Assembly (NCBI RefSeq): GCF_009696275.1
Contig: NZ_VUMI01000024.1
Span: 1 to 64,000 of the forward strand
Direction: 5' to 3'
DNA: 64,000 nucleotides
Source: Eisenbergiella porci
GTDB lineage: Bacteria > Bacillota > Clostridia > Lachnospirales > Lachnospiraceae
The position numbers were made by a program, and so were the translations under genes. The notes under the pieces are model-generated. The model saw only the letters and a program-made list of their open reading frames with translations. It ran no database searches and was not told the origin of the DNA. Position 1 is the stretch's first letter. Every line of letters starts with the position of its first letter. Positions 1 through 64,000 of this stretch are shown here, in pieces.

Positions 1-143
1 AAGGCTACGAATGCCTAAAGGGTGTGGATAAAAACATGAAAAGGGCGTAGCGATGTGGAAAATAAATATTTAAGTATAAAAGTATCGAGAGGATTATTTA
101 CAACCTGCCAGCGCCTTTCGGCGCTGAAAATGAAAAAGGGCGC

Positions 144-172
144 TTGATTTCTTAAGCACCCTAATGTATAAT
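144..172 (+). promoter_or_regulatory. Promoter of the putative antitoxin RNA
   Basis: TTGATT at 144-149 and a perfect TATAAT at 167-172, separated by 17 bp, with TG just before the -10. It would start a plus-strand transcript near 179 running toward the hairpin at 234-279, opposite to the small hydrophobic ORF. Confidence 0.6.
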
Positions 173-178
173 TTACTC

Positions 179-279
179 AGAAAGGTGGTCGGAAACGAAT
201 TTCCGATTGCCCTCGGTAGTTTAATAGATCATTAAAGAAATAGCATCTACTTTGGACGGTGGGATGCTATTTCTTTTTG
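179..279 (+). ncRNA. Putative type I antitoxin RNA (about 100 nt)
   Basis: Inferred transcript from the promoter at 144-172 to the hairpin at 234-276. It has no ORF. It contains a stem-loop (TCGGAAA 189-195 with TTTCCGA about 200-206) and overlaps the 3' end of the convergent toxin mRNA. TCGGAAA and CCCTC (210-214) recur in the same orientation at 391-397 and 361-365 inside the toxin 5' UTR, so the RNA could also pair with the toxin leader and its Shine-Dalgarno. The arrangement resembles par/Fst and TxpA-RatA loci. Start and end are inferred; expression is unproven. Confidence 0.45.
234..279. terminator. Bidirectional terminator of the toxin/antitoxin pair
   Basis: AAAGAAATAGCATC (234-247) pairs with GATGCTATTTCTTT (263-276), a 14-bp perfect stem with A-rich and T-rich flanks on both sides. 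It could end both the plus-strand RNA and the minus-strand toxin mRNA, whose stop codon (267-269) lies inside the right arm. Confidence 0.6.
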
Positions 280-353
280 TCAATATGATTGTCTATGTAA
301 GACAAAGCCGCGAAAACAACAAGTAAAAGTGTAAGAACTTCTATTGTGTTCAT
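267..353 (-). CDS. Putative holin-like type I toxin peptide (28 aa)
   Basis: ATG at 353 to TAG at 267 gives a 28-residue peptide beginning MNTIEVLTLLLVVFAALSYI and ending in a charged D-KKK tail. It is one membrane helix with polar ends, the usual form of the small putative holin-like toxins of Firmicutes. The Shine-Dalgarno GGAGGG lies 7 nt upstream of the start. A strong promoter (432-460) precedes it and a convergent antisense promoter (144-172) faces it. By family knowledge such peptides damage the membrane when over-expressed and are held off by an antisense RNA. Toxicity is inferred. It could instead be a small membrane peptide without toxic function. Confidence 0.6.
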   Translation of the reverse strand: MNTIEVLTLLLVVFAALSYIDNHIDKKK

Positions 354-431
354 AGGGCATCCCTCCTTTAAGATTAGAGGGCATCTGACATCGGAAAATC
401 GCATCCGCTTTCTTTTTAATTATACGAGAAG

Positions 432-460
432 ATTATATCAGACAGCAGACAGATATTCAA
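432..460 (-). promoter_or_regulatory. Promoter of the small toxin gene
   Basis: Read on the minus strand: TTGAAT (455-460), 17-bp spacer, perfect TATAAT (432-437). Predicted start near 425 leaves a leader of about 70 nt before the toxin ATG at 353. A second TATAAT-like hexamer lies slightly downstream. Confidence 0.6.
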
Positions 461-492
461 TAATAAAAACGTTACCGGGCGAAAAATAGTTA

Positions 493-521
493 TTTCAAAA
501 AAAAGGACTATGTGGTATAAT
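493..521 (+). promoter_or_regulatory. Probable ychF promoter
   Basis: TTTCAA (493-498), 17-bp spacer, TATAAT (516-521) preceded by TGTGG. The -35 is weak but the -10 is perfect and lies about 100 nt upstream of the ychF start. Confidence 0.45.
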
Positions 522-623
522 CTTATGCTGAGGTATCTAATGTATACGACAAAAAGAGTGTTGAGAATAGTGAAAGGCAGGAATCCTTGAAAAGCAAGGT
601 TTTCCAGACAGGTATAAGTAAAA

Positions 624-1721
624 ATGAAATTAGGAATCGTAGGACTTCCCAATGTAGGAAAAAGTACGTTGTTCAATTCCCTGACCAAGGCTGGTGCGGA
701 ATCGGCCAATTATCCCTTCTGTACCATTGATCCCAATGTAGGAATCGTAACGGTGCCTGATGAGCGGCTGAAGCTGCTGGGAGATATGTATCATTCCAAA
801 AAAGTGACTCCTGCAGTGATTGAATTCGTGGACATCGCCGGTCTGGTAAAAGGTGCCTCCAAAGGGGAGGGATTGGGAAATCAGTTCCTCAGTAACATCA
901 GGGAAGTGGACGCTATCGTTCATGTGGTGCGCTGCTTTGAGGATCCCAACGTAGTCCATGTAGATGGGACCATCAATCCTCTGCGCGATATTGAGACGAT
1001 TAATCTGGAACTGATTTTTTCTGATATTGAAATTCTGGAAAGAAGAATTGCCAAAGTAGGCAAGCAGGCCAGAATGGATAAAACGGCTGCCAAGGAAGCG
1101 GCGCTTCTGGAACGGGTGAAGGCTCTGCTGGAGGATGGAAAGCTGGCGATGGCCTTCCAGCCGGAGGATGAGGACGAAGAGGTGATTTTTGCCTCCCTGA
1201 ATCTGCTTACTGCCAAACCGGTTATTTATGCGGCCAATGTTTCCGAGGAGGACCTGGCTGATGACGGCGCACAGAATGCCGGCGTGGCTGAGGTGAGAAA
1301 ATATGCGGCGGAAAGCGGAAGCGAGGTTTTCGTTATCTGCGCACAGATAGAAGAGGAGATCTCCGAACTGGAGGATGACGAAAAGGAGATGTTCCTGGAG
1401 GATTTGGGCCTGAAGGAATCCGGTCTGGACAAGCTGGTTAAGGCGAGCTATCATCTTCTGGGACTCATCAGCTTCCTGACCTCCGGTGAGGATGAGACAA
1501 GGGCCTGGACGATTAAAATCGGTACGAAAGCACCTCAGGCAGCGGGTAAGATACATACCGATTTTGAAAGAGGTTTTATCAAGGCCGAGGTGGTAAATTA
1601 TAAGGATCTTTTAGAGCAGGGCTCTCTGGCAGCGGCCAGGGAAAAAGGCCTGGTCCGTATGGAAGGCAAGGATTATGTGGTACAGGATGGGGATACGATT
1701 CTGTTCCGCTTCAATGTATAA
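624..1721 (+). CDS. ychF: Redox-regulated ATPase YchF
   Basis: 365 aa, the standard length of the YchF/OLA1 family: Obg-like P-loop proteins that hydrolyse ATP rather than GTP and bind ribosomes and the proteasome-like machinery. The P-loop GLPNVGKST is at residues 7-15. The switch II region DIAGLVKGASKGEGLGNQFL follows near residues 70-90, then the family's coiled-coil insertion (about 130-200), and a C-terminal TGS domain ending in DTILFRFNV. It stands alone, with a divergent small toxin gene upstream and a convergent operon downstream, separated from the latter by a bidirectional terminator. It is probably constitutively expressed. Confidence 0.97.
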   Translation: MKLGIVGLPNVGKSTLFNSLTKAGAESANYPFCTIDPNVGIVTVPDERLKLLGDMYHSKKVTPAVIEFVDIAGLVKGASKGEGLGNQFLSNIREVDAIVHVVRCFEDPNVVHVDGTINPLRDIETINLELIFSDIEILERRIAKVGKQARMDKTAAKEAALLERVKALLEDGKLAMAFQPEDEDEEVIFASLNLLTAKPVIYAANVSEEDLADDGAQNAGVAEVRKYAAESGSEVFVICAQIEEEISELEDDEKEMFLEDLGLKESGLDKLVKASYHLLGLISFLTSGEDETRAWTIKIGTKAPQAAGKIHTDFERGFIKAEVVNYKDLLEQGSLAAAREKGLVRMEGKDYVVQDGDTILFRFNV

Positions 1722-1824
1722 GATAATCAGCTGAAGAAAACGGCCGGGAAATAAAAAACGGATGAAAGTATAAAACATTAACAGTTCAGTAATCGGAGCT
1801 GTTACAGCCATCAGAACGGTTATT

Positions 1825-1856
1825 AAAAGCGCCGCCCGGAAACGGGAGGCGCTTTT
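1825..1856. terminator. Bidirectional terminator between ychF and the ABC operon
   Basis: AAAAGCGCC (1825-1833) pairs with GGCGCTTTT (1848-1856), with an inner CCCG-GAAA-CGGG hairpin. The A and T tracts on the two sides fit termination of ychF from the left and of the minus-strand operon from the right. Confidence 0.8.
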
Positions 1857-1901
1857 GGCGATCATCTTCGGCATATATACTTTTACACTTGGAATGCCTC
1901 C

Positions 1902-2447
1902 TCAGCCTTCCGCCGTTGTCCCCATCCTCCGGCTCCACCAGTCCTGCGTTGCGGCTAGGAGAACGCACAGCCCCTGTACCGCAGCCATCAGGAGCAGTGC
2001 GGCAGCAGACTCTATAAGAAAACGTCCCCAGTTCAGAGGAATATTGTACATCAGCATTTCCAGAAAATAAATGAGTATGCACCAGCAAAAAAGCAGCAGC
2101 CATTTGCGCAGGGCGAATTTCGTTTTTTCAGTGTAGTAATGTTTCCTGTCTACCGGAAGTGCGTCGTATTTTCGAACTAACAGCACTGTCTTACCCCTTT
2201 CCCTGATCCAGAATAGCCGTTTATTCATGTAAAAGGCCATATACAGAATGACCAGATAAAGGATTCCGTTCAGCAAGGGAATACGGATGACGCCCGGTTC
2301 TTCCACGCCTTCCATGACACGAATCAGAACCGTATTAACGATTCTGACAGCGATGCCGAACCAGTAGAAGAACGTAAGACCTGCGATGACAGCGCGGAAA
2401 TGGGAAATTTTTTTCATCCGTTTTTTTTCCAGCTCCTGAAATGTCAT
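1902..2447 (-). CDS. Membrane protein of the YtrA-controlled ABC operon
   Basis: 181 aa with four likely membrane segments (about residues 18-40, 57-75, 112-132 and 142-165) and basic loops. No catalytic motif was recognised. It is the last gene of a minus-strand operon, 103 bp after an ABC ATPase gene, and has the Shine-Dalgarno AGGAGG 9 nt before its ATG. By position it is probably the membrane partner of the upstream ATPase (2551-3285), much as permease-like proteins accompany each ATPase in ytr-type operons. This is inferred from context; the protein family was not identified. Confidence 0.65.
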   Translation of the reverse strand: MTFQELEKKRMKKISHFRAVIAGLTFFYWFGIAVRIVNTVLIRVMEGVEEPGVIRIPLLNGILYLVILYMAFYMNKRLFWIRERGKTVLLVRKYDALPVDRKHYYTEKTKFALRKWLLLFCWCILIYFLEMLMYNIPLNWGRFLIESAAALLLMAAVQGLCVLLAATQDWWSRRMGTTAEG

Positions 2448-2550
2448 GCTTATACCTCCTGTGTATCACAGATATGCCTGCGATACTGCATTATTAATAG
2501 TTTGAAAGCGCCCTTCTAAGGTGCAGATCCTGAGAACTGAAATGCTGCCT

Positions 2551-3285
2551 TCAAACCGTTTCTCCATATTTCTCCAACAGATCTCGGATGCGGAATTTCC
2601 CTGTGAGCAGGGCTTCTATTTCGGCACCGGCGCCATTTTCCAGGACGTCGCTGTGTTCGTTCAGCTTTTGTTCCCCATGGTCCAGAACTACGATTACATC
2701 CGCAATGCGATCCAGATCGCTCATGAGATGCGTGGTCATCAGTATCCCCATGCCCAAATCCATGACATCGCGCAGTATTTTCAGAAAATCCCTGCGGAAG
2801 ATGGGATCAAGCCCCGAAGTGGGTTCGTCCAGAAGAAGAAACTGCGGATGGTAGGACAGTACAAAGCCCAGCTGGAACTTCATCTTCATTCCCTTGGAGA
2901 ACTGATAGAGCGGCTGGTTGATTGGGATTCCCATACCCTGAAGCCAGCCCCGGAACTGCACCTGATCAAAATCCGGATACAGCTGCCCCAGAAGCTCCCC
3001 GTTTTCCAGGGCATCCATCTCCCAGAAAAACTGCCGCTCCTCCGACACGAAGCCGATTTTCTGCTTTGCTTCGGCCGGTTGTGCGGAAACATCGGTCCCG
3101 TCAACCGTTACCGTTCCTGTAAAGAGCGGATCCACACCCGCCAGAATGCGCAGCAGCGTACTTTTCCCTGCCCCGTTCAGCCCCAGCAGGCCTGTCAGGT
3201 AACCGGACTCCACGGTCAGAGAGATATTTTTAAGTTCAAATTCCTGGTAGGTCTTCCCTACATTTTCACATATTAACCTGGCCAT
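2551..3285 (-). CDS. ABC transporter ATP-binding protein
   Basis: 244 aa. Walker A is GLNGAGKST (about residues 35-43). The signature is the variant FSKGM, typical of YtrB-like ATPases, where LSGGQ is usual. Walker B with the following D-loop reads FLLLDEPTSGLDP, and the H-loop histidine is in MTTHLMSD. The ATG has the ribosome site GGAGG close upstream. It lies 87 bp after the GntR regulator gene and before a four-helix membrane protein gene. It is probably the second of two ATPase/permease pairs under the same regulator. The substrate is not evident; related operons respond to cell-wall antibiotics or acetoin growth. Confidence 0.88.
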   Translation of the reverse strand: MARLICENVGKTYQEFELKNISLTVESGYLTGLLGLNGAGKSTLLRILAGVDPLFTGTVTVDGTDVSAQPAEAKQKIGFVSEERQFFWEMDALENGELLGQLYPDFDQVQFRGWLQGMGIPINQPLYQFSKGMKMKFQLGFVLSYHPQFLLLDEPTSGLDPIFRRDFLKILRDVMDLGMGILMTTHLMSDLDRIADVIVVLDHGEQKLNEHSDVLENGAGAEIEALLTGKFRIRDLLEKYGETV

Positions 3286-3300
3286 AAAACCTCCTCCTTG

Positions 3301-3370
3301 TTTTTGCGGAGCAAAAATGCGAGCCCTCTGCTAGCAGAGGAGTTCTCCTTCCTGTTTTTACGGAGCAAAA
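3301..3370. repeat. Paired short inverted repeats between regulator and ATPase genes
   Basis: Two near-copies of a TTTTT-CGGAGCAAAA unit (3301-3317 and 3355-3370), each able to form a short hairpin, flank a perfect 14-bp palindrome CTCTGCTAGCAGAG (3326-3339). They occupy most of the gap inside the operon and could act as an mRNA processing or partial termination site that lowers expression of the distal genes. Function is inferred. Confidence 0.45.
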
Positions 3371-3372
3371 CG

Positions 3373-3744
3373 CTAACGGGAATATAAAAGCTCTGCTGCC
3401 TTCAGGATTTCTTCCAGGGAAAGCCCCAGCCTTTTCCCTTCATCAATCCAGGCGCCGGCGGCTTCCTCCCAGTCCTTCAGCTGCGTTTCCTTCAGAAGCT
3501 TCTTATCCATCTGGTTCACATAAAACCCCTTTCCCTGGACCGAATATATCAGCCCCTCTTTTTCCAGTTCTTCGTAAGCGCGGCTGGTGGTGATAACACT
3601 GATATCCAAATCCCTGGCCAGACCGCGGATCGAGGGAAGCATGTCGCCCGGCCCGGCCTCCCCGCGCAGGATGGACTGCTTGATGGCGCGCATCAGCTGC
3701 TCATAAATAGGCAGACGGGAGTCATTTGTCAACAGTATATTCAT
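3373..3744 (-). CDS. GntR-family regulator, YtrA type
   Basis: 123 aa: a winged helix-turn-helix (about residues 10-78, with DMLPSIRGLARDLDISVITT and the E-KEGLIYSVQGKGFYV wing) and only about 45 further residues. The lack of a large effector domain is typical of the YtrA subfamily, which usually represses its own ABC transporter operon. Its start overlaps the end of the preceding permease gene by 4 nt. It is probably the repressor acting at the palindrome 5433-5449 that overlaps the operon's -10 element; the effector is unknown. Confidence 0.88.
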   Translation of the reverse strand: MNILLTNDSRLPIYEQLMRAIKQSILRGEAGPGDMLPSIRGLARDLDISVITTSRAYEELEKEGLIYSVQGKGFYVNQMDKKLLKETQLKDWEEAAGAWIDEGKRLGLSLEEILKAAELLYSR

Positions 3745-4550
3745 TCTCCGCTTTCCTCCCAGGCATGGACCGGAACCTGCCGGTACACTTTTTCATAGGA
3801 AGCTGCTTTTTTTAGGATGCCGGGCAGGCAGCAGGCGGTAAGGGCTGCGTCCGAAAGGAGGATACAGAGCCAGATAAGTATTTCCGGCAGGCGCATGGAG
3901 GTCAGGCTTCCCTGGCGGAAAAAGCTGTAAAAGGGCAGTCCGTAAAAGACGATGATCTGTGTCAGAAGGAAGCAAAACCCGTAAACATTGTTGATTTCCT
4001 CCTCTTTTGCATAAATCATATATCCCTTGTCGTCCACCAGCGGCCGTCCCTCGTCACCGCTGCCGATCCGGAGATTGATGTTCAGAAGCAGAAACAGCCA
4101 GAGGACAAGCTGTATCAGGTTCCGGGCCGTCCCGCCGCCCAGAAAGAGGGTGCCTGCGGACAGGGCGGTGACGGCGCAGAGGAGAAGGAAGCTGACTGCT
4201 GTTTTCAGAAGGAGCTGCCATTTCATATATTCCGTTTTTTCCCGGGCACCGGCGGCGCAGATGAACATTCCTTTTCCCATCCGCAGCGGAAGCGCCTTTA
4301 CAAGAAAATATATCATAATACAACCCAGGGTGCTGCAGGCCCACACCTGCCAGATCCGCGCCTGTTCCGGCGTGAAGCTCCAAAGTGTTTTCGGACCGTC
4401 CAGCGTCCGGACTGTTCCGTTCATAAGAATGATGAATACGGCGCGGTAGAGAAACTGTCCCAGAAGTATCCAGACAACGAGAAGCCCCGCCAGTCGGATT
4501 CCCTGTTCCTTCAGCCGCAGCCGGAATTGTATCATAACGATTTCAGGCAT
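3741..4550 (-). CDS. ABC-2-like membrane protein of the ytr-type operon
   Basis: 269 aa and strongly hydrophobic, with about six likely membrane segments (near residues 18-38, 68-88, 112-135, 140-158, 192-215 and 222-245). It overlaps the upstream ATPase gene by 8 nt and the downstream GntR gene by 4 nt, so the three are probably translationally coupled. No conserved active-site motif is seen. The likely role is the permease half of the transporter energised by the 4543-5406 ATPase; the family assignment rests on context. Confidence 0.75.
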   Translation of the reverse strand: MPEIVMIQFRLRLKEQGIRLAGLLVVWILLGQFLYRAVFIILMNGTVRTLDGPKTLWSFTPEQARIWQVWACSTLGCIMIYFLVKALPLRMGKGMFICAAGAREKTEYMKWQLLLKTAVSFLLLCAVTALSAGTLFLGGGTARNLIQLVLWLFLLLNINLRIGSGDEGRPLVDDKGYMIYAKEEEINNVYGFCFLLTQIIVFYGLPFYSFFRQGSLTSMRLPEILIWLCILLSDAALTACCLPGILKKAASYEKVYRQVPVHAWEESGE

Positions 4551-5406
4551 CCAGCTTTCCTCCCTTCATCAGGTAATACATCACATCCTCCAGTGTGGGG
4601 ATGCGGCATTCCGCAAACGGCAGCCGCTGTGTCCGCGGCGTCCAGCGTACGAACAGAAGATGCCGGCTTTCCCCGTGCTCCCGGTAAATAATATCCTCAC
4701 CCTCCGCAGCCTCGACCTGCTGCCTGGTACCGTACAGAAGGCGGTAACTCATAATGAGTTCATCATAGGAAGTGTTCTTTTTCATCTCCCCGTCATGCAG
4801 CCACAGAATCTGGCTGGCGGTTCCGTCCAGATCCTCGGTGATGTGGGTGGAAAAAAGTACGCTTCTCGTTCCGTCCTCCACGATATCCTGCATACAGTGA
4901 ATGAGATTCTTCCGGAAAAGCGGATCCAGCCCGGAGGCCGGCTCATCCATCAGAAAAAGGCGGGCATTGTGGGACAGGGCAAAGGCAAACTGAAACCGCA
5001 TCTTAAATCCCGTGGAGAGCAGGCCGAGCTTCCGGTTCGGCGGCAGCTCAAATCTTTCGCACAGCTCCAGAAACAGCGATTCGTTAAAATGATGATACAG
5101 CCTGCCATACAGCCGGGCATTTTCCAGCCCTGACAGCCCCTTCTCATACATCATCTCATCCAGGACCAGTCCCAGCCGGTCCTTGGCTTCCCTTTCCTGA
5201 GTATCCATATCATAACCGCAAACGGTTACCTGGCCGCCGTTCTTATCATACAGATTCAGGATGGTGTGGAGCAAAGTGGTTTTCCCGACTCCGTTGACGC
5301 CTACCAGCCCTGCGATGTGGCCGGGCTCCACCCGGAAGGAAATCTGATTCAGATGCAGTGTCCCCAGGCGTTTTTCCAATCCGCTGACCTCCAATAATGG
5401 CTCCAT
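4543..5406 (-). CDS. ABC transporter ATP-binding protein, first gene of the ytr-type operon
   Basis: 287 aa. Walker A GVNGVGKTT (about residues 36-44), the variant signature LSTGFKMRF, Walker B/D-loop LFLMDEPASGLDP, and the H-loop FSTHITED. The last about 70 residues form a C-terminal extension seen in many ABC-2-type drug or lantibiotic exporters. It is the first gene after a consensus promoter with an overlapping palindrome (5433-5469). The ATG is preceded by GGGAGGAG. It pairs with the overlapping membrane protein gene. Export of a toxic compound is plausible but unproven. Confidence 0.88.
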   Translation of the reverse strand: MEPLLEVSGLEKRLGTLHLNQISFRVEPGHIAGLVGVNGVGKTTLLHTILNLYDKNGGQVTVCGYDMDTQEREAKDRLGLVLDEMMYEKGLSGLENARLYGRLYHHFNESLFLELCERFELPPNRKLGLLSTGFKMRFQFAFALSHNARLFLMDEPASGLDPLFRKNLIHCMQDIVEDGTRSVLFSTHITEDLDGTASQILWLHDGEMKKNTSYDELIMSYRLLYGTRQQVEAAEGEDIIYREHGESRHLLFVRWTPRTQRLPFAECRIPTLEDVMYYLMKGGKLDA

Positions 5407-5432
5407 GGCTCTCCTCCCAACTGTTTATATTG

Positions 5433-5469
5433 ATATATACAGTATATATACAGCCGGAGGCCATGTCAA
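5433..5469 (-). promoter_or_regulatory. ABC operon promoter with overlapping palindromic operator
   Basis: On the minus strand TTGACA (5464-5469), a 17-bp spacer and TATACT (5441-5446) form a near-perfect sigma-A promoter. A perfect 17-bp palindrome centred on 5441 (5433-5449) covers the -10 hexamer. This is where the YtrA/GntR repressor encoded in the operon would be expected to bind. From 5470 to about 5730 no gene is seen. Confidence 0.75.
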
Positions 5470-5736
5470 TCCATAAGACGAAAATAAAAACAGCTCTTTT
5501 TAATCCCGGTTCATACAGCTTTGAACCGCCCGGCCCATTTTTTTATGGAAAACAGTAAAAAATATGGGATGACGCCCCACCGTGGTAAATTATGGTAAAA
5601 GGGAAAGCGTCAGGAGAAAGAAGAACCAATATATTGTATATGACGCAAAAATGGAACACAACATGTGGAAAACGGCGTAATATGCAGTTTTTTGTGGGTT
5701 CGGCAAGATGTACTTTTTTAGGGGAAGGGGTTGATT

Positions 5737-5764
5737 TTGCTTGCAAAATACCTTAAGTTATACT
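5737..5764 (+). promoter_or_regulatory. mraZ / dcw cluster promoter
   Basis: TTGCTT (5737-5742), 16-bp spacer and TATACT (5759-5764). The predicted start near 5771 lies just upstream of the four MraZ boxes, so bound MraZ would block the promoter. Confidence 0.55.
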
Positions 5765-5777
5765 AAAATCATATTTA

Positions 5778-5817
5778 AAGTGGTGGAAAGTGGTACGAAG
5801 TGGTAGAAAGTGGTGAG
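5778..5817 (+). promoter_or_regulatory. MraZ operator: four AAAGTGGT-type boxes
   Basis: Four tandem copies of (A/G)AAGTGGT begin at 5778, 5788, 5798 and 5808, with an exact 10-bp period, one helical turn. Arrays of this kind upstream of mraZ are the known binding site of the MraZ ring, which represses the dcw cluster. The leader between here and the mraZ start has no ORF. Confidence 0.88.
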
Positions 5818-5963
5818 TTATCCGCACAGGCGGGGCAGGATTGCATATCTGCCGCGCAGACTATAAGAAAATGCGGCACCGCTTTTATTCAGAACTGATA
5901 CATGCAGGGAGGCAGCTTCGGCAGTGTTTTCCGTGACAGGCCACTTTTAAGGCGGTGATTGTC

Positions 5964-6401
5964 ATGTTCATGGGAGAGTACAATCATACAATTGATGCGA
6001 AAGGCAGGCTGATCATACCTTCAAAATTCCGCGAGAGCTTGGGTGAGGAATTCGTAATTACGAAAGGTTTGGACGGCTGCTTATTTGTGTATGACAATCA
6101 GGAATGGAACGCCTTTGAGGAGAAGCTGAAGGCTTTGCCTCTGAATAAGAAGGATAACCGTCAGTTTGTCAGGTTTTTCCTTGCGGGCGCTGCCCAGGTG
6201 GAAGTGGACAAGCAGGGGAGGATACTGGTTCCCGGGAATCTGCGTGATTTTGCGGAGCTGGAAAAGGATGTGGTACTGGTCGGCGTGGCCAGCCGCATTG
6301 AGATCTGGAGCAAAGCAAGATGGGAAGGTATCACAGAGGATGAGGACGAGGCAATGGAAGACATTGCGGAACGTATGGCAGATCTGGGGCTTGGCATATA
6401 A
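5964..6401 (+). CDS. mraZ: Transcriptional regulator MraZ
   Basis: 145 aa from the ATG at 5964 ([16 protein letters not shown]), chosen because AAGGCGGTGA ends 5 nt before it; an in-frame GTG at 5955 lies inside that ribosome site. Two SpoVT/AbrB-like repeats are visible, each with the DxxGRxxxP signature (DAKGRLIIP near residue 11, DKQGRILVP near 85). MraZ forms ring-shaped multimers that bind tandem boxes and repress the division and wall cluster. It is the first gene of the cluster, sits directly downstream of four such boxes, and is followed 18 bp later by rsmH. Confidence 0.96.
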
Positions 6402-6419
6402 CGGAAAGGTGACGGCGGA

Positions 6420-7355
6420 ATGGAGTTTGCACACAAGTCTGTACTTTTGGACGAGACAATAGAAGGACTGAAGATAAAACCTGACGGGATTTACCTGGAC
6501 GGCACGCTTGGCGGCGGCGGGCATAGCAGCGAAATCTGCAGAAGGCTTTCAGGAGGGTGCCTGATCGGAATCGATCAGGACGCGGAAGCCATTGCGGCCG
6601 CCTCCGAAAGGCTGGAACCTTTCCGGGAAAAGGTGACTCTCGTCAGGGATAATTATTGCAATGCACCGGCTGTGGTGAAAAGCCTGGGGCTTGAAGGCGT
6701 TGACGGAATCGTACTGGATTTGGGCGTTTCCTCTTATCAGCTGGACAATGTGGATCGGGGCTTTTCATACAGATACGACACGGCCCTGGACATGAGAATG
6801 GATACGAGACAGTCCCTTTCCGCAAAAGAGATTGTCAATGAATACCCCGAGCGGGAGCTTTACCGGATCATCCGCGATTACGGCGAGGATCAGTTTGCCA
6901 AGAACATCGCCAAGCACATCGCGGCGGCAAGAAAGGACAGGCCCATCGAAACGACCGGGGAGCTGAATGAACTGATTAAAGCGGCAATCCCCGCAAAGAT
7001 GCGGGCGAACGGGGGACACCCCTCCAAACGGACGTTTCAGGCCATCCGCATTGAGTGCAACCACGAGCTGGACGTGCTCAAGAATTCGCTGGATGAGCTG
7101 ATTGGTCTGCTGAATCCGGGAGGCCGCATTTGTATAATTACCTTTCATTCCCTGGAGGACCGCATAGTGAAGTCGGCCTTCCGTAAAAATGAGAATCCCT
7201 GCACCTGCCCGCCGGATTTCCCGGTATGTGTGTGCGGAAAGGAATCCCAGGGAAAGGTAATCACAAGAAAACCCATACTGCCCGGCGCACAGGAACTGGA
7301 AAACAATTCCCGTTCCAAGAGCGCAAAGCTGAGGATATTTGAAAAGAAGGAGTAG
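6420..7355 (+). CDS. rsmH: 16S rRNA m4C1402 methyltransferase RsmH
   Basis: 311 aa, standard length. It methylates N4 of cytidine 1402 in the ribosomal P site using S-adenosylmethionine. The SAM-binding region [14 protein letters not shown] is at about residues 25-38. [10 protein letters not shown] and [16 protein letters not shown] mark the family core, [15 protein letters not shown] the linker, and [10 protein letters not shown] the C-terminal part of the catalytic domain. The tail contains a Cys-rich stretch ([13 protein letters not shown]) seen in many clostridial homologues. It lies in the classical mraZ-rsmH-ftsL order. The start ATG at 6420 is preceded by GGTGACGGCGG. Confidence 0.97.
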
Positions 7356-7365
7356 TTAATCAAAG

Positions 7366-7394
7366 CATAGCTGCCGGTACGGTGCGCAGCTATG
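7366..7394 (+). other. Stem-loop between rsmH and ftsL
   Basis: CATAGCTGC (7366-7374) pairs with GCAGCTATG (7386-7394), a 9-bp perfect stem with an 11-nt loop and no T-run. It ends 8 nt before the ftsL Shine-Dalgarno and may be an mRNA stability or processing element rather than a terminator. Confidence 0.5.
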
Positions 7395-7411
7395 AGTAAA
7401 GGAGAATTGCC

Positions 7412-7915
7412 ATGGCACAGACAGGAAAAAGCAGACAATACAGAAGCACTGGAAAAAGCGAATACAGAAGATCAGACAGCCGCAGTGCATATGTGGCAGG
7501 CAATACGGTAAGAAAGCTAGACGTAGTTGAAGAGATACATAAGCCCCGGAAGCAGGAGCTGAGCCATGCGGTAAAGAAGAACAGGGACAAGGCCGTTTAC
7601 ATGAATCTGGGCTATGTGCTGTTTTTGAGCGCCTCCCTGCTTGTGGCGGGCTTTGTTTTGATTGGATATATCCGTCTGCAGTCGGAGATTACCGCAAGCG
7701 TAAAGCACATTGCGGCGATGGAAAGCACGCTGAACAGCCTGAAGGTATCCAATGATGAGGAATACAGCAGAATCGAAAGCTCTGTTGATTTGGATGAAAT
7801 CCGCAGAATCGCCATTACGGAGCTGGGAATGACATATCCGAATCAGGACCAGATTGTAACGATTCCCGATGAAGGCAGCGATTATGTAAGACAGCTTGCA
7901 GACATTGATGATTAA
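7412..7915 (+). CDS. ftsL: FtsL-like septum protein
   Basis: 167 aa bitopic protein. A basic, Ser/Arg-rich cytoplasmic N-terminus (about 65 residues) is followed by one membrane helix (YVLFLSASLLVAGFVLIGYI, about residues 68-87). A coiled-coil-like segment follows, then the FtsL/DivIC-type ending with LDEIRRIAITELGMTYPNQ. FtsL joins DivIB and DivIC in the septal complex that activates FtsW and its transpeptidase. The gene lies between rsmH and a transpeptidase gene, the usual place for ftsL. The sequence is poorly conserved, so the symbol rests on topology and synteny. Confidence 0.82.
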   Translation: MAQTGKSRQYRSTGKSEYRRSDSRSAYVAGNTVRKLDVVEEIHKPRKQELSHAVKKNRDKAVYMNLGYVLFLSASLLVAGFVLIGYIRLQSEITASVKHIAAMESTLNSLKVSNDEEYSRIESSVDLDEIRRIAITELGMTYPNQDQIVTIPDEGSDYVRQLADIDD

Positions 7916-7975
7916 ATTGCGGCTGAACCTGCGGTTGTTGGGATATTTGGCGGCTGCAGGACAGTTACATTAAAA

Positions 7976-10279
7976 GTGGGTGACAGTTTGGACAGAAACA
8001 GACAGAACGGCGACAGAAAAGAAGCGCAGAATACAAACAGATTTACAACAAAAATGCAAAAGAAGCTGGTAGTACTGTATTTCCTGGTATTACTGGCTTT
8101 TGCAGGATTAAGCGCCAGATTGGTCCTGATCAACCGGGACAACGGCGAGCAGTATAAAAAGCAGGTCCTTTCCCAGCAGCAGTATACCAGCCGGACAATT
8201 CCCTTCAAACGGGGGGAAATCCTGGATTCCAAGGGGACGAAGCTGGCAGTGAGCGAGAAGGTGTATAACCTGATTCTGGACTGTAAGCTGATGAATGAAA
8301 AAGAGGAATATGTGGAGGGCACCATAGCGGCGCTGGCCCAATGCTTTGATGTGGATGAATCGGAAATCCGTAAATACAGTTCGGATAATCCCACCTCCCA
8401 GTACCATATACTGAAGAAACAGCTGACCTATGATGAAATCGCGCCTTTCCAGGAGCTTGTAAACAATGAAGAGACGGGAAAGTATATCCAGGGCGTCTGG
8501 TTTGAAGAGGAGTACCGGCGGTTATATCCCAACAATACGCTGGCCAGTGACGTCATCGGCTTTACCACCAAGGACAATGTGGGAAATTACGGGCTGGAGG
8601 CATACTATAACGATATTCTCAGCGGGATAAACGGCAGGGAATACGGCTACATGAACGACGATTCCAACCTGGAGAGGACCACCAAGGCGGCGGTGGACGG
8701 CTATAACCTGGTTTCCACCCTGGATGCCAACATCCAGGGCATCGTGGAGCGCAAGCTGCAGGAATACAATGATACCTATAAGAATGCGGCCAGAGAAGGA
8801 AACGGCGCCTATAATACCGGCTGTATCATCATGGATGTAAATAACGGAAATGTACTGGCCATGGCCAGCTATCCTTTTTACAATCTGAATGAACCTAGAA
8901 ATACGGACATGCTGCTGGGGCAGAACGTAATCAATGAAAAAGCGGAGCTCCAGGAGACTGTAATTAATGAAGAAACACTTGCTTCCATGGATGAGGATAC
9001 CCTGTACCGCCAGCTGAACGCGCTGTGGAAGAATTACTGTATTTCCAGTACCTTTGAGCCCGGTTCCACAATGAAGCCCTTTACCGTGGCGGCCGGACTG
9101 GAAAGCGGCAAAATGACAGGAAACGAAACCTACCAGTGCAACGGCAGCCTGACAGTTGTTGAAGGCCAGAAGCCCATCAAATGCCACAGCTACCGGGTGG
9201 GAGGAGACGGCATTGTGAGTGTGGCCGGCGCGGTGGAGCGTTCCTGTAATGTGGCCCTGATGAAGATGGGGCAGACAATCGGCAAAACCACATTTTTGAA
9301 ATACATGCAGGATTTTAACTTCGGGCTGAAGACCAACATAGATTTGTACGGAGAAGCCAGGACGGCCTCCCTTGTATTTACGGAGGATTCCATGGGGCCC
9401 ATGGAGCTGGCAACGGCATCCTTCGGCCAGGGCTTCAACGTGACCATGATCCAGATGGCGGCCGGCTTCAGCTCCCTGATAAACGGAGGCTACTATTATG
9501 AGCCTCATATGGTAAGCAAGATCACCGCTTCGGACGGTTCGGTGGTACAGAATATTGAACCTCGTCTTTTAAAGCAGACCGTATCCGAATCAACCTCTGC
9601 CAAAATACGTGATTATTGCGTGGATGTTGTGATGGGGGAACACGGCACCGGCCATACGGCAAGACCGGCCGGCTACATCATCGGTGGAAAGACCGGCACG
9701 GCGGAGACACAGCCCAGAGGAAACAGGCAGTACGTGGTTTCCTTCATTGGCTTTGCGCCTGCGGATGACCCGCAGATCGCCATCTATGTGGTAGTGGACC
9801 GTCCCAATTCCGATAAACAGGACGATGCCAAGTATGCCACGAGAATTGTGCGCAGCATTTTAACAGAGGTTCTTCCTTATATGGATATTTTCATGACGGA
9901 GCCTCTTTCCGAGGCTGAGCAGAAGGAACTGGAAGAACAGCAGATCGCATATAAGCAGCAGCTGATGACCTCCGTGAGCGGAAATGATGTGAGCGGCAAC
10001 GATATCAGCGGCAATGATGCAGGAGGCGACGGCATGCCGGCGGCCGGGGAAAATGGAGAAGGCATCGGGGAAAATACGGGAGGAAACCAGGATAATCCGG
10101 ACAAGCCCAAGATAGATATTGATCCGGATACCGGATATGGAGTACTTCCTGATGGAACCAAGGTGGATCCCGTTACGGGAGAAGCCATTGATGAAGATAC
10201 ACCGCTGGATCTTCCGGAACCCAATCTGCCGCTTGACGGAACCCAGGGCGGAGAGGACGGAGGCGATTCTCCTTTTTAA
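7976..10279 (+). CDS. Class B penicillin-binding protein (septal D,D-transpeptidase, FtsI/PBP2-like)
   Basis: 767 aa. A short cytoplasmic N-terminus and one membrane anchor (about residues 23-45) precede a PBP dimerisation domain, then a transpeptidase domain. Active-site motifs are S364-T-M-K, S423-C-N and K572-T-G-T. The last about 110 residues are a low-complexity Gly/Asn/Asp/Pro tail with a repeated SGND motif; no PASTA domain is seen. The enzyme cross-links peptidoglycan during septation. The GTG at 7976 lacks a ribosome site; the in-frame TTG at 7988, preceded by GTGGGTGACAG, may be the true start. It lies directly after ftsL and before a second class B PBP gene. Confidence 0.92.
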   Translation: MGDSLDRNRQNGDRKEAQNTNRFTTKMQKKLVVLYFLVLLAFAGLSARLVLINRDNGEQYKKQVLSQQQYTSRTIPFKRGEILDSKGTKLAVSEKVYNLILDCKLMNEKEEYVEGTIAALAQCFDVDESEIRKYSSDNPTSQYHILKKQLTYDEIAPFQELVNNEETGKYIQGVWFEEEYRRLYPNNTLASDVIGFTTKDNVGNYGLEAYYNDILSGINGREYGYMNDDSNLERTTKAAVDGYNLVSTLDANIQGIVERKLQEYNDTYKNAAREGNGAYNTGCIIMDVNNGNVLAMASYPFYNLNEPRNTDMLLGQNVINEKAELQETVINEETLASMDEDTLYRQLNALWKNYCISSTFEPGSTMKPFTVAAGLESGKMTGNETYQCNGSLTVVEGQKPIKCHSYRVGGDGIVSVAGAVERSCNVALMKMGQTIGKTTFLKYMQDFNFGLKTNIDLYGEARTASLVFTEDSMGPMELATASFGQGFNVTMIQMAAGFSSLINGGYYYEPHMVSKITASDGSVVQNIEPRLLKQTVSESTSAKIRDYCVDVVMGEHGTGHTARPAGYIIGGKTGTAETQPRGNRQYVVSFIGFAPADDPQIAIYVVVDRPNSDKQDDAKYATRIVRSILTEVLPYMDIFMTEPLSEAEQKELEEQQIAYKQQLMTSVSGNDVSGNDISGNDAGGDGMPAAGENGEGIGENTGGNQDNPDKPKIDIDPDTGYGVLPDGTKVDPVTGEAIDEDTPLDLPEPNLPLDGTQGGEDGGDSPF

Positions 10280-10383
10280 GCCGGAGCCAGGGAAAATATC
10301 CGGGTGGGTATTGCGGAAATTTTCCTGAAAGTCGGGAGCCCGGCCGGGAACTCTTTTATACATAAGAAGAGCAAAATGGGAAT

Positions 10384-10433
10384 AACCTCATAAATCCGGT
10401 AATAGATTGTATCAATTACCGCTTTATGAGGTT
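10384..10433 (+). promoter_or_regulatory. Ribosome-site-sequestering hairpin before the second PBP gene
   Basis: AACCTCATAAA (10384-10394) pairs perfectly with TTTATGAGGTT (10423-10433), and inside it GGTAAT (10398-10403) pairs with ATTACC (10415-10420). The only Shine-Dalgarno-like sequence for the gene starting at 10439, GAGG at 10428-10431, is buried in the stem. Only four T residues follow, so a translational switch or a weak terminator are both possible. Confidence 0.7.
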
Positions 10434-10438
10434 TTCCA

Positions 10439-12193
10439 ATGGAAGAGAAAAACAAAACATTCCACAGAAAGAAAACAGTCTGGGCCTTTGTGCTCTGCCT
10501 GGCCGCCTTTCTGGGCCTGACCGGAAGGCTGGTCTATCTGATGGTATATCAGTCCTCCTACTATACACAGGCGGCCCAGGAGCTTCACCAGAGGGAAAGA
10601 AACATCAAGGCCAAGCGGGGGAGAATAATAGATGCCACAGGAACGGTGCTGGCGGATAACAGGACGGTATGTAATATTTCCGTTATCCACAACCAGATTA
10701 CGGATCCGGACAAAGTGGTGGAGGTGCTTTCCCGGGAGCTGGGGCTTGAAGAGGAATATGTCAGAAAGCGTGTGGAAAAATACACCGCCATAGAAAAAAT
10801 AAAAAGCAATGTGGACAAAGCGGTAGGGGATGTTATCCGTGATTACCAGCTGGACGGCGTCAAGGTGGATGAGGACTATAAGAGATATTATCCCTTTGAC
10901 AGCCTTGCTTCCAAGGTCCTGGGCTTTACGGGAGGCGACAACCAGGGAATTGTGGGGCTGGAGGTCAAGTATGACGAATATCTCCAGGGAGAACCGGGAA
11001 CGATCCTGACGGTGACCGACGCAAGAGGAGTGGAGGTTACGCAGGAGGGGGAAGACCGGGTGGAGCCTGTGAACGGCGACGACCTGCATATCAGCCTGGA
11101 TGTGAATATTGAGCAGTATGCCACGCAGCTGGCTTACCAGGCGCTGGCGGCCAAGGAGGCGGAAAGCGTTTCCATTCTGGTAATGAAGCCGGATAACGGC
11201 GAAATACTGGCCATGGTCAATGTGCCGGAATTCAATCTGAACGATCCCTTCACCCTGCCGGAGGGAACGGTGACGGAAGGGCTTTCGGAGGAGGAAAAAC
11301 AGAATCTGCTGAACCGGATGTGGAGGAACGGCTGTATCAACGATACCTATGAGCCGGGATCCATTTTCAAGATAATCACTGCGGCCGCCGGACTGGAGGA
11401 GGGCGTGGTGACCATGGAGGATAATTTCAGCTGCCCCGGTTATATTATGGTGGAGGATCGCAGGATCCGGTGCCATAAAACCTCAGGTCACGGGGCGGAA
11501 AACTTTGTCCAGGCTACCATGAACTCCTGCAACCCCGTATTCGTTACGGTGGGGCTGAGGCTGGGAGCGGACAATTACTACAGATATTTTAACCAGTTCG
11601 GGCTTCTTACCAAAACAAATGTGGATTTGCCGGGGGAGGCCGGGACTATCATGCACAAGCCTGAAAACATCGGTCTGGTGGAGCTGGCGACCATATCCTT
11701 TGGCCAGTCCTTCCAGATAACGCCCATTCAGCTGGCAACCACGGTTTCCTCGCTGATTAACGGCGGCAACCGCATTACGCCCCATTTCGGCGTAAGGACG
11801 GTGGATGAAGCGGGCAATGTGACGAATACCTTCGAATATCCCGTCACCACGGGAATCGTATCGGAGGATACCTGCGAAAAACTGCGTTATATGCTGGAAC
11901 AGGTAGTGGAAAACGGAGGTGGTAAGAACGGATATGTGGAAGGCTACAGGGTGGGAGGCAAGACGGCGACGAGCCAGACCCTGCCCAGAGGTACGGGACG
12001 CTATATTGCCTCGTTCCTGGGATTTGCCCCGGCCGATGATCCGAAGGTGCTTGCCATGGCCATTATTACCAACCCTCAGGGGGTATACTATGGAGGACAG
12101 GTGTCCGCGCCGATTGTCCGCCAGCTCTTTGAGAACATCCTTCCTTACCTGGAAAAAATGGACTACAGCATAGATGGGCAGCAGGCAAATTGA
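10439..12193 (+). CDS. Class B penicillin-binding protein, SpoVD/FtsI-like, with a K-T-A third motif
   Basis: 584 aa. One N-terminal membrane segment (about residues 13-35), a PBP dimerisation domain, and a transpeptidase domain with S308-I-F-K and S363-C-N. The third motif is K508-T-A-T where the family normally has K-T-G-T. The length is close to FtsI/SpoVD without a PASTA domain. It follows another class B PBP in the dcw cluster, an arrangement like pbpB-spoVD of Bacillus, so one may serve vegetative septation and the other the spore cortex. That split is inference. Translation is probably controlled by the hairpin 10384-10433 that hides its ribosome site. Confidence 0.9.
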   Translation: MEEKNKTFHRKKTVWAFVLCLAAFLGLTGRLVYLMVYQSSYYTQAAQELHQRERNIKAKRGRIIDATGTVLADNRTVCNISVIHNQITDPDKVVEVLSRELGLEEEYVRKRVEKYTAIEKIKSNVDKAVGDVIRDYQLDGVKVDEDYKRYYPFDSLASKVLGFTGGDNQGIVGLEVKYDEYLQGEPGTILTVTDARGVEVTQEGEDRVEPVNGDDLHISLDVNIEQYATQLAYQALAAKEAESVSILVMKPDNGEILAMVNVPEFNLNDPFTLPEGTVTEGLSEEEKQNLLNRMWRNGCINDTYEPGSIFKIITAAAGLEEGVVTMEDNFSCPGYIMVEDRRIRCHKTSGHGAENFVQATMNSCNPVFVTVGLRLGADNYYRYFNQFGLLTKTNVDLPGEAGTIMHKPENIGLVELATISFGQSFQITPIQLATTVSSLINGGNRITPHFGVRTVDEAGNVTNTFEYPVTTGIVSEDTCEKLRYMLEQVVENGGGKNGYVEGYRVGGKTATSQTLPRGTGRYIASFLGFAPADDPKVLAMAIITNPQGVYYGGQVSAPIVRQLFENILPYLEKMDYSIDGQQAN

Positions 12194-12230
12194 AAGGAAA
12201 GGCTGACTGATCAGTCACGGGAAAGGTCAA

Positions 12231-13187
12231 ATGAGTTTATCCGTTTGTCTTCCGGTTCTCATCTCGTTTCTTGTAAGCGTGTTTCTGGGGCCGGTAATCA
12301 TACCTTTTCTAAAGAGACTTAAGGCTGGGCAGACCGTCAGAGATGAAGGGCCCAAAAGCCATTTGAAAAAGAACGGAACGCCGACGATGGGAGGAATCCT
12401 GATATTGTCGGCCATGATAGTAACCTCCCTTTTTTATATGGAGGATTATCCGGAAATCAAGCCCATTCTCCTGATGACTCTGGGGTTTGGGCTGATCGGG
12501 TTCCTGGATGATTACATAAAGGTAATCCTGAAGCGTTCCATGGGGCTTACCCCAATACAAAAGATGGCGGGGCAGCTGGTAGTGACAGGCCTTTTTGCCT
12601 TTTACCTGTTAAAATGCACGGACATCAGCCTGGCGGCGAAGATTCCCTTTATGCCGGGGAAAGAGCTGGATTTGGGCTGGCTGAATATCCCCCTTTTATT
12701 TTTTATCGTCATTGGAACGGTGAACGGCGCCAATTTCACCGACGGCCTGGACGGCCTGGCAGCCAGTGTCACGGTGCTGGCGGCAAGCTTCCTTTCGGCG
12801 GCGGCCATAGGTACGGGGACGAGAATCGAACCTGTCACCTGCGCTGTTGCGGGCGCGCTGCTGGGATTTCTGCTGTTTAATGTGTATCCTGCCAGCGTTT
12901 TCATGGGGGATACCGGATCCCTGGCGCTGGGGGGCTTTGTGGCGGCGGCCGCCTATATGATGCAGCTTCAGCTGTTTATACCGATTATCGGGTTTATTTA
13001 TCTTATCGAGGTGGTTTCCGTAATCCTCCAGGTGCTTTTTTTTAAGCTGACGGGGGGGCGGCGGCTCTTCCGGATGGCGCCCCTGCATCATCATTTTGAG
13101 CTGGGGGGCTGGTCGGAAACAAGGATTGTTGCGTTTTTTTCTGTCGTTACGGCTATCCTTTGCCTGGTGGCGCTGTTGGCCATGTAA
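12231..13187 (+). CDS. mraY: Phospho-N-acetylmuramoyl-pentapeptide transferase MraY
   Basis: 318 aa polytopic membrane enzyme (about ten helices). It moves phospho-MurNAc-pentapeptide from UDP to undecaprenyl phosphate and so makes lipid I. Family motifs: GPKSHLKKNGTPTMGGIL near residues 38-56, FLDDYIK with the Asp pair near 90, NGANFTDGLDGLA near 163, FMGDTGSLALGG near 223, and FRMAPLHHHFE near 281. It follows the PBP genes and precedes murD; murF, which usually lies before mraY, is missing. The ATG follows GGGAAAGG. Confidence 0.97.
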   Translation: MSLSVCLPVLISFLVSVFLGPVIIPFLKRLKAGQTVRDEGPKSHLKKNGTPTMGGILILSAMIVTSLFYMEDYPEIKPILLMTLGFGLIGFLDDYIKVILKRSMGLTPIQKMAGQLVVTGLFAFYLLKCTDISLAAKIPFMPGKELDLGWLNIPLLFFIVIGTVNGANFTDGLDGLAASVTVLAASFLSAAAIGTGTRIEPVTCAVAGALLGFLLFNVYPASVFMGDTGSLALGGFVAAAAYMMQLQLFIPIIGFIYLIEVVSVILQVLFFKLTGGRRLFRMAPLHHHFELGGWSETRIVAFFSVVTAILCLVALLAM

Positions 13188-13198
13188 AAAAGGCGGGA

Positions 13199-13239
13199 AG
13201 AAGTTCAAAGGCAGCAAAAGACGCTGCCTTTGAACTTCT
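13199..13239 (+). other. Perfect 17-bp stem-loop after mraY
   Basis: A 17-bp stem without mismatch (13199-13215 with 13223-13239) and a 7-nt loop starts 12 nt after the mraY stop. There is no U-tract, so it is more likely a 3'-end or processing structure than an intrinsic terminator. The rest of the gap to murD (13240-13454) is extremely purine-rich with long G runs and shows no credible ORF. Confidence 0.6.
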
Positions 13240-13454
13240 ATGTCCCTCCTGGAAGATGGCGGGGGCCATTCTTCCGGGACTTGGAGTGCGGGAGAAAGGG
13301 CGAGAGAAAAGGGGGGGAAAACGGCTGGAAAAGAGTAAAGTATGTTTGGAGAGTGGGGGTATGGGGGATATATTGTTAGTTTGATAGTGTATGGGTTTGG
13401 GATGGAGTATGAATTTTGACTTGGGTCTGCTGCGGCGGGCGGATGGGAGTGGAG

Positions 13455-14816
13455 ATGAATATAGAAGGAAAAAAGGTTTTGATTGTAGGGACGGGAAAGA
13501 GCGGGATTGCGGCGGCGGCGTTGCTTTCTCAGGTGGGGGCGGTGCCTGTCCTTTTTGATGAAAATGAGGGTACGGATAAGAGGGAAGTGGAGAAGAAGCT
13601 GCCGGAGGGGGTGCGGGCGGAGGTTATTACGTGTAGGCTTCCGGAGCAGGCTGCGGATGAGGCGCAGCTTCTGGTGCTCAGCCCCGGTGTTCCGGTGGAT
13701 ACGCCTTTTGTGGAGAAGTTCAGGGACAAGGGTGTGCGTGTTTGGGGTGAGGTGGAGCTGGGCTATGCTTTTTCTAAGGGTAAGGTGATAGCGATTACCG
13801 GAACCAATGGCAAGACCACGACCACGGCTCTTACGGGAAAGATTATGAGTGATTATTATTCCTCCGTTTTTGTGGTGGGGAATATCGGCACGCCTTATAC
13901 GCTGGAAGCTCTGCATACCCGGGAGGACAGCGTGACGGTGGCGGAAATCAGCAGCTTCCAGCTGGAAACTACGGAGAATTTCCACCCGGCGGTGACAGCC
14001 ATCCTGAATATTACGCCGGATCATCTGAATCGGCATCATACCATGGAAAATTATGTGGCGGTGAAGGAATCCATTACCAAAAATCAGACGGGGAAAGATA
14101 TCTGTGTGCTGAACTATGAGGATCCTTATACCAGGGATTTCGGGGAGCGGTGCCCGGCGTCGGTGGTCTGGTTTTCTTCAGCCAGGAGGCTAGAAGAGGG
14201 GTATTATCTGGACGGAGAGGATATCTGCCGCAGCGTGGACGGAGCGGAGGAACGGCTCATGCATATCCACGATATGCAGCTTCTCGGAATCCATAATGTG
14301 GAAAATGTCATGGCGGCAATTGCCATGTCTTCGTCATACGGCGTGCCTATGGAGCATATACTGAATACAGTGAAGCATTTCAAGGCGGTAGAGCACCGGA
14401 TTGAATATGTGGCAACCAAAAAAGGGGTCGCCTATTACAACGATTCCAAAGGAACCAACCCGGACGCGGCTATCCAGGGAATCCGCGCCATGAACCGGCC
14501 GACCATACTGATTGGAGGCGGCTATGATAAACAGAGCGAATATGATGAATGGATCGAGGCCTTTGACGGAAAGGTCAGGCTGCTTGTCCTGATCGGACAG
14601 ACAAAGGAAAAAATAGCGGAGTGTGCCAGAAAACATGGTTTCAACAATATTGTTTTCGCAGATACATTCGAGGAATGTATGGATATCTGTGTGAAAAATG
14701 CAGTTTCCGGAGACGCAGTACTGCTTTCACCCGCCTGCGCCAGCTGGGGAATGTTCCCCAACTATGAGGTGAGGGGAGATATGTTCAAGGAATATGTGAA
14801 TCAATTGAAGGAGTGA
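13455..14816 (+). CDS. murD: UDP-N-acetylmuramoyl-L-alanine--D-glutamate ligase MurD
   Basis: 453 aa from the ATG at 13455, chosen because GGGAG ends 5 nt upstream and the product begins MNIEGKKVLIVGTGKSG. In-frame TTG (13416) and ATG (13443) starts would add unlikely residues. The N-terminal Rossmann-like domain holds GTGKSG; the central ATPase domain has ITGTNGKTTTTAL (about residues 113-125) and ISSFQLETT; the C-terminal domain has NDSKGTNPDA and the LLSPACASW motif. It adds D-Glu to UDP-MurNAc-L-Ala. The first about 130 codons use unusually many GGG, GTG and AGG codons compared with the rest. ftsW starts 5 bp after its stop. Confidence 0.96.
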   Translation: MNIEGKKVLIVGTGKSGIAAAALLSQVGAVPVLFDENEGTDKREVEKKLPEGVRAEVITCRLPEQAADEAQLLVLSPGVPVDTPFVEKFRDKGVRVWGEVELGYAFSKGKVIAITGTNGKTTTTALTGKIMSDYYSSVFVVGNIGTPYTLEALHTREDSVTVAEISSFQLETTENFHPAVTAILNITPDHLNRHHTMENYVAVKESITKNQTGKDICVLNYEDPYTRDFGERCPASVVWFSSARRLEEGYYLDGEDICRSVDGAEERLMHIHDMQLLGIHNVENVMAAIAMSSSYGVPMEHILNTVKHFKAVEHRIEYVATKKGVAYYNDSKGTNPDAAIQGIRAMNRPTILIGGGYDKQSEYDEWIEAFDGKVRLLVLIGQTKEKIAECARKHGFNNIVFADTFEECMDICVKNAVSGDAVLLSPACASWGMFPNYEVRGDMFKEYVNQLKE

Positions 14817-14820
14817 TTGC

Positions 14821-15975
14821 GTGGCATCCAGAAGAAACAAAAAGCAAGCTGAATATTTTTTTGATTATACCCTGCTGTTTATCGTATTGTTCCTGCTGGG
14901 CTTCGGAATGATCATGGTTTATTCCACCAGCTCCTACGAGGCGTCCCTTTCGGCCAGCCTGAAATATGATGAAGCCTATTATCTCAAGCATCAGGCGCTG
15001 GCTGCCGTGATGGGGCTGGTGGCAATGATTGTTGTGGCAAACATTCCTTATCACTTCTGGGAAAGGTTTGCGGTGCTGGGATATTTTTTATCGGCCATCC
15101 TCATAGCGCTGGTCCTAACGCCCCTGGGCATTGAGGCCAATGGCGCCAGGCGTTGGCTGAATCTGGGACTTTCCGTACAGCCTGCGGAAATCGCAAAGCT
15201 GTGTATGATCCTTTTTTTAGCCAGCTTCATCTGTAAGATGGGAAAAGGGATCCGGACCGGAAGGGGCTTCTGGCTGGTGCTGATGATTCCCGTGCCCATC
15301 TGTCTGATGGTCTGGAAAATTACCAATAACATGAGTTCCGCAATTATTATTTTCGGTATTGCGCTGCTGATGCTTTTTGTGGCAAGCCCGGACTACAAAC
15401 GGTTTGTGCTGATGGGAGCCGCAGGCGTGGCGGCGGTGGCGGCGCTGGTATTCGCCATTATCCAGATGGAACACAGCGATCTGGGCTTCCGCGGGGGCCG
15501 TATCCTGGCCTGGCTGAACCCGGAAGCTTATGCTTCCGGTACCGGCTTCCAGACGCTGCAGGCGCTGTATGCCATTGGCTCAGGCGGCATTTTCGGCAAG
15601 GGGCTGGGGCAGAGCATGCAGAAGCTGGGCTTCCTTCCCGAAGCGCAGAACGACATGATTTTTTCCATTATCTGTGAAGAACTGGGGCTGTTCGGCGGTA
15701 TAGCGGTTATTCTGCTTTTTGTGCTGCTCATCTGGCGTTTCATGGTAATTGCCAATAATGCCTCGGATCTGTTCGGCGCGCTTTTGGTGGTTGGCGTGAT
15801 GGGGCATATTGCCATTCAGGTGATCCTGAATATCGCCGTAGTAACCAATACCATTCCCAACACCGGTATTTCCCTGCCGTTTATCAGCTACGGAGGTTCC
15901 TCGGTCATGTTCCTGCTCATTGAAATCGGACTTGTCCTCAGCGTGGCCAAGGGCATTAAGCTGAAAAATGTGTAG
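14821..15975 (+). CDS. ftsW: SEDS-family glycosyltransferase FtsW/SpoVE
   Basis: 384 aa from a GTG preceded by AAGGAGTGA. About ten membrane helices. Conserved SEDS features: YSTSSYEA near residues 41-48, LGIEANGARRWLNLG near 102-116 followed by QPAEIAKL, the GGIFGKGLGQSMQKLGFLPE loop near 256, and PFISYGGSS near 356. SEDS proteins polymerise lipid II into glycan strands with a partner class B PBP. In clostridia the protein in this position is called FtsW or SpoVE; the two cannot be told apart from sequence alone. It probably works with one of the two PBPs encoded upstream. Confidence 0.94.
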   Translation: MASRRNKKQAEYFFDYTLLFIVLFLLGFGMIMVYSTSSYEASLSASLKYDEAYYLKHQALAAVMGLVAMIVVANIPYHFWERFAVLGYFLSAILIALVLTPLGIEANGARRWLNLGLSVQPAEIAKLCMILFLASFICKMGKGIRTGRGFWLVLMIPVPICLMVWKITNNMSSAIIIFGIALLMLFVASPDYKRFVLMGAAGVAAVAALVFAIIQMEHSDLGFRGGRILAWLNPEAYASGTGFQTLQALYAIGSGGIFGKGLGQSMQKLGFLPEAQNDMIFSIICEELGLFGGIAVILLFVLLIWRFMVIANNASDLFGALLVVGVMGHIAIQVILNIAVVTNTIPNTGISLPFISYGGSSVMFLLIEIGLVLSVAKGIKLKNV

Positions 15976-16151
15976 GAAGATACAAAGGCCGTTACAGGGC
16001 GGCCCCAAACCGCTGCCAGGAGGGCCGCAAAGCCATAGACAGTAACATTTATGTTACCTTCCGCATAGGATAGAATAGTTCTGTTTAGGTAATTTTTCAG
16101 TCAGGCCGGCGCACATGCTGCGCTGACCGTAAGAAAGTGATCCAGGAGTGC

Positions 16152-16189
16152 CAAAATTCACCGCCAAAGGCGATTTGGGATGAATTTTG
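16152..16189 (+). other. Compound stem-loop upstream of murA
   Basis: CAAAATTCA (16152-16160) pairs with TGAATTTTG (16181-16189) around an inner CGCC-AAA-GGCG hairpin. A separate dyad GTAACAT-TT-ATGTTAC lies at 16042-16057. The 275-bp gap between ftsW and murA otherwise shows no ORF; the dyad could be an operator, but no partner is known. Confidence 0.45.
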
Positions 16190-16250
16190 ACAGAAACTGT
16201 GAAGGCACTGAACAATTATCTGTTCTGAAAAAATCCGGGAAGGTGGACAT

Positions 16251-17504
16251 TTGAAGTCTATTTATATCAGCGGAAACGCGCCCTTGTACGGCGAAGTTAC
16301 AATCCAGGGTTCCAAAAATGCGGCGCTGCCGATCATGGCAGCGGCTCTTTTGATTCCTGGGATCAGTGTACTGAAGAACTGTCCCCGCATAGCGGATGTG
16401 GAATATATGTGCCGGCTGCTTCAAAGCATCGGCTGTTTTGTGGAACGGGATAAAAATGAGGTACGCATCGATGCATCGACAGTCAGCAGGAGCCGGCTGC
16501 CGGAGGAGTATGTAACGATGATGCGCTCGTCCGTCATGCTGATGGGGCCCATGCTGGGAAGAACCGGTGAGGTATCCCTGCATTATCCGGGAGGCTGTGT
16601 CATAGGAGACAGGCCGATTGATATCCATTTAAAGGCATTAAGAAGTCTGGGCACCTGTTACAGTGACAGTGATCAGGAACTGGAGGCCTGGACGGCAGGC
16701 CTTAGGGGAACGGATATTTTACTGGAGTTTCCCAGTGTGGGCGCCACGGAAAACGCCGTTATGGCGGCGGTGGCGGCGGAGGGCGTGACCAGGATACGAA
16801 GGTGTGCCATGGAGCCGGAAATCGGCAGCCTGTGTGCATTCCTGCGGTGTGCGGGCGCAGATATCCGGGGCGAGCAGACGGGCTGTATTACGGTAAGGGG
16901 CGGCAGAGAGCTGCATCCCTGCTGCTTTGAAATCCCTTCCGACAGGATTGTGGCGGGAACCTATCTGTGTGCCTGTATGGCTGCGGGCGGTGAGATTTTT
17001 ATGAAAAATGCCCCGGAAGGCCAGCTGAATGCCATGGAGGATGTGGCCATACGTATGGGCTGCCGCCTGCGCAGAGGGGACGAAGGGCTGTGGGTACAGC
17101 GAAGGGGAATCCTTTTTTCACCGGGTTACGTGGAAACGGGCAGCTATCCCGGTTTTCCCACGGATCTCCAGTCGCCTCTGCTGGTGGCTATGGCACTGGC
17201 AGACGGGGAAAGCAGACTGAAGGAAACAATTTTTAATGACCGTTTCGTGGTAGTGGCGGAGCTGAACCGTATGGGCACGGAAATTGACGTACAGGATAAC
17301 AAGCTGGCCTGTATCCCAGGCGGGCGGAGGCTCACCGGCAGACAGGTGACCGCCAGCGAGCTGCGTGGCGGGGCTGCGCTTGTGGTCGCCGGGCTGTGTG
17401 CGGAGGGACTTACCGCAGTGGGAAACAGGTATTTTATTGACCGCGGCTATGAGGATATCTGCCGGGATTTAAGACAGCTGGGAGCGGATATCGACAGCTG
17501 GTAA
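16251..17504 (+). CDS. murA: UDP-N-acetylglucosamine 1-carboxyvinyltransferase MurA
   Basis: 417 aa from a TTG preceded by GGGAAGGTGG. It transfers enolpyruvate from PEP to UDP-GlcNAc, the first committed step of peptidoglycan synthesis. The substrate-binding GSKNAALPIMAAALL is near residues 20-34. The PEP-reactive cysteine is C116 in PGGCVIGDRPIDIHLKAL, so the enzyme would be fosfomycin-sensitive in principle. The catalytic Asp is in FPTDLQSPLL. It occupies the place where murG normally lies in this cluster. A second MurA elsewhere in the genome is common in Firmicutes; which of the two this is cannot be said. Confidence 0.95.
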   Translation: MKSIYISGNAPLYGEVTIQGSKNAALPIMAAALLIPGISVLKNCPRIADVEYMCRLLQSIGCFVERDKNEVRIDASTVSRSRLPEEYVTMMRSSVMLMGPMLGRTGEVSLHYPGGCVIGDRPIDIHLKALRSLGTCYSDSDQELEAWTAGLRGTDILLEFPSVGATENAVMAAVAAEGVTRIRRCAMEPEIGSLCAFLRCAGADIRGEQTGCITVRGGRELHPCCFEIPSDRIVAGTYLCACMAAGGEIFMKNAPEGQLNAMEDVAIRMGCRLRRGDEGLWVQRRGILFSPGYVETGSYPGFPTDLQSPLLVAMALADGESRLKETIFNDRFVVVAELNRMGTEIDVQDNKLACIPGGRRLTGRQVTASELRGGAALVVAGLCAEGLTAVGNRYFIDRGYEDICRDLRQLGADIDSW

Positions 17505-17609
17505 AAGCGGCAGGGGAGGGCTTATAAGGCTTCTGCAATTTCGGAAGCCTTTGCGGGAAGCCTTGAAAAGTGATAAAGCTAATCGGATGCATAAGGGCAG
17601 GAACTGTAA

Positions 17610-18773
17610 ATGAAGACGGATGAAATGAAAAAACAGAAGAAAAAATCCGTTCAGGATCATAAAACAGGCAGCGGGAAAAAGCCTGCTGCCGCTGCGTCCA
17701 AGAAGAAAACGGTTCCTGGCGCCGGCCCGTCCAAAGGCGGAACAGGCAAAGGCCGGATATCCAAAGGGGGCGCGGCCAAAGCTGGCCCGGTCAAAACCAG
17801 CCCGTCCAAGGCAAGCCCAGCCAGAGGCGGAGGCTCCAAAGCTGTCCTGGCCAAACCGGAAAAGTCCCGAACCGGATATTCCCCTCCTCAGGCCGAACGC
17901 AAAAAAAACGCCGGCAGCCCGGGAACGGTAAGAAGCATCAGCAGGGTAGCGGCCACCACATCCACTGGCAGCAAGCTGCGGGTGGTTATGGGAAATGCGG
18001 ACAGCGGCGGTGGCAGAGGAGGAAAGGGGCTGCAGTCCCTCCGGCCCAGGGACCCGGGACGCGGCCTGATTGCGGCCGGAATATTTCTGTTTCTGCTGCT
18101 GATTGCGTCTGGTGTGCTCTTTTACATAGGAAAACATTATCATGTGGAAACCATTTATGTGGAAGGAAACGTGCATTATACCAACGAGGAAATCATACAA
18201 ATGGTAACCTCCGAGCGGCTGGGGGACAACTCCCTCTACCTCTCCCTGAAATATAAAAATAAGGGAATCAGGGGAATTCCCTTTATCGAAAATATGGATG
18301 TAAAGGTCCTGGCGCCAGACACCATTAAGATTGTGGTTTATGAAAAGGCTGTGGCCGGGTACGTGGAATATCTGGACAAGTACATGTATTTTGACAAGGA
18401 CGGAACCGTAGTGGAGGCTTCCGATGCCAAAACTGCCGGAATCCCCCAGGTAACGGGAATTCCGTTCAACCAGGTGGTGCTTTATGAACCCCTGCCGGTG
18501 GACAACCAGAAGGTATTTAAGGAAATACTGTATATGACACAGATCTTGTCGAAATATGAAATCAGCGCCGATAAAATTTATTTTGACGACTCGTACGAAA
18601 TGACGTTATATTTTGGCGATGTGAGAGTTAAGCTGGGCAATGACGACAACGTGGAGGAGAAAATTTCAAGACTAAAGCAAATACTGCCTGCGGCCGCGGG
18701 AACAAAAGGAGTCTTCCACATGGAAAATTATTCCGGAAGCGGCTCTAATGTTACCTTTGAACAGGATAAATAA
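17610..18773 (+). CDS. divIB: Cell division protein DivIB/FtsQ
   Basis: 387 aa bitopic protein. The first about 145 residues are a highly basic Lys/Ala/Pro/Ser-rich cytoplasmic region with repeated SKGG/SKAS-like units. One membrane helix (about residues 152-172) and a POTRA domain (VETIYVEGNVHYTNEEIIQMV) follow. A beta domain comes next, with the clostridial FtsQ motif LGNDDNVEEKISRLKQIL near the end. DivIB binds FtsL and DivIC in the septal complex. The cytoplasmic tail is longer than in most homologues. It sits between murA and ftsZ, where divIB is expected. Confidence 0.9.
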   Translation: MKTDEMKKQKKKSVQDHKTGSGKKPAAAASKKKTVPGAGPSKGGTGKGRISKGGAAKAGPVKTSPSKASPARGGGSKAVLAKPEKSRTGYSPPQAERKKNAGSPGTVRSISRVAATTSTGSKLRVVMGNADSGGGRGGKGLQSLRPRDPGRGLIAAGIFLFLLLIASGVLFYIGKHYHVETIYVEGNVHYTNEEIIQMVTSERLGDNSLYLSLKYKNKGIRGIPFIENMDVKVLAPDTIKIVVYEKAVAGYVEYLDKYMYFDKDGTVVEASDAKTAGIPQVTGIPFNQVVLYEPLPVDNQKVFKEILYMTQILSKYEISADKIYFDDSYEMTLYFGDVRVKLGNDDNVEEKISRLKQILPAAAGTKGVFHMENYSGSGSNVTFEQDK

Positions 18774-18796
18774 GTAGAAGAAAATGAAAAAAGATA

Positions 18797-18825
18797 TTGC
18801 GTTCTTCGCAAAATAATTATATGAT
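18797..18825 (+). promoter_or_regulatory. ftsZ promoter
   Basis: TTGCGT (18797-18802), 17-bp spacer, TATGAT (18820-18825), in the 96-bp gap between divIB and ftsZ. It would give a leader of about 40 nt and lets ftsZ be transcribed apart from the dcw cluster. Confidence 0.6.
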
Positions 18826-18869
18826 AGGAACTGTGAAGTTTATATGGAAATCTAAAGGAGGAAGTACCT

Positions 18870-20060
18870 TTGCTGGAAATTAAGACAAATGACGCTGAGT
18901 CTGCTGCCAAGATCATAGTGATCGGTGTTGGCGGTGCGGGCAATAATGCTGTTAATAGAATGATTGATGAAAAAATTGATGGTGTGGATTTTATCGGAGT
19001 GAATACGGACAAGCAGGCGCTTCAGTTATGCAAGGCGCCCAAGCTGCTCCAGATCGGAGAGAAGCTGACCAAGGGACTGGGCGCCGGCGCTAAGCCGGAG
19101 GTTGGCCAGAAGGCGGCTGAAGAAAGCACGGATGAAATCACCAATTCCCTTACCGGTGCGGACATGGTATTCGTAACCTGCGGTATGGGCGGCGGGACAG
19201 GAACCGGCGCGGCGCCTGTAATTGCCGGGATTGCCAAAGGAATGGGAATCCTTACGGTAGGCGTTGTGACAAAGCCCTTCCGTTTTGAAGCGAGGACACG
19301 TATGACCAACGCGCTGAGCGGTATCGAACGCCTGAAGAACAGCGTGGACACGCTCATTGTGATACCCAATGACAAGCTTCTTGAAATTGTGGACCGCAGG
19401 ACAACAATGCCCGAGGCCCTTAAGAAAGCGGATGAAGTCCTCCAGCAGGCAGTACAGGGAATTACCGACCTGATCAATGTGCCCGCTGTTATTAACCTGG
19501 ACTTTGCCGATGTTCAGACAGTTATGAAGGAAAAAGGCATCGCCCATATCGGTATCGGTTACGGCAAGGGTGATGATAAGGCTTCTGAAGCCGTTAAGAT
19601 GGCTGTGGAAAGCCCGCTGCTTGAAACCACCATTGCAGGAGCCACCGATGTTATCATCAATGTCAGCGGTGATATTTCCATGTACGATGCGGACGATGCG
19701 GCAAGCTATGTACAGCAGCTGACCGGGGATGATGTGAATATTATCTTTGGCGCCATGTACGATGATACTACGCCGGATACCTGCCAGATTACCGTTATCG
19801 CAACCGGCCTGGATGACAAGCCTCAGAACCAGAATAAGTTCGGTTCCAATTTCAGCGTGAAGCCCCAGCAGGGCGTAAAGCCTGTTGCGCAGGGAAATGG
19901 AACGCCCGTACGGCCCTACACGCCGATTACTCCCGGACAGGGAACGGGAACCAAGCCCGTGACACAGCTTCCTAACCTGGGAATCAAGAAGCCCGGCAAC
20001 TTAAGAAGCAGCGTGGAAGAGAAGTCCCTGAAGATTCCGGATTTCCTTCAGAAGAAATAA
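18870..20060 (+). CDS. ftsZ: Cell division GTPase FtsZ
   Basis: 396 aa from a TTG with AAAGGAGG upstream. This tubulin homologue polymerises into the Z ring. The GTP-binding domain begins [17 protein letters not shown] (about residue 15); the tubulin signature [10 protein letters not shown] is near residues 107-116 and the T7 loop NLDFADV near 208. A flexible Pro/Gly/Thr-rich linker (about 320-380) leads to the conserved C-terminal peptide KIPDFLQKK that binds FtsA or SepF. ftsA is not beside it. It has its own promoter and two consecutive terminators downstream. Confidence 0.98.
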
Positions 20061-20222
20061 CCGGACCACAGGTACATCCACAGTAAAAGGTAATCATCCG
20101 CAGCGAATGCAGGCGGCAGATTTTATCCCTTTCTGAATTCCTTACAGTCAAAGCGGGGAAAGAGCGGAACGCATGCATGGCTGAGAAATAATTCCATATA
20201 AACATAATGATCGTGTAATAAT

Positions 20223-20256
20223 AAAAGGCCCCTCCGTTTTGCGGATGAGGCCTTTT
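20223..20256 (+). terminator. Terminator after ftsZ (first)
   Basis: AAAAGGCC (20223-20230) pairs with GGCCTTTT (20249-20256), with inner TCCG/CGGA pairs and a TTTTG loop. A and T tracts on the two sides allow function in both directions. Confidence 0.8.
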
Positions 20257-20269
20257 ATATAATACCTGA

Positions 20270-20307
20270 AGGAGCAAACGGCAGTGATTGCCGGCTGCTC
20301 CTTTTTT
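20270..20307 (+). terminator. Terminator after ftsZ (second)
   Basis: GGAGCA (20271-20276) pairs with TGCTCC (20296-20301), inner GGC/GCC pairs, then six T residues. The second of two terminators in tandem, it isolates the dcw cluster from the sporulation genes. Confidence 0.8.
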
Positions 20308-20355
20308 AATGCGCCGATACCACATAAAGCTACAGCTTTGCGCATCCCCCGATAA

Positions 20356-20433
20356 TTTGTCGAATATTACAGACGGATACAGAAGAAAATGTGCGCCGTT
20401 CCGACAAAAAATGCAGGGACTGGCCGCTATAAT
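20356..20433 (+). promoter_or_regulatory. spoIIGA promoter with two Spo0A-like boxes
   Basis: A perfect 0A box TGTCGAA is at 20358-20364, and an inverted near-match (TTCCGACA at 20399-20406, reading TGTCGGAA on the minus strand) follows. TATAAT is at 20428-20433. The second box lies where the -35 would be, about 22 bp from the -10, as in the Bacillus spoIIG promoter, where Spo0A activates a sigma-A promoter with a wide spacer. Confidence 0.65.
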
Positions 20434-20474
20434 TAACCCATGAAAGCAGTTGCCATACATACAGGAGGTGAGAA

Positions 20475-21323
20475 GTGAGGTACATCGTGTATATTGACCG
20501 CCTGTTTCTGCTTCAGCTGGTACAAAGCTGTGTACTCCTGCTGCTGACAAGAGCATTCCTGCGGAGCACTGTCACGCTCAAACGGATTGTTTTCGCATCG
20601 GCGGCCGGAACGCTGTTATTCTGCGTCATCTTCCTGTTACCGGGAATAAGCAGAAACATTAAGGTCCTGTTATTTGCATTGTGCTCGCTTGCAACCCTCT
20701 GGCTGGCATTCCGCATCCGCACCCTGCAGGTTTTCTGCAGGGCGGTGATACTCTACCATGCGGCGGCCTTCCTGCTGGCAGGCGCCCTGTACGCCCTGCT
20801 GCATGCTGCTGGCAGAAGACCTGCCATGACGACCATGCAGGCTTCCCTGTGTGCAGTGGGCGTAGGAACCGCCGCCCTTTACATACTCCGGTGGGAAAAA
20901 AAGAGTGCGCAGGCAGTGATAGTAAGCGCAATACTGGAAGATGGAGACGTAAAAATCACACTGGAGGCGCTGATAGACAGCGGCAACAGCCTGTACGACC
21001 CCATCAGCCAAAGGCCGGTATGCGTTGTGGAAAAAGCGGCGCTGGAAGGGAAAATCCCCCTGGATATCCCCGAAAAATTCCGCCTCATCCCCTACCACTC
21101 CCTTGGCAAAAAGCACGGCATAATGCAGGCAGTGGAAATTGAGAAACTGAAGGTAAAGAAAGAAGGACAGGAGCTGGTTATCGAGAAAGCGCTTCTCGGA
21201 CTCTATGAAAATAAGGTCACACAAAGCGGCGCATACCAGATGATCCTGCATCCTGCATTACTTGAAAATCGGAGGAACGGACATGATATTAAAAGTTGCA
21301 ATACCAGGAAAAATGCAGTTTAA
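20475..21323 (+). CDS. spoIIGA: Sigma-E processing peptidase SpoIIGA
   Basis: 282 aa from a GTG directly preceded by AGGAGGTGAGAA. The N-terminal half has about five membrane helices (residues about 8-28, 35-52, 58-78, 84-110 and 122-140). The C-terminal half is an aspartic-protease-like domain with the catalytic motif DSGNSLYDP (near residue 169). SpoIIGA activates pro-sigma-E in the mother cell after a signal from the forespore. The gene overlaps sigE by 41 nt, the classical spoIIG operon. Confidence 0.94.
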
Positions 21324-22020
21324 AATGATTCGCAGGGAACCCAGTTTCCTTTTATCAGGACAGGGCGACATTCATTATATCGGAGGCGCCGAGGTACTTC
21401 CCCCGCCCCTTGAATCAGAAAAAGAAAATGAAATCATCAGTGACTTGGGAACAGAATATGAAGACGAAGCAAAAAATATTCTCATAGAACATAATCTCAG
21501 ACTTGTGGTTTACATAGCAAAAAAATTCGACAATACCGGCGTGGGCGTAGAAGACCTGATCTCCATCGGGACCATCGGCCTGATCAAATCCATCAACACC
21601 TTCAAGCCCGACAAAAACATCAAGCTGGCCACCTATGCCTCCCGCTGCATTGAAAATGAAATTCTCATGTACCTGCGCAGAAACAACAAAACCCGCCTTG
21701 AGGTATCCATTGACGAACCCCTGAATGTGGACTGGGACGGCAACGAACTCCTCCTTTCCGACATCCTGGGAACAGACGAGGACGTTATCTACCGCGACAT
21801 CGAAAACGAAGTGGAACGAAAGCTCCTCCTCAAGGCCATCAACAAACTCACCGACCGTGAAAAAACTATCATCAACTTAAGGTTCGGCCTCAACACCCCC
21901 GACGGCCAGGAAATGACCCAGAAAGAAGTGGCCACCCTCCTTGGCATCTCCCAATCCTACATATCCCGCCTCGAAAAAAAGATCATGAAACGCCTCAAAC
22001 GCGAAATGGTCAAGGAGTGA
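21283..22020 (+). CDS. sigE: Sporulation sigma factor SigE (pro-sigma-E)
   Basis: 245 aa from the ATG at 21283, chosen because GGAGG ends 7 nt upstream; the in-frame TTG at 21262 lies before that site. It keeps a pro-sequence of roughly 30-40 residues ending around [12 protein letters not shown], where SpoIIGA is expected to cut. Region 2 has [30 protein letters not shown]-type sequence and region 4 the helix-turn-helix [20 protein letters not shown]. It directs early mother-cell transcription. The 3' half uses many C-ending codons. Confidence 0.96.
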
Positions 22021-22240
22021 GGGGGGAGGACAGCTGCGCTTATCCTGAAAAAAGTATAGTTTCCGGCAGCCGGGAGAAAATAAAAGGACTTATATTTAGT
22101 ATATAATTTGCCTATCCATAGCATAATGCGGACGACTATAACAAGCATCCGTCCCATCATACAGCAATAGCTAAAACAGAATGCCATAATATTTTTTTAT
22201 CCGCATTACTAAAACGCAGCCAAACAGTACCGGGCAGCGG

Positions 22241-22482
22241 GTCTGAGGGTTCGGGGGCAGGGGACAGGGCGGCGGGGATTGCGGGGGGCGGCGGGAGGGA
22301 GTTTTTTATGGAACCTTTTCAGTCCATGGAGATGAGACTTAAAAATTATGGAAGGCTTTCCTGACATAATTTTTCGCCCAAGGCTCATCGCAATGCCCGG
22401 ACTGACTGGTTCCATAAAAAACTCCCTCCCGCCGCCCCCCGCAATCCCCGCCGCCCTGTCCCCTGCCCCCGAACCCTCAGAC
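22241..22482. repeat. 75-bp perfect inverted repeat between sigE and sigG
   Basis: The left arm 22241-22315 and the right arm 22408-22482 are exact reverse complements over 75 bp, with a 92-nt spacer. Pairing continues inside: CAGTCC (22320-22325) with GGACTG (22399-22404), GATGAG (22331-22336) with CTCATC (22384-22389), AAAAATTATG (22341-22350) with CATAATTTTT (22365-22374). The arms are very GC-rich, with G runs on the plus strand of the left arm. No ORF, transposase or target-site duplication is seen. The rest of the 563-bp gap (22021-22240 and 22483-22583) shows only a TATAAT-like hexamer upstream of sigG. Confidence 0.97.
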
Positions 22483-22583
22483 GCCCTTCCCCCCCTTCCA
22501 TATTTTGTATTTTTTGGATGGTATAATTGGCAGGAATTGTGAGAATTCTCTTTAGTAGAAAATGAGAGCAGGAGGATTCGGCA

Positions 22584-23363
22584 ATGGCACTGAATAAGGT
22601 GGAAATATGCGGGGTAAATACTTCAAAGCTTACGGTGCTTACCAATGAAGAAAAAACGCAGCTGTTTGAGCGGATAAAAGAAGGGGATGAGGAAGCCAGA
22701 CAGCAGTATATCAAAGGAAACCTGCGGCTGGTGCTCAGCGTGATCAAACGGTTTTCCAACAGCAATGAAAATGTGGACGATCTGTTCCAGATAGGCTGTA
22801 TCGGACTGATCAAGGCCATTGACAACTTTGACTCCACGCTGAACGTGAAATTCAGTACCTATGCGGTTCCCATGATTATCGGGGAAATCCGGAGATTCCT
22901 GAGAGACAACAACGCCATCCGTGTAAGCAGATCACTGAAGGACACGGCTTACAAGGCAATTTACGCAAAAGAAAACCTCATAAAGCAAAACCAGAAGGAA
23001 CCCACCATTGCCGAAGTGGCAACGGAAATCGGGATCCCCAAGGAAGACGTTGTGTACGCCCTGGACGCCATCCAGAATCCCATGAGCCTTTATGAGCCGG
23101 TCTACACCGACGGCGGCGACACCCTCTATGTCATGGATCAGATCAGCGATAAAAAAAATAAGGAAGAAACCTGGGTGGAGCACCTTTCCCTCAGTGAAGC
23201 CATGAAAAAACTGAACGACAGAGAATATGAAATCATTTCCCTCCGCTTTTTCGAAGGGAAAACCCAGATGGAGGTAGCGGAAATCATCGGCATTTCCCAG
23301 GCCCAGGTGTCAAGGCTTGAAAAAAATGCCCTCAAGGTAATGAAAAATTACCTCAGCGCCTGA
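22584..23363 (+). CDS. sigG: Sporulation sigma factor SigG
   Basis: 259 aa, standard length, with AGGAGG upstream of the ATG. The N-terminus MALNKVEICGVNTSKLTVLT is characteristic of sigma-G. Region 2 contains NLRLVLSVIKRFSNSNENVDDLFQIG and the -10 recognition helix; region 3 TIAEVATEIGIPKEDV; region 4 the helix-turn-helix TQMEVAEIIGISQAQVSRLE. It directs late forespore genes. It lies after sigE as in Bacillus, but here a large inverted repeat separates the two. ymxH follows 90 bp later. Confidence 0.97.
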   Translation: MALNKVEICGVNTSKLTVLTNEEKTQLFERIKEGDEEARQQYIKGNLRLVLSVIKRFSNSNENVDDLFQIGCIGLIKAIDNFDSTLNVKFSTYAVPMIIGEIRRFLRDNNAIRVSRSLKDTAYKAIYAKENLIKQNQKEPTIAEVATEIGIPKEDVVYALDAIQNPMSLYEPVYTDGGDTLYVMDQISDKKNKEETWVEHLSLSEAMKKLNDREYEIISLRFFEGKTQMEVAEIIGISQAQVSRLEKNALKVMKNYLSA

Positions 23364-23453
23364 AAACCGCCCGATTGAAAAATGTGACCGAAAAAATGAA
23401 AAAGCATATAATAACAGTAAAAGACCACGCGCCAAGCGGACAGGGAGACGGAT

Positions 23454-23687
23454 ATGCTTTTTTCAGAGCTGAAATGCAAGGAAGTCATAAATCTCAGAGA
23501 CTGCAGAAAGCTGGGACATGTGACGGATTTTGAATTCGACCAGTGCAGCGGCTGCATCTGCAAACTGATCGTACCCGGCGGAGCCAAATGGAAATCCTTT
23601 TTTTCCTGTGACACGGATCATGTAATCTGCTACAACGATATCAAGCAGATCGGCCCCGATATTATAATTGTAGATTTACCGGAATAA
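23454..23687 (+). CDS. YlmC/YmxH-family PRC-barrel sporulation protein
   Basis: 77 aa single-domain protein: SELKCKEVINLRDCRKLGHV followed by DFEFDQCSGCICKLIVPG is typical of the YlmC/YmxH family, small beta-barrels of unknown biochemical role that are usually found next to sigG in Clostridia. It starts at an ATG after CAGGGAGACGG and has a strong terminator directly downstream. The product is probably cytoplasmic and sporulation-associated; the exact role is unknown. Confidence 0.88.
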   Translation: MLFSELKCKEVINLRDCRKLGHVTDFEFDQCSGCICKLIVPGGAKWKSFFSCDTDHVICYNDIKQIGPDIIIVDLPE

Positions 23688-23695
23688 CCCGGCTG

Positions 23696-23735
23696 AAAAA
23701 AGACGGACAAAAAACACCCATGCCCGTCTTTTTTT
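23696..23735 (+). terminator. Terminator after ymxH
   Basis: AAAAAAGACGG (23696-23706) pairs with CCGTCTTTTTTT (23724-23735) around a 17-nt loop. Strong U-tract. It ends the sigG-ymxH unit. Confidence 0.85.
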
Positions 23736-23861
23736 GCGACCAAAAACGCTGTTCCCGCGCCTGATATCCGAACACCAGTTCCTAAGTTGACATAAAACCA
23801 AACCTTCGTTATAATAAGTAAAAATAAAGTGCCTTTTTGCGGGCATTCGGAGGTTTAAATT

Positions 23862-24317
23862 ATGAAATGTCCATTTTGCGGCCACGACAACACAAGAGTC
23901 ATCGACTCCAGACCTGCTGATGAAAACAACTCCATCAGAAGACGCCGCGTATGTGATGAATGCGGCAAACGCTTCACCACCTACGAAAAAGTAGAAACCA
24001 TTCCCCTCATAGTCATCAAAAAAGACAACAACAGGGAAACCTACGACCGATCCAAAATAGAAGCCGGTGTACTCCGCGCCTGCCACAAAAGACCCGTCAG
24101 CGCCAACCAGATCACACGCCTGGTAGACGAAGTGGAGACAGAGATCTTTAACAAGGAAGAAAAAGAAATCCCCAGCCAGGTCATAGGTGAACTGGTAATG
24201 GACAGACTCAAAAGCCTGGATGCCGTTGCCTACGTCCGTTTTGCCTCCGTATACAGGGAATTCAAAGACATCAACACCTTTATGGACGAACTCAAAAAAG
24301 TAATTACCACAAAATAA
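23862..24317 (+). CDS. nrdR: Transcriptional repressor NrdR
   Basis: 151 aa. An N-terminal zinc ribbon (CPFC at residues 3-6 and CDEC near 31-34, with the RRRRVCDECGKRFTTYE core) and an ATP-cone domain (residues about 49-139: VIKKDNNRETYDRSKIEAGV). NrdR senses ATP/dATP and represses ribonucleotide reductase genes by binding NrdR boxes. No reductase gene is in this window. It lies after the sigG-ymxH unit, as in many Lachnospiraceae. The ATG is preceded by CGGAGG. Confidence 0.97.
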   Translation: MKCPFCGHDNTRVIDSRPADENNSIRRRRVCDECGKRFTTYEKVETIPLIVIKKDNNRETYDRSKIEAGVLRACHKRPVSANQITRLVDEVETEIFNKEEKEIPSQVIGELVMDRLKSLDAVAYVRFASVYREFKDINTFMDELKKVITTK

Positions 24318-24330
24318 GAAAGAGAAAACC

Positions 24331-24597
24331 ATGACCGAAGAAAAAAAACAAAAACTCACCGCCGCCAGGGCAAAAGTAGACAAAGCCAATAAATGGAGAC
24401 TGACCTTCCTCTTCATAGCCGTCCTTTTCCTCCTCTTCATCTTTTTCGGCGGCAAATTCTTCGAACAGACCCCATGGTTCCAAACCGCAAAAAAATGGAT
24501 CTACTTCATCACCGGCTGGGACCTGATTTTCGTCCTCATCAGCACCCTCATCCAATTCTATTTCACCATTAAATACAACAAAATCGTAAAATCCTAA
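24331..24597 (+). CDS. Small two-helix membrane protein of unknown function
   Basis: 88 aa. A basic N-terminal segment of about 25 residues is followed by two membrane helices (about residues 27-45 and 58-78). It begins 14 bp after nrdR and is followed by a terminator, so it is probably cotranscribed with nrdR. No family was recognised. Codon use is A- and C-rich like nrdR and unlike the genes downstream. Confidence 0.7.
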   Translation: MTEEKKQKLTAARAKVDKANKWRLTFLFIAVLFLLFIFFGGKFFEQTPWFQTAKKWIYFITGWDLIFVLISTLIQFYFTIKYNKIVKS

Positions 24598-24625
24598 AAA
24601 AACTTATATTCCAATACACCACTTC

Positions 24626-24663
24626 AAAAAATCCTCCGTGCGCCCAATCCACAGAGGATTTTT
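24626..24663 (+). terminator. Terminator after the nrdR unit
   Basis: AAAAATCCTC (24626-24635) pairs with GAGGATTTTT (24654-24663) with a perfect 10-bp stem and A/T flanks, so it can act in both directions. Confidence 0.8.
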
Positions 24664-24701
24664 ACAACTTTCCATTTCCACGCCCTTTTCCTTTCTATTT
24701 C

Positions 24702-24728
24702 GTAACTGTCCGCTGCCCTCACAGTTAC
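24702..24728. repeat. Copy of a GTAACTGTCCGC-containing foldback
   Basis: GTAACTG (24702-24708) pairs with CAGTTAC (24722-24728). The 12-mer GTAACTGTCCGC that starts it recurs exactly at 40665-40676, also at the start of a foldback in an intergenic gap. This suggests a short dispersed repeat family. The rest of the 385-bp gap 24598-24982 has a terminator and the promoter at 24877-24905; no ORF is convincing. Confidence 0.5.
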
Positions 24729-24876
24729 AGCTAAAATCCATCCAAAATCTCCTTTGGCGACATATTTTAGCACTCCTGAATCCCTTTCTTACGCTCAGCG
24801 CAAACCGCTGGCCCCCAAAACAGAGCCGGGATGGCCCCCCACGCCAACGAATTATCCCCATGCCCGAAAAAAATTC

Positions 24877-24905
24877 TTGCTTTTTAAGTTGTTTTTGTAT
24901 ACAAT
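24877..24905 (+). promoter_or_regulatory. Promoter of the peptide ABC importer operon
   Basis: TTGCTT (24877-24882), 17-bp spacer, TACAAT (24900-24905). The leader of about 70 nt contains a hairpin (24933-24941 with 24953-24961, one G-U pair) that stops 22 nt before the start codon. Confidence 0.6.
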
Positions 24906-24982
24906 AGGGCGGTAAAACTAAATAAAGAAAAGGTACTTTTCACGCCCAGTCGGAAAAGTGCTGAGAGAGAAAGGAAAAACAC

Positions 24983-26500
24983 ATGAAGAAAAAGACTTTG
25001 AAAAGGTTTCTTTTGACTTTAGTGTGCACAACACTAACTATTGCACTGAGCGCATGCTCAGGTGATAAGGCAGGTGAGAACTCTTCTCAGATAACGATTG
25101 GCATACCTCAGGACATTGAAGATAGTCTTGACCCCCACAAGGCGGTGGCGGCAGGAACTGAAGAGGTATTGTTCAACCTGTATGAGGGACTTGTGAAGCC
25201 TGACAGCAGCGGCGAGCTGCAGCCGGCGGTTGCGAGTGATTATCGGATATCGGAAGATGCCACCACCTACACCTTTACCCTGAGAGACGGGGGAAAATTT
25301 CATGATGGCAGTCCGGTAACGGCGCAGGACGTGAAGTATTCCATAGACAGATGCGCCGATACCACGAACGGGGAACCCCTGGTAGCGGCGTATTCCCATA
25401 TTCAGAGCGTGAATATTGTGGATGATAAAACAATAGAAGTGGTGCTGGACGGCCCGGACACCGATTTTCTTGCCTATATGACCAATGCCGTTATTCCCGC
25501 TTCCAATGAGAACCCGGATACCAATCCCATCGGTACCGGCCCCTACAAATATGTGTCCCGTTCCCCGCAGGAGAATTTTGTCATAGAAAAATTTGACGAC
25601 TACTGGGGGATTCCGGCCAATATCGAGCATGTCACCTTCAAGGTGTGCGCCAATGCGGATTCCATCGTCATGGATTTAAATGGCGGCTCCATTGATATGT
25701 TTGCCAGAGTGACCACCGCCCAGGCGGAACAGCTGGGAGATAATTACCAGGTGCTGGAGGGAACCATGAATCTGGTGCAGGCACTCTACCTGAATAATGC
25801 GGCGGAGCCTTTTAACGATGAAAGAGTGCGCCAGGCGCTTTGCTATGCAGTCGATCCCCAGGGAGTCATGGACATGATTTCCGCAGGAAAGGGAACGGTC
25901 ATCGGCAGCAGCATGTTCCCCGCTTTTGAAAAATATTTTATGCCTGAGCTTTCAGATATGTATGCTGTGAATCTGGAGAAAGCCAAAGAGCTTCTGAAGG
26001 AAGCCGGATATGAAAACGGATTTTCCTTCACCATCACCGTGCCCTCCAACTACCAGCAGCACATCGACACCGCCCAGGTTCTGGTGGAGCAGCTGAAGAA
26101 AATCGGAGTAACCGCTGACATTAACCTGATTGAATGGGACAGCTGGCTGTCCGATGTCTATGCGGAAAGAAATTACCAGGCTACGGTGGTAGGCGTGGAT
26201 GCCTCGGCCCTGACGCCAAGCGCTTTGCTTTCCCGATTTGTTTCCACCGCGGGCAATAATTTCATCAATTTTAACAATGCCGATTATGACGCCGCTTATG
26301 CGAAAGCGCTTGCTACCATCGATGATGACGAGAAAACGGCTGCCTTCAAGGAATGTGAAACACTGCTGGCAGAGCATGCGGCCAATGTTTATATTCAGGA
26401 TCTGCCCTATCTGGTGGCGCTGAATAAAAAATATGCAGGCTACGAATTCTATCCGCTGTACGTACAGGATGTTTCCAAGCTTTATATCGTGGAAGAATAG
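24983..26500 (+). CDS. Peptide-type ABC transporter substrate-binding lipoprotein
   Basis: 505 aa. A lipoprotein signal peptide with lipobox LSAC (Cys about residue 25), then the SBP family 5 (Dpp/Opp) fold: LYEGLVKPDSSGELQPAVAS and the FTLRDGGKFHDGSPVTAQDV signature near residues 97-117. The C-terminal lobe includes ALCYAVDPQGVMDMI. It is anchored outside the membrane and delivers substrate to the two permeases encoded next. Peptides are the commonest ligand, but nickel or opines are possible in this family and cannot be excluded. Its AT-rich promoter lies about 80 bp upstream. Confidence 0.92.
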   Translation: MKKKTLKRFLLTLVCTTLTIALSACSGDKAGENSSQITIGIPQDIEDSLDPHKAVAAGTEEVLFNLYEGLVKPDSSGELQPAVASDYRISEDATTYTFTLRDGGKFHDGSPVTAQDVKYSIDRCADTTNGEPLVAAYSHIQSVNIVDDKTIEVVLDGPDTDFLAYMTNAVIPASNENPDTNPIGTGPYKYVSRSPQENFVIEKFDDYWGIPANIEHVTFKVCANADSIVMDLNGGSIDMFARVTTAQAEQLGDNYQVLEGTMNLVQALYLNNAAEPFNDERVRQALCYAVDPQGVMDMISAGKGTVIGSSMFPAFEKYFMPELSDMYAVNLEKAKELLKEAGYENGFSFTITVPSNYQQHIDTAQVLVEQLKKIGVTADINLIEWDSWLSDVYAERNYQATVVGVDASALTPSALLSRFVSTAGNNFINFNNADYDAAYAKALATIDDDEKTAAFKECETLLAEHAANVYIQDLPYLVALNKKYAGYEFYPLYVQDVSKLYIVEE

Positions 26501-26573
26501 TTATAGTTCAGACAGGTCTGCACATTTACAAAGAATAAGCTGCGGCAGCTTCGCAGGGGAGAGTGAGTGTGAC

Positions 26574-27515
26574 GTGAAATATTTTATGAAAAAACTGATA
26601 TCCATGGCAGCGACCCTTCTGGTGGTATCCTTCCTGGTGTTTCTGGCGTTTGCAGTGATACCGGGGGATCCCGCCACTGCGAAGCTTGGTACGGAGGCTA
26701 CGCAGGCCAAGGTGGAGGCGCTGCGGGATGAGATGGGCTTAAACCGTCCGATTCCCGTACGTTATGCCGCCTGGCTGGGCGGCCTGCTGCAGGGCGATAT
26801 GGGAACCTCCTACAGCTACAGCATGCCTGTAACGAAAATGGTGTCGGATAAAATTCCGGTAACCCTGACCCTGACTCTGATGTCCTTTGCCATGATGGTG
26901 CTTATTTCCATACCGCTTGGCCTGTATACGGCAAAGCATGAGGGAGGAACCGCCGACCATGTGGTTTCTGCGCTCAATCAGATCATCATGGCTGTGCCGC
27001 CGTTTTTTTCAGGGATACTGATTACGCTCCTGTTCGGGCTGATTCTGCATCTGTTTACGCCGGGCGGCTATGTTTCCTATACAAAAAGCATTCCGGGCTT
27101 TTTGGGCTACCTCTTTTTCCCGGCGCTGGCCATTGCCCTTCCCAAGGCGGCCATGGCGGTGAAGCTGCTGCGCAGCTCTATTGTGCATGAAATGCGCCAG
27201 GATTATGCGAGAACGGCGTACAGCAGGGGAAACAGCACCAGGAATGTGATGTATAGACATCTTCTGAAGAACGCCATGATTCCGGTAGTGACTTTTTTGG
27301 GAATGGCCCTTGCGGATATGATAGCGGGAAGCATTATTATCGAACAGGTTTTTAATATTCCGGGGCTGGGCAGAATCCTGCTCACCTCCATTTCCAACCG
27401 GGATTATCCTGTGGTGGAGGCCATCATTGTGCTGTTGGCCTTTCTTGTTATTTTCATCAACTTCCTGGTGGATTTTATTTACAAGAAAATCGATCCCAGG
27501 ATCCGTGTACAGTAA
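26574..27515 (+). CDS. Peptide-type ABC transporter permease (DppB-like)
   Basis: 313 aa from the GTG at 26574 (VKYFMKKLISMAATLLVV). GGGGAG lies upstream; longer in-frame ORF sequence would overlap the SBP gene and lacks the expected N-terminal helix. Six membrane helices and the BPD-transporter motif LRSSIVHEMRQDYARTAYSRG near residues 200-220, which docks the ATPase. DppB features are GDPATAKLG and ALADMIAGSIIIEQVFNIPG. It partners the next permease. Confidence 0.92.
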   Translation: MKYFMKKLISMAATLLVVSFLVFLAFAVIPGDPATAKLGTEATQAKVEALRDEMGLNRPIPVRYAAWLGGLLQGDMGTSYSYSMPVTKMVSDKIPVTLTLTLMSFAMMVLISIPLGLYTAKHEGGTADHVVSALNQIIMAVPPFFSGILITLLFGLILHLFTPGGYVSYTKSIPGFLGYLFFPALAIALPKAAMAVKLLRSSIVHEMRQDYARTAYSRGNSTRNVMYRHLLKNAMIPVVTFLGMALADMIAGSIIIEQVFNIPGLGRILLTSISNRDYPVVEAIIVLLAFLVIFINFLVDFIYKKIDPRIRVQ

Positions 27516-27605
27516 CCGGAAAGTCTGCCGGCGTAACGGTTTGGGCGGCTGCATTTTATTTACAGCGCTCCATGCGACCGGAAACCGGTGGGAAGAGGCT
27601 TAATA

Positions 27606-28397
27606 ATGAAAAAAAAGAACTTGAATTTTATTCTGGGAAGCATACTTACAGGAATTGTCCTTCTGGTGATGCTGGTGGGCATTTTTTACACGCCCTATGA
27701 TCCCACCGCTATGGACAACGCAAATAAGCTTTCCGGTATTTCCCTTGCACATCCCTTCGGCTGTGATAATTTCGGAAGAGATATTTTAAGCCGTGTGATG
27801 AAGGGCAGCGGAACCACGCTTTTGGTGGCGCTGTCCACCGTGGCCATCGGCACCTTTTTCGGCGTGCTGCTGGGGGCTTTTACAGGGTATTTCGGCGGGC
27901 TTCTGGACGAGGTGCTGATGCGCATCATCGATGTGGTGTTTGCTTTTCCCAGCATCCTTCTGGCGCTGGTATTTATTAGCCTTCTGGGGCCGGGAAAGGG
28001 CAACGTGATCATATCCTTAGGCATCGCCTTCATTCCCAGCTTTGCCAGAATCGTGCGCTCGGAGTTCATCCGCTGCAAAAACATGGATTACGTGAAGCTG
28101 GCCAGGCTGGCCGGCGCGGGGCATCTGCGCATCATGTTCGTGCATATCCTGCCCAACACCATATCCGTGCTGGTCCCGGCAGTCATGATCGGCTTTAACA
28201 ACGCCGTTCTGGCGGAAGCGGGCATGAGCTATCTGGGGATAGGCGTGCAGCCGCCGGATGCCAGCCTGGGCCGGATGCTTTCCGAAGCGCAGACCTATAT
28301 TTTTTCCGCGCCGGGCTTTGCCCTGTTTCCGGGCATTTTTATCGTGGTGATGGTGCTTGGCTTCAGCCTGCTTGCGGAAGGCTTAAAAAGGGATTAG
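27606..28397 (+). CDS. Peptide-type ABC transporter permease (DppC-like)
   Basis: 263 aa from the ATG at 27606, which follows AGAGG; an in-frame GTG at 27588 lies upstream of that site. The N-terminal helix is followed by HPFGCDNFGRDILSRV, a hallmark of DppC/OppC permeases. The EAA-like motif FIRCKNMDYVKLARLAGAG is near residues 157-175, and AGMSYLGIGVQPPDASLGRML closes the core. With the DppB-like subunit it forms the membrane channel. Confidence 0.92.
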   Translation: MKKKNLNFILGSILTGIVLLVMLVGIFYTPYDPTAMDNANKLSGISLAHPFGCDNFGRDILSRVMKGSGTTLLVALSTVAIGTFFGVLLGAFTGYFGGLLDEVLMRIIDVVFAFPSILLALVFISLLGPGKGNVIISLGIAFIPSFARIVRSEFIRCKNMDYVKLARLAGAGHLRIMFVHILPNTISVLVPAVMIGFNNAVLAEAGMSYLGIGVQPPDASLGRMLSEAQTYIFSAPGFALFPGIFIVVMVLGFSLLAEGLKRD

Positions 28398-28434
28398 GGG
28401 AGGCTGTGTGCTCCCTCTGGAAAGGCGGTAAGCG

Positions 28435-29232
28435 ATGCTTGACGTAATCGATCTGAATCTGGAATTTCATGATCACCTGGTCCCGGAAACCGTGGTGCAT
28501 CATTTTAACCTGCATATGGAAGAAGGGGATATCGTGGGGCTGGTAGGGGAATCCGGCTCGGGAAAATCCATGACAGCGCTGGCAATCGCCGGGCTTCTCC
28601 GCCGGCACGATATGAAAAAAACAGGACAGATAATGTTTCACGGCACCGACCTTCTGACCTGTCCGAGAAATCAGCTGCGCGGCTATCAGGGGGATGACAT
28701 CGGCATTGTTTTCCAGGAACCGATGACCTCCCTCAATCCCGTATACCGGATAGGCTGGCAGGTGGAGGAAAGCCTGCGGATACACCGCCCTTCCATGAGC
28801 CGGGAGGACAGGAAGGGAAAAGCGATGGAAATGCTCCGCGCGGTGGAGCTTCCCGATCCGGAGCGAATTTACCATTCCTATCCCCATGAAATATCCGGCG
28901 GCCAGAGACAGCGTGTCATGATAGCGGCGGCCATGATCTGCGATCCGGCGCTGCTGATAGCGGATGAGCCCACGACAGCGCTGGATGTGACGGTGCAGCT
29001 GGCAATTGTAAAGCTTTTGAAAAAGCTGAACCGGGAGAAAAAAACAGGGATTTTATTCATCTCCCATGATCTGAGCCTGGTAAAACGTCTCTGCGAGCGG
29101 ATTGTGGTGATGAAGGACGGCCGGATCGTGGAAGAAGGCGCATGTGATCAGATTTTTGATGCGCCGAAGGAAAGCTATACGCAAAACCTGATAGCTGCCA
29201 TCCCCAGATGCGAAAAGCCGGCGGAGGTTTGA
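28435..29232 (+). CDS. Peptide-type ABC transporter ATPase (DppD-like)
   Basis: 265 aa. Walker A GESGSGKSM (about residues 37-45), Q-loop FQEPMTSLNPVYRIGWQVEE, signature ISGGQRQRVMIA and Walker B LLIADEPTTALDVT. The family's terminal motif is only partly visible and the protein is shorter than many DppD proteins (about 320 aa), so a C-terminal ligand-loop region is reduced. The next ATPase gene starts 1 bp after the stop. It energises import together with that partner. Confidence 0.92.
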   Translation: MLDVIDLNLEFHDHLVPETVVHHFNLHMEEGDIVGLVGESGSGKSMTALAIAGLLRRHDMKKTGQIMFHGTDLLTCPRNQLRGYQGDDIGIVFQEPMTSLNPVYRIGWQVEESLRIHRPSMSREDRKGKAMEMLRAVELPDPERIYHSYPHEISGGQRQRVMIAAAMICDPALLIADEPTTALDVTVQLAIVKLLKKLNREKKTGILFISHDLSLVKRLCERIVVMKDGRIVEEGACDQIFDAPKESYTQNLIAAIPRCEKPAEV

Positions 29233-29233
29233 C

Positions 29234-30001
29234 ATGGAAAATACACAGACGAACAATATTCTGATGGTGAAGGATCTGCGGGTTTCCTATTCCCAGGAGG
29301 CGGGCAGCGTGTTCCGCCCCAAGAAGGATCTGGACGTTTTAAAGGGCGTTTCCTTTTCCATCCGGGAAGGGGAGGTTATGGGTCTGGTGGGAGAAAGCGG
29401 CTGCGGGAAATCAACGCTTTCCAAAGCGCTCCTGGGCCTGATTCCCAAATATGAAGGGGTGATTGTCCAGAAATCGGAGCATCCCCAGATGATTTTCCAG
29501 GATCCCTTCAGCTCCCTCAATCCTGCGAAAAAGGTGGGATGGATTCTGGAAGAGCCGCTCCGCCTGAACACGGGGCTTAACAGGGCGGAGAGAGAAAAAA
29601 AGGTGTCTGAGATGCTGCGCAGGGTGGGGCTGGAGGAAAAGCTGGCGCAGCGCTATCCCAGACAGCTGTCTGGAGGCCAGCGGCAGCGCGTCTGCATTGC
29701 GGAAAGCCTGATGCTGTCCCCGAAGCTTCTGATAGCGGATGAACCGGTTTCCGCCCTGGACGTAACCATACAGGCGCAGATTATCGCCCTCCTGCGCAGC
29801 ATACAGAAGGAGATGGGGCTTGCCATCCTTTTTATCTCCCACGATATGCGCGTGGTGTACCAGCTGAGCCAGCGGGTGATGATCATGAAGGATGGGGAAA
29901 TCGTGGAAAGCGGCGACGTGGAACAGGTTTATTTCCATCCGGAGCATCCTTATACGAAGAAGCTTCTGGAAGCGGCGGGGATACTGGAGGAAGGCGACTG
30001 A
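29234..30001 (+). CDS. Peptide-type ABC transporter ATPase (DppF-like)
   Basis: 255 aa. Walker A GESGCGKST (about residues 46-54), a Q-loop IFQDPFSSLNPAKKVGWIL, signature LSGGQRQRVCIAESL and Walker B LLIADEPVSALDV. The H-loop is FISHDMRVV and the oligopeptide-transporter C-terminus HPEHPYTKKLLEA is present. The stretch between Walker A and the Q-loop is about 20 residues shorter than usual. It is the last gene of the importer; yqeG follows after 54 bp. Confidence 0.92.
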   Translation: MENTQTNNILMVKDLRVSYSQEAGSVFRPKKDLDVLKGVSFSIREGEVMGLVGESGCGKSTLSKALLGLIPKYEGVIVQKSEHPQMIFQDPFSSLNPAKKVGWILEEPLRLNTGLNRAEREKKVSEMLRRVGLEEKLAQRYPRQLSGGQRQRVCIAESLMLSPKLLIADEPVSALDVTIQAQIIALLRSIQKEMGLAILFISHDMRVVYQLSQRVMIMKDGEIVESGDVEQVYFHPEHPYTKKLLEAAGILEEGD

Positions 30002-30055
30002 CAGGCGGCCTGGCTGCAGGCGGTCCGGTGGAAATGAGGAAAAGGAAGAAAACAG

Positions 30056-30574
30056 ATGTTTGAAAGGTTTTATCCGGATAAATATGTGGAGAGCGCCTAC
30101 GTGATAGATTACGAGGGCATGTATAAAAAGGGCTACCGGGGAATTATTTTTGACATTGATAATACGTTGGTGCCCCATGGGGCGCCGGCTGACAAGAGGA
30201 GCATCGCTCTTTTCAAGCGGCTGAAGGCCATCGGGTATGAATGCCTGCTGCTTTCCAACAACAAGGAACCCAGGGTGAAAATGTTCAATGACGCCGTGCA
30301 TGTCCGTTATATTTACAAGGCGGGAAAGCCGGGCGTTAAAAATTATGAACGGGCCATGGATTTGATGGGGACGGACGATGTGAACACTTTTTTTGTGGGC
30401 GACCAGCTGTTTACGGATGTGTGGGGCGCCAGGAATGCGGGGCTGTACAGCTTTCTTGTTAAGCCCATCAACCCCAGGGAAGAGATACAGATCGTCCTAA
30501 AGCGCTATCTGGAAAAAATCGTTCTTCATTTTTATAAGAAGAAACTGGAAAAGGAGGGCAGGAAAGATGATTGA
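30056..30574 (+). CDS. YqeG-family HAD phosphatase
   Basis: 172 aa HAD-superfamily IIIA enzyme. Motif I is FDIDNTLV (near residues 32-39), motif II LLSNNKEPR (Ser/Asn), and the motif III/IV region is GKPGVKNYERAM and FVGDQLFTDVWGARNAG. Family members are phosphatases, some acting on phosphatidylglycerophosphate-like substrates; the substrate here is unknown. It overlaps aroE by 8 nt, so it is probably cotranslated with the shikimate genes. The ATG has GGAAGAAAACAG upstream. Confidence 0.9.
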   Translation: MFERFYPDKYVESAYVIDYEGMYKKGYRGIIFDIDNTLVPHGAPADKRSIALFKRLKAIGYECLLLSNNKEPRVKMFNDAVHVRYIYKAGKPGVKNYERAMDLMGTDDVNTFFVGDQLFTDVWGARNAGLYSFLVKPINPREEIQIVLKRYLEKIVLHFYKKKLEKEGRKDD

Positions 30575-31436
30575 CGGAAAAACAAGGATTTGCGGTCTGT
30601 TCGGTAATCCTGTGGAGCATACGCTTTCCCCTGTTATTCATAATACGCTGGCGAAGCGGTGCGGGATCAATATGGTATATGTGCCCTTCCTGGTAGACGG
30701 GGACCAGGTGAAGCAGGCCGTGGAAGGCGCCCGGGCGCTGCAGCTGCTGGGAGTGAATGTGACGGTTCCTCATAAGAGCGCAGTGATCCCGTACCTTGCG
30801 GAGATTGACAGGGAAGCGTCCTTAATCGGTGCGGTAAATACGCTTGTCCCGGCGGAAAACGGCTTCAAGGGCTATAACACGGATCTCCCCGGCCTGTACC
30901 GGGCGCTGGTTTCCGAAGGGATCAGCCTGTCCGGGGAAGAGGTGATTCTCTTGGGCGCGGGCGGCGCGGCCAGGGCGGCAGCCTTTCTCTGTGCGCTGCG
31001 GGGCGCTAAAAGAGTGTATCTGCTGAACCGGAGCCTGGAAAAAGCGCAGGCTGTTGCAGAGGAGGCCAATCTCGCGGCAGGGCGGCAGTGTATCCTGCCC
31101 ATGGAGCTTTGCGGCTGGAAGAGCCTTCCTGAAAAGAAATATCTGGCGATTCAGGGAACCTCCGTGGGACTTGCCCCCAATACGGAAGAAGCGGTGATTG
31201 AGGATCGGGATTTCTACCGGCTGATACATACGGGCTTTGATCTGGTTTACCGTCCGGCGAATACCAGGTTCATGCGCCTGACCGAAGAAACGGGAGGAAA
31301 AGCCTGCAACGGCCTGAAGATGCTGCTGTATCAGGGTGTGGAAGCCTTCGAGCTGTGGACCGGCCTGAAGGTGAAGGAAGAGGATGCGGCATTCTGCTAT
31401 GAACAGATGAAAAAGGAACTGGAAAAAAATGAGTAG
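30567..31436 (+). CDS. aroE: Shikimate dehydrogenase AroE
   Basis: 289 aa. Reduces 3-dehydroshikimate to shikimate with NADPH. The N-terminal substrate domain has FGNPVEHTLSPVIHN (residues about 12-26) and VNVTVPHKSAVIPYL with the catalytic Lys. The NADP domain has LLGAGGAARAAAF and the NRS motif LLNRSLEKA. The C-terminal GLKMLLYQGVEAFELWTG is typical. It overlaps both yqeG (8 nt) and aroK (8 nt). Confidence 0.95.
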   Translation: MIDGKTRICGLFGNPVEHTLSPVIHNTLAKRCGINMVYVPFLVDGDQVKQAVEGARALQLLGVNVTVPHKSAVIPYLAEIDREASLIGAVNTLVPAENGFKGYNTDLPGLYRALVSEGISLSGEEVILLGAGGAARAAAFLCALRGAKRVYLLNRSLEKAQAVAEEANLAAGRQCILPMELCGWKSLPEKKYLAIQGTSVGLAPNTEEAVIEDRDFYRLIHTGFDLVYRPANTRFMRLTEETGGKACNGLKMLLYQGVEAFELWTGLKVKEEDAAFCYEQMKKELEKNE

Positions 31437-31965
31437 GAACAAAAGAAATATTATTCTTATCGGCTTCATGGGAAGCGGGAAAACAACCCTTGGCATCCGG
31501 CTTTCCTACAGGCTGCGCCGTCCGCTCCTGGATACGGACAGATGGATCGAAAAGGAGCAGGGGATGAGCGTGTCGGACATCTTTGCCTCCTATGGGGAAG
31601 AAGGGTTCAGGCAGCTGGAAACCCAGGCGGTAAAAAGCCTTCTGGAAGCTGACCCCGGCCAGGTGATTTCCACCGGCGGCGGGCTTCCCATGCGGGAGGA
31701 GAACCAGGCGCTGTTAAAGCAGCTGGGCTTTGTGGTCTTTTTAAGGATCCGCCCGGAAACGGTATACGAAAGACTGAAGGGGGACACCACCCGGCCGCTG
31801 CTTCAAAAGCCCGATCCCGAAGGGGAGATACGCAGGCTGCTCGCCGTAAGGAACCCCATTTACGAACAGGCCGCCGACCGGGTGGTGGACGTGGACGGGA
31901 AGGATTTTGAAGAGCTGCTGGAAGAGATACTGGATGGAACGGACATCCAGCCGGAAGGGAGATAA
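31429..31965 (+). CDS. aroK: Shikimate kinase AroK
   Basis: 178 aa P-loop kinase that phosphorylates shikimate. Walker A GFMGSGKTT (residues about 12-20), DTDRWIEKEQGMSVSDIFASYGEEGFR with the substrate-binding Asp and the conserved EExFR-type motif, ISTGGGLPMR (glycine-rich shikimate site), and the LID RLKGDTTRPLLQ. It overlaps aroE by 8 nt and ends 1 nt before the aroQ ATG. Confidence 0.95.
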   Translation: MSRNKRNIILIGFMGSGKTTLGIRLSYRLRRPLLDTDRWIEKEQGMSVSDIFASYGEEGFRQLETQAVKSLLEADPGQVISTGGGLPMREENQALLKQLGFVVFLRIRPETVYERLKGDTTRPLLQKPDPEGEIRRLLAVRNPIYEQAADRVVDVDGKDFEELLEEILDGTDIQPEGR

Positions 31966-31966
31966 A

Positions 31967-32404
31967 ATGAAAATACTTGTAATTAACGGGGCGAACCTGA
32001 ATTTCCTCGGAATTCGTGAGAAGAATATTTATGGGACCCAGGATTATGCGTATCTGCAGAAGCTCCTGGAGGAAAAAGGGAAGGAAGCGGGCTGCGAGGT
32101 GACCGTATTCCAGAGCAACCACGAGGGCGCGATTATAGACCGGCTGCAGGAAGCCTATTTTGACGGGACGGATGGTATTGTCATCAATCCGGGCGCCTTC
32201 ACCCATTACAGCTATGCCATCAGAGACGCGCTTGCAAGCATTACGGTGCCCAAGGTGGAGATCCATATTTCCGATATCACGAAACGGGAGGAATTCCGGA
32301 AAACCTCCGTTACCGCGCCCTCCTGTGACCGCCAAATCTACGGCCAGGGGCTGGACGGATACCTCCAGGCCATAGATTTTATACTGGAAAAGCAAATTCT
32401 GTAA
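31967..32404 (+). CDS. aroQ: Type II 3-dehydroquinate dehydratase AroQ
   Basis: 145 aa from the ATG at 31967 (MKILVINGANLNFLG), preceded by GGAAGGGAG; the longer in-frame ORF would read back through aroK. Motifs: NGANLNFLGIREKNIYGTQ with the catalytic Tyr, FQSNHEGAIIDRLQEA, NPGAFTHYSYAIRDAL, EIHISDITKREEFRKTS with the catalytic His. It forms dodecamers that dehydrate dehydroquinate. Last gene of the aro block. Confidence 0.95.
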   Translation: MKILVINGANLNFLGIREKNIYGTQDYAYLQKLLEEKGKEAGCEVTVFQSNHEGAIIDRLQEAYFDGTDGIVINPGAFTHYSYAIRDALASITVPKVEIHISDITKREEFRKTSVTAPSCDRQIYGQGLDGYLQAIDFILEKQIL

Positions 32405-32482
32405 AAAAACAGTTGAAAAAAGCATATTTTTATTATAAACTAGTAGGGAATTAAACGTGAAAATTTAGGAGGAATATTTTTT

Positions 32483-33040
32483 ATGATTTCTGCAGGTGAT
32501 TTCAGGAATGGTATTACAATTGAAGTAGATGGCAATATTTTTCAGATAGTAGAATTCCAGCATGTGAAACCTGGCAAGGGCGCCGCTTTTGTAAGGACTA
32601 AGCTGAAAAATATCATTAACGGAGGCGTGGTGGAAAAGACCTTCCGTCCTACTGAAAAATTCCCGCAGGCACGTATTGATAGAAAAGATATGCAGTATTT
32701 ATATTCTGACGGTGATTTATTTACCTTTATGGATATGGAAACCTATGATCAGGTTGCGCTGAATTCCGAGACTGTCGGAGATGCGCTTAAATTCGTAAAG
32801 GAAAATGAAGTATGCAAGATATGCTCAACCAATGGCGGCGTATTTGCAGTGGAGCCTCCTCTTTTCGTAGAACTGGAGATCACCGAAACAGAACCCGGAT
32901 TTAAGGGAGATACCGCTACAGGCGCATCCAAGCCTGCTACAGTGGAAACCGGAGCTGTTGTATATGTACCTCTGTTCGTAAACCAGGGGGACAAGATTAA
33001 GATCGACACCAGAACCGGAGAATATCTGTCCAGAGCATAA
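32483..33040 (+). CDS. efp: Translation elongation factor P
   Basis: 185 aa, standard three-domain EF-P. It relieves ribosome stalling at polyproline stretches. The domain I tip is [13 protein letters not shown], with Lys at the modification position (residue about 32). FMDMETYDQ and the C-terminal [12 protein letters not shown]-type ending (here [13 protein letters not shown]) are typical. AGGAGG lies upstream of the ATG. A terminator follows. PepQ, its common upstream neighbour in this family, is absent. Confidence 0.97.
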
Positions 33041-33077
33041 TCAGCAACAGAATGCTGTTCTATTATTTAGCCTATAA

Positions 33078-33120
33078 GACAATGGGATTTCTGCATGGCA
33101 GAGTTTTCATTGTCTTTTTT
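33078..33120 (+). terminator. Terminator after efp
   Basis: GACAATG (33078-33084) pairs with CATTGTC (33108-33114), followed by six T residues. Confidence 0.75.
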
Positions 33121-33249
33121 ATTTCATGGAAAATGCGGCCTCCGGCCGGACGAAAGCCGCGGCCCAAATGCCTCATGAACCAAATTTTATCGGATCGAAA
33201 AGCATGTCTGAAAATCAAATCTTAAATTCTAACAAAGAGAGGATATTAA

Positions 33250-34236
33250 ATGGATTTTGAAAAATTTGTAAAAAAAGTTAAGGATGGCGCACAGGCCTAT
33301 CTGGGAGACGGCGTTTCCCTGTCCGTAAGCACAGTATTAAAGAACAACGGCGTTAATCTTACGGGGATTATTTTCATGGACGGGGACAGCGACGTCGCTT
33401 CCACCATATATCTGGACGGGCTTTATGAGGAATATAAGAGAGGAAAAACGATGGGGGAAATCGTCCGCCAGGTATGTACGGTTTATGAGGAAAATAAACC
33501 GGAGCAGAACCTGAATATGGATTTTTTCCACGATTATAAGATGGTGAAGCCGAGGCTGGCCTGCCGCCTGATTAACTGTGAGAAGAATCAGGAGCTGCTT
33601 GGCGGCCATCCCCACAGGGAATTTCTGGATCTTGCCATTGTATACTGCTGTATCCTTATGAGCGATAACATGGGCTGCGCCTGTGTCCTGATCAGCGATA
33701 TGCACGCCCGGTACTGGGATGTGGACGAAGAGACGCTTTACCGGGATGCGTTGGAGAATATGCCGCGCATACTGCCTGACGAGCTTTCCGACATGGATGA
33801 TTTCATGCATGACATAGTCAGGAAGGCAGTAGAGGAAAAGCTGGAGCTGACAGCAGAGGGTGAGAAAACGCAGGAGGATGAGGAGTGCCGGGCCATACTG
33901 GACGGGATTGCGGAATTCCTGGCAGGGCTTCCCCTGGAAAAGGAGCCGGAGCGTAAAATGTACATACTTACCAATAAGCAGCATTTTTATGGAGCGGCAG
34001 CCATTTTGTATCCCGGGATTCTGGAAAGCTATGCCGGTAAGCTGGGACATGATTTTTATATTCTGCCCAGTTCCGTACATGAAGTGATTCTGCTTGCGGA
34101 TACGGGAGTGGAAGACAGAGAGCATCTATATGATATGGTGCGGGAAGTAAATGCACAGAATGTGCCTGAGGAGGAGCTTTTATCGGACAATGTTTACTAT
34201 TTCAGCCTGAAAAGCGGAAAGATAACAATTCTTTGA
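33250..34236 (+). CDS. DUF5688 family protein
   Basis: 328 aa soluble, acidic protein that matches my memory of the Lachnospiraceae-expanded DUF5688 family: LKNNGVNLTGIIF near residues 30-42, IYLDGLYEEYKRGKTMGEIV, and a second half with MYILTNKQHFYGAAAILYPG and FYILPSSVHEVILL (about 250-285). The function is unknown; no catalytic motif or signal peptide was seen. It stands alone after the efp terminator, with GAGAGG upstream of the start. Confidence 0.85.
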   Translation: MDFEKFVKKVKDGAQAYLGDGVSLSVSTVLKNNGVNLTGIIFMDGDSDVASTIYLDGLYEEYKRGKTMGEIVRQVCTVYEENKPEQNLNMDFFHDYKMVKPRLACRLINCEKNQELLGGHPHREFLDLAIVYCCILMSDNMGCACVLISDMHARYWDVDEETLYRDALENMPRILPDELSDMDDFMHDIVRKAVEEKLELTAEGEKTQEDEECRAILDGIAEFLAGLPLEKEPERKMYILTNKQHFYGAAAILYPGILESYAGKLGHDFYILPSSVHEVILLADTGVEDREHLYDMVREVNAQNVPEEELLSDNVYYFSLKSGKITIL

Positions 34237-34381
34237 TATTCTGAATAATTCTTAAGATGCTATAAATTTTCTATTTTTCCAAAATGAGATCTGGACAACC
34301 GGAAAAACTTGTGCTATTATATGTCAGAGTGGTGCATGTAACAAATTTGTAATATTTAATCAGTGCATCAACATATCTTAT

Positions 34382-34453
34382 GCACCCGTAGTCTAATGGA
34401 TAGAACGGAGGCCTCCGACGCCTTTAATGCAGGTTCGATTCCTGTCGGGTGCA
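34382..34453 (+). tRNA. tRNA-Arg (anticodon CCG)
   Basis: Cloverleaf: acceptor GCACCCG with CGGGTGC and discriminator A (34453), D-arm starting GTCTAATGGATAGAAC, anticodon stem GAGGC/GCCTT with a 7-nt loop CTCCGAC giving CCG, short variable loop, and T-arm GCAGG-TTCGATT-CCTGT. The 3' CCA is not encoded. It reads CGG codons. A weak ORF reading out of the tRNA into the next gene is ignored. Confidence 0.95.
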
Positions 34454-34573
34454 TTTGTGTCACTCTGGCATATAATTTGCCTTGCTGTGAATATATCAGC
34501 CAAGTGTAACTGGAGAACCGCCGCAGGGCGGTTCTGTTTTAAAGTCGATGTTTTCAGGATTGAAGGTGTGAAA

Positions 34574-35956
34574 TTGAGCGAGGAACAGAAGAAAATGCCT
34601 GATGGCTCCAAGTCGGAGGGTGCGCTGAACGAATTTATAGAACTGCTGAAAAAGAACAAGAAGTCGCTTGCCGTTATCATTGTGACTGCGGTGGTGCTTT
34701 TGGGGATCGGGATTCTGCTCGGTTCGCTGATAGGCAAGAAATCGGGCGACAAGGATGCTGCCCAGGAACAGTCCCAGGCTGCAGTTGCGCAGACACAGTC
34801 CACAGAGGCCATTCCCAATGTGCCCATGGAGGTCAACGCCTATCCCGAAATCAATTCACTGATGAAGAAATATTATAATGCGGCCGCAGAGGGAGACATG
34901 GAGACTGTCAAGTCCCTGAAGGACTATTCGGATCAGGCCGAGCTGCTGCGCATCCAGGAAAAGAGCAAATACCTGGAAAGCTATGATGATATCAACTGCT
35001 ATACGAAGCCCGGCCCCATCGAGGATTCCTATGTTGTCTATGTCACCTATTATGCCAAGTTCCACGATATTGACCAGAAGGTGACGGGGCTGAATACCTA
35101 CATTGTCTGCCGGAAGGCGGATGATTCCTACTATATCCATGACTGCTCGGAAGATGAGTCCATGAAGGAATACCGCACCAACGTAACCAAGCAGGACGAT
35201 GTGGTGGATTTGTTCAATAAAGTTCAGGTAGAATATAACGAAGCCGTGACGGAGAATGAAGAGCTTGCCGCATTCCTTACCGATCTGTCCGAGAAGCTCA
35301 AGACAGCGGTCGGTGATGCCCTGGCGGAAGCCGAAACAGTAAGCGAGACGGAGACTACTGAAGAAGAAGGCCAGGAGCCTGCCGATAATGCAGGGGAAGC
35401 TGCCTCTTCTAGGGTAAAGGCCACTGATGTGGTCAATATCAGAAAGTCCGACAGTGAGACAGCCGATTCTCTTGGAAAGGCTCAGGTGGGAGATGAGTTC
35501 GCCCTCCTGGAGAACCGTGCCAACGGCTGGTCCAAAATTGATTATAACGGCCAGGAGGCCTTTATCAAATCGGAGTTCCTGGAAGCGGTTTCCGAAGAAC
35601 CTGAGAATGCAGATGACGGAAATGCCGAAGCGGGAAACGAAGCGGCTAACGCAGATAATACTGATAATACCGCCAATACCGATAATACGGCAAACACTGA
35701 TAATACCACACACAACGGCCAGGCTGATACGCCGGGCGCAGGTGACGGCGCGCCGTCTGCCAATGTACCCAACAGCGGAACCTACCGCCTTACCACCACC
35801 GTTAATGTCCGTAAATCCGCAAGCGAAACAGCCGACAGGCTGGGCGTGGGATACTCCGGTGACGAAGTGGAAATCCTGATGAAACAGGCCGACGGCTGGA
35901 CAAAGGTCAAATTCAAAGGCGAGACCGGATATATTAAGACGGATGTATTAAAATAG
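34574..35956 (+). CDS. Membrane-anchored protein with two bacterial SH3 domains
   Basis: 460 aa from TTG at 34574, chosen for GAAGGTG 5 nt upstream; GTG at 34568 is possible. A short cytoplasmic N-terminus and one membrane helix (about residues 38-58) precede an extracellular NTF2-like region (about 90-230), a first SH3b domain (VVNIRKSDSETADSLGKAQV), a linker with tandem NTDNTA-type repeats, and a C-terminal SH3b (TVNVRKSASETADRLGVGYS). SH3b domains bind peptidoglycan. It may sense or tether the cell wall; no enzyme domain was seen. A terminator follows. Confidence 0.85.
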   Translation: MSEEQKKMPDGSKSEGALNEFIELLKKNKKSLAVIIVTAVVLLGIGILLGSLIGKKSGDKDAAQEQSQAAVAQTQSTEAIPNVPMEVNAYPEINSLMKKYYNAAAEGDMETVKSLKDYSDQAELLRIQEKSKYLESYDDINCYTKPGPIEDSYVVYVTYYAKFHDIDQKVTGLNTYIVCRKADDSYYIHDCSEDESMKEYRTNVTKQDDVVDLFNKVQVEYNEAVTENEELAAFLTDLSEKLKTAVGDALAEAETVSETETTEEEGQEPADNAGEAASSRVKATDVVNIRKSDSETADSLGKAQVGDEFALLENRANGWSKIDYNGQEAFIKSEFLEAVSEEPENADDGNAEAGNEAANADNTDNTANTDNTANTDNTTHNGQADTPGAGDGAPSANVPNSGTYRLTTTVNVRKSASETADRLGVGYSGDEVEILMKQADGWTKVKFKGETGYIKTDVLK

Positions 35957-35975
35957 TTAATTTGTTGTTTGTGAC

Positions 35976-36084
35976 CCGTGCGGCCTTGCGCTGCAGGGAT
36001 TGCGCCCATACTGCTTCCCGCCTCCCATTTCGGGCCGGCCGGCAGCAGTATGGGGCGAAATCCCCACAGCACAAGGCCGCACGG
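35976..36084 (-). repeat. 109-nt foldback element downstream of the SH3-protein gene
   Basis: CCGTGCGGCCTTG (35976-35988) pairs with CAAGGCCGCACGG (36072-36084). Inner segments, including CGCCCATACTGCT (36003-36015) with 36044-36057, extend the stem with small bulges. Three of the few arm differences (C/T, C/T, A/G) would be G-U or U-G pairs in a minus-strand RNA and mismatches in a plus-strand RNA. This favours a minus-strand structured transcript, or a foldback repeat. Strand is inferred from this. Confidence 0.75.
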
Positions 36085-36167
36085 CGCGTAACGTAACTAA
36101 TTAAATAAGAAACCGTCATAATTATAAAGAAGAATAAAGAAAATAAAAATGAATAATAAAAATCTCC

Positions 36168-36204
36168 CCGGAAATACTTACTAAAAAAAGTATTTCCGGT
36201 TTTT
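36168..36204 (+). terminator. Terminator between the two foldback elements
   Basis: CCGGAAATACTT (36168-36179) pairs perfectly with AAGTATTTCCGG (36188-36199), then five T residues. It could end the SH3-protein mRNA on the plus strand. Confidence 0.85.
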
Positions 36205-36245
36205 CATTTTTTAAAAATATATTTTTTTTCAATAACTACGGCTCA

Positions 36246-36600
36246 GCTCCGTGCTGTCCGGGGGTTTTTCCGCCGCTCCGCTATCCGGTCCTGCTCCGGC
36301 GCTGGCGGGTGTTTTCCGGTGCATGAGAAAAAATGGAGATGTTTCTTACTGCCCTGCCCTGCCAGGAACCGGCTGCTTTTAGCGGCTTGTCTGACGAACA
36401 TAAGCATCTAAATACGCCGTGCCGCAAGGCGCCGGCGTATTTAGACGCTTATGTGAGGAGTTCAGCCGCGTTAGCCGATTCCTGACAGGACAGAACAGTT
36501 AGAAACATCCCATTTTTGAAATGCACCAGAAAACACCCGCCAGCGCCGGAGTAGAACCGGATAACGGAGCCAGCGGAAAAACCCCCGGACAGCACGGAGC
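36246..36600 (-). repeat. 355-nt giant foldback element
   Basis: Arms 36246-36374 and 36473-36600 (about 129 nt each) are reverse complements with one indel and about a dozen substitutions; the outermost 28 bp are identical. Inside, GCGGCT/AGCCGC, ACATAAGC/GCTTATGT and a 13-bp perfect stem TCTAAATACGCCG/CGGCGTATTTAGA (36407-36419, 36433-36445) lead to an apical GCC-GCAA-GGC on the plus strand. No ORF and no transposase. With 35976-36084 and the terminator it fills the 671-bp gap 35957-36627. Minus strand is suggested by the G-U bias described under findings. Confidence 0.9.
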
Positions 36601-36627
36601 GTACACAACCGGGAAGGAAGGCGGAGT

Positions 36628-37059
36628 ATGAGAAGTGATGATGCGGCTATATACAGGGAAATCCAAAAAAATGCAGAAATGGGAATCAAAGCGATAGAAG
36701 CTGTCAGCCCCAAGCTGACGGATGATGCCTTTGCCCTGCAGCTAAGCAGGCAGGAACTGAAGTTTTCAGAAATCAGGGATAAAGCCAGGCATGAGATGCT
36801 GGAGGGGCGTGCGGAGGAGTACCGCAGCAGCGGTGTCACTGATTTGATGCTTAAGGGCGGGATACAGGCCAATACGCTTTTGAATACCAGCACCAGCCAT
36901 ATTGCGGAACTGATGATTCAGGGCAGTAACAGGGGGCTGACAAGCATGTGGAAGGCATTGAACCACTATGAAAATGCCGGAAATGAGAGCACGGAGCTTG
37001 CCCGCGAACTCATGGATTTTGAGGAAAAAACCATTGAAAAGCTGAAAAAGTATCTATAA
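36628..37059 (+). CDS. Conserved-looking helical protein of unknown function
   Basis: 143 aa, predicted almost all alpha-helical and soluble, with no signal peptide or membrane helix. Sequence features: IYREIQKNAEMGIKAIEAVS near the start, QLSRQELKFSEIRDKAR, and a Met/Gly/Asn-rich middle (ELMIQGSNRGLTSMWKAL). I do not recognise the family. The ATG is preceded by GGAAGGCGGAG. It begins 27 bp after the giant foldback element and is followed by the gdhA promoter; no operon partner is obvious. Confidence 0.75.
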   Translation: MRSDDAAIYREIQKNAEMGIKAIEAVSPKLTDDAFALQLSRQELKFSEIRDKARHEMLEGRAEEYRSSGVTDLMLKGGIQANTLLNTSTSHIAELMIQGSNRGLTSMWKALNHYENAGNESTELARELMDFEEKTIEKLKKYL

Positions 37060-37105
37060 ACAGGTGCTTTTTAGCAAATTTCGTCAATTTAACGTAATAA
37101 AGTAC

Positions 37106-37134
37106 TTGCGTACAGGCTTTATCCATTATATAAT
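37106..37134 (+). promoter_or_regulatory. gdhA promoter
   Basis: TTGCGT (37106-37111), 17-bp spacer, TATAAT (37129-37134). The start near 37141 gives an 80-nt leader that contains the hairpin 37158-37193. Confidence 0.7.
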
Positions 37135-37136
37135 AA

Positions 37137-38555
<1,419 letters not shown>

Positions 38556-38662
38556 ATTTTTCGGATAGTCCATGAAGATGTAAGGACGCTTAAACAGTTG
38601 CAGATTCATAACTGTTCCTCAGCTTCACAGCTGTAATGATAATATTTCCCGGCAGTGTAAGG

Positions 38663-38705
38663 CTTCCGCTTGCAGGTATAAATACCTGTCTGCGGAAGTT
38701 TTTTT
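38663..38705 (+). terminator. Terminator after gdhA
   Basis: CTTCCGC (38663-38669) with GCGGAAG (38692-38698) and inner CAGGTAT (38673-38679) with ATACCTG (38682-38688), followed by seven T residues. The rest of the gap 38556-38865 holds only the promoter at 38780-38808. Confidence 0.88.
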
Positions 38706-38779
38706 CGCCTAAGTTTTTTCGTTTGTATTTATTTGCCGTCTGCCGGCTGTACCGGCAGCAAGCCCGCCGTCCTGCGGCA

Positions 38780-38808
38780 TTGCCTGTTTGCCGGGTATCT
38801 GTTATAAT
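38780..38808 (+). promoter_or_regulatory. Intact promoter of the decayed desulfidase gene
   Basis: TTGCCT (38780-38785), 17-bp spacer, TATAAT (38803-38808). Predicted start near 38815, about 50 nt before the pseudogene ATG. Confidence 0.6.
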
Positions 38809-38865
38809 GCGGTTAGAGCGGAACCAGATCACCAGCCGCGTAAATGCGTGCAGATAGGAGCGAAC

Positions 38866-39160
38866 ATGAAGAAAACGGGCAAAAGATTGTGCCGGCCATG
38901 GGCTGACGAAGTCGATAGCGCTGGCCTACTGTGCCGCAAAGGCCAGGGAAATACTGAGCTGCATGCCGGACAGCGTGCTGGTGGAAGCAAGCGGCAATAT
39001 AATTAAGAATGTAAAGAGCGTGGTGGTCCCCAACACCAACGGCCTGAAGGCAATGGAGGCAGCGGCGGCTGGTCAAGACAATAGGAAATGTGGGCCGCCC
39101 GGGCAAAGACGGCATGAAAGAAACAGATAAGGGATTATCCGTATTATGACAGGCTGTTGA
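38866..39160 (+). pseudogene. Remnant of an L-cysteine desulfidase (CyuA/UPF0597) gene
   Basis: Starting at ATG 38866, frame-corrected reading gives SIALAYCAAKAREILSCMPD and then SGNIIKNVKSVVVPNTNGLK, which is typical of the UPF0597 / L-cysteine desulfidase family. Before this, GGCTGACGAAG looks like a frameshifted GCTE motif. After MEAAAAAG the text jumps to KTIGNVGRPGKDGMKETDKG, the family's C-terminus, so about 300 codons are missing; two or three 1-bp frameshifts and an in-frame stop follow. The original enzyme splits cysteine into pyruvate, ammonia and H2S. Promoter and ribosome site are still present. Confidence 0.85.
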
Positions 39161-39200
39161 GGGAAAGCCCCTGCCGCAGGGAAGGACGGAAAAAAGCGTA

Positions 39201-39443
39201 CTATTCTTCCGGCTGTTTTTGGAAGAAGTCTTCGAAATCCGCATGAAAAACTTCTTTCATAGCCAGTAGCTCCTGTACGCTTATATTCTGAATACCGGCT
39301 TCTATTTTTGCATAGGAGCCTCTTGTAAGGCTGCAGCCTAAAAGCTGCAGCTTTGCTATTGTCTGCTCCTGAGTCAGGCCGCAGTCCCTGCGGAGTGCGC
39401 GGATATTAGCGCCCAAAGAAACATTGTATTTTATTTTCTGCAT
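39201..39443 (-). CDS. XRE-family helix-turn-helix protein
   Basis: 80 aa, one Cro/CI-type domain: LGANIRALRRDCGLTQEQTIAKL (residues about 10-32) with the recognition region LTRGSYAKIEAG and the final NISVQELLAMKEVF helix. It has no effector domain. It is divergent from the GGDEF gene, and a palindrome (39549-39564) lies downstream of that gene's -10, so it may regulate that promoter; no direct evidence. The ATG is preceded by a weak ribosome site. Confidence 0.85.
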   Translation of the reverse strand: MQKIKYNVSLGANIRALRRDCGLTQEQTIAKLQLLGCSLTRGSYAKIEAGIQNISVQELLAMKEVFHADFEDFFQKQPEE

Positions 39444-39518
39444 GAATTACTCCCAATACCGCCGCAGGGATAGAAATTCCAAACAGCGGCCTCCCAGATT
39501 CAATTGTGGGATATATTA

Positions 39519-39564
39519 TTGATTTTAGTAAAAAAGTAAGATATAATTGCTCTATAAATAGAGC
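39519..39564 (+). promoter_or_regulatory. GGDEF gene promoter with palindrome
   Basis: TTGATT (39519-39524), 17-bp spacer, TATAAT (39542-39547). Directly at the expected transcription start lies a perfect dyad GCTCTA-TAAA-TAGAGC (39549-39564), a good candidate operator for the divergent XRE protein. Confidence 0.7.
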
Positions 39565-39596
39565 AAAGGGAAGTTGTGCTCGGGAAAGGTACAGGA

Positions 39597-40637
39597 ATGA
39601 TAGATAGAGAATTATGTGACTTAACAGAACAGCTGATGTTTACCTGCCTGGGCGGACAAAATTCGGGTAAAATACAGGAAATAGGCGGTATTCTTGAGGA
39701 AAATTCGGTGGTAATAGGGAGCCGGGCCCATGAATACTACACAACTGCAGAACAAATAAAAAGCGAACTGGATTCCGGTAAGTGGGCAGATGGCAGGGAG
39801 TATGTGTACAGGCCGGTGAAGGACTGGTACCAATGCACCCGGCTGTCCGAAAATACCTATCTGGTCTACGGCATTCTCCGGATAAAAAAAATATTTCAGC
39901 GCGGTAATGAGGAACAGGCTTTTGACAATGCCGGCCTCTCAGTTACAGGATTGACAGAAACAAGCATCCGTATAAGCATGGTATGGAAAAAAGATGGAAA
40001 GGCGAACCGGATTATACATATTCATATATCCGTTCCCCAGGAGGACAGCTGCGGGCAGCCGGCCCGAAGGCCAGACCAGGCTGCAGGAGAAACGGAAATG
40101 CTGCCGGAGCCGGAGAAAAAGACGGTGGATTACTACAGACGCCTTTCTGAAAAGGATCTGATGACAGGACTTTATAACCGGGGCAGCTTTGAATATTATG
40201 TGAAAAAAAGGCTGGAAAGCGGTGAAGGCGGCATTTTCTATATGATCGATCTGGATGACTTTAAGGCGGTAAATGATACCTACGGGCATGTGGCAGGCGA
40301 CAAGGTCATCATGGACATGGCCGATATCCTCCGCCGGATATTTGCAAAGGAAGCCGTCATCGGCAGGCTGGGCGGCGATGAATTCGCAGTATACGAGGCA
40401 GGCTGCTGCGGCAGAAAGGAAGCGGAGGGAAAAGCCCGGGCCGTTCTGCAGGACTACAGCGCTTTATCCGAAAAATACGGAAATGATTTTCAGCTGAGCT
40501 GTTCCATCGGCATGTACCGGGAAGCCGATAAAGAAACCTTTGAAAACCTGTACTCCCGCGCCGATGAAGCCCTTTATTTTTCAAAAAATTCATACAAAGG
40601 CACCTTCCACTGGTACTACTGCCAGCACAGATTCTGA
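39597..40637 (+). CDS. GGDEF-domain diguanylate cyclase with N-terminal NTF2-like domain
   Basis: 346 aa from the ATG at 39597 with GGAAAGG 7 nt upstream; GTG 39576 is an alternative. Residues about 1-140 look like a SnoaL/NTF2-type sensor (EYYTTAEQIKSELDSGKW, CTRLSENTYLVYGILRI). A GGDEF domain follows (about 180-340) with FYMIDLDDFKAVNDTYGH and the intact active site GRLGGDEFAVY. It would make cyclic di-GMP. It lacks visible membrane segments, so the NTF2-like part may bind a soluble ligand. The stop codon lies inside the terminator stem. Confidence 0.88.
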   Translation: MIDRELCDLTEQLMFTCLGGQNSGKIQEIGGILEENSVVIGSRAHEYYTTAEQIKSELDSGKWADGREYVYRPVKDWYQCTRLSENTYLVYGILRIKKIFQRGNEEQAFDNAGLSVTGLTETSIRISMVWKKDGKANRIIHIHISVPQEDSCGQPARRPDQAAGETEMLPEPEKKTVDYYRRLSEKDLMTGLYNRGSFEYYVKKRLESGEGGIFYMIDLDDFKAVNDTYGHVAGDKVIMDMADILRRIFAKEAVIGRLGGDEFAVYEAGCCGRKEAEGKARAVLQDYSALSEKYGNDFQLSCSIGMYREADKETFENLYSRADEALYFSKNSYKGTFHWYYCQHRF

Positions 40638-40664
40638 TATCCTCTGTGTCTGGCGTTTTTTTTT
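40621..40664 (+). terminator. Terminator after the GGDEF gene
   Basis: GCCAG-CACAG (40621-40630) pairs with CTGTG-TCTGGC (40644-40654) with one bulge, then nine T residues (40656-40664). The stem starts inside the coding sequence. Confidence 0.8.
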
Positions 40665-40750
40665 GTAACTGTCCGCACCCCGCCCGGGTCCCTGCCGTCG
40701 CCGCCTTGTGCCTGCGGGAACCCGGGAGGAGGAGGACAGTTACTTTTTTT
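40665..40750. repeat. GTAACTGTCCGC foldback, second copy, with T-run
   Basis: GTAACTGTCC (40665-40674) pairs with GGACAGTTAC (40734-40743), inner CCCGGGT (40683-40689) with ACCCGGG (40720-40726), then seven T. It starts with the same 12-mer as the foldback at 24702. It may serve as a second terminator, or belong to a small dispersed repeat family. Confidence 0.6.
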
Positions 40751-40870
40751 CTGTTCCGATTTTTATACAAAACAGGAAAGGACTACATTTCTGGAAAGAT
40801 TTGTGGTAATATAGAATAATATTGTTTATCAGGAAGTTGCAACTAACCTGCAGGAGTCTACGGAGGTACT

Positions 40871-42091
40871 ATGAAAAAGAAGAAAACGGATGTTGCTGTG
40901 ATTATTTATATCTGCCTTGCGGCGCTGCTGATTCTTGGAATTAAATATTCTGACCAGATAGCCGGAGTTGCTCTAAACCTCTGGAATGTGGCGTTTCCGC
41001 TGATTCTGGGAGTGGCTGTCGCCTATGTTATCAACATCATTATGGTCCGGGTGGAGCGAATTTATTTCCCGAAAACAAAGAACCGGTTTGTTGCGGCGAG
41101 CAGGAGAGGCGTAAGCATCGTTGTGTCCCTGCTGCTGGTTGCGGGGATTTTTTCCCTGGTTGCAAGGCTGGTTCTGCCGGAGCTTGGGAAGGCCTTTGCC
41201 GTAATCGGCAGGAATGTGCCGATTTTCCTGGAGGAAGCGGCGGCATGGCTGGAGAAAAATAATGCAGGCAATACTGCCGATATGCTGAAGAATGTGGATT
41301 GGAACAGTGTTATGGATAAAGTGGCGGATGTTGCAAAATCGGGCTTTACCAGCTTTGTGAATTCCACATTGACCGCAGTGGGCGCTGTGGTCGGCAGCGT
41401 GGTGAACTTTTTTATCGGCCTGATTTTCGGCATTTATATCCTTTCAGGAAAGGAAAAGCTGCATTCCCAGGTGAGCAGGATTATGCATGCGTATATGAAG
41501 GAAAGTACCGTTGCCAGAATCAGGTATATTTACAGGACCGCCAATGAAACTTTTTCCAGTTTTATAATAGGACAGTGTACGGAAGCGGTAATTCTGGGTA
41601 CACTGTGTACTATAGGAATGCTGCTGTTCCGTTTCCCTTATGCGCCGATGATCGGGGCATTTATCGGGGCTACGGCGCTGATCCCCATTGTAGGCGCTTA
41701 TCTGGGCGCTGCGGTGGGAGCATTCATGATTTTGACGGTAGATCCGCTGAAGGCGCTTCTGTTCATCATATTTATTGTAGTGCTGCAGCAGCTGGAAGGA
41801 AACCTGATATATCCCAGAGTTGTCGGTTCCTCCATCGGTCTTCCCGGTATCTGGGTGCTGGCGGCCGTAACGGTGGGCGGCGGACTGGGAGGCATCGGTG
41901 GAATGCTTCTGGGTGTTCCGGTTGCGGCAACCGCCTATAAGCTGATAAGAAATGATGTGGCGGGACGCAACGGCAGGAGACCGGATAACCCGCAGGAAAA
42001 TATCCGGGAAACCCCGCAGGAGGCTCAAAAAAAGGTTCCCCGGGAAGCGGCCGCATCTGTAGGGCGGCGTGAGAAGCAGAAAGGAAGATAG
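40871..42091 (+). CDS. AI-2E family transporter
   Basis: 406 aa. About seven to eight membrane helices: two near the N-terminus (residues about 12-30, 38-58), one near 75-98, then a soluble segment, and a cluster from about 170 to 360 with the family signature VVGSSIGLPGIWVLAAVTVGG. The Lys/Arg/Glu-rich tail is cytoplasmic. Family members were first linked to AI-2 export, but many are ion or osmotic transporters; the substrate is unknown. It overlaps the reading frame of the next gene region by a few nt only. Confidence 0.9.
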   Translation: MKKKKTDVAVIIYICLAALLILGIKYSDQIAGVALNLWNVAFPLILGVAVAYVINIIMVRVERIYFPKTKNRFVAASRRGVSIVVSLLLVAGIFSLVARLVLPELGKAFAVIGRNVPIFLEEAAAWLEKNNAGNTADMLKNVDWNSVMDKVADVAKSGFTSFVNSTLTAVGAVVGSVVNFFIGLIFGIYILSGKEKLHSQVSRIMHAYMKESTVARIRYIYRTANETFSSFIIGQCTEAVILGTLCTIGMLLFRFPYAPMIGAFIGATALIPIVGAYLGAAVGAFMILTVDPLKALLFIIFIVVLQQLEGNLIYPRVVGSSIGLPGIWVLAAVTVGGGLGGIGGMLLGVPVAATAYKLIRNDVAGRNGRRPDNPQENIRETPQEAQKKVPREAAASVGRREKQKGR

Positions 42092-42098
42092 ACAGCTG

Positions 42099-43634
42099 AT
42101 GAAGGGGAAGTACAAAAGACTTGTGGTCAATCGGATAGTTATTACGGTTGTTCTTATATTGCTTCAGATAGTTTGGTTTGTTTTTATGCTGGAAAAGCTG
42201 GCGAGATACTCCAGCTGGATCACCACGGCGTTCACCGCACTGAGTATCGCCATTGTACTCTACATTATCGGAAAAGATGATAATTCGGCCTATAAAATAG
42301 GCTGGATTGTCCTTATCATGACGCTGCCGCTGTTCGGCGGCCTGCTGTATCTGTTTTTAGGGGATAAAAAGCCTTCCCAGAATATGCGCAGGAAGCTGAA
42401 TGCTCAGCATGATGTTTTTAAGGATACCCTGATACAGGAGGGAGAACTGCAGGATCGTCTGGGAAAGATACACGGACGCGCGGCGGGGACGTTTCAGTAT
42501 GTGCGCCGTGTGAGCGACTTCCCCGCCTATGAAAATACGGACGTGACCTATTATCCCAGCGGGGAAGAGATGTTTGTGGATATGCTGGAAGAGCTGCGCC
42601 AGGCAAAGCATTTTATTTTCCTGGAATATTTTATTGTGGCGGAAGGCAGGATGTGGGAAACTATCCTGGAAATCCTGAAGCAGAAGGCGGAGGAAGGGCT
42701 GGATGTCAGAATGATTTACGATGACATGGGATGCCTGACCCTGCTGCCCGCCGGCTATTACGCCGGACTGGAAAGATACGGGATTAAGTGCATGGCCTTT
42801 AACCACGTCATCCCTTTCTTCTCCCTGGTAATGAACAACCGGGATCACAGAAAAATCCTTGACATAGACGGTCATACCGCATTTACGGGCGGAATCAACC
42901 TGGCAGATGAATACATTAATGAAAAGGTCAGGTTCGGCTACTGGAAGGATACGGGAGTGCGCTTAAAGGGCGACGGCGTGTGGAATTTTACGGAGATGTT
43001 CCTGGAAATGTGGAATGCCTTCAGGAAAGAGGATACGGATATCAGCTGCTTCAAGCCTCATGTGCATCATCCGGGGCCTTTTGAGGGAAAGGGCTTCGTG
43101 CAGCCCTATACCGATTCGCCCCTGGATAACGAAACCATTGCGGAAAATGTATATCTGGACATTCTCCATCAGGCGAAAAAATATGTCTACATATTTACGC
43201 CTTACTTGATAGTGGACGACGTGATGAGAAACGCGCTGTGCACGGCGGCCAAAAGGGGTGTGGATGTGCGGATAGTGACGCCGGCCATTCCTGACAAACC
43301 AACCATTTTCCGGCTGACCCGTTCCAATTATCCTCCGCTTTTGCGCGCGGGCATCCGGATTTTTGAATATACGCCGGGCTTTATTCATGCAAAGAGCTAT
43401 ATCTGCGACGACGAGTTCGGCGTGGTGGGAAGCGTAAATATGGACTTCAGAAGCCTGTACCTGCATTTCGAATGCGCCACGCTTCTGTACCGTACGAGCG
43501 GGCTGGAGGAATTAAAAAAGGACAGTCTGGAAACCATTGCGGCGAGCCGGGAAATTACGTTAAAGGACTGCAAACAGGGAATTATCGGAGGCCTTTTCGA
43601 TTCCGTCCTCCGTGTATTTGCCCCGCTGTGCTGA
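42099..43634 (+). CDS. cls: Cardiolipin synthase
   Basis: 511 aa from the ATG at 42099 (MKGKYKRLVVNRIVIT); AAAGGAAG lies about 10 nt upstream. A GTG at 42069 would overlap the preceding gene. Two N-terminal membrane helices are followed by a phospholipase D pair: HRKILDIDGHTAFTGGINLADE and HAKSYICDDEFGVVGSVNMD, each with HxK(x4)D. It joins two phosphatidylglycerols into cardiolipin and glycerol. The preceding permease gene ends 7 bp before. Confidence 0.94.
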   Translation: MKGKYKRLVVNRIVITVVLILLQIVWFVFMLEKLARYSSWITTAFTALSIAIVLYIIGKDDNSAYKIGWIVLIMTLPLFGGLLYLFLGDKKPSQNMRRKLNAQHDVFKDTLIQEGELQDRLGKIHGRAAGTFQYVRRVSDFPAYENTDVTYYPSGEEMFVDMLEELRQAKHFIFLEYFIVAEGRMWETILEILKQKAEEGLDVRMIYDDMGCLTLLPAGYYAGLERYGIKCMAFNHVIPFFSLVMNNRDHRKILDIDGHTAFTGGINLADEYINEKVRFGYWKDTGVRLKGDGVWNFTEMFLEMWNAFRKEDTDISCFKPHVHHPGPFEGKGFVQPYTDSPLDNETIAENVYLDILHQAKKYVYIFTPYLIVDDVMRNALCTAAKRGVDVRIVTPAIPDKPTIFRLTRSNYPPLLRAGIRIFEYTPGFIHAKSYICDDEFGVVGSVNMDFRSLYLHFECATLLYRTSGLEELKKDSLETIAASREITLKDCKQGIIGGLFDSVLRVFAPLC

Positions 43635-43694
43635 TATTGGCGGGAAGATATTGATAATGGTTAGATTCAGGAAAAAGGCAGGAGTACTGTTAAG

Positions 43695-44210
43695 ATGAAA
43701 TGTTTGATTTGCTATCAGAGTAAAACGGGGACAACGGCAAAATGCGCGGAGATCCTGAAAAAGAAGCTGGAAAAAAGAGGGGCGCAGATCACGGCTGCCA
43801 ATCTGGCGGCCGGAAGACCGCAGCTTGCCGGCTATGACTGCATTATTACAGGAGCGCCCGTGCGTATGGGGAAAATCCCGAAAGAAACAAAGGCTTTTCT
43901 GGAAGCAGGCAGGAATGAGCTTCTGAATTGTAAAAAAACCGCCTTTTTTATCTGCAGCGCTTTTCCCGCGCAGACACAGCAGGTGCTGTTGGAGAATTTC
44001 CCCAGGGAGCTTCTGGAGGCCTCGGTCTGTGCCGCCGGGTTCGGCGGTGAGGTGGATATCCATAAGCAGAAGGGCTTTGACCGGTTCATGGCCAGGATGA
44101 TGACCAACCTGGTGAAGCATTATAAGGCCGTCATGCCGTCCGTGCGGGAAGAAAATATCGAAGCCTTTGCAAATACCCTGTGCGGCGGCGTTGACAAGGA
44201 AAAAAATTAA
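43695..44210 (+). CDS. Flavodoxin-domain protein (HemG-like)
   Basis: 171 aa. An FMN-binding loop YQSKTGTTAKCAEIL (residues about 6-20) and GAPVRMGKIPKETKAFL fit the flavodoxin subfamily that contains menaquinone-dependent protoporphyrinogen oxidase HemG. FICSAFPAQTQQVLLENFP and FGGEVDIHKQKGFDRFMARMM match the same group. No haem-synthesis gene is nearby, so a general redox role is more likely than HemG activity. A consensus promoter for alaS lies at its 3' end. Confidence 0.82.
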   Translation: MKCLICYQSKTGTTAKCAEILKKKLEKRGAQITAANLAAGRPQLAGYDCIITGAPVRMGKIPKETKAFLEAGRNELLNCKKTAFFICSAFPAQTQQVLLENFPRELLEASVCAAGFGGEVDIHKQKGFDRFMARMMTNLVKHYKAVMPSVREENIEAFANTLCGGVDKEKN

Positions 44211-44219
44211 ACATATAAT
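44191..44219 (+). promoter_or_regulatory. alaS promoter
   Basis: Perfect TTGACA (44191-44196) and perfect TATAAT (44214-44219) with a 17-bp spacer, overlapping the 3' end of the flavodoxin gene. The leader of about 90 nt has a CCGG-AAA-CCGG hairpin but no T-box. Confidence 0.8.
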
Positions 44220-44315
44220 AGGATAGATTGAGCGTGTCTGAGATCCGTTTTGCGGCCCGGAAACCGGCCTGCAGGAAGGATGCGGACATACTGCAGTGAT
44301 GTGGAGGAAAGAAAC

Positions 44316-46955
44316 GTGAATAAATACGGAGTAAATGAACTGAGAAAAATGTTCCTTGACTTCTTTGAAAGCAAAGGACATCTGGTGATGAAAAGCTTTT
44401 CCCTGGTGCCGCATAACGACAACAGCCTGCTGTTAATCAATTCAGGCATGGCGCCGCTCAAGCCTTATTTTACAGGACAGGAGATTCCGCCCCGCAAGAG
44501 GGTGACTACCTGCCAGAAGTGTATCCGTACCGGCGATATTGAGAATATCGGCAAGACGGACAGGCATGGAACCTTTTTTGAAATGCTGGGCAACTTCTCC
44601 TTCGGAGATTATTTCAAGCATGAAGCGATTGCCTGGTGCTGGGAGTTTCTGACCGAAGTGGTGGGACTGGAAGCGGACAGGCTTTATCCTTCCGTATATC
44701 TGGATGATGATGAAGCCTTTGATATCTGGAATAAGGAAATCGGAATTCCGGCGGAGCGCATCTTCCGTTTCGGCAAGGAGGACAACTTCTGGGAACACGG
44801 CTCAGGTCCCTGCGGTCCCTGCTCCGAGGTTTACTACGACCGCGGCGAGAAGTACGGCTGCGGAAAGCCCGGCTGTACCGTAGGCTGCGAATGCGACCGC
44901 TATATTGAAGTATGGAACAATGTATTTACCCAATTTGACAACGACGGACACGGAAACTATACGGATCTGTCTCAGAAGAACATAGATACCGGCATGGGAC
45001 TGGAACGTCTGGCTGCCGTTGTGCAGGATGTGGAGTCTATTTTTGATGTGGATACCATCCAGGCGCTGCGCAACCGCGTATGCGAGCTGGCGGGAAAGAC
45101 ATACAAAGAAAAGCATGAATGGGACGTATCCATCCGTATTGTAACGGATCATATCCGTTCCGCCACCTTTATGATTTCAGACGGCATCATGCCCTCCAAT
45201 GAAGGAAGGGGCTATGTGCTGCGCCGTATCATCCGCCGCGCGGCCCGTCATGGAAGGCTTCTGGGAATCGAAGGAGATTTCCTGGCTAATTTGAGCAGCA
45301 CGGTAATTGAAGGAAGCAAAGACGGTTATCCGGAGCTGGAAGAGAAAAAGGACTTTATTTTCAACGTCCTGACACAGGAAGAAAGCAAATTCAACAAAAC
45401 CATTGACCAGGGTCTGAATATTCTGGCCGAGATGGAAGAGAATATGGAGAAGGAAGGCAGGACGCAGCTTTCGGGCGAAGATGCTTTCCGGCTTTATGAT
45501 ACCTATGGCTTCCCTCTGGATCTCACCATGGAAATCCTGGAGGAGAAAAACCTCACCATTGATGAGGAGGGCTTCCAGGCTGCCATGAAGGAGCAGAAGG
45601 AAAAAGCCCGCAAGGCCAGGAAGGTAACCAACTATATGGGCGCGGACGTTACGGTTTATGAGTCCATCGATCCTGCTATCACCTCTGAATTCGTAGGCTA
45701 TGACAAGCTGTCATGGGAATCTGGCGTAACGGCAATGACTACGGAGGAAGCTGTTGTGGATGCCCTTACCGATGGGGAGTCCGGCACGATTATCGTGGCG
45801 CAGACACCCTTCTACGGAACCATGGGCGGACAGTGCGGTGATACCGGCGTAATCCGCTGCGGCGACGGTGAATTTGTGGTACAGGATACCATTCATCTGG
45901 CAGGCGGCAAAATCGGCCATATCGGAAGAATGACCAGTGGAATGATCAAGCTGGGTGATAAAGTGGAGCTTTCCGTGAATCCTGCAGGAAGAGCAGATAC
46001 CTGCAAGAACCACAGCGCAACCCACCTTCTTCAGAAAGCCCTGCGCACTGTGCTCGGTTCCCATGTGGAACAGGCCGGTTCCTATGTGGATGCCCACAGG
46101 CTGCGTTTTGACTTCAGCCATTTTTCCGCCATGACCCCGGAGGAGCTGGCAAAGGTTGAGCAGATTGTAAATGATGAAATCAATGCGCATCTTCCCGTCA
46201 GGACTTCAGTCATGACGCTGGAGGATGCGAAGAAAACAGGCGCGATGGCGCTGTTTGGCGAGAAATACGGCGACAGTGTGCGCGTGGTGCAGATGGGAGA
46301 TTTCTCCACAGAGCTGTGCGGCGGCACCCATGTGGCCAATACCGGCGATATTGCCGTGTTCAAGATCCTTTCGGAAAGCGGTGTGGCGGCAGGCGTGAGA
46401 AGAATTGAGGCGCTTACCGGCCCCGGCGTATTCGCTTACTATAAAGAACTGGAAGACAGGCTTTCAGAGGCCGCGAAGATTGTGAAGGCGACTCCTGCCA
46501 ATCTTGCGGAGAAGCTTACGCACCTTATGGCTGAGGTGAAGCAGCTTTCCAGTGAAAACGAATCCTTAAAGAGCAAGGCTGCCAGGGAATCCCTGGGCAA
46601 TGTCATGGATCAGGTGAAGGAGATCAAGGGTGTGAAGCTGCTGGCTGCCAAGGCGGACGGCGCTGACATGAACGGCCTCCGTGATCTGGGAGACCAGCTC
46701 AAGGAGAAGCTGGGCGAGGGCGTTGTTGTCCTGGCTTCTGAAAAAGATGGAAAGGTGAACCTGGTGGCGATGGCAACGGACAGCGCTATGGCACAGGGAG
46801 CCCATGCCGGCAATCTGATCAAGGGAATCGCGGCACTGGTAGGCGGAGGAGGCGGCGGACGCCCGAACATGGCACAGGCCGGAGGAAAGAATCCCGCAGG
46901 AATCCCCCAGGCGATTGCCGAAGTGGAGAAGGTTCTGGAAGGACAGCTTAAGTAA
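44316..46955 (+). CDS. alaS: Alanyl-tRNA synthetase
   Basis: 879 aa from the GTG at 44316 (MNKYGVNELRKMFLDFF), with GGAGG 8 nt upstream; an ORF start at 44250 adds unlikely residues. Class II synthetase: MAPLKPYFTGQ, RVTTCQKCIRTGDIENIGKT, ATP-binding GDYFKHEAI and GMGLERLAAV motifs. The editing domain has NHSATHLLQKALR and the zinc-binding CGGTH. A C-terminal C-Ala domain with the Gly-rich VGGGGGGRPNMAQAGG ends the protein. Charges tRNA-Ala and edits Ser/Gly errors. Confidence 0.97.
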   Translation: MNKYGVNELRKMFLDFFESKGHLVMKSFSLVPHNDNSLLLINSGMAPLKPYFTGQEIPPRKRVTTCQKCIRTGDIENIGKTDRHGTFFEMLGNFSFGDYFKHEAIAWCWEFLTEVVGLEADRLYPSVYLDDDEAFDIWNKEIGIPAERIFRFGKEDNFWEHGSGPCGPCSEVYYDRGEKYGCGKPGCTVGCECDRYIEVWNNVFTQFDNDGHGNYTDLSQKNIDTGMGLERLAAVVQDVESIFDVDTIQALRNRVCELAGKTYKEKHEWDVSIRIVTDHIRSATFMISDGIMPSNEGRGYVLRRIIRRAARHGRLLGIEGDFLANLSSTVIEGSKDGYPELEEKKDFIFNVLTQEESKFNKTIDQGLNILAEMEENMEKEGRTQLSGEDAFRLYDTYGFPLDLTMEILEEKNLTIDEEGFQAAMKEQKEKARKARKVTNYMGADVTVYESIDPAITSEFVGYDKLSWESGVTAMTTEEAVVDALTDGESGTIIVAQTPFYGTMGGQCGDTGVIRCGDGEFVVQDTIHLAGGKIGHIGRMTSGMIKLGDKVELSVNPAGRADTCKNHSATHLLQKALRTVLGSHVEQAGSYVDAHRLRFDFSHFSAMTPEELAKVEQIVNDEINAHLPVRTSVMTLEDAKKTGAMALFGEKYGDSVRVVQMGDFSTELCGGTHVANTGDIAVFKILSESGVAAGVRRIEALTGPGVFAYYKELEDRLSEAAKIVKATPANLAEKLTHLMAEVKQLSSENESLKSKAARESLGNVMDQVKEIKGVKLLAAKADGADMNGLRDLGDQLKEKLGEGVVVLASEKDGKVNLVAMATDSAMAQGAHAGNLIKGIAALVGGGGGGRPNMAQAGGKNPAGIPQAIAEVEKVLEGQLK

Positions 46956-47059
46956 CTTGTTAACAGCACGGAAATTTGGAAAAAGTGACCAAAAACTGAT
47001 GAAAAGAGGACTTTCAATGCACTTTTTCTTAAAATATACTTAAATTGCAAAAAAAATGG

Positions 47060-47087
47060 TTGACGTACCTGCAATTTTTGGTATAAT
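47060..47087 (+). promoter_or_regulatory. rpsU promoter
   Basis: TTGACG (47060-47065), 16-bp spacer, TATAAT (47082-47087) after TTGG. About 75 nt upstream of the rpsU ATG. Confidence 0.75.
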
Positions 47088-47166
47088 GTTTCTTGTGCAT
47101 TGGTATGCATAAAAAACCCAATCAGTCGTGAACTTGAAGGGACTGAAGGGAGGTCAGGTGTGAGCT

Positions 47167-47343
47167 ATGTCAAACATTATCGTAAAAGAAAATGAGACTT
47201 TGGACAGCGCTTTACGTCGTTTTAAAAGAAGCTGCGCAAAAGCCGGGATCCAGCAGGAAATCCGCAAGAGAGAGCATTACGAGAAGCCCAGCGTAAGACG
47301 TAAGAAGAAATCCGAAGCGGCTAGAAAACGTAAATATAACTAA
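47167..47343 (+). CDS. rpsU: 30S ribosomal protein S21
   Basis: 58 aa small ribosomal protein: [20 protein letters not shown] at the start, then a Lys/Arg-rich tail ([20 protein letters not shown]) that binds 16S rRNA near the anti-Shine-Dalgarno. The length is standard for Firmicutes. GGGAGG lies about 14 nt before the ATG, a rather long spacing. It has its own promoter and a terminator, and lies after alaS. Confidence 0.97.
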
Positions 47344-47351
47344 GCAAACGG

Positions 47352-47387
47352 AAGTCCTTGGCATTTACTACCAAGGACTTGTGTTTT
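47352..47387 (+). terminator. Terminator after rpsU
   Basis: AAGTCCTTGG (47352-47361) pairs perfectly with CCAAGGACTT (47371-47380); four T residues follow after GTG. Confidence 0.75.
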
Positions 47388-47501
47388 ATCCGGCTGGAAA
47401 TTTCTGCCAGGAAGATGTGACTGACGCTGCTTTGTACGGAAGCTGCATTCAGGACATCCTGTGCATTGAACTGAAGGCCGGAGATCAGAGGGGAAAGAAA
47501 T

Positions 47502-48095
47502 ATGTGGATAGGTGGAATACTGGGAAATGATGTTTATCATCTGCTCGCGGCGTTCTGTATTTACAGTATTTTGGGCTGGTTTGTGGAATCTGTCTACATG
47601 TCGTTCTGTAACCGCAGGCTGACAAACAGAGGATTTGCAAAAGGTCCATTTTGCCCTATTTATGGGATCGGAGCGCTTGCAGGTTATTTTTTACTGCGCC
47701 CTTTTGCCGGGAATCCGGTAATGCTGTACCTGGCGGGAGCCTTTACGGCGACTGTCTTTGAGTACATGGTAGGGCGTCTGATGCTTCGCCTTTTCGGTGA
47801 GGTATGGTGGGACTACAGGGAGAAGCCCTTTAACTATCAGGGAATTATCTGCCTGGAAAGTACAATAGCATGGGGATTTTATGCGGTAATCATAATCGGT
47901 TATCTCCATCAGGCTGTGATGAATGTTGCCTCATGGTATACATACGGCCCCGGATTGTGGGTGCTGAAAGCGATTATTTTTATTTTTACAATTGACTTTT
48001 TACATCAGCTGCTTGCTGCGCTGCACTTCAATGTGACGGATCAGAGGGACAGGCTGGTGGAAAAATATCAGGAATTCAAAGCCAGATGGTATTAA
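47502..48095 (+). CDS. PF06541-type membrane protein (putative ABC transporter permease)
   Basis: 197 aa with about five membrane helices. The pattern FCIYSILGWFVESVYMSFCNRR-type N-terminus followed by RGFAKGPFCPIYGIGAL and YMVGRLMLRLFGEVWWDY is characteristic of PF06541 (putative ABC-transporter type IV). This family is common in Lachnospiraceae, but its function is not established. No ATPase partner is adjacent. A terminator follows within 10 bp of the stop. Confidence 0.88.
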   Translation: MWIGGILGNDVYHLLAAFCIYSILGWFVESVYMSFCNRRLTNRGFAKGPFCPIYGIGALAGYFLLRPFAGNPVMLYLAGAFTATVFEYMVGRLMLRLFGEVWWDYREKPFNYQGIICLESTIAWGFYAVIIIGYLHQAVMNVASWYTYGPGLWVLKAIIFIFTIDFLHQLLAALHFNVTDQRDRLVEKYQEFKARWY

Positions 48096-48104
48096 CTCTG
48101 ACGT

Positions 48105-48136
48105 AAAAGGCGGGGACCTTCAGGCCCCCGTCTTTT
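48105..48136 (+). terminator. Terminator after the PF06541 gene
   Basis: AAAAG-G-CGGGG (48105-48115) pairs with CCCCG-T-CTTTT (48126-48136), including one G-U pair, with an A/T flank on both sides. Confidence 0.8.
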
Positions 48137-48175
48137 ATTATTCATCGGGACACAAAAGCAGGAGGAAAGCTACAT

Positions 48176-49432
48176 ATGAACTGGAAGAAAAGAATTGTCA
48201 GTCTGGCGCTGGCTGCGGTAATCGGACTGAGCACGTTCCTTGCGTCCGGCGTGGAAGCGGAAGCGGCCGGAGCCATAGCAAAGGGAATAGACGTTTCCAA
48301 ATATCAGGGCGCCATTAACTGGAGCGCAGTGGCAGCGGAGGGATACAGCTTTGCATTTATTAAGGTAGGCAGCGCCAAGAGCGGCCTGGATCCTTATTTT
48401 GCCGCCAACATGGTGGGAGCCAATGCGGCGGGGCTTAAGACGGGAGTTTATCTTTATTCTTATGCCACGACAGTTGAGGCAGCCATGGCGGAGGCCCAGT
48501 TCACACTGGCTGCCATCGCGCCCTTTACGGTAAGCATGCCCGTGGTTTTTGATCTTGAGGATGCGGTGCATAAAACGATGACTCCTGAGCAGCTGCAGGC
48601 GCTTACGGTGGTTTTCTGTTCCATTATACAGAGTGCAGGCTACCAGCCCATGGTGTACTCCAGCAAGAACTGGCTGACACAGAGAGTTGGGCCAATCCCT
48701 TTTGACGTATGGGTGGCGCAGTATGCAGAGGCCTGTGAATATCCCAATCCGGCCTTCTGGCAGTTTTCCAACAGCGGAACGGTGAGCGGCATTGATGGAC
48801 GTGTGGATTTGAATTTCCAGTTCAAGGATTATTCCAATATCATCATCCCTTACGGCTTTACCACAAGGGGCGGTAATACTTATTTTTACAATAATTACCG
48901 TATGCAGTACGGTTGGGTGGACTATGAAGGAAAACGTTATTTCATGAATGCGGACGGAACCCTTTACACCAATGGCTGGCTGACGGACGGCGTAAATACC
49001 TTCTATATGGACACGAAGGACGGCCATATGCTCCATGATCTGGTGAATATCCAGGGAAAGAATTACTATTTCGACGTAAACGGCTTCATGCAGAAGGGAT
49101 TTGTAAACATCGGCGGCCTGACCTATCTGTTCGGTGCGGACGGTTCCATGCAGTACGGCTGGTTTACCGATGAGAAGGGCGTACGCTACTTCCAGGAGGA
49201 CGGCAGCATGGCGATGAACAAGACGCTGGTGCTGGACGGCAAGACCTATATATTCGATGCAACAGGCTACGGCCAGGAAGTGGTGGCGCCGGATATCGAT
49301 CTGACCGGCGTGGATCCTTCCACCTGGGTGCTTGACCCGGCGACAGGGAACATGATTGACACCGCAACGGGGCTTCCTGTGGATCCCGCAATCGCCGCGG
49401 CGGTAATCGCCCAGGCACAGGCGGCGCAGTAA
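48176..49432 (+). CDS. Secreted GH25 lysozyme with cell-wall-binding repeats
   Basis: 418 aa. A signal peptide (residues about 1-31, ending VEAEAA) is followed by a GH25 muramidase domain (about 35-225): GIDVSKYQGAINW, AFIKVGS, VFDLED with the catalytic acids, and WQFSNSG. Four or five choline/cell-wall-binding-like repeats rich in Gly, Tyr and Trp follow (about 235-375; e.g. YGWVDYEGKRYFMNADGT), then a Pro/Ala/Asp tail. It cleaves peptidoglycan glycan chains. Repeats of this kind bind wall polymers in related organisms. AGGAGG precedes the ATG. Confidence 0.93.
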   Translation: MNWKKRIVSLALAAVIGLSTFLASGVEAEAAGAIAKGIDVSKYQGAINWSAVAAEGYSFAFIKVGSAKSGLDPYFAANMVGANAAGLKTGVYLYSYATTVEAAMAEAQFTLAAIAPFTVSMPVVFDLEDAVHKTMTPEQLQALTVVFCSIIQSAGYQPMVYSSKNWLTQRVGPIPFDVWVAQYAEACEYPNPAFWQFSNSGTVSGIDGRVDLNFQFKDYSNIIIPYGFTTRGGNTYFYNNYRMQYGWVDYEGKRYFMNADGTLYTNGWLTDGVNTFYMDTKDGHMLHDLVNIQGKNYYFDVNGFMQKGFVNIGGLTYLFGADGSMQYGWFTDEKGVRYFQEDGSMAMNKTLVLDGKTYIFDATGYGQEVVAPDIDLTGVDPSTWVLDPATGNMIDTATGLPVDPAIAAAVIAQAQAAQ

Positions 49433-49492
49433 CCGGACGAAATATAAAAGGTGTAAGAAGCGCGGCACAGAAATTCAGGTGCCCGAAAGGAA

Positions 49493-49540
49493 CCGCGGAT
49501 CTGCCAGAGTGGTAAAGCTCCGGCGGAACCGCGGATTTTT
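49493..49540 (+). terminator. Terminator after the lysozyme gene
   Basis: CCGCGG (49493-49498) pairs with CCGCGG (49529-49534), with inner CTGCC/GGCGG and AG/CT pairs, then five T residues. Confidence 0.75.
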
Positions 49541-49634
49541 CTTTTTATTTTCAGGGACAGGCACGCCGAAGGAATAATCCCCCCAGGTCTACATAAAATG
49601 TGTTATAGAACTTATGTAGAGGGGAGTTTCCCTT

Positions 49635-50825
49635 ATGAATTGTGTGTATCGAAAGGTGACGGCGAGAAAAATCATTTCTCTCATGCTGGTCATATGTCTG
49701 ATATGGATGCCGGGGATAAAGGCGTATGCGGAGGAAAGCGCTCCGGTTACCATTGCAGCGCCCTCTGCCATTCTGCTGGAGGCATCCACCGGAACTGTGA
49801 TCTATGAACAGAATGCGGACGCTGCCTGTTCTCCGGCCAGCATTACCAAAATCATGACGCTGCTGCTGATTTTTGAAGCGCTGGAAAGAGGGGACATCAA
49901 GCTGGAGGATGAAGTGATGACCAGCGCCCATGCGCAGTCCATGGGCGGCTCCCAGGTTTTTCTGGAGGAAGGGGAAATGCAGACGGTGGACACCATGATC
50001 AAATGTATTGCGGTGGCCAGCGGAAATGATGCGGCAGTGGCTATGGCGGAGTTCATTGCGGGCAGTGAAGAAGAATTTGTCTCCAGGATGAATGAAAAAG
50101 CGCAGGCGCTGGGGATGAACGGCACTCATTTTGAGGATTGCTGCGGCCTGACGGATTCGGATAATCACTATACCACGGCCCGGGATGTGGCGGCCATGTC
50201 AAGGGAACTGATTACAAGGCATCCGGATGTTTTTAATTACACCATGATCTGGATGGAGGATATCACCCACAATACGGCAAGGGGCAGCTCCACCTTTACC
50301 CTTTCCAGCACCAATAAGCTGCTGAAGCAGTACCAGTGGACCACGGGCCTGAAAACCGGTTCCACCAGCAAGGCGAAGTATTGCCTGTCCGCCACGGCCA
50401 GGAAGGATGATATTGATCTGATAGCCGTGGTAATGACAGCGCCGGATTATAAGGTGCGTTTCAGCGATGCGGCCACCCTGCTTAACTATGGCTACAGTGT
50501 GAGCGCCCTGTATAAGGATGCCAACCAGGATGCGCTGCCCAGGCTTCTCATTGACGGCGGCGTCCAGGATGATGCGGGCCTGTCCTATCAGCAGGGCTTT
50601 TCCTATCTGGACGTGAAGGGAAATGATTTGAGCACTATAGAAAAGGTGATACATCTTCCGGAGAGCGCACAGGCGCCGGTAAAGGCGGGAGATAAGGCGG
50701 GAGAAGCGGTCTACAGGCTGAATGGAGAGACGATCGGCACCGTGCCCATCCTGTTTTCCGAGAATGTGGAGAAAGCCGTTTACCGGGATTATGTTTTGAA
50801 AGTTCTGTCATATTTTCTTTTATAA
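49635..50825 (+). CDS. D-alanyl-D-alanine carboxypeptidase (DacF-like)
   Basis: 396 aa, secreted. A signal peptide (about 1-32) ends near AYAEES. Serine penicillin-binding-protein motifs: SITK, SGN, and KTG (in GLKTGSTSKA). The C-terminal about 110 residues are the beta-rich PBP5-like domain. It removes the terminal D-Ala of peptidoglycan stem peptides and so limits cross-linking. In Firmicutes DacF belongs to the sporulation set; here a phosphoesterase and scpA-scpB follow. A second D,D-carboxypeptidase gene lies at 54952. Confidence 0.93.
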   Translation: MNCVYRKVTARKIISLMLVICLIWMPGIKAYAEESAPVTIAAPSAILLEASTGTVIYEQNADAACSPASITKIMTLLLIFEALERGDIKLEDEVMTSAHAQSMGGSQVFLEEGEMQTVDTMIKCIAVASGNDAAVAMAEFIAGSEEEFVSRMNEKAQALGMNGTHFEDCCGLTDSDNHYTTARDVAAMSRELITRHPDVFNYTMIWMEDITHNTARGSSTFTLSSTNKLLKQYQWTTGLKTGSTSKAKYCLSATARKDDIDLIAVVMTAPDYKVRFSDAATLLNYGYSVSALYKDANQDALPRLLIDGGVQDDAGLSYQQGFSYLDVKGNDLSTIEKVIHLPESAQAPVKAGDKAGEAVYRLNGETIGTVPILFSENVEKAVYRDYVLKVLSYFLL

Positions 50826-50954
50826 TATTTAAAAATATGATATACTGCTGATAACTGTTCAGGATCCCCTTTTCGTGCAGGCGGCCGGAGCAGGGATGCC
50901 GTACAGCTGCTGCTTCTTATATATAAGAGGAGCTGAAGGCAAAGGAGTAAGCGA

Positions 50955-51818
50955 TTGATACAGATTTTATTGGGACTGATGGCTTTATGTGTTCTTTTTT
51001 TCCTTGTTGTTATTATACGGGATGTCCACCGTTTTGTAACCGTTGAATACCGCATCCCCTGCAGGGGACTGAAGAAGAGCTGCTGTTTCGTCATGCTCTC
51101 CGATCTGCATAACAAGCAGTTCGGGGAACATAACGGCAGGCTGCTTGAGGCGGTGGAGGAGTGCCGTCCCGACGGCGTCCTGATTGCGGGAGATATGCTG
51201 ACCTCACAGGTTTCCGGCTCCTTTGCGCCGGCGCTGGAGACGGTGAGCGCCCTGGCGGAGAAGTATCCGGTTTATTATGCCAACGGCAATCACGAATACC
51301 GTGTGAAAACGGATACGGAGAGGTACGAGGACCGGTATGAGCGGTATGCAAAGCAGCTGCGCCGGGCGGGAGTGGTGCTCCTGGAAAATGAGAGCGCTTT
51401 ACTGCCGGAAACGGGAATCCGGATTTTCGGCGTGGAAATCGATATGGATTATTATAAGAAGCTTCGCAAAAGTGTGATGAAGGTTTCTTACCTCAATTCG
51501 CTGTTGGGACGACCCTGCGCCGATGAATATAACATCCTGCTTGCCCACAATCCGGATTATTTCCAGGCCTATGCGGGCTGGGGAGCGGATCTGGTGCTTT
51601 CCGGGCATGTGCACGGCGGCATTATGCGGCTGCCGGTGCTGGGAGGCGTGCTTTCCCCGGCGCTGCGCCTGTTCCCCAGATATGACGGGGGCCTGTATGA
51701 GGAAGGAAAGAGTAAAATGGTACTGGGCAGGGGGCTGGGAACCCACACGCTGCCAATACGGGTATTTAACCCGGGAGAACTGATTGTGGTCCGCCTGGAG
51801 CCGGAAAGAGTGAACTGA
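50955..51818 (+). CDS. Metallophosphoesterase (YkuE-type, membrane-anchored)
   Basis: 287 aa from TTG 50955 with AAAGGAG 8 nt upstream. An N-terminal membrane helix (about residues 3-22) is followed by a calcineurin-like fold: LSDLHN (motif I, metal), AGDML, NGNHEYR, and GHVHGGIMRLP (motif V). Relatives act on cell-envelope phosphodiesters or nucleotides; the substrate is unknown. Its stop codon overlaps the scpA start, so the two are translationally coupled. Confidence 0.88.
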   Translation: MIQILLGLMALCVLFFLVVIIRDVHRFVTVEYRIPCRGLKKSCCFVMLSDLHNKQFGEHNGRLLEAVEECRPDGVLIAGDMLTSQVSGSFAPALETVSALAEKYPVYYANGNHEYRVKTDTERYEDRYERYAKQLRRAGVVLLENESALLPETGIRIFGVEIDMDYYKKLRKSVMKVSYLNSLLGRPCADEYNILLAHNPDYFQAYAGWGADLVLSGHVHGGIMRLPVLGGVLSPALRLFPRYDGGLYEEGKSKMVLGRGLGTHTLPIRVFNPGELIVVRLEPERVN

Positions 51819-52651
51819 TGGCGATCGAAGTCAAGCTGCAGGTATTCGAAGGCCCGCTGGACCTTCTGCTGCATTTAATAGAAAAGAATAAAGTGGATAT
51901 TTACGATATCCCCATTGCGGAAATCACGGAGCAGTACATGGAGTATATCCGTCAGATGGAAGAAGGGGATATGAATGTGATGAGTGAGTTTCTGCTGATG
52001 GCGGCCACGCTGCTGGATATCAAATGCAGGATGCTTCTTCCCCGGGAAGTGAATGAAGAGGGCGAGGAAGAGGACCCCAGGGCGGAGCTCGTTCAGAAGC
52101 TGCTGGAGTATAAGGCTTATAAATATATGTCCTATGAGCTTCGGGACATGCAGGTGGATGCCCTGAAGGTTTTCTATAAGCCTCCCACCATTCCTGAGGA
52201 GGTGCTGAAGTTCAGGGAGCCGGTCAATTATGATGAGCTGCTTGCGGATCTGACGCTGACCCGATTGAATGAAATTTTCAGAAACTGCCTGAAACGGCAG
52301 GAGGACAAGGTGGATCCTGTCCGCAGCCATTTCGGAAGGATAGAAAAGGATGAGGTCAACATTGACGCCAAGGCAAATTATGTGGCCGGTTACATAAGAA
52401 GCCATAAGCGGATGAATTTCAGGGAGCTACTGGAGAAACAGAAAAGCAGGATGGATGTCATCGTCACATTTCTGGTGGTGCTGGAGCTGATGAAGACGGG
52501 AGTTGTTTCCGTAGAGCAGGAATCCATTGAGGATGATATTATCATTACCGCCCGGGAAATCCCGGAGGACGGGCTGGAATTCCATGGCCTGACCTCGCTG
52601 GGGGACGCTGTGGGGGAGAATGAAGACATTGACAGGGAGGAAAATCAGTAA
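51818..52651 (+). CDS. scpA: Segregation and condensation protein A
   Basis: 277 aa kleisin. LQVFEGPLDLLLHLIEKNKVDIYDIPI (residues about 6-32) is the highly conserved N-terminal SMC-binding helix region. Acidic middle part and a C-terminal winged helix (DVIVTFLVVLELMKTGVVSVEQ) are typical. With ScpB and SMC it forms the condensin complex that organises the chromosome. It overlaps the genes on both sides by 1 nt. Confidence 0.95.
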   Translation: MAIEVKLQVFEGPLDLLLHLIEKNKVDIYDIPIAEITEQYMEYIRQMEEGDMNVMSEFLLMAATLLDIKCRMLLPREVNEEGEEEDPRAELVQKLLEYKAYKYMSYELRDMQVDALKVFYKPPTIPEEVLKFREPVNYDELLADLTLTRLNEIFRNCLKRQEDKVDPVRSHFGRIEKDEVNIDAKANYVAGYIRSHKRMNFRELLEKQKSRMDVIVTFLVVLELMKTGVVSVEQESIEDDIIITAREIPEDGLEFHGLTSLGDAVGENEDIDREENQ

Positions 52652-53220
52652 TGGAGCGCAGACAGCAGGAGGCGGCCATTGAAGCGGTTCTTTTCGCCAT
52701 GGGGGAATCCGTGGAAATAGACAAGCTGGCTGAGGTGATAGAGGAAGAGGAAGAGACGGCCAGGCAGATCATTGCCGAAATGAAGGATAAATGGGAGAAG
52801 GAAGGCAGAGGGGTTTCCATTGTGGGATTTGAAAATGCCTACCAGATGTGTACCAGAGGGGATATGTATGAATATCTGCTCAAGGTGGCCAAAACCCCGA
52901 AAAAATATGTCCTGACGGAAACCCTTCTGGAAACGCTCTCCATTATCGCCTATAAACAGCCGGTAACCAAGCTGGATATTGAAAGAATCCGCGGAGTCAA
53001 CTGCGATCACGCGGTGAACAGACTCATTGAATTTGATCTCGTGACGGAGCTTGGGAGAATGGACGCGCCGGGAAGGCCGCTTCTGTTTGGGACGACGGAA
53101 CAGTTTTTAAGAAGCTTCGGGGTAAAATCCCTGGAGGATCTGCCGGAGTTAAATGAACTGAAGCTGGAGGAATTTAAAGAGGAGGCCGAGGAAGAGGCCG
53201 AGCTTGCATTGAACATATAA
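52651..53220 (+). CDS. scpB: Segregation and condensation protein B
   Basis: 189 aa, two winged-helix domains: AIEAVLFAMGESVEIDKLAEVI (residues about 7-28) and TETLLETLSIIAYKQPVTKLDIERIRGVNCD near 90-120. GRMDAPGRPLLFGTTEQFLRSFGV is a family signature. The acidic tail is usual. ScpB dimers bind ScpA in the SMC condensin. Overlaps scpA by 1 nt. Confidence 0.96.
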   Translation: MERRQQEAAIEAVLFAMGESVEIDKLAEVIEEEEETARQIIAEMKDKWEKEGRGVSIVGFENAYQMCTRGDMYEYLLKVAKTPKKYVLTETLLETLSIIAYKQPVTKLDIERIRGVNCDHAVNRLIEFDLVTELGRMDAPGRPLLFGTTEQFLRSFGVKSLEDLPELNELKLEEFKEEAEEEAELALNI

Positions 53221-53360
53221 AAGGTTCCCGGGCCTGTGGGGAGACTGCTTTTCCTGGGGGAAGGCAGCTGCTGAGGGGCCATAGAACACGGAGATCCGCC
53301 GTAATACGGATGCCGCATATAAATCTGCCGCAAGGCGCCTGCGAAAAAGGAGGAGAAGGT

Positions 53361-54860
53361 ATGATACCATATATCATTGCCGGAGTAGTCATCGTTTTAG
53401 TTATTGCTATTATATTCACCGGATATAAGAAAGCGCCCCCGGATACGGCTTTTATTATTTCGGGTCTGCGCAAGAAGATCATCATTGGAAAGGCCAGCGT
53501 AAAGCTTCCGTTTTTGGAAAGAATGGATAAGCTGAGCCTGAAGCTGATCGCTATTGATGTAAAGACCACCAATGCGGTGCCCACTGCGGATTACATCAAT
53601 ATCCAGGTGGATGCGGCTGTTAATGTGAAGATCAGCAGCGAGCCCTCCCGGCTTGCCCTGGCGGCGGAGAACTTCCTGAACCAGAATATTCAGTACATTG
53701 CTTCCATAGCCAGAGAGGTGCTGGAAGGCAACATGAGAGAAATCGTGGGCCGCATGCGTCTGGAGGAAATGGTCAGCGACAGACAGAAATTCGCCAATCT
53801 GGTAAAAGAGAATGCAGAACCCGATCTGGCGGCCATGGGGCTTGACATCGTCAGCTTCAACGTGCAGAATTTCTCTGATGGCAACGGTGTTATCGAAGAT
53901 CTGGGAATCGACAACATTTCCCAGATTAAGAAAAAAGCTGCCATTGCCAAGGCGGAGGCGGAGAAGGAAATCGCCGTTGCCAAAGCGGAGGCAGATCGTC
54001 AGGCCAATGATGCAAGGATTAATTCGGAACGTGAAATTGCCAAGAAGAACAATGAGCTTGCCCTGCAGAAGGCCGAGCTGAAGAAGATGGAGGATACCAA
54101 GAAGGCGGAAGCGGACGCAGCCTACAGTATCCAACAGCAGCAGCAGAGAAAGACCATTGAAATTACCACGGCGGAAGCCAGCATCGCCAAGCAGGAAAAG
54201 GAAGTCATCCTGAAGCAGCGCGAGGCCGAGGTGCAGGAAAAGGCGCTGGACGCACAGGTAAAGAAGAAAGCGGAAGCAGACCGCTACGCGCGTCAGCAGC
54301 AGTCCGAGGCTGAACTGTATGAAAGACAGAAGAGGGCTGAGGCTGAGAAATTCGAGACTGAGAAGAGCGCCATGGCCATGAAGGCTACGGCGGAAGCCCA
54401 GGCGTTTGCAAAGGAGCAGGAGGCTGCCGGTATCCGCATGGTCGGTGAGGCGGAAGCGGAGGCTATCCGTGCCAAGGGTCTTGCGGAAGCGGAGGCCATG
54501 GAGAAAAAGGCGCTGGCTTACCAGAAGTACAACAATGCCGCCATGGCGGAAATGCTCATAAATGTACTGCCTGATATCGCCGGAAAGATTGCGGAGCCTC
54601 TCACCAAGATCGACAAAATTACCATTATCGGCAGCGGAGACAGCGACGGCGTGGGCGCCGTGGCGGATCATGTGCCTGCCGTTATGACGAAGCTGTTTGA
54701 AACCATGAAGGAAACCGTGGGAATAGATATGTCCGAAATCGTAAAGGCAGGCACCTATGATGCCAAGGTAAACCGGAATATCAATATCAGCGGCGTAACG
54801 CAGGAGGAAGCATCCAAAGCGGCTGCACAGGCTGCGGCTGTTGAGGCTATGGGGGATTAA
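53361..54860 (+). CDS. Flotillin-family (SPFH) membrane scaffold protein
   Basis: 499 aa from the ATG at 53361 (MIPYIIAGVVIVLVIAIIF), with AAGGAGGAGAAGG upstream. An N-terminal hairpin-type membrane segment (about residues 3-22) and an SPFH domain (about 30-200; PDTAFIISGLRKKIIIG) precede a long Ala/Glu/Lys coiled coil (about 200-400, AEAEKEIAVAKAEADRQ) and a C-terminal tail. It resembles YuaG/FloT: it forms membrane microdomain assemblies. No NfeD-like partner gene is adjacent, unlike many floT loci. Confidence 0.93.
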   Translation: MIPYIIAGVVIVLVIAIIFTGYKKAPPDTAFIISGLRKKIIIGKASVKLPFLERMDKLSLKLIAIDVKTTNAVPTADYINIQVDAAVNVKISSEPSRLALAAENFLNQNIQYIASIAREVLEGNMREIVGRMRLEEMVSDRQKFANLVKENAEPDLAAMGLDIVSFNVQNFSDGNGVIEDLGIDNISQIKKKAAIAKAEAEKEIAVAKAEADRQANDARINSEREIAKKNNELALQKAELKKMEDTKKAEADAAYSIQQQQQRKTIEITTAEASIAKQEKEVILKQREAEVQEKALDAQVKKKAEADRYARQQQSEAELYERQKRAEAEKFETEKSAMAMKATAEAQAFAKEQEAAGIRMVGEAEAEAIRAKGLAEAEAMEKKALAYQKYNNAAMAEMLINVLPDIAGKIAEPLTKIDKITIIGSGDSDGVGAVADHVPAVMTKLFETMKETVGIDMSEIVKAGTYDAKVNRNINISGVTQEEASKAAAQAAAVEAMGD

Positions 54861-54951
54861 TTCCCAAAAATCACATCGCAGGAAAAGCTGCATACATAAA
54901 AACGTTACCGCGGCAATAAAATGTATCAATACATTGCGAACAGGTATCCGT

Positions 54952-56265
54952 ATGCGCACAAAAATTTTTCATGTGATAGTTCTTTCCTGTATCCTGGCAC
55001 TCAGCTCGGCTGTCCTATTTCCCGTAAGACCTCTTGAGGTATGTGCCCGGGAGAATGATGAAAATAGTACAACCAGTGAATTATACGCCCTGTCCGCCGT
55101 CCTTATGGATGCGGACAATGGGCGTATTTTGCTGCAGAAAAATGCTTCGGAGGTGCTGCCCATGGCAAGCACAACCAAGATCATGACCTGTATCCTGGCG
55201 CTTGAGCAGGCGAATCTGGACGATTATGTTTCTGTTTCCTCCTATGCGGCGGGCATGCCCAAGGTCCATCTGGGCGTATCCAGGGGGCAGGTGTTCCGTC
55301 TGGGAGATCTGCTCTATTCCCTGATGCTGGAATCCCATAATGACGCGGCCGCTATTATAGCCGAGCATGTGGGCAACTGCCTGGACGGAGGCGGCAAACG
55401 GAGCGCGGACAATTCGGAGGAGGAGAGCAGGGCGGCCGTACTGCGGTTTGCAGCGCTGATGAATGCGAAGGCGGAGGAGATCGGCTGTACGGATACTTTT
55501 TTTATTACGCCCAACGGCCTGGATGCCATTATGACTTATACGGACGATGAGGGGAACGAGGCCCAGCGGCAGCATTCCACCACAGCCGGGGATCTGGCCC
55601 GCATCATGAGCTACTGCATTACCGATTCCCCGAAAAAGGAGGATTTCCTTGCAATCACCCGGACAGCCGATTATTCTTTTACCGATTATAAGCTGGGGGA
55701 AGATAATCAATGGTTAACGGGAAGCAGGCAGTTTTCCTGTACGAACCACAATGCCTTCCTTAATATGATGGAAGGAGCGCTCACCGGAAAGACCGGCTTT
55801 ACGGGCAAAGCAGGCTACTGTTACGTAGGGGCGCTTTCCAGGGAGGGAAAGACCTTCTCCATCGCCCTGCTTGCCTGCGGCTGGCCGAACCATAAGAGCT
55901 GGAAATGGCACGATGCCAAGCTGCTGTATGAATACGGGCTTGCCAATTATGAGAAGAGGAATATTTATGAAAAGGCAGAGCTGGCGCCGGTGCCGGTAAC
56001 GGGGGGAATCCAGGCAGAAATGCCCCTTCAGGTGCAGGAACAGGAGATTTCCCTGCTGCTGTGTGATCAGGACGAGGTGCGCATGGAGGTGGAGATCCCT
56101 GAGACTATGGAAGCACCCGTACATGCCGGGAAAACGGTGGGCTTTGAAACCTACTATGTCAACGGCGAGGTATATGCACAGTTGCCGATCACTACGGCGG
56201 CGGATGTGCTTGCGCTGACCTACCGGTACTGCCTGGACCGTATCCTGGAGCTGTTCTGGCTCTGA
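54952..56265 (+). CDS. D-alanyl-D-alanine carboxypeptidase (DacB/DacF-like)
   Basis: 437 aa from the ATG at 54952 (MRTKIFHVIVLSC); a longer in-frame ORF from 54841 would overlap the flotillin gene and lacks the signal peptide start. Signal peptide about 1-30. Motifs: STTK (in MASTTKIMTC), SHN (in LESHNDAAA) and KTG (GKTGFTGKAGY). The C-terminal PBP5-like domain is present, and a Glu/Asn-rich insertion follows the SHN block. It trims peptidoglycan stem peptides. One of two such enzymes in the window; which serves sporulation is unclear. Confidence 0.91.
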   Translation: MRTKIFHVIVLSCILALSSAVLFPVRPLEVCARENDENSTTSELYALSAVLMDADNGRILLQKNASEVLPMASTTKIMTCILALEQANLDDYVSVSSYAAGMPKVHLGVSRGQVFRLGDLLYSLMLESHNDAAAIIAEHVGNCLDGGGKRSADNSEEESRAAVLRFAALMNAKAEEIGCTDTFFITPNGLDAIMTYTDDEGNEAQRQHSTTAGDLARIMSYCITDSPKKEDFLAITRTADYSFTDYKLGEDNQWLTGSRQFSCTNHNAFLNMMEGALTGKTGFTGKAGYCYVGALSREGKTFSIALLACGWPNHKSWKWHDAKLLYEYGLANYEKRNIYEKAELAPVPVTGGIQAEMPLQVQEQEISLLLCDQDEVRMEVEIPETMEAPVHAGKTVGFETYYVNGEVYAQLPITTAADVLALTYRYCLDRILELFWL

Positions 56266-56421
56266 TGCAAAGCACGGCCGGCTGATCCGTAAAAGAAAAC
56301 TATGGCAGAAAGGAAAGCTGCTGAAAAAACAGGGGAATTTGCACGGAAAAAAAACGAAAAAAATTTGTTTTCTGCATGAAAATTTTACTTTTTCCATCTA
56401 GTCCTTTTTCAGGTTTCGTGT

Positions 56422-56535
56422 TATACTACTAAAATACGGATGCTGTGAGCACGGGTCAGGAAGCAGCGGTGAGGTTGTCCCAATCGGAACCACTGCCCGC
56501 GGCCGCAGATTTCAGCCTGCAGGTGCTTGTACAGC
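56422..56535 (+). promoter_or_regulatory. Structured leader of the Na+-pump carboxyltransferase operon
   Basis: A TATACT -10 (56422-56427) with only a poor -35 is followed by a foldable leader. The outer stem pairs 56442-56452 with 56523-56535 (GCTGT-GAGCAC with GTGCTT-GT-ACAGC); one hairpin inside spans 56466-56496 and a weaker one 56505-56520. The gap 56266-56584 holds no ORF. It does not match the B12, TPP, Mg or c-di-GMP riboswitch cores I know. It may be a novel regulatory RNA, or incidental folding. Confidence 0.5.
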
Positions 56536-56584
56536 CGTAGATTAAAGTTAACTTTTTTATTAATATAAAATGGAGGGCTGAAAA

Positions 56585-58015
56585 ATGAGTATTACTTCAC
56601 AAGCGAGTCAAAGAATTACCGCTTTGCTCGATGACAACAGTTTCGTTGAAATTGGCGCTATGGTAACTGCCAGAGCAACTGATTTCAATTTGAAACAGAC
56701 AGAAACTCCTTCCGACGGATGTATCACCGGCTATGGAGTGATTGACGGCAACCTTGTGTATGTTTACAGCCAGGACGCTTCCGTATTGGGCGGCAGTATT
56801 GGTGAGATGCATGCAAAGAAGATTGCCGGACTCTATGATCTGGCGATGAAGACAGGCGCACCTGTGATTGGCCTGATTGATTCCGCCGGACTCAGATTAC
56901 AGGAAGCAACGGATGCGCTGAACGCTTTCGGGGAGATCTATAAGAAACAGACGCTTGCTTCCGGTGTGATTCCTCAGATTACAGCTGTTTTCGGAACCTG
57001 CGGCGGCGGACTTGCACTGTTCCCCGCGCTGACCGATTTTACCTTCATGGAAGAGAAGAAGGCCAGACTGTTTGTAAACGCACCCAATGCGCTTGCAGGA
57101 AATGAAATTTCCAAATGTGATACCTCCAGTGCGGCTTTCCAGAGTGAAGAAGCAGGTATCGTGGATTTCGTTGGTGACGAAGCAGCCGTTCTCGGACAGA
57201 TCAGGGATCTGGTATGCATGCTTCCTTCCAACAATGAAGATGACAATTCTTTCGTGGAATGCACGGACGATCTGAACCGTGCGGAAGCATCTCTGGCCAA
57301 CTGTGTGGGAGATACATCCATCGCTCTTTCCACTATCGCAGACGACAATGCTTTTGTTGAAGTTAAGGCTGCATATGCCAAAGAAATGGTAACCGGCTTT
57401 ATGAAGCTGAACGGGATTACCGTAGGCGCTGTGGCTAACCGCTGTGAAGTTTACAATGACGAAGGTGAGAAGACCGCTTCCTTTGATGCTGCGCTTTCTC
57501 CCGCAGGCTGTGATAAGGCCGCTGAATTCGTCAGCTTCTGCGATGCATTCAACATTCCGGTGCTTACACTGACCAACGTAAACGGCTTTACGGCGGACAA
57601 GTGCTCCGAGAAGAAGATTGCAAAGGCTGCTGCCAGACTTACATATGCGTTTGCGGACGCAACTGTTCCGAAGGTTAATGTTATTATCGGAAAGGCTTAC
57701 GGAAGCGCTTACGTTGCAATGAATTCCAAGGCTATCGGCGCAGATATGACCTACTGCTGGCCGGATGCTGAAATCGGAACCATGGATGCCAAGCTGGCAG
57801 CCAAGATCATCTGCGACGGACAGGGGGCTGACGCAGTGAATGAATGTGCAAAGGAATATGCTTACCTGCAGACCAGCGCAGTTTCTGCTGCTAAGAGAGG
57901 ATATGTGGATGCTATTATCGAACCCGCCGATACAAGAAAATATGTAATCGGTGCATTCGAGATGCTCTTCACAAAGAGAGAAGACCGCCCTGCAAAAAAA
58001 CACGGTACAGTATAA
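56585..58015 (+). CDS. Carboxyltransferase subunit (MmdA / 12S type)
   Basis: 476 aa, crotonase-like carboxyltransferase of the acyl-CoA carboxylase family: DGCITGYGVIDGNLVYVYSQD near residues 43-63, GLIDSAGLRLQEA (about 97-109), CGGGLALFPALTDF with the oxyanion hole Gly pair, and a second half with GCDKAAEFVSFCDAFNIPVLTL and AKAYGSAYVAMNS-like GKAYGSAYVAMNSKA. It transfers CO2 between a biotin carrier and an acyl-CoA such as propionyl-/methylmalonyl-CoA; the substrate cannot be fixed by eye. It is the first gene of a five-gene operon and its start has GGAGGG upstream. Confidence 0.9.
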   Translation: MSITSQASQRITALLDDNSFVEIGAMVTARATDFNLKQTETPSDGCITGYGVIDGNLVYVYSQDASVLGGSIGEMHAKKIAGLYDLAMKTGAPVIGLIDSAGLRLQEATDALNAFGEIYKKQTLASGVIPQITAVFGTCGGGLALFPALTDFTFMEEKKARLFVNAPNALAGNEISKCDTSSAAFQSEEAGIVDFVGDEAAVLGQIRDLVCMLPSNNEDDNSFVECTDDLNRAEASLANCVGDTSIALSTIADDNAFVEVKAAYAKEMVTGFMKLNGITVGAVANRCEVYNDEGEKTASFDAALSPAGCDKAAEFVSFCDAFNIPVLTLTNVNGFTADKCSEKKIAKAAARLTYAFADATVPKVNVIIGKAYGSAYVAMNSKAIGADMTYCWPDAEIGTMDAKLAAKIICDGQGADAVNECAKEYAYLQTSAVSAAKRGYVDAIIEPADTRKYVIGAFEMLFTKREDRPAKKHGTV

Positions 58016-58033
58016 GAAAGGATGATACTTAAT

Positions 58034-58789
58034 ATGAAAAAAAGGTTGTTAGTATTAGGTATGGCTATCATCTGTATCTTCGGCATGACGGCCTGTGGCA
58101 AAGCCGCAGATGAGTCTGCAGCGAATGCACTTGGTATAACGGAAGAGGGGGCTATCAATTATGCGGACCAGGTACTTGATTCCGTAAGAACCATTGTGGA
58201 ACAGGAAATGCAGGATCAGTATGCAAACGACGCGGTAGTTTCCGCGGCCCTGACCAGCTGGTCTTCCGCGATGGAAGATATCGGGGAATTCAAGTCTATC
58301 ACGGACCATGAGGTAATTGTTGACAAGGACGGCGCCACCATTCATGTTATGGTGGAAGGAACCGATCATGACGCGGTTGTGGAAATCCTTCTGGATGACC
58401 AGCTGACGCTGACCGGTATTACGACGAACGTTAAGTATTCCATGGGAGAGCTTATGGAAAAAGCGGCCCTGAATACCATTCTTGGTATGGGAACCGTATT
58501 CGTTGTCCTGGTTCTTATCAGCCTGATTATTTCCTGCTTCGTAGTAATTCCTAAAATACAGGATGCTTTCACAGGAAAGAAGAACAAGGAAACCGCAGAG
58601 CCGGTATCCGTACCCGCTGCACCTGCTCCCGTAGCAGCAGCGGCCGTTGAAGAAGATCTGACAGATGATTATGAACTGGTAGCAGTTATTGCAGCCGCCA
58701 TTGCAGCAAGCGAAGGAGCTGCATCCACGGACGGTTTTGTAGTAAGAAGCATCAGACGCGCCAATACCAGCAAATGGAAAGCTAATTAA
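58034..58789 (+). CDS. OadG-like subunit fused to a lipoprotein domain
   Basis: 251 aa from the ATG at 58034, with AAAGGATGA upstream. A lipoprotein signal peptide with lipobox MTAC (Cys near residue 21) opens the protein. An extracytoplasmic domain (about 30-145) of unknown type is followed by one membrane helix (about 150-175), a short Pro/Ala linker and a C-terminal OadG-like end (ELVAVIAAAIAASEGAAS with a basic tail SIRRANTSKWKAN). Ordinary OadG gamma/delta subunits are 80-120 aa and have no lipid anchor, so this is an extended variant. It probably assembles the pump. Confidence 0.8.
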   Translation: MKKRLLVLGMAIICIFGMTACGKAADESAANALGITEEGAINYADQVLDSVRTIVEQEMQDQYANDAVVSAALTSWSSAMEDIGEFKSITDHEVIVDKDGATIHVMVEGTDHDAVVEILLDDQLTLTGITTNVKYSMGELMEKAALNTILGMGTVFVVLVLISLIISCFVVIPKIQDAFTGKKNKETAEPVSVPAAPAPVAAAAVEEDLTDDYELVAVIAAAIAASEGAASTDGFVVRSIRRANTSKWKAN

Positions 58790-58818
58790 ATAATTGTTTA
58801 ACAGGAGGAAATTTCACC

Positions 58819-59199
58819 ATGAAGAATTATACAATTACCGTTAACGGAAACGTATATGATGTAGTAGTAGAAGAAGGCGCTTCCACAGGCGCACCCGCAG
58901 CAGCTCCCAAAGCAGCGCCGAAGGCGGCTCCCAAGGCAGCTCCCGCTGCAGCACCCAAGGCAGCAGCTCCCGCCGGCGCAGCAGGCAGCGTGAAGATTGA
59001 AGCCGGCGCAGCAGGAAAAGTATTCAGCATTGACGCCAAGGTTGGACAGGCTGTTAAGGCTGGTGATGCTATTGTTACTATTGAAGCAATGAAGATGGAA
59101 ATCCCTGTTGTTGCTCCTTCTGACGGAACCGTGGCAAGTATTGACGTGGCTGTTGGCGATGCCGTTGAAGCAGGCGGTCTGCTTGCAACATTAAACTAA
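58819..59199 (+). CDS. Biotin carboxyl carrier protein of the Na+ pump
   Basis: 126 aa. An N-terminal strand region (about 1-20), a Pro/Ala/Lys-rich flexible linker (about 21-55, with repeated KAAP units) and a biotinyl domain with EAMKMEIP; the biotinylated Lys is K92. It shuttles CO2 between carboxyltransferase subunits and the Na+-translocating beta subunit. AGGAGG precedes the ATG. Confidence 0.96.
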   Translation: MKNYTITVNGNVYDVVVEEGASTGAPAAAPKAAPKAAPKAAPAAAPKAAAPAGAAGSVKIEAGAAGKVFSIDAKVGQAVKAGDAIVTIEAMKMEIPVVAPSDGTVASIDVAVGDAVEAGGLLATLN

Positions 59200-59289
59200 T
59201 CAGAAGAAGCGGTTTATACCGTTTTCTACCAAAGCCCATGAAGTCGTGATTTATGAGTTTTGGCTGAAATAACATGGGAGGTCAACAGA

Positions 59290-60441
59290 ATGGATTACAT
59301 AGTAACCACATTAGACAATCTGGTGCATCAGACGGCATTCTTCAACCTGACCTGGGGAAACTACCTGATGATCGCAGTAGCTTGTATCTTTCTTTACCTG
59401 GCAATTGCCAAGGGTTTTGAGCCTCTGCTTTTAACTCCGATTGCATTCGGTATGCTGCTTGTTAATATCTATCCTGATATAATGCTGCATGCGGAGGACG
59501 CGGCCAACGGAGTGGGCGGACTGCTCTATTATTTCTACAAACTGGATGAGTGGGCAATCCTGCCATCCCTGATTTTCCTGGGCGTAGGCGCCATGACGGA
59601 CTTCGGTCCCCTGATTGCAAACCCCAAGAGCTTCCTGCTGGGCGCAGCGGCGCAGTTCGGTATCTTCGCAGCCTATTTCGGAGCTATCGGCCTGGGCTTC
59701 AATGACAAAGCGGCAGCTGCCATCTCTATTATCGGCGGCGCTGACGGCCCTACCTCCATTTTCCTTTGCGGTAAGCTGGGACAGACAACTCTTCTGGGGC
59801 CCATTGCGGTAGCGGCATATTCCTATATGTCCCTGGTTCCCATTATCCAGCCGCCTATTATGAAGCTTCTTACTACAGAGAAGGAAAGAAAAATCAAAAT
59901 GGAACAGCTTCGTCCCGTATCCAAGCTGGAAAAGATTCTGTTCCCTATTATCGTTACCATCGTTGTATGTCTGATTCTTCCTACCACAGCGCCTCTTGTT
60001 GGTATGCTGATGTTGGGTAACCTGTTCAGAGAATCCGGCGTTGTAAGACAGCTGACAGACACAGCCTCCAATGCCCTGATGTATATTGTAGTAATCCTGC
60101 TGGGAACCTCCGTAGGCGCTACAACAAGTGCGGAAGCATTCCTGAATATAGACACCCTGAAAATCGTTGCGCTGGGACTGATTGCGTTTGCGTTTGGTAC
60201 CGCGGCAGGCGTACTCTTCGGTAAGCTGATGTGTGTGATAACACACGGCAAGGTGAATCCTCTGATTGGCTCGGCCGGCGTATCCGCAGTGCCCATGGCT
60301 GCCAGAGTTTCTCAGAAGGTCGGCGCCGAAGCGGATCCTACGAACTTCCTGTTGATGCATGCTATGGGACCCAACGTAGCCGGCGTTATCGGTACTGCAG
60401 TAGCAGCCGGTACCTTCATGGCTATCTTCGGAGTATTCTGA
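59290..60441 (+). CDS. Na+-translocating decarboxylase beta subunit
   Basis: 383 aa from the ATG at 59290 with GGGAGG upstream; an upstream in-frame start (59260) is before that site. About nine to eleven membrane helices. Hallmarks of OadB/GcdB/Mmd[11 protein letters not shown] (with the catalytic Asp near residue 158), a [20 protein letters not shown] segment near 245-262 and [17 protein letters not shown] near 335. It decarboxylates carboxybiotin and pumps Na+ out of the cell. Partner genes on both sides. Confidence 0.96.
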
Positions 60442-60554
60442 TCGGAGCCGCCTTTGCAGTTCAGTCTGCCCGGCAGGTAAGCGGGGGAGGCTGAACGGTA
60501 ACGGACAGTCTTTCAGATTACTACACTTTATTAGAAATTTAGGAGGAAAAGGAA

Positions 60555-61961
60555 ATGTCAGACCCGAAACCCATTAAAATTATGGAAACCGTATTACGTG
60601 ACGCACATCAGTCTCTGATTGCCACCAGAATGCCTACCGAATTTATGCTTCCCATTGCTGAGAAGATGGACAAGGTTGGCTATGAGGCAGTAGAGTGCTG
60701 GGGCGGCGCTACTTTTGATGCATCCATGCGTTTCTTACATGAAGATCCGTGGGAAAGACTGAGAAAGTTAAGGGCAGCTTTCAAGAACACAAAGCTGCAG
60801 ATGCTGTTAAGAGGACAGAATATTCTTGGATATCGTCATTATGCTGATGATGTGGTTGAGTACTTCGTACAGAAATCCATCGCAAACGGTATTGACGTTA
60901 TCAGAATTTTTGACTGTCTGAACGACCTGCGCAACCTGGAATGCTCCGTAAAAGCCTGCAATAAGGAAGGCGGACATGCGCAGGTAGCTCTGGCTTATAC
61001 ATTGGGCGATGCCTACACTATGGAATACTGGATGAACATTGCCAAAGAAATTGAGAACATGGGTGCAAACTCCATTTGTATCAAGGATATGGCGGGACTT
61101 CTGGTTCCTTATGAAGCAGACAGACTGATCCGTTCCATGAAATCCGCTACCAAGCTGCCGATTCAGCTGCATACCCACTATACCTCAGGTGTTGCCAGCA
61201 TGACATATCTGAAGGCTGTGGAAGCGGGCGTTGATATTATCGACTGTGCAATTTCCCCGTTCGCACTGGGAACCTCCCAGCCTGCAACAGAGGTTATGGT
61301 TGAAACCTTCCGCGGAACTCCTTATGATACAGGATATGATCAGGCTCTGCTTGCTGAAATCGCTGATTACTTCAGACCTTACAGAGAAGAGTGCCTGAAG
61401 ACCGGCCTGATGGATCCCAAGGTTCTCGGCGTTAACATTAAGACTCTTATGTATCAGGTACCCGGCGGTATGCTTTCCAACATGGTTAGCCAGCTGAAGG
61501 AACAGAACGCAAGCGACAAGTATGATGCAGTGCTTCAGGAAATCCCCAGAGTCCGTAAGGATCTTGGTGAGCCGCCGCTTGTTACTCCTTCCTCCCAGAT
61601 CGTTGGTACTCAGGCTGTATTCAACGTTCTGATGGGTGAGAGATATAAAATGGCTACCGATCAGACCAAGGATCTGCTTGCCGGCAAATACGGTGTAACT
61701 GTTAAACCTTTCAATCCGGAGGTTCAGAAGAAGGTTATCGGAGACAGGGAAGTTATTACCTGCCGTCCTGCAGACCTGCTTCCTAACGAGCTGGACAAGA
61801 TTGAATCTGAAATGAAGGAATGGAAACAGCAGGATGAGGACGTACTGAGCTATGCTCTGTTCCCTCAGGTTGCCATGGACTTCTTCAAATACCGTCAGGC
61901 GCAGCAGGAGAAGGTTGATATGACTCAGGCTGACACCAAGAACGGCGCTTATCCGGCATAA
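60555..61961 (+). CDS. Oxaloacetate decarboxylase alpha / 5S-type carboxyltransferase without biotin domain
   Basis: 468 aa. TIM-barrel of the HMGL-like family: ETVLRDAHQSLIATRM (residues about 11-26, metal), GYEAVECWGGATFDA, IKDMAGLLVPYEADRL and HTHYTSGVASMTYLKAVEAG (metal histidines). PVARB-like domain at the C-terminus. The biotinyl domain that ends typical OadA (about 590 aa) is absent; the separate BCCP encoded upstream would replace it. It moves CO2 between oxaloacetate/pyruvate and biotin. GGAGG precedes the ATG. Confidence 0.93.
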   Translation: MSDPKPIKIMETVLRDAHQSLIATRMPTEFMLPIAEKMDKVGYEAVECWGGATFDASMRFLHEDPWERLRKLRAAFKNTKLQMLLRGQNILGYRHYADDVVEYFVQKSIANGIDVIRIFDCLNDLRNLECSVKACNKEGGHAQVALAYTLGDAYTMEYWMNIAKEIENMGANSICIKDMAGLLVPYEADRLIRSMKSATKLPIQLHTHYTSGVASMTYLKAVEAGVDIIDCAISPFALGTSQPATEVMVETFRGTPYDTGYDQALLAEIADYFRPYREECLKTGLMDPKVLGVNIKTLMYQVPGGMLSNMVSQLKEQNASDKYDAVLQEIPRVRKDLGEPPLVTPSSQIVGTQAVFNVLMGERYKMATDQTKDLLAGKYGVTVKPFNPEVQKKVIGDREVITCRPADLLPNELDKIESEMKEWKQQDEDVLSYALFPQVAMDFFKYRQAQQEKVDMTQADTKNGAYPA

Positions 61962-61989
61962 GCAAAGCAACAGGACAGATATGATAGTG

Positions 61990-62019
61990 ACAGGCGGACA
62001 TCTGCAGGTGCCCGCCTGT
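61990..62019 (+). terminator. Likely terminator between the pump operon and the thioesterase
   Basis: ACAGGCGG (61990-61997) pairs with CCGCCTGT (62012-62019) around a 14-nt loop. Only a short T-rich stretch follows, so it may be partial and let transcription reach the thioesterase gene. Confidence 0.55.
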
Positions 62020-62070
62020 TGTCTATCAGCCGCTGGAAACGCGGTGTCCGGGAAAGGAAGGCAACGAATA

Positions 62071-62514
62071 ATGACAGAAACAAAGGATTATATAAGAAAA
62101 GTACAATATTATGAGACTGACAGAATGGGAATTGTCCATCATTCCAACTATATCCGGTGGATGGAAGAGGCCAGGACGGATGTGCTGGAGCAGATTGGAC
62201 TTCCTTATGACAAGATTGAGAGAGCGGGGATTCTGATACCGGTTCTGGGCGTATCCTGTGATTACCGTATTTCCTTCCGGTATTCTGAAGTTTTCAGGGT
62301 AAAGGTTATTCCGGAGAAGTTCAATGGAATCAAAATGAGCCTGCGGTACGAAATATATGGGCAGGAGGATGGAAAGCTCCATGCAGCGGGGGAGACAAGC
62401 CATTGCTTCCTGGACAGGAAAATGAAACCGGTCCATATGAAGAGGGATTATCCTGAAATCTACAGCAGACTGACGGAGTACATGGGAGTGAAGAAAGAGG
62501 AAGAAAGCCTCTAA
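62071..62514 (+). CDS. Acyl-CoA thioesterase, YbgC/4HBT family
   Basis: 147 aa from the ATG at 62071 with GGAAAGGAAGG upstream; the longer ORF start at 61981 lies in the hairpin. Hot-dog fold: YYETDRMGIVHHSNYIRWMEEAR (about residues 11-33) with the catalytic Asp of the YbgC/4-hydroxybenzoyl-CoA thioesterase type. It hydrolyses acyl-CoA thioesters; the substrate is unknown. It follows the carboxyltransferase operon, so release of an acyl-CoA product is an attractive guess. Its stop codon overlaps by 4 nt the stop of the convergent AraC regulator. Confidence 0.9.
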   Translation: MTETKDYIRKVQYYETDRMGIVHHSNYIRWMEEARTDVLEQIGLPYDKIERAGILIPVLGVSCDYRISFRYSEVFRVKVIPEKFNGIKMSLRYEIYGQEDGKLHAAGETSHCFLDRKMKPVHMKRDYPEIYSRLTEYMGVKKEEESL

Positions 62515-63284
62515 CGCATTTTCCCGTATTCCCGGGGAGCGCAGCCGCAGTATTTTTTGAAGTATCTTGTAAAATGCTGCAGGTTGCAAAAACCGCATAG
62601 ACGCGCTACTTCTTTGACCTGCAGGGCTTCGTTGCTCAGCAGGTTTTTTGCTTTTTCCAACCGGACCTGAAGAAGGTCATTCTTGGGCGTAGTGGAAAAG
62701 AACTGGCGGTAGTAGACATAGAACTGGCTCTTTTCCATATTGACGGCCTGGCAGAGGCGTTCCATGGTCCAGCCCTCCTGGCAGTCGGACAGCATTTGCA
62801 GACGCAGGCTCTGGAAGGCAGGATAGAGATTCCCTGTATCCTCGCTGCGTACCGCGGAGCTGGTCAGAGTACGGGAGATGCAGATAAACAGCTGGGTGAT
62901 CAGCGTATGGATGTATTCTTCCCGGAAGTCCGCCGTGGAAAAGTATTCCTGCTGGAGATCTCGGATGAAGGAATCAATCTCCATATAGTTGGCAGGATAA
63001 AATATGGTATTTGCCGGGATGCCGAAACGGAGGCAGGGATTGGTGTCGGAAGAAAAGTGCAGATAGCTGTTGCAGAAACGTTTTACAGCCTGATAATGCT
63101 GGGGCGTCTGCAGGGTGTAAAGAATACATGCATTTTCCTTGGTGATATGCAGCTTGTCCTCCAGATATACCTTCATTGGAGTTTTCAGGAGAAGAAAAAG
63201 GTAATCGCCGCTGCCTGATGGCCTGCAGATCCGGTCATAGTCCTGATTGAAACGGTTGTATTCACAGAAATTGAGAGTCATCAT
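62511..63284 (-). CDS. AraC-family transcriptional regulator
   Basis: 257 aa. The C-terminal about 100 residues carry two helix-turn-helix motifs (MERLCQAVNMEKSQFYVYYRQFF; VKEVARLCGFCNLQHFTRYFKKYCGCAPREY). The N-terminal region is a short cupin-like sensor. It is divergent from the arabinofuranosidase gene 63464; control of arabinoside use is likely. The gap 63285-63463 has no further gene. The ATG on the minus strand is at 63284. Confidence 0.9.
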   Translation of the reverse strand: MMTLNFCEYNRFNQDYDRICRPSGSGDYLFLLLKTPMKVYLEDKLHITKENACILYTLQTPQHYQAVKRFCNSYLHFSSDTNPCLRFGIPANTIFYPANYMEIDSFIRDLQQEYFSTADFREEYIHTLITQLFICISRTLTSSAVRSEDTGNLYPAFQSLRLQMLSDCQEGWTMERLCQAVNMEKSQFYVYYRQFFSTTPKNDLLQVRLEKAKNLLSNEALQVKEVARLCGFCNLQHFTRYFKKYCGCAPREYGKMR

Positions 63285-63340
63285 GACAATTTACTCCTCA
63301 AAGGGTTTTTCAGGAATCGGGGGTTCCGGATTGAGCATAG

Positions 63341-64000
<660 letters not shown>

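Follow-up and report, generated by a model that had tools for sequence, protein, structure and literature searches.

The closest described systems are the non-coding MITEs and REP sequences of bacteria. Among the former, ERIC elements are described as co-transcribed with their neighbours and as having an orientation-dependent effect on the upstream mRNA (PMC2229807, PMC3733652); REP/BIME sequences, tagged GTAG/CGTC, are given as lying mostly behind genes and between convergent genes and as presumably transcribed (PMC3733652). The locus analysed here is a foldback in a stretch of 64,000 nucleotides (the window) of an Eisenbergiella genome, and is probably an old copy of a genus-restricted, non-coding, MITE-like mobile palindrome with copied arms and a preferred orientation. 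The family is of a MITE-like kind already known, in an unusual variant: its members are short and non-coding and have many dispersed copies, present or absent between relatives, as MITEs do.

The 355-nt foldback described in an earlier note on this DNA is present in the sequence, with its outermost 28 nt 100% complementary and a self-identity of 80% over the full length (gaps included). Its MFE was -271.4 kcal/mol on the plus strand and -297.2 kcal/mol on the minus strand, values reached by none of 100 dinucleotide shuffles on either strand (z of about -26 and -28). The earlier note had counted nine C/T, one G/A and no T/C differences between the arms, which is essentially right for the outer 129 nt: a global alignment of the first 129 nt of the left arm with the right arm gave C/T 8, G/A 1 and T/C 0. 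The C/T excess stood, and the count had left out transversions, five of which occur in this outer comparison together with 4 gap columns. Over the whole half, the differences were C/T 8-9, T/C 1, G/A 2, A/G 1 and 13-14 transversions (the counts vary with gap placement in the alignment), and the A/G difference claimed near 36406 is there. Read on the minus strand, the window copy alone has 10 G-U against 3 A-C (9 against 2 in a second tally), a strand imbalance that is, within a single copy, suggestive only.

A DNA search of the window's own genome (G000) with the window element gave 40 local matches, around which 25 foldbacks of 289-489 nt were delimited; one of them (L021b) is without the core motifs and was left out of the model. 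The remaining foldbacks, oriented by these motifs, have a core of about 180 nt in common, and RNAalifold on 21 aligned copies gave 83 paired columns, 62 with changes on both sides. A covariance model of 187 positions (R1) was used for genome searches. In 41 genomes, R1 matched at least 61 times in G000, at least 53 times in E. tayi DSM 26961 (G001), at least 17 times in G002 and at least once in G011 (G002, G011 and G012 are other Eisenbergiella); these counts are lower bounds, as some copies match on both strands and at most the 64 best candidates were scored per genome. The other 37 genomes (9 of the same genus, 28 of the wider family or order) gave no R1 match among the best 64 candidates of each. 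Where both strands match, the better one leads by about 35-130 bits, so that the orientation of the core is clear. A genome-wide copy count, one of the checks proposed in the earlier note, gave at least 41 distinct places in G000 (39, and two in fetched stretches), at least 44 in G001 (41 fetched, three weaker places left out), at least 17 in G002 and at least one in G011.

A wide distribution of the element was rejected, since the class and family searches gave no match outside the genus: none among the best 21 candidates scored per genome in 118 family genomes outside the genus, and, with the best 6 candidates of each genome scored, none in a further 390 genomes of the class. When named genomes were scanned with an exact pattern, 8 places matched, four of them E. 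tayi elements and four without a model match. A phage or viral element was rejected as well, the window copy having no phage similarity and one exact pattern being absent from viral contigs. The Rfam gathering score was reached in the window by one tRNA elsewhere and not by the element, and on four family loci there were sub-threshold Rfam matches only. None of the six frames crosses the core without interruption in more than 23 of the 79 modelled copies. No description of this element family was found in the literature, judged by titles and the beginnings of abstracts.

Table 1 Features of the palindromic element and of its surroundings, in positions of the window.
Feature	Position	Strand	Remarks
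Whole palindromic element	36246..36600	minus (putative RNA strand)	355 nt; orientation from family core motifs
Conserved core and copy-specific apical insert	36316..36531	minus	covariance model R1: 166 bits minus, 63.8 plus
5' outer arm (RNA strand), copy-specific	36532..36600	minus	T-A pairs 18 vs A-T 1
3' outer arm (RNA strand), complement of 5' outer arm	36246..36315	minus	
Conserved loop AACTCCTC	36455..36462	minus	exact in 75/79 modelled copies
Opposing conserved loop TCGTCAGACA	36388..36397	minus	CGTCRGACA exact in 61/79
Conserved A.A mismatch	36347 and partner 36500	minus	A.A in 73/79 copies
Apical hairpin, copy-specific	36398..36454	minus	22-nt arms, 95% complementary
Terminator-like hairpin behind SH3-domain gene	36168..36199	plus	
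143-aa ORF	36628..37059	plus	0 Pfam matches at E 0.001

The window copy is antisense to both of its neighbours: on the RNA strand, its 3' end points towards the SH3-domain gene's terminator, and its 5' end is separated by 27 nt from the start of the 143-aa gene, which lies on the opposite strand. There is no stop codon in front of this copy, which sits antisense at the start of the 143-aa gene, and no sigma-70-like promoter was predicted in 36080-37100 on either strand. Transcription of the 143-aa gene from upstream would place the plus-strand complement of the element in the resulting mRNA. In 11 relatives of the genus, the model found no element around the orthologue of the 143-aa gene; the window copy, as positive control, was recovered by the same search. 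In G012 and G001, inspection by eye found the SH3-gene terminator followed, without an insert, by the ribosome-binding region of the 143-aa gene, the terminator being alike and the ATG of the 143-aa gene lying within about 60 nt. No target duplication was noticed by eye at the window copy. Other repeats of the window include a 109-nt foldback at 35976-36084, between the SH3 gene's stop codon (about 20 nt away) and its terminator, without a further copy in the four genomes searched; an inverted repeat at 40665-40743 (28-nt arms, 75% complementary); and a second palindrome at 22232-22491 (84-nt arms, 96% complementary) with relatives elsewhere in G000 (8 places) and in G001 (3) and G012 (9). The G001 and G012 matches to this second palindrome cover the centre only, and perhaps it again combines a conserved middle with copy-specific arms.

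The outer arms of most copies are dissimilar, with a mean identity of 0.45-0.52 in all bins below 85% core identity and of 0.49 between unrelated copies. Copies with closely related cores have similar arms in some cases (L098, L101, L092) and unlike arms of unequal length in another (L085/L095). Within a copy the two arms match almost perfectly: 6666 of 6859 gap-free positions are Watson-Crick (about 97%), 90 are G-U, 49 A-C and 54 other, in 77 of 82 copies (five without a symmetric self-match were left out) and with arms delimited by the self-match, which favours well-paired stretches. Captured host DNA was rejected as the source of the outer arms on a test of one arm from the 77 copies, the 152-nt arm of L085, which matches only itself and its partner in four genomes. 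In an alignment of 80 rows, 95.4% of the cells pair and 61 of 68 pairs have changes on both sides, far above shuffled and slid controls; this alignment includes one wrong-strand row (L090), which was dropped for the later counts on 79 copies.

The covariation among homologues that the earlier note proposed to look for is thus present in 61 of 68 pairs, and is largely explained by copying that affects both arms. Among the seven young G002 copies, 22 of 44 variable pairs are switches from one Watson-Crick pair to another, and the mispaired cells are G-U 13, A-C 18 and other 19. Their private changes comprise 7 Watson-Crick doubles, where independence would give 0.05, and 13 singles (3 G-U, 6 A-C, 4 other), one non-Watson-Crick double being left out of the count. 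The 21 closest pairs of G000/G001 copies (independent, at least 80% identity) have 127 Watson-Crick double against 96 single changes (44 G-U, 28 A-C, 24 other), a count that leaves out 22 non-Watson-Crick doubles and 9 changes between unpaired states. Transitions and transversions stand at 67:60 in the double changes and at 50:48 in unpaired columns. Stepwise change through G-U would favour transitions, so that doubles of which nearly half are transversions point to arm copying; together with the excess of doubles over singles, this makes most of the covariation look like arm-to-arm DNA copying. The view of the earlier note that selection on a structured RNA had left the whole arm pattern found no support, as most paired change hits both arms at once. 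Template switching, which has been proposed as a source of such patterns in RNA genes (PMC8794818), is the mechanism of arm matching that these mutation patterns suggest; gene conversion or recombination between copies could account for part of them, as could a strong selective disadvantage of unpaired intermediates. That the loops have stayed asymmetric under such copying still calls for selection on them.

The minus-strand lean, from which the earlier note had started, holds in the pooled family and fails in the G002 burst. Pooled outer arms have 90 G-U against 49 A-C (p 6e-4; 34 vs 13 copies), and the pooled core has 263 against 197 by unfitted self-alignment. In the modelled core, whose alignment is fitted to the structure and so leans to G-U, the counts are 227 against 75 (61 vs 11 copies), and 118 against 73 (p 0.0014) after removal of four G-U-rich columns. 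Apical inserts, readable in 28 of 79 copies, have 50 against 8 (17 vs 3 copies), in a tally where many non-pairs are loop positions. Taken genome by genome, the outer arms reach significance in G001 (43:19) but fall short of it in G000 (47:30, p 0.07); for the unfitted core it is G000 that reaches it (140:93) and G001 that does not (123:104, p 0.23). Balanced differences in relatives, which the earlier note had named as evidence against its claim, were found in one of three genomes, G002 (13:18). Since the asymmetry appears in the pool and not in the recent burst, the minus-strand preference is probably real and secondary. A one-sided C-to-T bias, the alternative offered in the earlier note, falls short of a full account: the RNA-strand flanks have a positive GC skew in 57 of 82 copies, and the G-U excess over A-C is firmest in these (outer arms 68:39, core 191:134), but the outer-arm lean persists in negative-skew copies (22:10, p 0.05; core 72:63, not significant), the class to which the window copy belongs. 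The flanks of G000/G001 copies (e.g. L083, L087, L091) are G-rich and C-poor on the RNA strand directly outside the stem.

The RNA strand, which is the minus strand of the window, tends to be sense to the gene in front. With ORFs called mechanically (100 aa or longer), 29 of 85 copies (8 in G000, 19 in G001, 2 in G002) have their 5' end no more than 40 nt past a sense stop codon, 20 of these at 2-13 nt; for the 3' end, the corresponding number of convergent stop codons is 4 (p 1e-5). With 5' ends so often 2-13 nt behind a stop codon, many copies are probably carried in mRNA 3' ends, as a hairpin of about 350 nt that might affect the mRNA. An element-supplied stop codon was rejected at one site, L097, where the E. 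tayi orthologue ends with the same TAG and the element is absent. All five close element pairs in G000 are tail-to-tail.

The arms themselves are polar. From 20 nt outside the core outwards, 1321 pairs are T-A (with the T in the 5' arm) and 482 are A-T, and the 5' arm is A-poor in 75 of the 76 copies without a tie. When the whole outer arm is counted, the T-A excess is found in 77 of 77 copies (53/53 and 24/24 by skew class). It peaks in the 60 nt next to the core and is weaker further out (25 vs 7 and 24 vs 14 copies). Apical inserts reverse the polarity (T-A 45 vs A-T 74), and G002 copies show little of it (144:120). G-C and C-G pairs stand at 926:712 in G000 and 701:1104 in G001, the G000 excess being one of totals only (20 vs 13 copies, without significance beyond 20 nt). 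In the treatment of PMC8794818, an excess of U-A and G-C is predicted where G-U intermediates are corrected to suit the 5' base; T-A and G-C are both in excess in G000, T-A alone in G001.

Comparison of the fetched loci of G000 and G001 gave further sites with the element in one genome only, at which the flanks are too diverged to fix the exact element ends. G002 has a recent burst of copies of about 280 nt: the nine fetched copies (from 17 places) are pairwise 83-95% identical and have common ends, and eight of them were used for direct repeats and stop codons, seven for pair counts. Among nine copies (eight from G002 and one from G011), 5 have flanking direct repeats that score at least 7, where shuffled pairings give 10%; the enrichment was not significant in G000 (6/36 vs 11.8%) or G001 (6/41 vs 12.9%). 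An exact 10-nt repeat directly abuts copy L101 of G000 at either end. Terminal inverted repeats are conserved in G002, a subset of the G000/G001 copies has another conserved tip, and the window copy shows neither. The G002 terminal motif occurs, with at most one mismatch, 113 times in G000, 76 in G002, 20 in G001 and 11 in G011 (0-3 for the reversed motif as control). Three of nine elements bounded by this motif, all in G000 and of 136-137 nt, have exact 8-nt duplications; the other six, including a full-size G002 palindrome, have no or an inexact duplication. The same terminal repeat is common to short MITEs and to an IS66-type element of G012.

IS66 elements typically begin with GTAA and make 8-nt duplications. 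In G012, a 507-aa ORF with a match to PF03050 (IS66-type transposase) lies between copies of the G002 terminal motif, and the element has the same flank of about 9 nt on both sides. IS66 as the sole mobiliser was rejected, since neither G002, the holder of the youngest copies, nor G011 has a PF03050 match. The terminal motif, at up to one mismatch, is absent from the fetched PF03050 loci of G000 and G001, and a search for a transposase with the termini of the G000/G001 copies found none; mobilisation of the window subfamily by a transposase is presumed. Six loci of G000 (L191-L195, L197) are a MITE of 136-139 nt with the terminal motif GTAACAGTTCAG, with exact 8-nt target duplications in three of the six tested (L191, L193, L194). 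Two derivatives of 75-79 nt in G002 (L187, L196) lack the core and have kept the palindromic element's ends intact, and in one of the two the flanks agree at 7 of 8 nt; the core may hence not be needed for insertion. The loci L161, L162, L165 and L171 contain, near their position 2000, solo fragments of about 34-74 nt, which open with the tip found in some palindromes and break off within the arm, and look as if the rest had been lost or never copied.

In a tree of the cores, the G000 and G001 copies fall into largely genome-specific clades beside some mixed older ones, indicating that amplification, or conversion among copies, continued after the species split; the window copy groups with the older copies L109 and L113. 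Four sites seemed occupied in both genomes, and their use as orthologous copies proving fast arm evolution was rejected: only L115/L157 are sisters in the tree (which has no printed support values), and the rest, in mostly genome-specific clades, are more likely independent insertions or converted copies.

These observations fit an element in which a conserved, strand-asymmetric core lies inside long arms. During replication the palindrome would fold back and one arm would be copied onto the other by template switching, so that point changes would reach both arms at once and the arms would drift yet stay paired; the conserved loops stay asymmetric, so something would have to select them. That the family is instead a cis-acting or free structured RNA, with selected pairing, compensatory changes by way of G-U and copies that are functional RNA loci, is improbable. 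Covariation of 61 of 68 modelled pairs, with 95.4% of cells paired and controls far lower, agrees with such a family, as do the conserved asymmetric loops, the minus-strand excess of G-U over A-C in the pooled G000/G001 copies, the apical inserts (50 vs 8) and the sense placement behind stop codons. Against this, G-U makes up just 1.3% of outer-arm positions (90/6859), doubles outnumber singles and are nearly half transversions, as in unpaired columns, the youngest copies have G-U 13 vs A-C 18, presence varies between relatives, and no Rfam gathering score was reached by the element, four copies matching below threshold only. An RNA function of the element as such is possible.

A purely mutational origin of the strand asymmetry, by C-to-T change on one strand in replication or transcription and with no role for RNA, seems unlikely, because negative-skew copies lean the same way in the outer arms (22 vs 10), the T-A polarity is equal in both skew classes, the 5' arms of G001 are C-rich rather than C-poor, and the apical inserts have such an excess of G-U; the positive skew of most flanks, the firmest G-U excess in those very copies, the non-significant core of the negative-skew copies (72 vs 63) and the C-poor flanks are nonetheless as expected from it. 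If the palindrome acted as DNA, as a cruciform or single-strand hairpin recognised by a protein in the manner of REP or attC, the asymmetric loops conserved within it would be one-strand protein contacts; near-perfect Watson-Crick arms with little G-U and the balance of G-U and A-C in young copies suit this account too, which is nevertheless a doubtful one, as the sense placement behind stop codons is hard to explain unless the target is chosen, and the two core-less G002 derivatives with intact ends suggest that the core is perhaps dispensable for insertion. For the mobile palindrome with copied arms, we offer a more specific scheme only tentatively, as probably not correct in full. In it, hairpin-primed DNA synthesis would keep rewriting the arms from the 5' arm, and the tolerance of G-U on the RNA strand would act as a filter; A and C in the 5' arm would gradually give way to G and U, so that even copies without sequence similarity would come to have A-poor 5' arms; loops that copying could erase would be held by an RNA or single-strand-DNA function at gene 3' ends; and the covariation would be mainly mutational and not compensatory selection.

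Covariation is commonly taken as proof of a functional RNA, and this family is a caution for such tests on palindromic elements. Its approximately 80 paralogous palindromes with near-saturating covariation form a natural test set for template switching versus compensatory selection. If placement at the 3' end means expression, some twenty E. tayi genes would have a hairpin of 300-450 nt behind the stop codon (19 of the 41 copies examined).

Compared with the ERIC, YPAL, NEMIS (Correia) and RUP MITEs as described in PMC2229807 and PMC3733652, the Eisenbergiella elements are likewise non-coding, dispersed, intergenic and folded into long stem-loops, with inverted-repeat ends and, in some of the young copies, target duplications. 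They differ in being longer (289-489 nt, against the 70-300 given for MITEs in PMC3733652), almost wholly palindromic, and conserved in the core alone, with copy-specific arms; the sequence comparison with these four families was made via Rfam, and otherwise they are set apart by their descriptions. With REP/BIME, in the account of PMC3733652, they share the placement behind genes, many pairs in opposite orientation and a CGTC, here in a conserved loop. REPs are given there as 20-40 nt with stems of 5-13 bp and a terminal tag, whereas our element is about ten times longer; at 355 nt and with CGTC in an internal loop, the window copy has neither the 20-40-nt palindrome nor the terminal tag of a REP. 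With the IS66-type element of G012 and the short MITEs, the G002 copies share the terminal repeat and a similar target duplication, whereas the ends of the window copy and of most copies in G000/G001 are different or cannot be recognised; this match is to an element of a relative and not of the own genome, and gives no partner for the window subfamily. The cases treated in PMC8794818 are rRNA and microRNA sequences, and the C-G direction of G001 is opposite to the prediction made there; as in its template-switch hairpins, for which simultaneous double changes and perfect stems are predicted, our elements have both, with a T-A excess in both genomes.
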